20,537 nt of DNA from Clostridia bacterium (GTDB lineage Bacteria; Bacillota; Clostridia; Oscillospirales; CAG-272): positions 1 through 20,537 of the forward strand of contig JAFTMU010000110.1 of the NCBI GenBank assembly GCA_017452215.1. Direction: 5' to 3'. The translations under genes were made by a program, and so were the position numbers. The notes below the pieces were generated by a model. The model did not search any database and was not told where the DNA came from. It saw nothing but the letters and a program-made list of their open reading frames with translations. Below are positions 1 to 20,537 of the stretch, piece by piece (positions within the stretch are counted from its first letter, which is position 1; every line of letters starts with the position of its first letter).

Positions 1-93
1 CCCGAAAGAGCTGCTGATCTGTTCGAGAAGGCAAACAACAACGCTAAGGCGAAGTACGACAGACTGCTCAAGATGGGCAAGCTGTACGAGTAA
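1..93 (+). CDS. C-terminal fragment, probably pyruvate:ferredoxin oxidoreductase (partial)
   Basis: Frame 1 is open from the window edge to a TAA at 91-93 and encodes 30 residues beginning PERAADLFEKANNNAKAKYD and ending KMGKLYE. The pattern (E-R-A, a charged helix, AKAKYD, then a short L-K helix) resembles the extreme C-terminus of pyruvate:ferredoxin/flavodoxin oxidoreductases, which end in a helix of the form LFxxAxxxAKxRYxxxKxL. If so, the gene converts pyruvate and CoA to acetyl-CoA with reduced ferredoxin in the cytoplasm, a central enzyme of anaerobic Clostridia. Only about 3% of such a protein would be visible, so the identification rests on a remembered tail pattern and not on catalytic motifs. 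It is followed at once by a strong hairpin, so it is the last gene of its transcription unit. Confidence 0.45.
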   Translation, partial: PERAADLFEKANNNAKAKYDRLLKMGKLYE

Positions 94-100
94 TCCTTAT

Positions 101-126
101 GGGGCAGGCTCAAAAGAGCCTGCCCC
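101..126 (+). terminator. Perfect 11-bp hairpin after the first gene, no U-tract
   Basis: GGGGCAGGCTC (101-111), loop AAAA, GAGCCTGCCCC (116-126) lies seven bases after the stop codon. The stem is long and GC-rich, as in an intrinsic terminator, but it is followed by AATGAATT instead of a T-run. It may act as an mRNA 3'-end stabiliser or a weak terminator, with the real stop at the hairpin at 251-270. Confidence 0.5.
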
Positions 127-127
127 A

Positions 128-229
128 ATGAATTGCAACCTGAAGGTTGCATGAATTGAGCAGATGTACTCATGAATTGGCTTCGCCATGAATTGCGCTG
201 CGGCGCATCAGGGTTACACTTCGATTCAT
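128..229. repeat. Array of ATGAATTG words alternating with mini-hairpins
   Basis: ATGAATTG occurs four times, at 128-135, 151-158, 172-179 and 188-195. Each copy is followed by a different short palindrome: GCAACC-TGAA-GGTTGC (135-150), GAGCA-GATG-TACTC with one mismatch (158-171), GGC-TTC-GCC (179-187) and GCGC-TGCG-GCGC (195-206). ATTCAT at 224-229, the reverse complement of ATGAAT, may close the block. The word is conserved while the palindromes differ in sequence but keep the ability to pair. No open reading frame of merit is present. The function is unknown. Confidence 0.6.
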
Positions 230-244
230 AGAGTGCGTAGCACG

Positions 245-279
245 AAAAAAGAACCGCCCGTGGGCGGTTCTTTTTTTTT
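245..279. terminator. Bidirectional intrinsic terminator between convergent genes
   Basis: GAACCGCCC (251-259), then GT, then GGGCGGTTC (262-270), flanked by AAAAAA on the left and nine T on the right. Read on either strand, a strong GC stem is followed by a U-tract. It serves typA on the minus strand, whose TAA lies at 278-280, and the facing gene that ends at 93 on the plus strand. Confidence 0.9.
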
Positions 280-2122
280 ATTTCTTCTGCGCTTCCAATT
301 CACGGCGGCGGCGCATCATTTCCTTCATGCGCAGCTCGGTGTTCAGGGTCTTTTTACGCAGACGGATGGACTTGGGTGTCACCTCGATGAGATCATCATC
401 GGTGATATACTCGATCGCCTCCTCCAGGGTGAAGATCTTGGGGGGCGTAAGCAAAAGCTTTTCGTCCGCACCCGCAGAGCGAATGGCAGTCAGCTGCTTC
501 TTCTTGCAGGGGTTGACGGCGATGTCATCGTTCTTGGGATTCTCACCCACGATCATACCCTCGTAGACCTGGGTCTGCGGTCCTACGAAGAGCTGTCCTC
601 TCTCCTGGGTGTTATACAGTCCGTAACGGGTGGTCTCGCCTGCCTCGGAGGCAATGAGAGAGCCCGTAAACTTCATGGCGATCTCGCCACGGTAAGGCGC
701 ATAGCCGTCGAAGATGGTATTGATAACGCCCTCGCCGTGGGTCGCCGTCAAGAACTCGGAGCGATACCCGAACAGGCAACGGGAAGGAATGGAATACTCG
801 ATTCTGGTACGATTACCAACGGGGTTCATGGAAAGCAGATCGCCCTTTCTTTGGCTGAGCTTTTCCACCACGACGCCCACGTAATCCATGGGAACGTCCA
901 GGGTGACACGCTCCATAGGCTCGCACTTTTGTCCCTCGATCTCCTTGTAGAGCACACGGGGATTGGAGCAAGCCAGCTCAAAGCCCTCACGGCGCATGGT
1001 TTCCAGCAGAATGGAAAGGTGCATCTCGCCTCTGCCTGCCACACGGAACTCGTCGGTGGTATCTCCGTCGGAAACACGCAGAGACACGTCCTTGAGCAGC
1101 TCACGGTACAAACGGTCACGGAGCTGACGGGAGGTGACGAACTTGCCCTCCTTGCCTGCCAAGGGGCTGTTGTTGACCATAAAGGTCATTTCCATGGTGG
1201 GCTCGGAGACCTTAACAAACTCCAAGGGCTGGGGATTGGCAACCGAGGTCAAGGTATCACCGATGGTGATATCCCCGGCTCCCGAGAAGCAAACGATATC
1301 GCCTACGGTAGCGCTCTCCACGGGGGTACGCACCAAGCCGTCGATCTGATACAAGGAGACCACCTTGGTCTTTTTGAAGGTGTCGGCGTTGTGATAGTTA
1401 CAAACCGCAACCTCCTGGTTCACCTTGATGGAGCCTCGGTCGATGCGGCCGATGCCGATGCGTCCCACGTACTCGTTATAGTCGATGGAGGAGACCAGCA
1501 GCTGCAAATCTCCCGTTTCGTCTCCACCGGGAGCGGGAATATAATTGATGATCTTTTCAAACAAGGGGGTGAGGTCCGTACCGGGAACGTCGGGGCTCTC
1601 ACTTGCAGTGCCCGAGCGGCCCGAGCAATACATCATGGGGCTATCCAGCTGATCGTCGTTGGCGCCAAGATCCATCAAAAGCTCTAAGATCTCGTCCTCT
1701 ACCTCGCCAAGGCGTGCATCGGGCTTGTCGATCTTGTTGATGCAGATGATCACACGGTGGTTCAGCTCCAACGCCTTTTGCAAAACGAAGCGGGTCTGGG
1801 GCATGGGGCCCTCTGCGGCGTCCACCAAAAGAATGACGCCGTTGACCATTTTGAGGATACGCTCCACCTCACCGCCAAAATCGGCGTGCCCGGGAGTGTC
1901 GATAATATTGATCTTGATATCCTTGTAATGAACGGCAGTGTTCTTTGCAAGGATGGTGATGCCTCTTTCCTTTTCCAGGTCTCCCGAGTCCATAACACGG
2001 GTGACGGTCTCCTGGTGTTCACGGTAGATGCCGCCCTGCTTCAGCAAGCCGTCTACCAGCGTGGTCTTACCATGGTCAACGTGAGCGATAATTGCTACGT
2101 TTCTCAAATCTGTTCTGATCAA
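278..2122 (-). CDS. typA: Translational GTPase TypA/BipA
   Basis: A ribosome-associated GTPase of the EF-G-like family, involved in ribosome assembly and stress adaptation. The 614-residue length matches the family (about 600-615). Visible G motifs, numbered from the chosen start, are HVDHGKTT (G1, 14-21), RGITI in switch I (53-57), DTPGHADFGGEVER (G3, 75-88) and NKID (G4, 129-132). The EF-G-like beta-barrel and C-terminal domains follow. The start is taken as the TTG at 2122, giving MIRTDLRNVAIIAH, because CAGGGAG lies 8 bases upstream and family members begin within a few residues of this point. The frame stays open upstream to about 2230, but that would place the start above the promoter -10 at 2169-2174. 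It is a single-gene unit with its own promoter and terminator. Confidence 0.95.
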   Translation of the reverse strand: MIRTDLRNVAIIAHVDHGKTTLVDGLLKQGGIYREHQETVTRVMDSGDLEKERGITILAKNTAVHYKDIKINIIDTPGHADFGGEVERILKMVNGVILLVDAAEGPMPQTRFVLQKALELNHRVIICINKIDKPDARLGEVEDEILELLMDLGANDDQLDSPMMYCSGRSGTASESPDVPGTDLTPLFEKIINYIPAPGGDETGDLQLLVSSIDYNEYVGRIGIGRIDRGSIKVNQEVAVCNYHNADTFKKTKVVSLYQIDGLVRTPVESATVGDIVCFSGAGDITIGDTLTSVANPQPLEFVKVSEPTMEMTFMVNNSPLAGKEGKFVTSRQLRDRLYRELLKDVSLRVSDGDTTDEFRVAGRGEMHLSILLETMRREGFELACSNPRVLYKEIEGQKCEPMERVTLDVPMDYVGVVVEKLSQRKGDLLSMNPVGNRTRIEYSIPSRCLFGYRSEFLTATHGEGVINTIFDGYAPYRGEIAMKFTGSLIASEAGETTRYGLYNTQERGQLFVGPQTQVYEGMIVGENPKNDDIAVNPCKKKQLTAIRSAGADEKLLLTPPKIFTLEEAIEYITDDDLIEVTPKSIRLRKKTLNTELRMKEMMRRRRELEAQKK

Positions 2123-2168
2123 AGCATTTTCTCCCTGTCTCGTATTTTTTCGATTTTTTCCATCATAT

Positions 2169-2197
2169 ATTATACCACAAAAAAGTGCTTCAAAAAA
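2169..2197 (-). promoter_or_regulatory. Extended -10 promoter for typA
   Basis: On the minus strand TGGTATAAT (plus positions 2169-2177) gives a perfect -10 with the TGn extension. The -35 region about 17 bases upstream (near 2192-2197) is only T-rich, as is common for extended -10 promoters. The leader to the TTG start is about 40 bases. The same GTGGTATAATA core recurs ahead of mreB. Confidence 0.7.
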
Positions 2198-2230
2198 AGA
2201 AGGAGAAGTTACGATTTTGACCCCAATCAA

Positions 2231-2631
2231 GCCCCCGATTTTGTAAGTATTGACAACTTATCCCCTTCAAAGCAAAAGGGAGAAGCATCGTCCTCCCTCT
2301 TGCTGACGAAAACGTCATCTTTCTCAAAACAATGAAAAGTTTTCGCCCGCCTTTTTCAAAAGGCGGCGCAGTGGAGGCTGCGTAAGCCTCCTCGCCCTCC
2401 GCAGAGGGCGAAATTTTTTCTCGTCGTTTTTCTTTTTGTTAGCTTTTTCTTTTGCGCCAGCAAAATCAAAAGAAAAAGCGGCTAACAGATTTTTGCTATT
2501 TAAGGAGCGGTTGTTTTACGACGTTCTGTTGATTGTTTTTTCCATGTTATCACTCTTTGGTATATTGTTTCACACAAATTTGGCAATTCATCAATAGAAA
2601 TGGAATTTTTCAGTTATATGAGATAGAACTT
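2231..2631. repeat. Gene-free block with stacked palindromes
   Basis: No credible gene lies here. The block holds a series of inverted repeats: CGCCTTTTT-C-AAAAGGCG near 2351-2368, GGAGGC...GCCTCC near 2372-2391, GCCCTC...GAGGGC near 2393-2410, and a long imperfect one pairing 2438-2454 (GTTAGCTTTTTCTTTTG) with 2467-2486, with one bulge or mismatch. The stretch before it (AAAAGTTTTCGCCCGCC) resembles part of the palindromic block at 16060-16140. The rest, 2490-2631, is AT-rich with no recognised feature. No T-tract terminator for the PBP gene ending at 2632 is obvious; the 2438-2486 hairpin may substitute. Confidence 0.5.
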
Positions 2632-4707
2632 TCATTCCTCATCATAATATTCCTCCAGCACTCTCCCTGCCGTAAGGGAGGCGTATCCGCCCGTGTATCC
2701 CTTTTCCAAGACCACCGAGATCACGATCTCGGGATCGTCATAGGGAGCGGCGCACACGAACAGCGCATTGTCGCAATCGCCGCCTGTCTGTGCTGTTCCC
2801 GTCTTTCCTCCCACCTGTACGGGGACAGTATCACTGTTGATCCAACGCTTGATCACGTTGCTGGAATTGACCACCTTTTTCATTCCCTCAAACACCGTCC
2901 TTTGACTCTCCTTGGAAAGCTCCACACGGTCAAGCAGCGTGTCCTCGCTTTGGGAAAAGACGTAATAGGGCTCTGCCTCGCCAAAGCGGTAAACGCTATG
3001 TAAGAGATGGGCGGTATAGCGGCTTCCCCCGTTGGTCAGGGTGGAAATATACGCCGCCAGCTGTAAGGGGGACGCCTGATGATCCGATTGCCCAATGGCT
3101 GCCTGCCAGGTCATGCCCGGCATCCACTGCTCCTCGCTCTGGATCTCCCCTCGGTAGGTAGGACCTGCCAGGATCCCCGAGGTGCCGCCCAGCTCAAAGC
3201 CTGTTTTTTCTCCAAAGCCAAAGTGGGAAAGATAATCCTCCATGGTGCGGATTCCCAAGCGGTGTCCCAGCTCACAGAAGAAGCTGTTGCAGGAGTAGGC
3301 AATGGCGTCCACGGCATCAATGGCGCCGCTGTGATTGTCCCCAAAGGTAGAGCAGCCCACGGTGCCCTTGTATTTGCCCGTGCAGGAGATGTGAGTGGAG
3401 GAAAGGATCGCCTCCTCCAAAAGCCCGATTGCCGCCATGCCGGGCTTGATGGTAGATCCCGGCGCATACGCCCCGTCGATGGCTCTGTTGAGCAAGGGCT
3501 TGGCGGGATTGCTGATCAAAGCTCCGTAATCGTTGTTGTAGGTCGTCAGATCATAGGTAGGATAGGAGGCGATCGCCAGCACCTCAAAGGTGTCGGGATC
3601 CATGGCTACCGCCGCCCCTGCGTTACAGCCGCTGCCTGTTTCGGCACTTGTGGCACGGTCGGTTACGTACTGCACGTTCTCACACAGACCGTCCTCGGCG
3701 GCAATTTGCAGATTGATGTCAATGGTCAGATACACGTCACTGCCCGCCACGGGCTCTGTGAGCACCTGGGTCACCACGTTTCCGTTTGCATCCTCGGTGA
3801 TTTTGATCTTACCGTCGGTGCCTCGCAGGTAGGCTTCAAAAGCCGCCTCGCAGCCGTCCTTGCCAACGATGGCGCTCATTTCATATCCGAGCTCGTTGTA
3901 GTATTCCCATTCCTCCGAATAGATCGGTCCGACGGTTCCCAGAATGTGGGACGCATAGCCGGGGTAGCAATACACCCGTTGGATCTTTCCCAAAAAATCC
4001 ACAGCGCCGATATTTTTTTCATTCACGTATGCCATAAGATTGGGATTTTCCGATCCCGCAAAGGAAAGCCCCGAGATCAGCACGTATTCCCCCGAGGAGC
4101 GAAAGCGCAAAGCGTCCATATCGTAATACATACGGATCAGAGAATCGATCTGATCGTCGTCATACAGGCGCATTCCGTCACCATCGGTGCGCAAAAGATC
4201 GTATTTCTCCACGTAATACTGCATCAGCTCCCGGGCGGTGGTGTCGGCATCAAGAGCGAGATCCGAGAGCACCCGTTTGAGTCGGTACGCACGGGTGGAT
4301 TCGGTGTCAAGGGTCTCCTCACTGTACAGATAATAAGGATAGGAGCTTCCCTCAAAGGGGAAAAAGCGCTGCTCGTACAGCTCCGTTGCCCGACAGGAGC
4401 GCAACGCCTCTAAGATCTGTAAGCAGACCTCATTTTTTTCGGCAGGCGTCATGGAGAAAAAGTGAGCATGGGATAAGGTCATATCGTAGGTATAGTGATT
4501 CTCCACCAGCTTGACCCCGTTGCGGTCGTAGATCTCACCCCGTACCGCCTGCACGGTCACCGTTCGCTCGCTTCCGCCGCTGTCGTAGCTGTTTTCCCTG
4601 CCTGCGATCTGAATAAAGAACAACCGTCCCAGATAGATCACACAAACGGCGCAAAACACCGCCACCACAAAAAGATAGCGCAGGGTGTAGCCTCGATTCG
4701 TTTGCAT
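2632..4707 (-). CDS. Class B penicillin-binding protein, PBP2/MrdA-like transpeptidase
   Basis: A peptidoglycan DD-transpeptidase that cross-links the cell wall, most likely in the elongation machinery since mreB is two genes upstream. The 691 residues comprise a short cytoplasmic N-terminus, one membrane anchor (about residues 10-32), a pedestal region containing the class B signature RGEIYDRNG, and a C-terminal transpeptidase domain. The three active-site motifs are intact: STIK (418-421), SCN (472-474) and KTGT (635-638). The start is the ATG at 4707 (MQTNRGYTL), because AGGAGG lies six bases upstream. An in-frame TTG 18 bases earlier would place the ribosome site inside the gene. It follows the CPBP gene by 36 bases and is probably cotranscribed. 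FtsI/SpoVD-type class B PBPs are the alternative; no PASTA domains are present. Confidence 0.9.
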   Translation of the reverse strand: MQTNRGYTLRYLFVVAVFCAVCVIYLGRLFFIQIAGRENSYDSGGSERTVTVQAVRGEIYDRNGVKLVENHYTYDMTLSHAHFFSMTPAEKNEVCLQILEALRSCRATELYEQRFFPFEGSSYPYYLYSEETLDTESTRAYRLKRVLSDLALDADTTARELMQYYVEKYDLLRTDGDGMRLYDDDQIDSLIRMYYDMDALRFRSSGEYVLISGLSFAGSENPNLMAYVNEKNIGAVDFLGKIQRVYCYPGYASHILGTVGPIYSEEWEYYNELGYEMSAIVGKDGCEAAFEAYLRGTDGKIKITEDANGNVVTQVLTEPVAGSDVYLTIDINLQIAAEDGLCENVQYVTDRATSAETGSGCNAGAAVAMDPDTFEVLAIASYPTYDLTTYNNDYGALISNPAKPLLNRAIDGAYAPGSTIKPGMAAIGLLEEAILSSTHISCTGKYKGTVGCSTFGDNHSGAIDAVDAIAYSCNSFFCELGHRLGIRTMEDYLSHFGFGEKTGFELGGTSGILAGPTYRGEIQSEEQWMPGMTWQAAIGQSDHQASPLQLAAYISTLTNGGSRYTAHLLHSVYRFGEAEPYYVFSQSEDTLLDRVELSKESQRTVFEGMKKVVNSSNVIKRWINSDTVPVQVGGKTGTAQTGGDCDNALFVCAAPYDDPEIVISVVLEKGYTGGYASLTAGRVLEEYYDEE

Positions 4708-4743
4708 TTGACGCCTCCTTTCCAAAATATTTTTCTCTTTTCC

Positions 4744-5736
4744 TTACAAAAACAGTAATATCACCACCGCAAAAAAGAGCCACACGCCGGGATTGTGCAA
4801 GATCACCCTCCGCCATTGCCTAGGGGAAAAACTCCGCTCCCCTTTTTTTGGGGGCTCCCACTTACGTAAGATCAAATAGATTCCCGAGCCGATCGATGCA
4901 GGAATAACCAAAAGCATAAAGCAAGTATAGATCAAAAGCATTACCGCCCCCACGGGATTTTGGGACAACGCAAGCACGGGATCATTCAAAAACGCCTCGG
5001 TGTTGATGAATTTGACCACCTCCGTGGCAAACACGCCTCCCACCAGATTGATCGCCATGTGCAAAGCGATCGTATAGCGGAGCTTGCCGGTTTTCAGATA
5101 AATATACCCGAACAGCATTCCAAGCGCCGCCGCATAAAAGAATTGGCTGAAATTTCCGTGGATCAACCCAAAAGCGATTCCCGAGATGAGAATGGCGGGA
5201 AGCTCACCCCAAGGGGAGATGCGATCGATGATCAGCTTACGGAAAAATATCTCCTCGGTCAAGGGGGCTAAGATCCCCGCAAACAAAAGATTCGTCCAAA
5301 GAGGAGATTGGGTAGTGGTCTCTGCCAGCTCGTTGATCACCTCGCCTCCCGTGATCGTCCCAAGCAGCAGATTGACCAGCGTTCCCAAAAGGTTCCCCGC
5401 ATAGGTCAGCCCAAAGCAAAGGGCGCCGAGAGACAGCAGTGTCAGAGGGGACAAGCGCCTCTCTTTCGGGGGATAAGCGGGAGCGATACGAAAGATCCAC
5501 AAGGAAAGCGGCATGGCAACCAGGTACATGGGAAGCGAGCTGACCACCCACAAATACCAATCGGCATAAGTCCACTCGGGAGCCAAAAGACTGACCAGGG
5601 CATGGATCACCGATTGCAGCAATGCGGAGAACAAAAATATGAACGCCACCCCAAGGGCGGGGGCAGACAAACGAAGCTTTTCCGCACGCAGATCAAGTGC
5701 TTCCACTGCTTTCGTTTCGGTTTGCTGTTCGTTCAT
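4744..5736 (-). CDS. CPBP family intramembrane glutamic endopeptidase
   Basis: A multi-pass membrane protein of 330 residues with the CPBP (Abi/CAAX-protease-like, PF02517) motifs: EEIFFR (EExxxR), FGLIH (FxxxH) and HMAIN (HxxxN), which supply the glutamate and histidines of the presumed active site. About eight hydrophobic segments are visible, including an additional C-terminal one (GVWLFFAVVILLFL). The start ATG at 5736 follows AAGGAGAGAGGATC. Bacterial CPBP proteins process or scaffold membrane proteins and lipoproteins; the substrate here is unknown. It lies between mreB and a PBP gene where mreC and mreD are usually found, which suggests, by inference only, a role in envelope biogenesis. 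A terminator-like hairpin separates it from mreB. Confidence 0.9.
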   Translation of the reverse strand: MNEQQTETKAVEALDLRAEKLRLSAPALGVAFIFLFSALLQSVIHALVSLLAPEWTYADWYLWVVSSLPMYLVAMPLSLWIFRIAPAYPPKERRLSPLTLLSLGALCFGLTYAGNLLGTLVNLLLGTITGGEVINELAETTTQSPLWTNLLFAGILAPLTEEIFFRKLIIDRISPWGELPAILISGIAFGLIHGNFSQFFYAAALGMLFGYIYLKTGKLRYTIALHMAINLVGGVFATEVVKFINTEAFLNDPVLALSQNPVGAVMLLIYTCFMLLVIPASIGSGIYLILRKWEPPKKGERSFSPRQWRRVILHNPGVWLFFAVVILLFL

Positions 5737-5761
5737 GATCCTCTCTCCTTTCCAAAAATGT

Positions 5762-5790
5762 AAAAACGGGGGCGGTTGTCTGTCGCCCCC
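5762..5790 (-). terminator. Terminator-like hairpin between mreB and the CPBP gene
   Basis: On the minus strand GGGGGCG, a nine-base loop, CGCCCCC and then GTTTTTAC (plus positions 5762-5790). This is a proper stem plus U-tract inside an apparent operon, so it probably lowers transcription of the CPBP and PBP genes relative to mreB. Confidence 0.75.
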
Positions 5791-5835
5791 TGTTGATGCA
5801 GAAAATTCGGTGCGCCCATCAAAGCGTATCCGCTG

Positions 5836-6843
5836 TTATTTGACCTTATATTTGACAAATTCCGAGAAATCCTTGGCGCTTTGCAGCATTCTGCCAAGTC
5901 CCATGCAGACCGCCTCGGAGGGGCGCTTTGCAATGATGACTCTGATGCCCGTGCGTGCGTTAATGGCTCGGTCGATCCCGGGCAGGAGCGCTCCGCCGCC
6001 CACCAGCACGATGCCGAAATCAAAGATATCGGCGCTCAATTCGGGTGGGGTTTCCTCCAGGGTCATCTTGACCATAGAGATGATCTCGGAGAGGGGCTCC
6101 TTGATCGCCTCTCTGACCTCCTCGGTGGTGACCTCAATGGTCACGGCAAGTCCCGAGCGCAGATCCCGTCCGCAGACCTCCATGCTGCCTCTGTCGATAT
6201 CCTCGGCGGCAGTGCCGATCTTCTTTTTCAGCACCTCTGCCGTCATGTCACCGATGAGAATATTTCTCGTTTGCTTTAAGTAGTTGACAATGGCGATATC
6301 CAATTCGTTTCCCGCCACACGCAGGGAGTTGGATTGGACCACGCCCCCAAGGCTGATGACCGCCGTTTCGGTCACACCGCCGCCAAGGTCTACCACCATG
6401 GCGCCTCTTGCCTTGGAGATCTGGATCCCCGCTCCCACAGCAGCGGCAATGGGCTGATCGATCAGTCCCACGTTCTTTGCCCCTGCCTCAAAGGTGGCAT
6501 CCTCCACCGCACGCCGCTCCACACCCGTGACCCCGTAAGGGATACAAACCAAGGCGGCAGGGCGACTGAACAGAGAGGTCATATCCATGCGCTCAAAAAA
6601 GTCGTGCAGCATCATGGAGGTGGTTTTCAGGTCGGTAATGACGCCGTCCTTCAAGGGACGGAGGGCAAGAATATTGCCGGGTGTCTTTCCCACCATGCGC
6701 TTGGCGGTCGTGCCCGAGGCAATGACCTCCTGTGTGACACGGTCGATGGCGACCACCGAGGGAGCACGCAGAACGATCCCATTGTCCTTGAGATAGATCA
6801 TAGTATTGGACGTACCGAGATCTATTCCGATCTGCTTTGCCAC
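5836..6843 (-). CDS. mreB: Rod shape-determining protein MreB
   Basis: A bacterial actin homologue that polymerises on the inner face of the membrane and steers lateral wall synthesis. At 335 residues it has the usual MreB length. Visible elements are the first phosphate loop GIDLGTSNT (6-14), the second VVDLGGGVTETAV, and the adenosine-site motif LVGGGALLPG near the C-terminus; IPYGVTGVERRAVEDA is typical of MreB/Mbl. The start codon is GTG at 6843, with AAAGGAGGTGACACC directly upstream. The neighbours are maf upstream and the CPBP and PBP genes downstream, a recognisable elongasome cluster but without mreC and mreD. It could equally be the Mbl or MreBH paralogue; the window alone does not decide. 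Confidence 0.93.
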   Translation of the reverse strand: MAKQIGIDLGTSNTMIYLKDNGIVLRAPSVVAIDRVTQEVIASGTTAKRMVGKTPGNILALRPLKDGVITDLKTTSMMLHDFFERMDMTSLFSRPAALVCIPYGVTGVERRAVEDATFEAGAKNVGLIDQPIAAAVGAGIQISKARGAMVVDLGGGVTETAVISLGGVVQSNSLRVAGNELDIAIVNYLKQTRNILIGDMTAEVLKKKIGTAAEDIDRGSMEVCGRDLRSGLAVTIEVTTEEVREAIKEPLSEIISMVKMTLEETPPELSADIFDFGIVLVGGGALLPGIDRAINARTGIRVIIAKRPSEAVCMGLGRMLQSAKDFSEFVKYKVK

Positions 6844-6860
6844 GGTGTCACCTCCTTTTT

Positions 6861-6925
6861 TGCGCCGACGGGCGCATTTTTCTTCTTCCGCTTTTATTAT
6901 ACCACAAACGAAAACGCCCTGTCTA
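6861..6925 (-). promoter_or_regulatory. mreB promoter and leader hairpin
   Basis: On the minus strand TAGACA (6920-6925), an 18-base spacer and TATAAT (6896-6901) with the TGG extension. Between this and the AGGAGG lies a small palindrome TGCGCC-CGTC-GGCGCA (6861-6876), directly before the ribosome site. mreB can therefore be transcribed independently of maf. The palindrome could cap the ribosome site or stabilise the leader. Confidence 0.7.
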
Positions 6926-6930
6926 TACCT

Positions 6931-7518
6931 TTAGAACATATTTTCTCCGAAAATTTCACGGTGCAAGAGATTCATTCGGTGAACGGGCAATCCCACCACG
7001 TTGAAGTAATCTCCCACGATTCCCTTGATATATGCCGAGGCAACCCCTTGGATCGCATACGCCCCTGCCTTGTCGTAGGGCTTTGCAGAGCGCACGTAGC
7101 GCAAAATCGTCTCCTCGTCCAATTCCTCAAACTCCACCTCGGTGACCTCATGCCCCACGCCGATCTTGCCGTTTCCGATCAGGCAGATGCCGCTGACCAC
7201 CTGGTGTCTCTTTCCCGAATACATACGGAGCATACGGCAGGCGTCCTTCTCGTCCCGAGGCTTGCCAAGGATCTCGCCCCCCATGGCTACCACCGTATCC
7301 GAGGAAATGATGACCGTATCCGCAAGATCCTGTCCTGCCGCCAGCAATGCCTCCTTGACTGCCTCGCCCTTGCGACGGGAAAGCTCCTCCACAAAGGCGC
7401 ACACGTCCCGCTCCTCGCTGCTCTCGTCAGTGTCGGCGGTAAAGACCGTGAAGGAAAGCCCCAGGGTCTCCAATATCTCTTTTCTTCTGGGGGATTTGGA
7501 TGCTAAAATATAGTTCAT
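6931..7518 (-). CDS. maf: Maf-like nucleotide pyrophosphatase
   Basis: Hydrolyses non-canonical or specific nucleoside triphosphates (dTTP/UTP type in the YhdE/BsMaf branch) to monophosphate and pyrophosphate in the cytoplasm; in Bacillus it is linked to septum control. The 195-residue length is normal. Motifs are LASKSPRR (5-12), ISSDTVV with the catalytic aspartate at 74, GKPRDEKDA, the SGKRHQV stretch and YDKAGAYAIQG near the C-terminus. The start ATG at 7518 is preceded by AAGGAAATAAGCTT, a moderate site. It sits directly before mreB, a widespread arrangement in Bacillota and Proteobacteria. Confidence 0.93.
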   Translation of the reverse strand: MNYILASKSPRRKEILETLGLSFTVFTADTDESSEERDVCAFVEELSRRKGEAVKEALLAAGQDLADTVIISSDTVVAMGGEILGKPRDEKDACRMLRMYSGKRHQVVSGICLIGNGKIGVGHEVTEVEFEELDEETILRYVRSAKPYDKAGAYAIQGVASAYIKGIVGDYFNVVGLPVHRMNLLHREIFGENMF

Positions 7519-7544
7519 AAGCTTATTTCCTTATCTTTTGCAAA

Positions 7545-7572
7545 GGGGAAGAAGCCAAGATGCCCCTTCCCC
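7545..7572 (-). terminator. Weak hairpin after the transketolase genes
   Basis: On the minus strand GGGGAA...TTCCCC pairs across 7567-7572 and 7545-7550, followed by CTTTGC instead of a clean U-tract. It may partly separate transketolase from maf. Confidence 0.35.
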
Positions 7573-7578
7573 ACTTTA

Positions 7579-8520
7579 TTATTTCTTCAATGCGATAGCC
7601 TTCTTTACACTCTCGGCAACATTCGCAGGCGTCAAGCCGTACGCCTCCAGAAGTGCGGGAACAGTGCCCGAGTGACCGTAGGTGTCGTTCATGCCTACAC
7701 GGATCACAGGAACGGGAACACTCTCGCAGATCGCCTCGGTCACGGCGGCGCCAAGTCCTCCGATGATATTGTGCTCCTCTGCGGTAACGATGGCACCCGT
7801 CTCCTTGGCAGCCTTTGCAAGGAGCTCCTTATCAATGGGCTTGATGGTGTGAATGTTGATCACACGGACAGAGATGCCCTCTGCCATGAGCAGCTCTCTT
7901 GCCTCCAGGGCAATGGAGACCATCAATCCGCTGGCTACGATGGTAGCGTCGGTGCCCTCGGCGAGGGTCACGCCCTTACCGACCTCAAACTTGTAGTCGG
8001 GACGGTCGTTGATGGTGGGAACGGCATATCTTCCAAAGCGGAGATAGAAGGGTCCCTTGGTGGAAAGGGCTGCCTCCACGGCTGCCTTTGCCTCTACGGC
8101 ATCCGAGGGGTTGATAATGGTCATACCGGGAATGGTGCGCATCAAAGCAATGTCCTCGTTGCACTGGTGAGTAGCGCCGTCCTCGCCTACGGTGATACCT
8201 GCGTGGGTAGCGCCGATCTTGACGTTGAGGTGAGGATATCCGATGGAGTTACGCACCTGCTCACAGGCTCTGCCTGCGGCGAACATTGCAAAGCTGGAAG
8301 CAAACACGGTCTTGCCCGTGGTGGCGATTCCTGCCGCAACGCTCATCATGTTGCCCTCGGCGATGCCGCAATCGAAGAACCGATCGGGATACGCCTTCTT
8401 GAATTTAACGGTCTTGGTCGCCTCTGCAAGGTCGGCGTCCATTACTACGAAATCATATTTTTCGGCAAGCTCTACCAAGGCATTGCCGTAGGCTTCTCTG
8501 GTTGCAATCTTATCTGCCAT
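7579..8520 (-). CDS. Transketolase, C-terminal subunit
   Basis: The second half of a split thiamine-diphosphate transketolase, holding the pyrimidine-binding and C-terminal domains; with the N-terminal subunit it moves two-carbon ketol units in the non-oxidative pentose phosphate pathway. The protein has 313 residues. The motif GIAEGNMM (52-59) carries the cofactor-activating glutamate at 55, and VGEDGATHQ (111-119) is typical of the family. The start is the ATG at 8520, since AAGGAGGAGAGAACA precedes it; the frame stays open 21 bases further into the preceding gene. It lies 13 bases after the N-terminal subunit, so the two are translated from one message. DXP synthase is excluded by the split architecture and the partner's sequence. 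Confidence 0.92.
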   Translation of the reverse strand: MADKIATREAYGNALVELAEKYDFVVMDADLAEATKTVKFKKAYPDRFFDCGIAEGNMMSVAAGIATTGKTVFASSFAMFAAGRACEQVRNSIGYPHLNVKIGATHAGITVGEDGATHQCNEDIALMRTIPGMTIINPSDAVEAKAAVEAALSTKGPFYLRFGRYAVPTINDRPDYKFEVGKGVTLAEGTDATIVASGLMVSIALEARELLMAEGISVRVINIHTIKPIDKELLAKAAKETGAIVTAEEHNIIGGLGAAVTEAICESVPVPVIRVGMNDTYGHSGTVPALLEAYGLTPANVAESVKKAIALKK

Positions 8521-8533
8521 TGTTCTCTCCTCC

Positions 8534-9355
8534 TTACGCATTCAGCTCTGCAAGCGCAGCGGCGCATTGCTCGTCGTTGGGTGCTGCACCGTGCCAATTC
8601 ACCTTGTTCTCCATGAAGGAGACGCCCTTGCCCTTCACCGTCGTTGCAACGATGGCGGTGGGCTTGCCCTTGACGGTCTTTGCCTCGGCAAATGCCGCCG
8701 CTAACTGATCAAGATCGTGTCCGTCCACAGAGATCACGTGGAAGCCGAACGCCTCCAGCTTTTTGTCGTGGGGAGCGGGATTCATGACCTCGGCAATGGG
8801 ACCGTCGATCTGCAAGCCGTTCCAGTCAACGATCACGCAGAGATTGTCCAATTTATAATGAGCGGCAAACATACAAGCCTCCCATACCTGACCCTCCTCG
8901 CTCTCACCGTCTCCTATCACCGTATAAACACGGTAGTCCTTGCCGTCAAGCTTGCCGGCAAGCGCCATGCCTGCCGCCGAGCTGATGCCAAGACCCAGAG
9001 AGCCTGCGGACATATCCACACCGGGGGTCAAGGTCATATCGGGGTGACCCTGCAAGCGGGAGCCGATCTTACGCAATGTGGTCAATTCCTCCACGGGGAA
9101 ATAGCCTCTGTTCGCCAAGACCGAGTACAAAGCGGGCGCACAGTGTCCCTTGGAGAGCACAAAGCGGTCTCTGTCGGGATCCTGGGGATTTTGAGGGTCT
9201 ATGTTCATTTCTTCAAAATAGAGATATGCAAGAATATCCGCAATGGAAAGCGAGCCGCCCGGGTGACCCGATTTTGCGGCGTGGGTTCCCTTGATGATAC
9301 CGATCCGAATGTTCCGAGCCGCCTCTTGCAGCAGTTCCTTTTTCTTCTGTTCCAT
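8534..9355 (-). CDS. Transketolase, N-terminal (TPP-binding) subunit
   Basis: The pyrophosphate-binding half of a two-subunit transketolase, 273 residues. Visible sites are SGHPGGS (His 31), SKGH (His 71), and the thiamine-diphosphate motif beginning GDGESEEG at 148 and closing at N179 (VDWNG). Split transketolases of this form are common in Clostridia and archaea and catalyse the same pentose-phosphate reactions as the fused enzyme. The start ATG at 9355 follows GGAGGACGAAA. It is transcribed from a perfect consensus promoter about 40 bases upstream and followed by the C-terminal subunit. Confidence 0.93.
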   Translation of the reverse strand: MEQKKKELLQEAARNIRIGIIKGTHAAKSGHPGGSLSIADILAYLYFEEMNIDPQNPQDPDRDRFVLSKGHCAPALYSVLANRGYFPVEELTTLRKIGSRLQGHPDMTLTPGVDMSAGSLGLGISSAAGMALAGKLDGKDYRVYTVIGDGESEEGQVWEACMFAAHYKLDNLCVIVDWNGLQIDGPIAEVMNPAPHDKKLEAFGFHVISVDGHDLDQLAAAFAEAKTVKGKPTAIVATTVKGKGVSFMENKVNWHGAAPNDEQCAAALAELNA

Positions 9356-9393
9356 TTTCGTCCTCCAAATGGCTGAATTTTGTTATCCTCTCT

Positions 9394-9422
9394 ATTATAC
9401 ACCACTTCTCTTTTGTTGTCAA
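9394..9422 (-). promoter_or_regulatory. Consensus promoter for the transketolase operon
   Basis: On the minus strand TTGACA (9417-9422), a 17-base spacer and TATAAT (9394-9399): both hexamers match the sigma-A consensus exactly. Confidence 0.85.
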
Positions 9423-9426
9423 GAGA

Positions 9427-9464
9427 TTTTTCGCGAAGGGGGGTATCACAATTTCGCAAAAAAA
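9427..9464. promoter_or_regulatory. Inverted repeat between divergent promoters, candidate operator
   Basis: TTTTTCGCGAA (9427-9437) is mirrored by TTCGCAAAAA (within 9453-9464), with one mismatch, around a GGGGGGTATCACAA centre. It lies just upstream of the transketolase -35 and about 50 bases upstream of the -35 of the divergent gene, where a shared regulator could bind. No regulator gene is adjacent. Confidence 0.35.
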
Positions 9465-9511
9465 GATGACACAATGTATTGACAATGTTTATACTACCAA
9501 GTTGTTTACGC

Positions 9512-9540
9512 TTGACAAAAAGTTGTAAAAAGAGTATAAT
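9512..9540 (+). promoter_or_regulatory. Consensus promoter for the 131-residue unknown gene
   Basis: TTGACA (9512-9517), a 17-base spacer and TATAAT (9535-9540), a perfect sigma-A match. A second TTGACA stands at 9479-9484 without a well-spaced -10. Predicted transcription starts near 9547, giving a leader of about 37 bases with AAAGGAGG. Confidence 0.85.
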
Positions 9541-9583
9541 GTGAAGGAAAAATGTAGTGTAAAATTTGAAAGGAGGAACCATT

Positions 9584-9979
9584 ATGAGTGAATTAAAAAA
9601 CCAAACAACAATTGGTACAGAGTTTAGCAATATGCTTTCATCAGCGAAAGCATATTTCAACACAAGCGATCACAAAAAATATGAATACCATCAATGCTTT
9701 GTATTAAGAACCAACCAAGGGAAGGAAAAGGTGTATTCCTTTACCTGCGATTCGGTTACGGATTTGATCAATCAAAGTTGTTCCATTCTCCTGCAGGAAA
9801 TGATCCCTACGATTCAAAAAATTGTTTGCATGTGGGAAGGAGGAGCGATTGACGTTCCGTCATACAAATTTATGAAGACACTTTGCGATACCAATCCGGA
9901 AAACAAAAAAGCTGAAATTTTGTTAAGCGCAGGAACCGACGCTTATGTAATCAAAAAGGTATCTGATATTATTGGATAG
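9584..9979 (+). CDS. Protein of unknown function (131 aa)
   Basis: I do not recognise this protein. The start ATG at 9584 (MSELKNQTTIG) follows AAAGGAGGAACCATT; an in-frame TTG at 9566 lies inside the ribosome site and is unlikely. The product is predicted soluble, with no signal peptide or membrane segment, and has four cysteines (38, 55, 66, 82) plus a fifth at 101 in no metal-binding spacing. It appears alpha/beta, with a strand-rich middle (CFVLRTNQGKEKVYSFTCD) and a helical C-terminus. Base composition is clearly more AT-rich than the neighbours. It has its own perfect promoter and terminator, so it is a well-expressed single-gene unit, possibly lineage-specific or acquired. It is divergent from transketolase and convergent with the zinc-ribbon gene; neither suggests a job. 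Confidence 0.8.
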   Translation: MSELKNQTTIGTEFSNMLSSAKAYFNTSDHKKYEYHQCFVLRTNQGKEKVYSFTCDSVTDLINQSCSILLQEMIPTIQKIVCMWEGGAIDVPSYKFMKTLCDTNPENKKAEILLSAGTDAYVIKKVSDIIG

Positions 9980-10017
9980 CTATACTAAGATTTAGTGAAC
10001 GCTATGCATAACCATAA

Positions 10018-10060
10018 CAAAAAACCAAGGTCAATTCAAATGATTGATCTTGGTTTTTTG
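10018..10060. terminator. Bidirectional terminator between convergent genes
   Basis: CCAAGGTCAAT (10025-10035) pairs with ATTGATCTTGG (10043-10053), one G-U wobble, flanked by A-runs on the left and TTTTTT on the right. It serves the unknown gene on the plus strand and, read the other way, the zinc-ribbon gene. Confidence 0.88.
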
Positions 10061-10126
10061 TTTCTTTCGTATAGGGGAAAAATCAAAAATACAATTTGAC
10101 CCAGCCCGTTTTCGTTAATTCGCTTC

Positions 10127-10588
10127 TCAGTCCTCGACGGGCTTGCAATCGTCCTCGTCGATGATACAGCCGAACTTCTCACCGCAAGCGGGGCAGATCA
10201 GCTCCTCGGGATCCAGCTCCTCGTCAAAGCAAACGGTCTCGCCGCAGGAGGGGCAAACGATCTCGTAGTAGTCGCCGTCCTCATCCTCCTCGTCCTCGTC
10301 ATCCCACTCGTCGTCAAAAAGCTCGTCCTCGTCGTCCTCCTCGCACTCCTCGTCAAGATAGTCCTCAACGGCTTGCAGATCGTCATCCAGCTCCTCAACG
10401 TATTCGTCGAGATAGTTCAGATCCTCGTCGATCTCCTCAATATCCTTTTGTAGATCGGCGATCTCCAATGCCATATCATTTACCAGATCCAAGAGAGCCG
10501 CAATGATCTTGCCCTCCTTGGTGGTCTTATCGTATTCCAGGCCGTCAGCCAAGCCCTTGATATAAGAGGATTTTTCGGTCAGATTCAT
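10127..10588 (-). CDS. CD1247 N-terminal domain protein with acidic linker and zinc ribbon
   Basis: A 153-residue protein with three parts. Residues 1 to about 50 form a helical head (TEKSSYIKGLADGL...TKEGKIIAALLDLVNDMA) matching the domain named after Clostridioides difficile CD1247. A long Asp/Glu-rich coiled or disordered stretch follows to about 107. A C-terminal zinc ribbon has two CPxCG knuckles (CPSCGETVC and CPACGEKFGC). The molecular function is not established; the ribbon resembles those of nucleic-acid-associated proteins, and the high negative charge could mimic DNA or RNA. The start ATG at 10588 follows GGAAGG with nine bases between. It lies 73 bases after efp on the same strand, across a terminator, so it may be made by readthrough. 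Confidence 0.8.
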   Translation of the reverse strand: MNLTEKSSYIKGLADGLEYDKTTKEGKIIAALLDLVNDMALEIADLQKDIEEIDEDLNYLDEYVEELDDDLQAVEDYLDEECEEDDEDELFDDEWDDEDEEDEDGDYYEIVCPSCGETVCFDEELDPEELICPACGEKFGCIIDEDDCKPVED

Positions 10589-10613
10589 AACAAAATACCT
10601 TCCTTTTCTATTC

Positions 10614-10650
10614 TAAAAATGGGGAAAACCTTGGTTGCAAAGTCTTCCCC
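10614..10650 (-). terminator. Terminator between efp and the zinc-ribbon gene
   Basis: On the minus strand a 13-bp stem GGGGAAGACTTTG, loop CAAC, CAAGGTTTTCCCC (two G-U pairs), then ATTTTTAG. It is a strong stem with a short U-tract and likely reduces transcription from efp into the next gene. Confidence 0.75.
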
Positions 10651-10661
10651 TTTTGTGTTGA

Positions 10662-11222
10662 TTAAGCTCTGGACAGATACTCGCCCGTACGGGTGTCGAT
10701 CTTGAGCACGTCGCCTACGTTGATGAAAAGCGGAACCTTGATCTCGGCACCGGTCTCCAGAGTTGCGGGCTTGAGCGTGTTGGTTGCAGTGTTGCCTGCA
10801 AAGCCGGGGTCGGTATCGGTAACCTCAAGCTCCACAAACGTGGGGGGCTCGATGCCGAATACGTTGCCCTTGTAGGAGATGATCTTGCACATCATCTCTT
10901 CCTTAACGAAACGGAAGTTGTCCTCTACCATATCGTGAGAAATGAGAGTCTCCTCCCAGGTCTCGGTATCCATAAAGTGATACAAAGCGCCATCGTCGTA
11001 GGAATACTGCATATCTCTTCTTTCGATATATGCGTTCTCAAACTTATCGGTGGGGTTGAAGGTCTTTTCGATGACCGCACCCGAGATCACGTTCTTCAGC
11101 TTCGTGCGAACGAAGGCTGCACCCTTACCGGGCTTTACGTGTTGGAACTCGATCACCTGCAAAACGTTGCCCTGACCGTCGTCAAACGTAATGCCGTTCT
11201 TAAAATCGCCAGCTACTACCAT
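10662..11222 (-). CDS. efp: Elongation factor P
   Basis: A tRNA-mimicking factor that binds between the ribosomal P and E sites and relieves stalling at polyproline. The 186-residue length and three beta-barrel (KOW/OB/OB) organisation are standard. The tip loop reads [12 protein letters not shown], with the modifiable lysine at residue 33. The C-terminal signature begins [20 protein letters not shown] and ends [12 protein letters not shown]. The start is the ATG at 11222 ([10 protein letters not shown]), five bases after GGAGG; the frame is open 12 bases further to a TTG inside the ribosome site, which I reject. Genes for lysine modification (epmA/epmB) are not in the window. Transcribed divergently from the glycosidase gene. 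Confidence 0.97.
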
Positions 11223-11288
11223 ATTTACCTCCAAAACAGAAAGTCAAAATTTGCGCCAAGACTTGTCCTTGGCTACATAGTTATATTT

Positions 11289-11317
11289 ATTATACACTAT
11301 TTTTCCCGCTTTTGCAA
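11289..11317 (-). promoter_or_regulatory. efp promoter
   Basis: On the minus strand TTGCAA (11312-11317), a 17-base spacer and TATAAT (11289-11294). The leader is about 60 bases and contains a small CCAAG...CTTGG palindrome (11256-11272) of unknown meaning. Confidence 0.7.
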
Positions 11318-11375
11318 TAGGTTTTACCAATTTTTTGAGAAAAATATTGTGCAGAATTTGTACAAAAATTTTTCC

Positions 11376-11404
11376 TTGACTTTTTATTCATTCCATTATA
11401 TAAT
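11376..11404 (+). promoter_or_regulatory. Promoter and leader of the glycosidase gene
   Basis: TTGACT (11376-11381), a 17-base spacer and TATAAT (11399-11404). The leader to the ATG at 11531 is about 120 bases and holds no clear riboswitch. It contains imperfectly matching purine/pyrimidine stretches (AGGAGCGGGAA near 11420 and TTCCCTTCCCGATCC near 11476) that could pair. A second TATAAT near 11493 lacks a good -35. Confidence 0.7.
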
Positions 11405-11530
11405 GAAATCAAGATAGAGAAGGAGCGGGAAAAGCGTAGGATCTTGTAAAAAGAAAGTGCGTTTTTGTGTAGATTTCCCTTCCCGATCCTTTTATAATGA
11501 TACCATATTACATATTCGGAGGAATCTCTT

Positions 11531-12628
11531 ATGAACGGACAGTGGTCAAAAGAAAAGGCATGGGAGTGGTATAACTCTCACCCGTGGATCCGTGGATGCA
11601 ACTTCATGCCCTCGGATTGCGCAAACCGCATTGATATGTGGCAGGAATACGATTTTGAAAAGCATTTTGCCACCGCAGAGGCAGAAATTGCTCTCGCCGA
11701 ATCCATCGGCTTCAACTCAGTGCGTGTCATTCTTGAATTTGAGGTCTGGGAGCAGGATCACGACGGCTTTATGTCCCGTTTGGATCAGTATCTCTCCATG
11801 TTCTACAAGCACGGCATCACCACCATGATGGTTCTTGCCAATGATTGCTCTGTGCCCAAGCAGTATTGGAAGCCTGCAAAATTAGGTCCTCAAACCTATG
11901 ACGTCGGCTACCACGGCGGTCGCAAGTTCTCCCCCCACGGCGGTCACAACGAATTGAGCTATCACCTTTTGGACGACCCTGCCACCGCAGAGCGCTATTA
12001 TGAGTTCGTCCGTGAGATCATCACCGTTTACGCCCACGACGAGCGAGTGATCATCTGGAACATCTTCAACGAGCCAGGCAACAACCGTGCGGACCTGAGC
12101 ATGCGCCACATGGAAAAGTTCTTTGAGATCGGCAGAGAGATCAATCCCGATCAGCCTCTGTGCGCCGATACCTTCTGCGACTTCTATTCCGAGGGCTCAA
12201 TCATCGGTCAACGTGCCCTGGAGCTTTCCGACATCGTCAGCTTCCACAGCTACAACTCCTACACGGAAAACATCGATCTGATCGAGCAGATCCGCCTGAC
12301 GGGACGCCCCGCTCTAGACACCGAATGGCTCCACCGCATTCAGAACAACGACGTAGAGACCATCTATCCCCTGCTCTATGCCAACAAGATCGGCGCCTAT
12401 AACTGGGGCTTTGTTCTTGGTAAATACCAGACCCACGAGCCTTGGAACGGCATTTGGGAGAAGATGGACGCAGGGCAGGACTTTGACGTGACCAAGTGGC
12501 AGCACGATCTGTTCCGTCCCAGCCACCGCCCCTACAACCCCAAGGAGATCAAGCTGATCGAGTACTACAACAAAAAGGCAGACGAGCGTTTTGCGCAAGG
12601 CTTGGATTCCAAGCTCTTCGGCCTTTGA
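11531..12628 (+). CDS. Intracellular GH5-like glycoside hydrolase (clan GH-A)
   Basis: A 365-residue TIM-barrel glycosidase often annotated as 1,4-beta-xylanase or cellulase-like. The retaining-enzyme pair is visible: the acid/base glutamate in IFNEP (E181) and the likely nucleophile in LDTEW (E265). The barrel-strand motif IGFNSVRVILEF (59-70) and the aromatic stretch GAYNWGFVLGKYQTHEPW (288-305) support the family. There is no signal peptide, so it acts in the cytoplasm on imported oligosaccharides or glycosides; the substrate cannot be read from the sequence. The start ATG at 11531 follows GGAGGAATCTCTT. It is a single-gene unit with promoter and terminator and no adjacent sugar transporter or regulator. 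GH2-, GH5- or GH10-related assignment within clan GH-A remains open. Confidence 0.85.
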   Translation: MNGQWSKEKAWEWYNSHPWIRGCNFMPSDCANRIDMWQEYDFEKHFATAEAEIALAESIGFNSVRVILEFEVWEQDHDGFMSRLDQYLSMFYKHGITTMMVLANDCSVPKQYWKPAKLGPQTYDVGYHGGRKFSPHGGHNELSYHLLDDPATAERYYEFVREIITVYAHDERVIIWNIFNEPGNNRADLSMRHMEKFFEIGREINPDQPLCADTFCDFYSEGSIIGQRALELSDIVSFHSYNSYTENIDLIEQIRLTGRPALDTEWLHRIQNNDVETIYPLLYANKIGAYNWGFVLGKYQTHEPWNGIWEKMDAGQDFDVTKWQHDLFRPSHRPYNPKEIKLIEYYNKKADERFAQGLDSKLFGL

Positions 12629-12637
12629 CAGAAGGAC

Positions 12638-12671
12638 AAAAAAATCCCACGGTAACACCGTGGGATTTTTT
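12638..12671. terminator. Bidirectional terminator after the glycosidase gene
   Basis: TCCCACGGT (12645-12653), loop AAC, ACCGTGGGA (12657-12665), with seven A before and six T after. Works on both strands and so may also stop readthrough from the tRNA. Confidence 0.92.
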
Positions 12672-12810
12672 GTGAGAATCGATCTCAAAAAAAAGGAGGA
12701 GATCCTTCCGCTTCGGAAAAAAGCGGCGCAAGGAGTATAGGCGAGTGTCTCGCATACCCGTTGCGATCGGAATCCTGCAAGAATCGAGCAGACCATCGGG
12801 ATCTGCAAAT
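12672..12810. other. Gene-free stretch downstream of the tRNA
   Basis: No gene. It holds the small palindrome TTCCG-CTT-CGGAA near 12706-12718 beside a poly-A run (12688-12695), which on the minus strand reads as a hairpin followed at a short distance by eight T, a possible terminator for the tRNA. Confidence 0.35.
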
Positions 12811-12885
12811 TGGTGACCCATACGGGAATCGAACCCATATCTTCGCCGTGAGAGGGCGACGTCTTAGCCGTTTGACTAATGGGCC
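12811..12885 (-). tRNA. tRNA-Glu (anticodon CTC)
   Basis: Seventy-five bases including the encoded CCA (12811-12813). The minus strand reads 5' GGCCCAT, D-arm with GTC...GAC, an anticodon stem TCGCC/GGCGA closing the loop CTCTCAC (anticodon CTC, decoding GAG), a T-arm with GGTTCGATTCC, and 3' ATGGGTC plus discriminator A and CCA. The acceptor stem has one G-U pair. No other tRNA is adjacent. Confidence 0.95.
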
Positions 12886-12904
12886 ATTTCTCTTGACCTC
12901 GAAC

Positions 12905-12933
12905 ATTATAACACATTCTTTTGCAAATTGCAA
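12905..12933 (-). promoter_or_regulatory. tRNA-Glu promoter
   Basis: On the minus strand TTGCAA (12928-12933), a 17-base spacer and TATAAT (12905-12910), starting about 20 bases upstream of the mature tRNA 5' end. Confidence 0.7.
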
Positions 12934-12939
12934 CCCCTT

Positions 12940-13168
12940 TTTTTATTTTCTTGCAAACAGTCAAAAATAAACAAATCAATATAATATTTTTCGTCATTTT
13001 AACCTATAAATCCATAAAAAAGCAGTGTTTTGGGCACAACGAGACTCTATTTTGGCACTTGGAAAGAGAAAATTCCTCCTCTGACATCAATGCTGGCTAC
13101 TCTCTTTTTCCTTGGGATCTGCATTTTTTCTTCCTTCTTATCATTTATGTGTATTTTTCCTTCCAAAA
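12940..13168. other. AT-rich spacer upstream of the amino-acid transporter
   Basis: No credible gene, terminator or known leader structure is visible here. The plus-strand open frames crossing it lack ribosome sites and read as low-complexity Phe/Ile/Tyr strings. Confidence 0.5.
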
Positions 13169-13206
13169 ACGGATATTATTCACTTGTATGCGAATAATTA
13201 TTCATT
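13169..13206 (+). promoter_or_regulatory. Upstream pair of ARG-box-like sites
   Basis: CGAATAATTATTCA at 13191-13204 matches the 14-base ARG core TGAATAATTATTCA at 13 of 14 positions. A weaker site ends with the perfect right half ATATTATTCA (core frame 13169-13182). Their centres are 22 bases apart, close to the two-turn spacing of tandem ARG boxes. They lie about 140 bp upstream of the promoter box. Confidence 0.55.
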
Positions 13207-13326
13207 CTCCTTGCATGATTTTTCATTATTCCGCTCATTATATGAGTTGTTTTGCACAAAAGATGTTATCTTGCAACCTGTTTCATTTATGTATATGTAG
13301 AAAAGAAAAAATATTTGCAAAACCTA

Positions 13327-13355
13327 TTGACAAGTGAATAATTATGCAATATAAT
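13327..13355 (+). promoter_or_regulatory. Consensus promoter with an ARG box inside the spacer
   Basis: TTGACA (13327-13332) and TATAAT (13350-13355) are 17 bases apart. The spacer contains TGAATAATTATGCA (13335-13348), an ARG box differing from the symmetric core at one position (G for T). A bound ArgR hexamer would cover the RNA polymerase site, so arginine-dependent repression of the transporter operon is the natural reading. Confidence 0.7.
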
Positions 13356-13397
13356 ATCCACATACCAAAAAAACAAATTTCTATGGAGGAAATTATC

Positions 13398-14315
13398 ATG
13401 AAAAAAATCGTAAGTCTCATGCTCGCAGTCCTGATGATGATCGGCTGCGTTGCAGCATTCTCCGCATGTGCAGCCCCTACCGAGGGTGATGACGCTGATG
13501 TGGTCAAGGTCATCGACATTCCTTTGACCGAGGAAGAGTACGCCTTTGCCGTTCAAAAGGGCGACACCGAGCTGTTGAACGCTCTCAACGCTTTCATGGA
13601 AGACATCAAAGAGGACGGCACCTTTGATACGATCATCGACAAGTACTTTGGCGGCGGCACTCCCACCCCCGTCACCTCCGCTTCCGAGATGAAGACTGAC
13701 GGCAGCCAGCTGATCGTTGCTACCAACGCCGCATTCGAGCCCTTTGAATATAAGGTTGGTGAGAACTACTACGGCGTAGACATGGAGATCATGGCTCTGT
13801 TTGCAGAGTCTCTCGGAAAAGAGCTCTACATCAACAACATGGAGTTTGACGCAGTATGCCTTTCCGTTTCCGCAGCAGGCGGCTCCTATGAGGTAGACGG
13901 TGTTGACGTTCCCGTCAGCGGCGGTGTTTGCGACATCGCAGCAGCAGGTCTGACCGTCAGCGAGGACCGTGCAAAGATTCTGGATTTCTCTGCTTCCTAC
14001 TACAACGCATCCCAGATGCTCATCGTTGCAGCTGACGACACCACCTTTGATGCTTGCGAAAGCGTAGCTGACGTAGAGGCAATTCTCAACTCCTTCACCA
14101 ACTCCACCAAGGTTGGCGTACAAAACGGTACCACCGGCGCACTCTATTGCAAAGGCGATGAGGACTGGGGCTTTGACGGCTTTGCATTTGAGACCGTAGG
14201 CTACAACTCCGGTGCTCTGGCAGTACAGAACATCATCAACGGCAACGTCAAGTTCGTAATTATCGACGAGGGTCCCGCAAAGGCAATCGTTGAGAACGTA
14301 AACGAGGCCAACTGA
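13398..14315 (+). CDS. Amino-acid ABC transporter substrate-binding lipoprotein, apparently circularly permuted
   Basis: A family 3 solute-binding protein (SBP_bac_3), 305 residues, that captures polar amino acids outside the membrane for the permease and ATPase encoded next. Residues 1-23 form a signal peptide ending FSA-C24, a lipobox. The order of the mature part is unusual. Residues 36-86, from VKVIDIPLTEEEYAFAV through the helix ending GTFDTIIDKYF, look like the C-terminal end of the family. A Gly/Thr/Pro linker (86-103) follows, then the normal N-terminal start QLIVATNAAFEPFEY and the rest of both lobes (CDIAAAGLTVSEDRA, KVGVQNGTTG). The protein stops just after FVIIDEGPAKAIVE, where the C-terminal segment would normally begin. 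An extra loop interrupts the usual GKYD-type turn at about 160-178. The start ATG at 13398 follows TGGAGGAAATTATC; the frame is open 54 bases upstream into the promoter. Arginine or lysine as ligand is inferred from the ARG box. Confidence 0.9.
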   Translation: MKKIVSLMLAVLMMIGCVAAFSACAAPTEGDDADVVKVIDIPLTEEEYAFAVQKGDTELLNALNAFMEDIKEDGTFDTIIDKYFGGGTPTPVTSASEMKTDGSQLIVATNAAFEPFEYKVGENYYGVDMEIMALFAESLGKELYINNMEFDAVCLSVSAAGGSYEVDGVDVPVSGGVCDIAAAGLTVSEDRAKILDFSASYYNASQMLIVAADDTTFDACESVADVEAILNSFTNSTKVGVQNGTTGALYCKGDEDWGFDGFAFETVGYNSGALAVQNIINGNVKFVIIDEGPAKAIVENVNEAN

Positions 14316-14329
14316 ATCCAACGATAACG

Positions 14330-14367
14330 CACAAAACACAGGGAGAGCACTCTCCCTTGTTTTGTGT
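14330..14367 (+). terminator. Intercistronic hairpin after the binding-protein gene
   Basis: A long stem (ACAAAACA + AGGGAGA against TCTCCCT + TGTTTTGT, one bulged C) lies between the binding protein and permease genes, followed by TATTCCCCCC and no U-tract. Such hairpins usually protect the upstream message and cut downstream expression, giving more binding protein than permease. Confidence 0.6.
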
Positions 14368-14405
14368 TATTCCCCCCTTATTCCGCATCAAGAAAGGATA
14401 TAAAA

Positions 14406-15218
14406 ATGGAAAAGGTCAAGCGCTTTTTCAAAAAGCATTGGATGGACGTTCTGGTCATCGCCGCCGTTTGCGTAGGTCTGTTCTTCCTTTGCTACAATAT
14501 TTATTACCGATTTAATTTCGCAAAAAAATGGAATATCTTTTACGACTATTTCATTACCAATAACGGCTATAAGACCCTTTTGACCGGTATTCAGAACACG
14601 CTCATCATTGCTGTGATGGGTCTTTTGATCGGTTGCGTCATCGGTACCTTGATCGCTATCGTCAGGGTGATCCCGCCTTATAAAAAGCTGACACGCTACG
14701 CCCAGAACGTCTGCGGCATTTACGTCGCCTTCTTCCGGGGAACTCCCATCGTGGTACAGCTTTTGCTGGGATATTACATCCTTCTGCCCTTGATGGGCGT
14801 CACGCTTCCCGCCGTCACCTCCTGCGTTATCATCTTCGGACTCAACAGCGGCGCATACATCTCCGAGATCATGAGAGGCGGTATCAACTCGGTGGATCCG
14901 GGACAATTGGAGGCGGCACGTGCCGTCGGTCTCCCCTTCTCCAACTCTATGATCAAGGTAGTCGTTCCCCAAGCCATCAAGAATATTCTGCCCACCATGG
15001 GTAACGAATTCATCACCCTGATCAAGGAGACCGCAATCGTTGGTTACGTGGGCGCTGTGGATATCACCAAGGCGTTCCAGGATCAGGGCTCCAACTCTTA
15101 CGAATACATGATCCCGTATCTGATCATGGCGCTGCTTTACATCGTCCTTGTGGCGGTCATCGCATCCCTGGTCAAGCTGATGGAAAGGAGGCTGGCAAGC
15201 AATGAACGACGCAAATAA
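14406..15218 (+). CDS. Polar amino-acid ABC transporter permease (HisM/GlnP family)
   Basis: The membrane subunit of an amino-acid importer, 270 residues. An N-terminal transmembrane helix (about 14-30) precedes the BPD_transp_1 domain. The family start motif ([20 protein letters not shown], 57-76), [15 protein letters not shown] (110-124) and the ATPase-contacting EAA loop ([22 protein letters not shown], 169-190, split here for clarity: EAARAVGLP then [13 protein letters not shown]) are all visible. The start ATG at 14406 follows AAGGATATAAAA; the upstream in-frame ATG lies in the intercistronic hairpin and is rejected. Only one permease gene is present, so it would form a homodimer. It overlaps the ATPase gene by 17 bases, implying coupled translation. 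Confidence 0.93.
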
Positions 15219-15990
15219 GACCCCCCTGATCGAGGTCAAGGGACTCAAAAAAAGCTTTGGCAGTCTGGAGGTCCTCAAGGGGATCGACACCACCATTCAT
15301 CAAGGAGAAAAGATCGCCATCATCGGTCCCTCCGGTGGAGGTAAGAGCACCTTTTTGCGGTGCCTGAACTGCTTGGAGGATCCCACCGCAGGTTCGATCA
15401 TCTTTGGCGGCGAGGACATTGCCAATCCCAAGGTCAACATCAACAAGCACCGTGAGAACATCGGCATGGTGTTCCAGCAATTCAATCTGTTCAACAACAA
15501 GACCGTTCTGGAAAACATCATGATGGCTCCCGTGCATCTGCGCATCAAAAAGGCAGGCGGCATTTTTGCAAAGCCCTCTGTCAAAAAGCAGATCCGTGCG
15601 GAGGAAGCGGAAAAGGCGATGCGCCTGCTCTCCCGTATCGGCTTGGAAAACAAGGTAGGCGCCTATCCGGCCACCCTTTCGGGCGGACAAAAGCAGCGTA
15701 TTGCCATCGTGCGTGCTTTGGCAATGAACCCCCAGGTAATACTCTTTGACGAGCCCACCTCGGCTCTGGACCCCGAAATGGTTGGAGAGGTGTTGGATCT
15801 GATCAAGGATCTTGCCGATGACGGCATGACCATGGTCATCGTCACCCACGAGATGGGCTTTGCCCGTGAGGTCGCCGACCGTATTCTCTTTATTGACGGC
15901 GGCTATATCACCGAGGATCTGCCCCCGCAGCAGTTCTTCACCGCTCCCACCAACAAGCGCACGCAGGAGTTTCTTGCTAAGGTGCTGTAA
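15202..15990 (+). CDS. Polar amino-acid ABC transporter ATP-binding protein (GlnQ/HisP family)
   Basis: The motor subunit that hydrolyses ATP to drive amino-acid import, 262 residues. Walker A is GPSGGGKST (42-50), the Q-loop is at FQQF (91-94), the signature is LSGGQKQR (159-166), Walker B is [12 protein letters not shown] (179-190) and the switch histidine is H216 in VTHEM. A stretch at about 113-136 ([16 protein letters not shown]) lengthens the helical domain relative to E. coli GlnQ. The start ATG at 15202 has AAAGGAGG inside the permease gene. It is the last gene of the operon and is followed by a strong terminator. Confidence 0.96.
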
Positions 15991-16005
15991 GTTTGTTTCA
16001 TACGA

Positions 16006-16039
16006 AAAAGGCGACCTGCCGTTTGGCGGGTCGCCTTTT
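16006..16039. terminator. Terminator of the amino-acid transporter operon
   Basis: GGCGACCTGCC (16010-16020), loop GTTT, GGCGGGTCGCC (16025-16035) with one G-U pair, AAAA before and TTTT after. Confidence 0.9.
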
Positions 16040-16498
16040 AATATAAGGTTTTTTCGGGGAAGAAACTTTTCTGAGAAAAGCTTTCTCCCGCCATGCAATG
16101 CATGGCTTACCCCTTCTTTTCAAAAGCTTTTGAAAAGGAGAAAGAGAAAACAGATTTTTTAATACTATCCGCTATTCGTTCGTGCAACGCACTGTAAAAT
16201 ATCGTTTTGTATGCTGTTCCTAACAATAGCTCCCGCAAGTTGGCGTGATGTCCTTAACGGACAAATCACGCTAAACTATGATTGGCTTCGCCAAATTAGA
16301 AATTAGAGGGGCAATCATATCATAACCTTTGCATAACAAACTCACAACAACGAGATAAATTGCAAAGCAAATTGACAAGCCTCATAACTCCAAACCGAAC
16401 GAACATAAAAAATTTTGTCTGTCATCTCTGAGAAGGCTCGCAAGCTCTCCCGAAGTTAAAAAAACAAACAACAATCTTTCTGACCAATAAAACCCCTG
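16040..16498. repeat. Gene-free block with palindromic, repeat-like segments
   Basis: No gene. Segments seen are GAGAAAAGCTTTCTC near 16073-16087, CCATGCA-A-TGCATGG (16091-16105), and a perfect 20-bp palindrome centred on AAGCTT (16117-16136). Further on, a GGC-TTC-GCC mini-hairpin stands in an ATTGGCTTCGCCAAATT context near 16281-16297, like the unit at 179-187. A TGTCATCTCTGAG stretch near 16421 resembles the end of the element at 16499-16667. These look like remnants of small dispersed repeats. Confidence 0.5.
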
Positions 16499-16667
16499 TG
16501 TGTCATCCTGAGCGGAGCAAACGCCACGGTGTGACGTTTGCGCAGTCGAAATTTCTTCGAGCGAATAGCGAGGAGAAATCGAGGAGCGAGCTTGCGGCAG
16601 CTCCTTGGTTTTGGATTGGCTCGCTTCGCTCCCTCTCCAAAACTTCGACCTCGCTCAGGATGACACA
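16499..16667. repeat. 169-bp MITE-like palindromic element
   Basis: TGTGTCATCCTGAGCG (16499-16514) is repeated exactly in inverse orientation at 16652-16667. The interior holds nested palindromes, including CAAACG...CGTTTG (16518-16540) and TTTTGGA...TCCAAAA (16610-16642). There is no transposase. Both strands give spurious frames with the CHPER and LRMT peptide signatures often mis-annotated as proteins in databases. It lies between convergent operons and is best described as a non-autonomous or extragenic palindromic repeat. Confidence 0.75.
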
Positions 16668-16825
16668 TAAATTGTTTGTGCATACTTTTCTTTTAGTATA
16701 TGCATCTTGGGGGTGTTTTTGGGGACCACTAACACCAATAACTCCAAAATATCAGTAAAGGAGGAAAATATCTCCGTAGCCTTGATATAAAGTTTTAAAA
16801 GCGAAAATTCCCACATCAGCAATTT
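16668..16825. other. Gene-free spacer
   Basis: AT-rich sequence between the palindromic element and the hairpin after the symporter gene. I see no gene, promoter or clear repeat. Confidence 0.5.
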
Positions 16826-16852
16826 GGGCGGTCTGCTTTTTGCAGACCGCCC
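16826..16852 (-). terminator. Perfect 11-bp hairpin after the symporter gene, no U-tract
   Basis: GGGCGGTCTGC (16826-16836), five-base loop, GCAGACCGCCC (16842-16852), about 25 bases after the minus-strand stop. On the minus strand it is followed by AAATTGC. It matches the hairpin at 101-126 in stem length and in lacking a T-run. Confidence 0.6.
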
Positions 16853-16877
16853 ACGCTTATTATTGAATGATCGAATC

Positions 16878-18452
16878 TTATCCCTCTTGCAGTTCTCCAC
16901 CTGCCGCAACGGCGTCAAAGTCCTCTTCAATCTCCTTGGAGGGCGCCTTCGTCAAAAGTGAAACCACCACGATCAGGATCGAGGAGAAGATGAATGCGGG
17001 AAGCAGCTCGTAGATGGCAAACACGCCGCCAAGTCCGCTGATCACCAGCTTCCAAAGGAATACCATGCCCGCTCCGCCGATCATACCTGCAATGGCGCCT
17101 GCACGGGTGGTGCGCTTCCAGAACAGGGAGAACAGCATCAAGGGACCAAAGGTAGCGCCAAAGCCTGCCCATGCAAAGGAAACGATCTTAAAGATCACGC
17201 TGTTGGCGTCCAAAGCGATCACTGCGGCGATGATAGCGATCACAGCCAAGGTGATCCTGGATACCCACATGACCTGCTTATCGGTAGCATTCTTTTTGAT
17301 CACGCCCTGGAAGATGTTCTTGGACACCGCAGAGGCAGCGATCAAAAGATAGGAATCGGAGGAGCTGATGGTAGCCGCCAGGATACCCGCCATGATAAAG
17401 CCTGCAATGATGGGAGGCAAGGAATTGGTTACCAACGTAATAAAGATATTTTCTGCGGAAGCGCCGGTCAAGTGCGCAACGGGATACGCCTGTCTGCCTA
17501 CCAGACCGATGAATACTGCAACCGCCAAGGAGATCACCACCCATACCATAGCGATACGGCGGGAGGTTTTCAGCTCCTTTTCCTCTCTGATCGCCATAAA
17601 GCGAAGGAGCACCTGAGGCATACCAAAGTAGCCAAGTCCCCATGCCATCATGGAGCAGATGGTCAAAAAGCCGTAAGGACGTGCTTCGCCAAACAAAGCC
17701 ACGTTGCCCACCGTTGCCTGTACACCGTCGGCACCGGTCAGGGGCGTTGCCATACCGAAGAAATCAAGGAAACCGGGGATCTTTTGCGCATTTTCAAACA
17801 CGGCGCCAAGACCGCCTGCCTGCGCAATACCAATGATCACTACCACTACCAGCGCCACGATCATCACAATGCTCTGCATAAAGTCCGAAGCGCTCTCGGC
17901 AAGAAATCCGCCGATCATGGTGTACGCCACAACAAACAGAGCACCAAGGATCATCATAACCTCATAGGGGGCTCCAAAGAGCGTAGCGAACAGCTTGCCG
18001 CAGGTAACGAAGCAGCTGGAGGCGTAAACCGCAAAAAAGATCAGAATAAACACTGCCGCAATGGTCATGATCACCTTTTTCTTCTCACGGAAGCGGTTGG
18101 AGAAGAAATCCGGCAGGGTGATAGAGTTGTTTGCCCGTACACTGTAACGGCGCAATCTCTTGGAAACGATGAGCCAGTTGAAATAAGTACCGATGGCAAG
18201 ACCGATGGCAGTCCAAGCCGCATCGGCAAGACCGCACCAATAGGCAACGCCGGGAAGCCCCATCAGGAGCCAGCCGCTCATGTCCGATGCCTCAGCGCTC
18301 ATTGCCGTGACCCAAGGACCGAAGGAGCGTCCGCCCAGAAAATAGTTTGCGGAGCTTTTGTTTGCACGGCGGGCATAGTACACGCCGATGAAGATGACCG
18401 CCGCCATGTAGATGATCATGGCGATCATGGTTTGAATGCTTTTACTTGTCAT
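16878..18452 (-). CDS. Sodium/solute symporter, PutP (sodium/proline) type
   Basis: A 524-residue membrane protein of the SSS family (TC 2.A.21) with about 13 hydrophobic segments. The hallmark ASDMSGWLLMGLPG (54-67) belongs to the sodium and proline site region of PutP, and GRSFGPWVTAMS precedes it. The SSSDSYLLIA stretch in the second half (TM8/9 region) carries the conserved serines of the sodium site. The length and sequence pattern fit proline uptake driven by sodium, although the substrate is inferred from family. The start ATG at 18452 follows AGAAAGGACAAAATT. It lies 24 bases after a small membrane-protein gene and shares its promoter. No proline catabolic gene is nearby. Confidence 0.92.
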   Translation of the reverse strand: MTSKSIQTMIAMIIYMAAVIFIGVYYARRANKSSANYFLGGRSFGPWVTAMSAEASDMSGWLLMGLPGVAYWCGLADAAWTAIGLAIGTYFNWLIVSKRLRRYSVRANNSITLPDFFSNRFREKKKVIMTIAAVFILIFFAVYASSCFVTCGKLFATLFGAPYEVMMILGALFVVAYTMIGGFLAESASDFMQSIVMIVALVVVVIIGIAQAGGLGAVFENAQKIPGFLDFFGMATPLTGADGVQATVGNVALFGEARPYGFLTICSMMAWGLGYFGMPQVLLRFMAIREEKELKTSRRIAMVWVVISLAVAVFIGLVGRQAYPVAHLTGASAENIFITLVTNSLPPIIAGFIMAGILAATISSSDSYLLIAASAVSKNIFQGVIKKNATDKQVMWVSRITLAVIAIIAAVIALDANSVIFKIVSFAWAGFGATFGPLMLFSLFWKRTTRAGAIAGMIGGAGMVFLWKLVISGLGGVFAIYELLPAFIFSSILIVVVSLLTKAPSKEIEEDFDAVAAGGELQEG

Positions 18453-18476
18453 AATTTTGTCCTTTCTGAAATGGGA

Positions 18477-19028
18477 TTATTTTGCAAACGCCGAGATGTT
18501 ATAGTAGCGCATGATCCTGATCGCCTTTTCGTTGGCGTTAAAGCAGAGCATACATTTCTTGTCTCTCTCCTTGTCCTGCCAAAGCGCCACGTAAAGATCG
18601 GAAGCCTCCATGCCCGAGGCGGCAAACCAAGTCACCTCCGCACCGAACCGCTCCGCCTTTTGGACGTTTTCATCGGTATAAGGAAATACCGAGGCAAGAT
18701 CCCGGATCGTTACCTCCAAAAGCGTCCGCCGGGTGCGTCCGCCCAAAATGCGCACCACCGTCAGTTTCCCCGAAAAAAACGAGTACTCATATTCCACCTG
18801 CGTATATCGCCAGGTAAAAAACACGAAGATCCAGATCGAAAGCGGCACCAACGCCAACACGGGAACCAGCAAGCGGGTAAACGCTCCAATAGCAAAAAAG
18901 AGAACGCCCCACAAAACGTACGCCGTGATCAGGGCTGCTTTTTTTGCCGTGAGTGTAGCGCTTTTCGCTTCCCCAACAGCGTATTCGTAGGGTGCACCGT
19001 TTGCTCCAAAGCCGGAGCTGCTGTCCAT
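18477..19028 (-). CDS. Small two-helix membrane protein with PH-like C-terminal domain (unknown function)
   Basis: A 183-residue protein with a polar Ser/Gly-rich head (1-28), two adjacent transmembrane helices (about 31-50 and 54-73), and a soluble C-terminal domain (75-183) of alternating strands: YTQVEYEYSFFSGKLTVVRI, then GRTRRTLLEVTIRDLASVFP, ending in helix NEKAIRIMRYY. The layout and the YEYxFxxGxLxVxRI...RRxLLEV pattern recall clostridial bacterial-PH-like families such as DUF6106, a tentative match made from memory. The start is the second of two close ATGs (19028), six bases after AGGAGGG; the first ATG at 19034 abuts the ribosome site. Cotranscribed with the symporter gene 24 bases downstream, which may hint at a shared membrane context but does not define a function. 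Confidence 0.8.
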   Translation of the reverse strand: MDSSSGFGANGAPYEYAVGEAKSATLTAKKAALITAYVLWGVLFFAIGAFTRLLVPVLALVPLSIWIFVFFTWRYTQVEYEYSFFSGKLTVVRILGGRTRRTLLEVTIRDLASVFPYTDENVQKAERFGAEVTWFAASGMEASDLYVALWQDKERDKKCMLCFNANEKAIRIMRYYNISAFAK

Positions 19029-19054
19029 ATACATCCCTCCTTGTTATTTTTTAT

Positions 19055-19084
19055 ATTATACCATATAAAGACAAGGCATGTCAA
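19055..19084 (-). promoter_or_regulatory. Promoter of the membrane protein and symporter unit
   Basis: On the minus strand TTGACA (19079-19084), an 18-base spacer and TATAAT (19055-19060) with a TGG extension. Confidence 0.8.
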
Positions 19085-19123
19085 TGAGATTTTTGCTTTT
19101 TTGCTGAAAATCCTCTGTCACAC

Positions 19124-19152
19124 TTGACTTTTTCTTCACAATATTCTATAAT
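19124..19152 (+). promoter_or_regulatory. Promoter of the ACT and DUF711 unit
   Basis: TTGACT (19124-19129), a 17-base spacer and TATAAT (19147-19152), divergent from the promoter at 19055-19084; the two -35 elements are about 40 bases apart. Confidence 0.8.
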
Positions 19153-19194
19153 AATAGGGATAGAATACAAAACGAAAGAAAGGCGGTTCTTTTT

Positions 19195-19464
19195 ATGAAA
19201 GCAGTTATCACCGTAACGGGAAAGGACACCGTAGGTATCATCGCACAGGTTGCCACCGTGTGCGCCGAGCACCACGCCAATATTCTTGACATCACCCAAA
19301 GCGTCCTGTCCGAATATTTTGCAATGATCATGCTCACCGACATCACCTCCCTGAACATCGGCTTTTCCGACTTCGCCGACGTGCTCGCAAAGCTTGGCGA
19401 GGGCAAGGGCCTGGTGATCCACGTGATGCACGAGGATATTTTCAATACGATGCACCACATCTAA
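19195..19464 (+). CDS. ACT domain protein, UPF0237/GcvR-like
   Basis: An 89-residue single ACT domain (beta-alpha-beta-beta-alpha-beta). The first strand and loop read MKAVITVTGKDTVGIIAQVA, with the ligand-loop glycine GKDTVGI, and the second strand region reads ANILDITQSVLSEYFAMIML. ACT domains bind small ligands, usually amino acids, and often regulate a partner. This short form is commonly found directly before a UPF0210/DUF711 gene, as here (12 bases apart), so the pair probably acts together. The start ATG at 19195 follows AAAGGCGGTTCTTTTT. The ligand is unknown. Confidence 0.92.
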   Translation: MKAVITVTGKDTVGIIAQVATVCAEHHANILDITQSVLSEYFAMIMLTDITSLNIGFSDFADVLAKLGEGKGLVIHVMHEDIFNTMHHI

Positions 19465-19476
19465 GGAGTCACGGGA

Positions 19477-20537
19477 ATGATCAACACACAGGATATTTTA
19501 GAAACCATCAATATGATCCGTGAGGAAAACCTGGATATCCGTACCATCACCATGGGCATCTCCCTTTGGGATTGCGTCAGCGAGGATACCGATCGGTTTT
19601 GTCAGCGGATCTACGACAAGATCACCTCTCGTGCCAAGAACTTGGTCAAGACCGGTGAGGAGATCGAAAAAATGTACGGGATCCCGATCGTAAACAAGCG
19701 GGTCTCCGTCACTCCTATCTCTCTGGTAGGCGGCAACGCTACCCCCGAGGGATATATTAAGATCGCTCACACTCTGCAAAAGGCGGCAGACGCCTTGGGC
19801 ATCAACTTCATCGGCGGCTTTTCTGCGCTGGTGCAAAAGGGCATGACGGTAGGGGCGCAGAACCTGATCACCGCCCTTCCCGATGCTTTGGCGCAAACAC
19901 GCAACGTCTGCTCCTCGGTCAACGTCGCCTCCACCAAGGCGGGCATCAATATGGACGCCATTGCCCTGATGGGCTCTGCCATCAAGCGTGCGGCATTCCT
20001 GACCAAGGACGAAAACTCCATCGCCTGCGCCAAGCTGGTGGTGTTTGCCAACGTCCCCGAGGATAACCCCTTTATGGCAGGCGCATTTTGCGGCATCGGC
20101 GAGCCCGAGACCGCCATCAACGTAGGCGTCAGCGGTCCCGGTGTGGTGGCATCTGCCATTCGCCGTGCCGGGGATTGCAATCTCTCCGAGCTTGCCGACG
20201 TGATCAAAAAGACGGCGTTCAAGATCACCCGTGTGGGTCAATTGGTGGCAAACGAGGCTGCCAAGCGCTTGGAGACCCCCTTTGGCATCGTAGACCTTTC
20301 CTTGGCGCCCACCCCCGCCGTCGGCGATTCTGTCGCTCATATTCTGGAGGAAATGGGTCTGGAATCCTGCGGTGCCCACGGAACCACCGCCGCTCTTGCC
20401 ATGCTCAATGACGCCGTGAAAAAGGGCGGCGTGATGGCTTCCTCCCACGTGGGAGGACTTTCGGGCGCATTCATCCCCGTCTCCGAGGATGCGGGCATGA
20501 TCGCCGCTGTGGAAAGAGGAGCGCTGACTTTAGAAAA
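19477..20537 (+). CDS. PFL family protein, UPF0210/DUF711 (runs off the window end)
   Basis: A protein of the DUF711 family, structurally related to pyruvate formate-lyase and ribonucleotide reductase barrels but without demonstrated enzyme activity. The first 353 codons are present, against about 450 in the family. The N-terminus [20 protein letters not shown] and the blocks [62 protein letters not shown] and [16 protein letters not shown] are characteristic. The frame is open to the window edge. The start ATG at 19477 follows AAGGAGTCACGGGA, whose ribosome site overlaps the ACT gene stop. Cotranscribed with the ACT protein, which may act as its regulatory subunit. Confidence 0.93.

Follow-up and report, generated by a model that had tools for sequence, protein, structure and literature searches.

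The Permuted Receptor Gene and Its Operon

The window analyzed here, a stretch of 20,537 nucleotides, belongs to a MAG of 408 contigs that is 78.6% complete. It carries an operon-like group of genes for a binding protein (SBP) of the SBP_bac_3 family, an ABC permease and an ABC ATPase (table 1). The coding part of the receptor gene runs from 13398 to 14312 and is followed by a stop codon; our reading of the ORF places an ATG start 8 bp downstream of a GGAGG motif. The receptor is predicted to be exported and lipid-anchored, and it adjoins the permease and ATPase genes. Near the operon, on the minus strand at 16878-18452, lies a gene for a long membrane protein which by eye resembles a sodium/solute symporter.

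Table 1. Features of the receptor locus in the window. E, A and B name the three segments of the receptor; their canonical order is A-B-E, that of the window protein E-A-B.
Feature	Positions	Strand	Basis
Distal ARG-box-like palindrome CGAATAATTATTCA	13191..13204	.	TGNATAAWTATKCR pattern search
Sigma-A type promoter, TTGACA-17-TATAAT, 12/12 matches	13327..13355	+	
Proximal ARG-box-like operator TGAATAATTATGCA, within the promoter spacer	13335..13348	.	
Ribosome-binding site GGAGG	13385..13389	+	sequence reading
Circularly permuted SBP_bac_3 lipoprotein, 305 aa, order E-A-B	13398..14315	+	profile, structure alignments, model
Signal peptide and lipobox; Cys24 presumed lipid anchor site	13398..13469	+	conservation, lipobox pattern
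Segment E, residues 36-86, canonical C-terminal strand and helices, now N-terminal	13503..13655	+	profile, structure alignments, block pLDDT 91-99
Linker, residues 87-103 (17 residues), old C-terminus to old N-terminus	13656..13706	+	
Segment A, residues 104-231, canonical N-terminal part, contains Arg191	13707..14090	+	
Segment B, residues 232-305, canonical middle part, contains Asp290, new C-terminus	14091..14312	+	
Hairpin with T-rich tail in the receptor-permease gap, terminator-like	14340..14357	+	consensus match only
ABC permease, BPD_transp_1; HEQRo_perm_3TM above cut-off; start MEKVKRFF chosen by us	14406..15218	+	profiles
ABC ATPase, GlnQ/TcyN-like, below those equivalog cut-offs	15202..15990	+	profiles

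The sequence-only reading had taken this gene to encode an apparently circularly permuted SBP_bac_3 lipoprotein, and the claim was borne out by the order of the profile matches and by alignments of the window protein to solved structures. The whole protein scores 86 bits against the SBP_bac_3 profile (PF00497), for which the curated cut-off is 26.4. Positions 97-131 of the 132 in the profile match residues 44-85, whereas positions 1-98 match the downstream DNA at 13710-14066. This violates the colinear order of the profile, and we therefore class the protein as a permuted variant and not as a canonical member of the family. A phmmer search against solved structures gave the same picture, residues 12-176 of AncQR (4zv1) aligning with query residues 105-299 and residues 183-232 with query residues 36-85. 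The motifs PLTEEEYAFAV, GTFDTIIDKYF, IVATNAAFEPFEY and VIIDEGPAKAIV, from which the permutation had first been read, each occur once, where they had been placed. Each family segment is present once, in rotated order and with the old termini joined, as in a natural circular permutant; the rotated segment order of this lipoprotein is real. The NCBIfam equivalog cut-offs (GlnH, ArtI and others) were not reached by the window protein.

Conservation among Relatives and Fold

A search of genome contigs with the window protein revealed the E-A-B order in 75 of the best 80 of 82 loci, the remaining five being two that end at a contig edge after E-A, two canonical genes and one of B-E-A order. The loci analyzed for layout include 113 distinct E-A-B ORFs, including three that are open at the contig end. 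Cys24 is invariant in 81 aligned E-A-B sequences, and the lipobox pattern was detected by script in 110 of the 113 ORFs. A permease followed by an ATPase lies 3' of 109 of them; among the others, one (L024) is fused to the permease, one (L134) precedes a B-E-A gene that is itself followed by a permease, and two are located at the end of the DNA. Downstream permeases also accompany 15 of the 17 B-E-A ORFs. As to plasmid carriage, 72,556 records gave a single match, from Monoglobus pectinilyticus (32.5% over query residues 104-299).

Some relatives show unusual fusions. In L024 (238-1833, genome G053) the E-A-B receptor continues in frame into the permease, forming a protein of 532 aa, and in L214 (1093-2703, G828) a B-E-A receptor is in frame with the permease (537 aa), so that in these permuted fusions the link to the transporter starts elsewhere on the fold. 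A 389-aa protein that adjoins a B-E-A gene (L030, 2174-3340, G015) looks by eye like a B-E-A receptor fused to a permease and devoid of most of lobe 1, with mainly lobe 2 left.

A compact AlphaFold2 model built from 81 E-A-B sequences has a mean pLDDT of 95.5 and a pTM of 0.86, with values of 91-99 along segment E. Residues 98-305 superpose across both lobes of solved glutamine- and arginine-binding proteins at about 2 A. The best Foldseek matches have a query-normalised TM of about 0.5, the aligners being sequential and leaving segment E unplaced, and the VIA rows, also from sequential alignment, mostly begin at residue 96-104. Because sequential aligners are unable to place E, it is from the confidence of the model that we infer the completion of lobe 1 by segment E (36-86) within one chain.

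Two other accounts of the protein were weighed. The state of the MAG to which the window belongs (408 contigs, incomplete) leaves room for an assembly join or a chimera, and a join inside the gene had been one of the worries raised along with the original claim. However, the 75 loci with the E-A-B order come from other assemblies, one E-A-B receptor is fused to its permease, and the single-contig genome G293 has two permuted SBPs, the divergent E-A-B gene L150 and a second one, L257. We rejected an assembly artefact on account of the same rotated order in independent assemblies, and give it practically no chance. A domain-swapped dimer, with lobe 1 of each molecule closed by segment E of its partner, would be in keeping with the short linker of 17 residues and with the swapped elements described for engineered circular-permuted ribose-binding protein constructs in the available excerpt of PMC10601554. 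Such a swap is nevertheless unlikely, since the monomer is modeled with confidence along the whole chain.

Putative Operator and Likely Ligand

The distal ARG-box-like site lies 144 bp upstream of the proximal one. The TGNATAAWTATKCR pattern has only five sites in the window's own genome, and a reversed control gave none. Two of the five belong to this operon, two are found upstream of argG and one is on contig C376. The argG sites fall between argG and a divergent RpiB-like ORF and could thus serve either gene. Around the fifth site (G000 contig C376:2687-2700), the nearby ORFs have no NCBIfam match at 1e-10. With the strict operator GMATAATTATKC, the own genome has only the two sites of this operon; it encodes one ArgR. 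The ARG-box consensus together with the argG sites points to a putative ArgR operator, through which arginine may control the receptor operon. Under the strict test, promoter and operator occur together in 26/111 E-A-B, 6/17 B-E-A and 3/24 canonical genes, against 0/555, 0/85 and 0/120 of the respective dinucleotide shuffles.

Arg191 and Asp290 are invariant in the 81 aligned sequences, and the equivalents of the ligand-binding Arg75 and Asp157 of GlnH are kept in all 114 E-A-B rows. Three further pocket positions of GlnH are changed in the window protein (D10 to N, K115 to Q and H156 to I). Given these changes, glutamine is not expected as the ligand. The permease-ATPase operon, the conserved Arg and Asp and the ARG-box-like operators, present also beside argG, make arginine or a relative the likely, although not proven, ligand. 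The window lipoprotein thus probably serves an ABC importer by capturing its amino-acid substrate.

Number of Rotations

Our tree comprises 96 proteins, the window protein included, all rotated back to the canonical order, and its polarity is given by an E. coli outgroup and by the canonical order across the wider phylum. It leaves aside L107 and L111 (cut off), L112 and other open-ended ORFs, the second SBP of the own genome (L178), the tandem arrays L137-L141, L152 (A + B only by script) and near-copies by identity; L256-L275 are in no tree. Five cut sites were read among the permuted SBPs, the cut classes 2a, 2b, 2c and 3 being assigned by reading the termini and not by a program.

The tree needs 12 layout changes, and its starred branches force nine for the canonical layout, six for E-A-B, three for cut 2a, two for cut 2c and one for cut 2b. 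A single E-A-B clade is rejected by the AU test (p 6.5e-53), and so is a clade of E-A-B plus cut 2b (p 1.4e-43). A tree of segment A alone, which is independent of the rotation but has weaker support than the full tree, needs 13 changes, of which starred branches force four canonical and four E-A-B; there, too, the AU test rejects a single E-A-B clade (p 1.6e-6). On this evidence from trees, the E-A-B layout arose more than once, among many changes between canonical and permuted order (at least nine forced). Homologues had been expected to tell whether the rotated order marks a lineage; a large E-A-B lineage does exist, but E-A-B as a whole is not one lineage, and further rotations occur.

Cut 2b forms one clade (100/99), which a starred clade (100/96) encloses together with E-A-B rows, and the forks that nest it among these rows have supports of 84/91, 88/96 and 84/70. 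Cut 2b proteins keep an E-to-A linker that by eye is like the E-A-B linker, and for this reason cut 2b probably stems from a gene that was already permuted and was then rotated once more. Cut 3 and cut 2c form a group (99/90). These placements suggest re-rotation in two clades.

Route of the Permutation

The linker of the permuted L023, SFFDGTAEFTYTN, aligns with the C-terminal tail of the canonical L110, SFFDGTADYTYTN, with a score of 82, the best of 60 shuffles reaching 31. Aligned with canonical N-leaders, the tails of L198 (DTSLQYILDKG) and L204 (DTSLQYVLDKG) reach 53 and 45, where shuffles reach at most 36 and 35. For their heads, the scores with canonical C-tails are 75 and 62, compared with 49 and 37 for the best shuffles, although head halves include the end of E and high head scores are no relics by themselves. 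Of the 20 permuted ORFs shown, L198 and L204 have an N-leader half that scores above its best shuffle, L185 does so by a narrow margin, and the others do not; in the window protein the linker tail scores 26 against canonical N-leaders, below the best shuffle of 38. Fused canonical tandem units are also present in the taxonomic order, L137-L141 consisting of two or three SBP units and a permease, and in G315 an E-A-B gene is followed, after 79 bp, by a B-E-A gene.

Linker relics, tandem units and the G315 gene pair make tandem duplication, then loss of the outer parts, the best-supported route, which in the window lineage would apply by extension from its relatives. This route had already been proposed by the sequence-only reading, and it gained support from the segment order, the alignments, the confident model, the large lineage and the linker relics of some relatives. 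A canonical gene would have been duplicated in tandem and then lost its outer parts, linking the old C-terminal segment E to the old N-terminus of A and opening new termini at the chain crossing from lobe 2 back to lobe 1. The anchor, formerly at the beginning of lobe 1, would thereby have come to lie on the hinge side, while the ligand would still be bound between the two lobes as usual and handed to the adjacent permease. Several rotations of this kind would have taken place in these Clostridia, that of the window lineage among them. Altogether, we give a probability of roughly 0.86 to the reading that the locus encodes a working lipid-anchored polar amino-acid SBP, probably for arginine or a close relative, that is a natural SBP_bac_3 permutant produced by tandem duplication.

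Other histories fit the data less well. One large clade unites most E-A-B rows with all those of cut 2b, as it would if a single permutation event had been inherited by all E-A-B members, but the AU tests speak against one clade, on the full tree as well as on segment A alone, and so do the six forced E-A-B changes (four on segment A). Moreover, some E-A-B rows (L149 and L150; L198 and L204) lie inside starred canonical clades. One origin of E-A-B was rejected on the AU tests and well-supported branches, and is extremely improbable. The permuted layout might instead be ancestral here, canonical relatives such as L110 being reversions. L110 is sister to L023 (100/99) beside the main E-A-B clade, a position in which reversion is no costlier than a second origin, and this particular gene could be one. 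Still, E. coli GlnH, HisJ and ArgT have the canonical order, as do 65 full-span ORFs from the phylum sample, and the linker of L023 and L022 contains the C-tail of L110, which fits a change from canonical to permuted; we consider an ancestral permuted layout very unlikely. A different matter, which concerns the cause and is compatible with a permutant made by tandem duplication, is whether rotation was adaptive, giving the lipid-tethered receptor a new orientation for docking, or a neutral outcome of duplication. The repeated origin would suit an adaptive cause, as would the distance from Cys to the first segment (median of 9 in 112 E-A-B and 4 in 17 B-E-A proteins vs. 14 in 25 canonical ones), and tethering was raised by the authors of Tp0684, another permutant, in the portion of PMC4990184 at hand. 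However, depending on the cut site the anchor sits on the hinge, on lobe 2 or on lobe 1, a spread more in line with tolerance than with a single favored geometry, and we consider an adaptive cause to be possible but doubtful.

Frequency of Permuted Genes

Because the canonical loci were partly, and a set of 16 genomes entirely, picked by hand, frequencies are taken only from the family and phylum samples. An even draw of 40 genomes from the window's own family contained 79 PF00497 ORFs, of which 51 are canonical, 26 permuted (in 20 genomes) and two unclassified (L265, sensor-like, and G057:C21); permuted labels come from sequence order and canonical ones from hit span, except for three ORFs (L260, L261 and L269) whose order was read. 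A second even draw, of 41 genomes from the phylum, yielded one clearly permuted gene (L256) vs. 65 full-span canonical ones, with the two SBPs of the own genome kept apart, in addition to 17 weak or partial matches, two of which (L266 and L267) were read as canonical. A search of 398 phylum genomes with the window protein gave matches at 1e-15 in 20; 16 of these lie outside the taxonomic order, five with permuted (L208, L212, L214, L219 and L225) and 11 with canonical genes. Unlike most relatives searched, G030, of the same genus and 97% complete, had no SBP_bac_3 match, nor did G147, of the same family.

These data make it fairly probable that permutation is an ordinary move in this family of gut Clostridia, with about one-third of the SBP_bac_3 genes rotated, at least five cuts, many events and re-rotations (E-A-B to 2b; 2c with 3), pocket and transporter being kept as the anchor changed its place among lobe 1, the hinge and lobe 2.

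Comparison with Known Systems

GlnH, HisJ, ArtJ and the GlnP SBDs have their segments, pocket Arg and Asp and operon partners in common with the window protein, which differs from them in its rotated order, its termini at the hinge and the place of its anchor. Tandem SBP-SBP-permease proteins of the GlnPQ type, such as L137-L141, are made of head-to-tail units and represent the kind of intermediate that the duplication route needs; their units are canonical and complete, so they are not permutants.

The topology had been thought unusual. The rotated order is real, but natural permutants have precedents in other families. Tp0684 (TpMglB-2) of Treponema pallidum, a Type Ic/cluster Bc protein with a Type I/cluster B glucose-binding fold, is likewise a lipid-anchored binding protein that underwent circular permutation in nature; as described in the accessible part of the source, it binds its ligand, changes conformation and has relatives in gut Gram-positives, its permuted part is poorly conserved, the authors allow for another origin, and one layout is described (PMC4990184). 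Compared with that description, the proteins studied here belong to another Pfam family and show several cut sites and clear segment homology. Permutation in glycine-betaine OpuAC/ProX, molybdate-binding proteins and CysB is, in the excerpt available, a structural relation with <24% identity between functional families (PMC2395249), whereas here it occurred repeatedly within one family, permuted and canonical proteins being about 40-45% identical over matched parts. Among the matches listed in open-licence literature, no permuted SBP_bac_3 protein was reported. What appears to be new is that permutation affects SBP_bac_3, with so many cuts and so repeatedly, and that permutants make up such a large share of these genes in a single family of bacteria.

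Permutation relations are estimated to be common in structure surveys, at 16% or more according to the same excerpt (PMC2395249). In our judgement such surveys mostly link distant proteins, in which the steps of permutation are hard to see. Here, a single group of bacteria has the same receptor in canonical, rotated and probably re-rotated form, and these forms are related in sequence and lie in the same type of operon. Profile annotation divides such permuted genes into partial matches. The several cut sites tried by nature may be of use for biosensor design, and these Clostridia would offer a natural series in which to follow permutation step by step, the tolerance of the fold, and how the position of the tether relates to service of the transporter.
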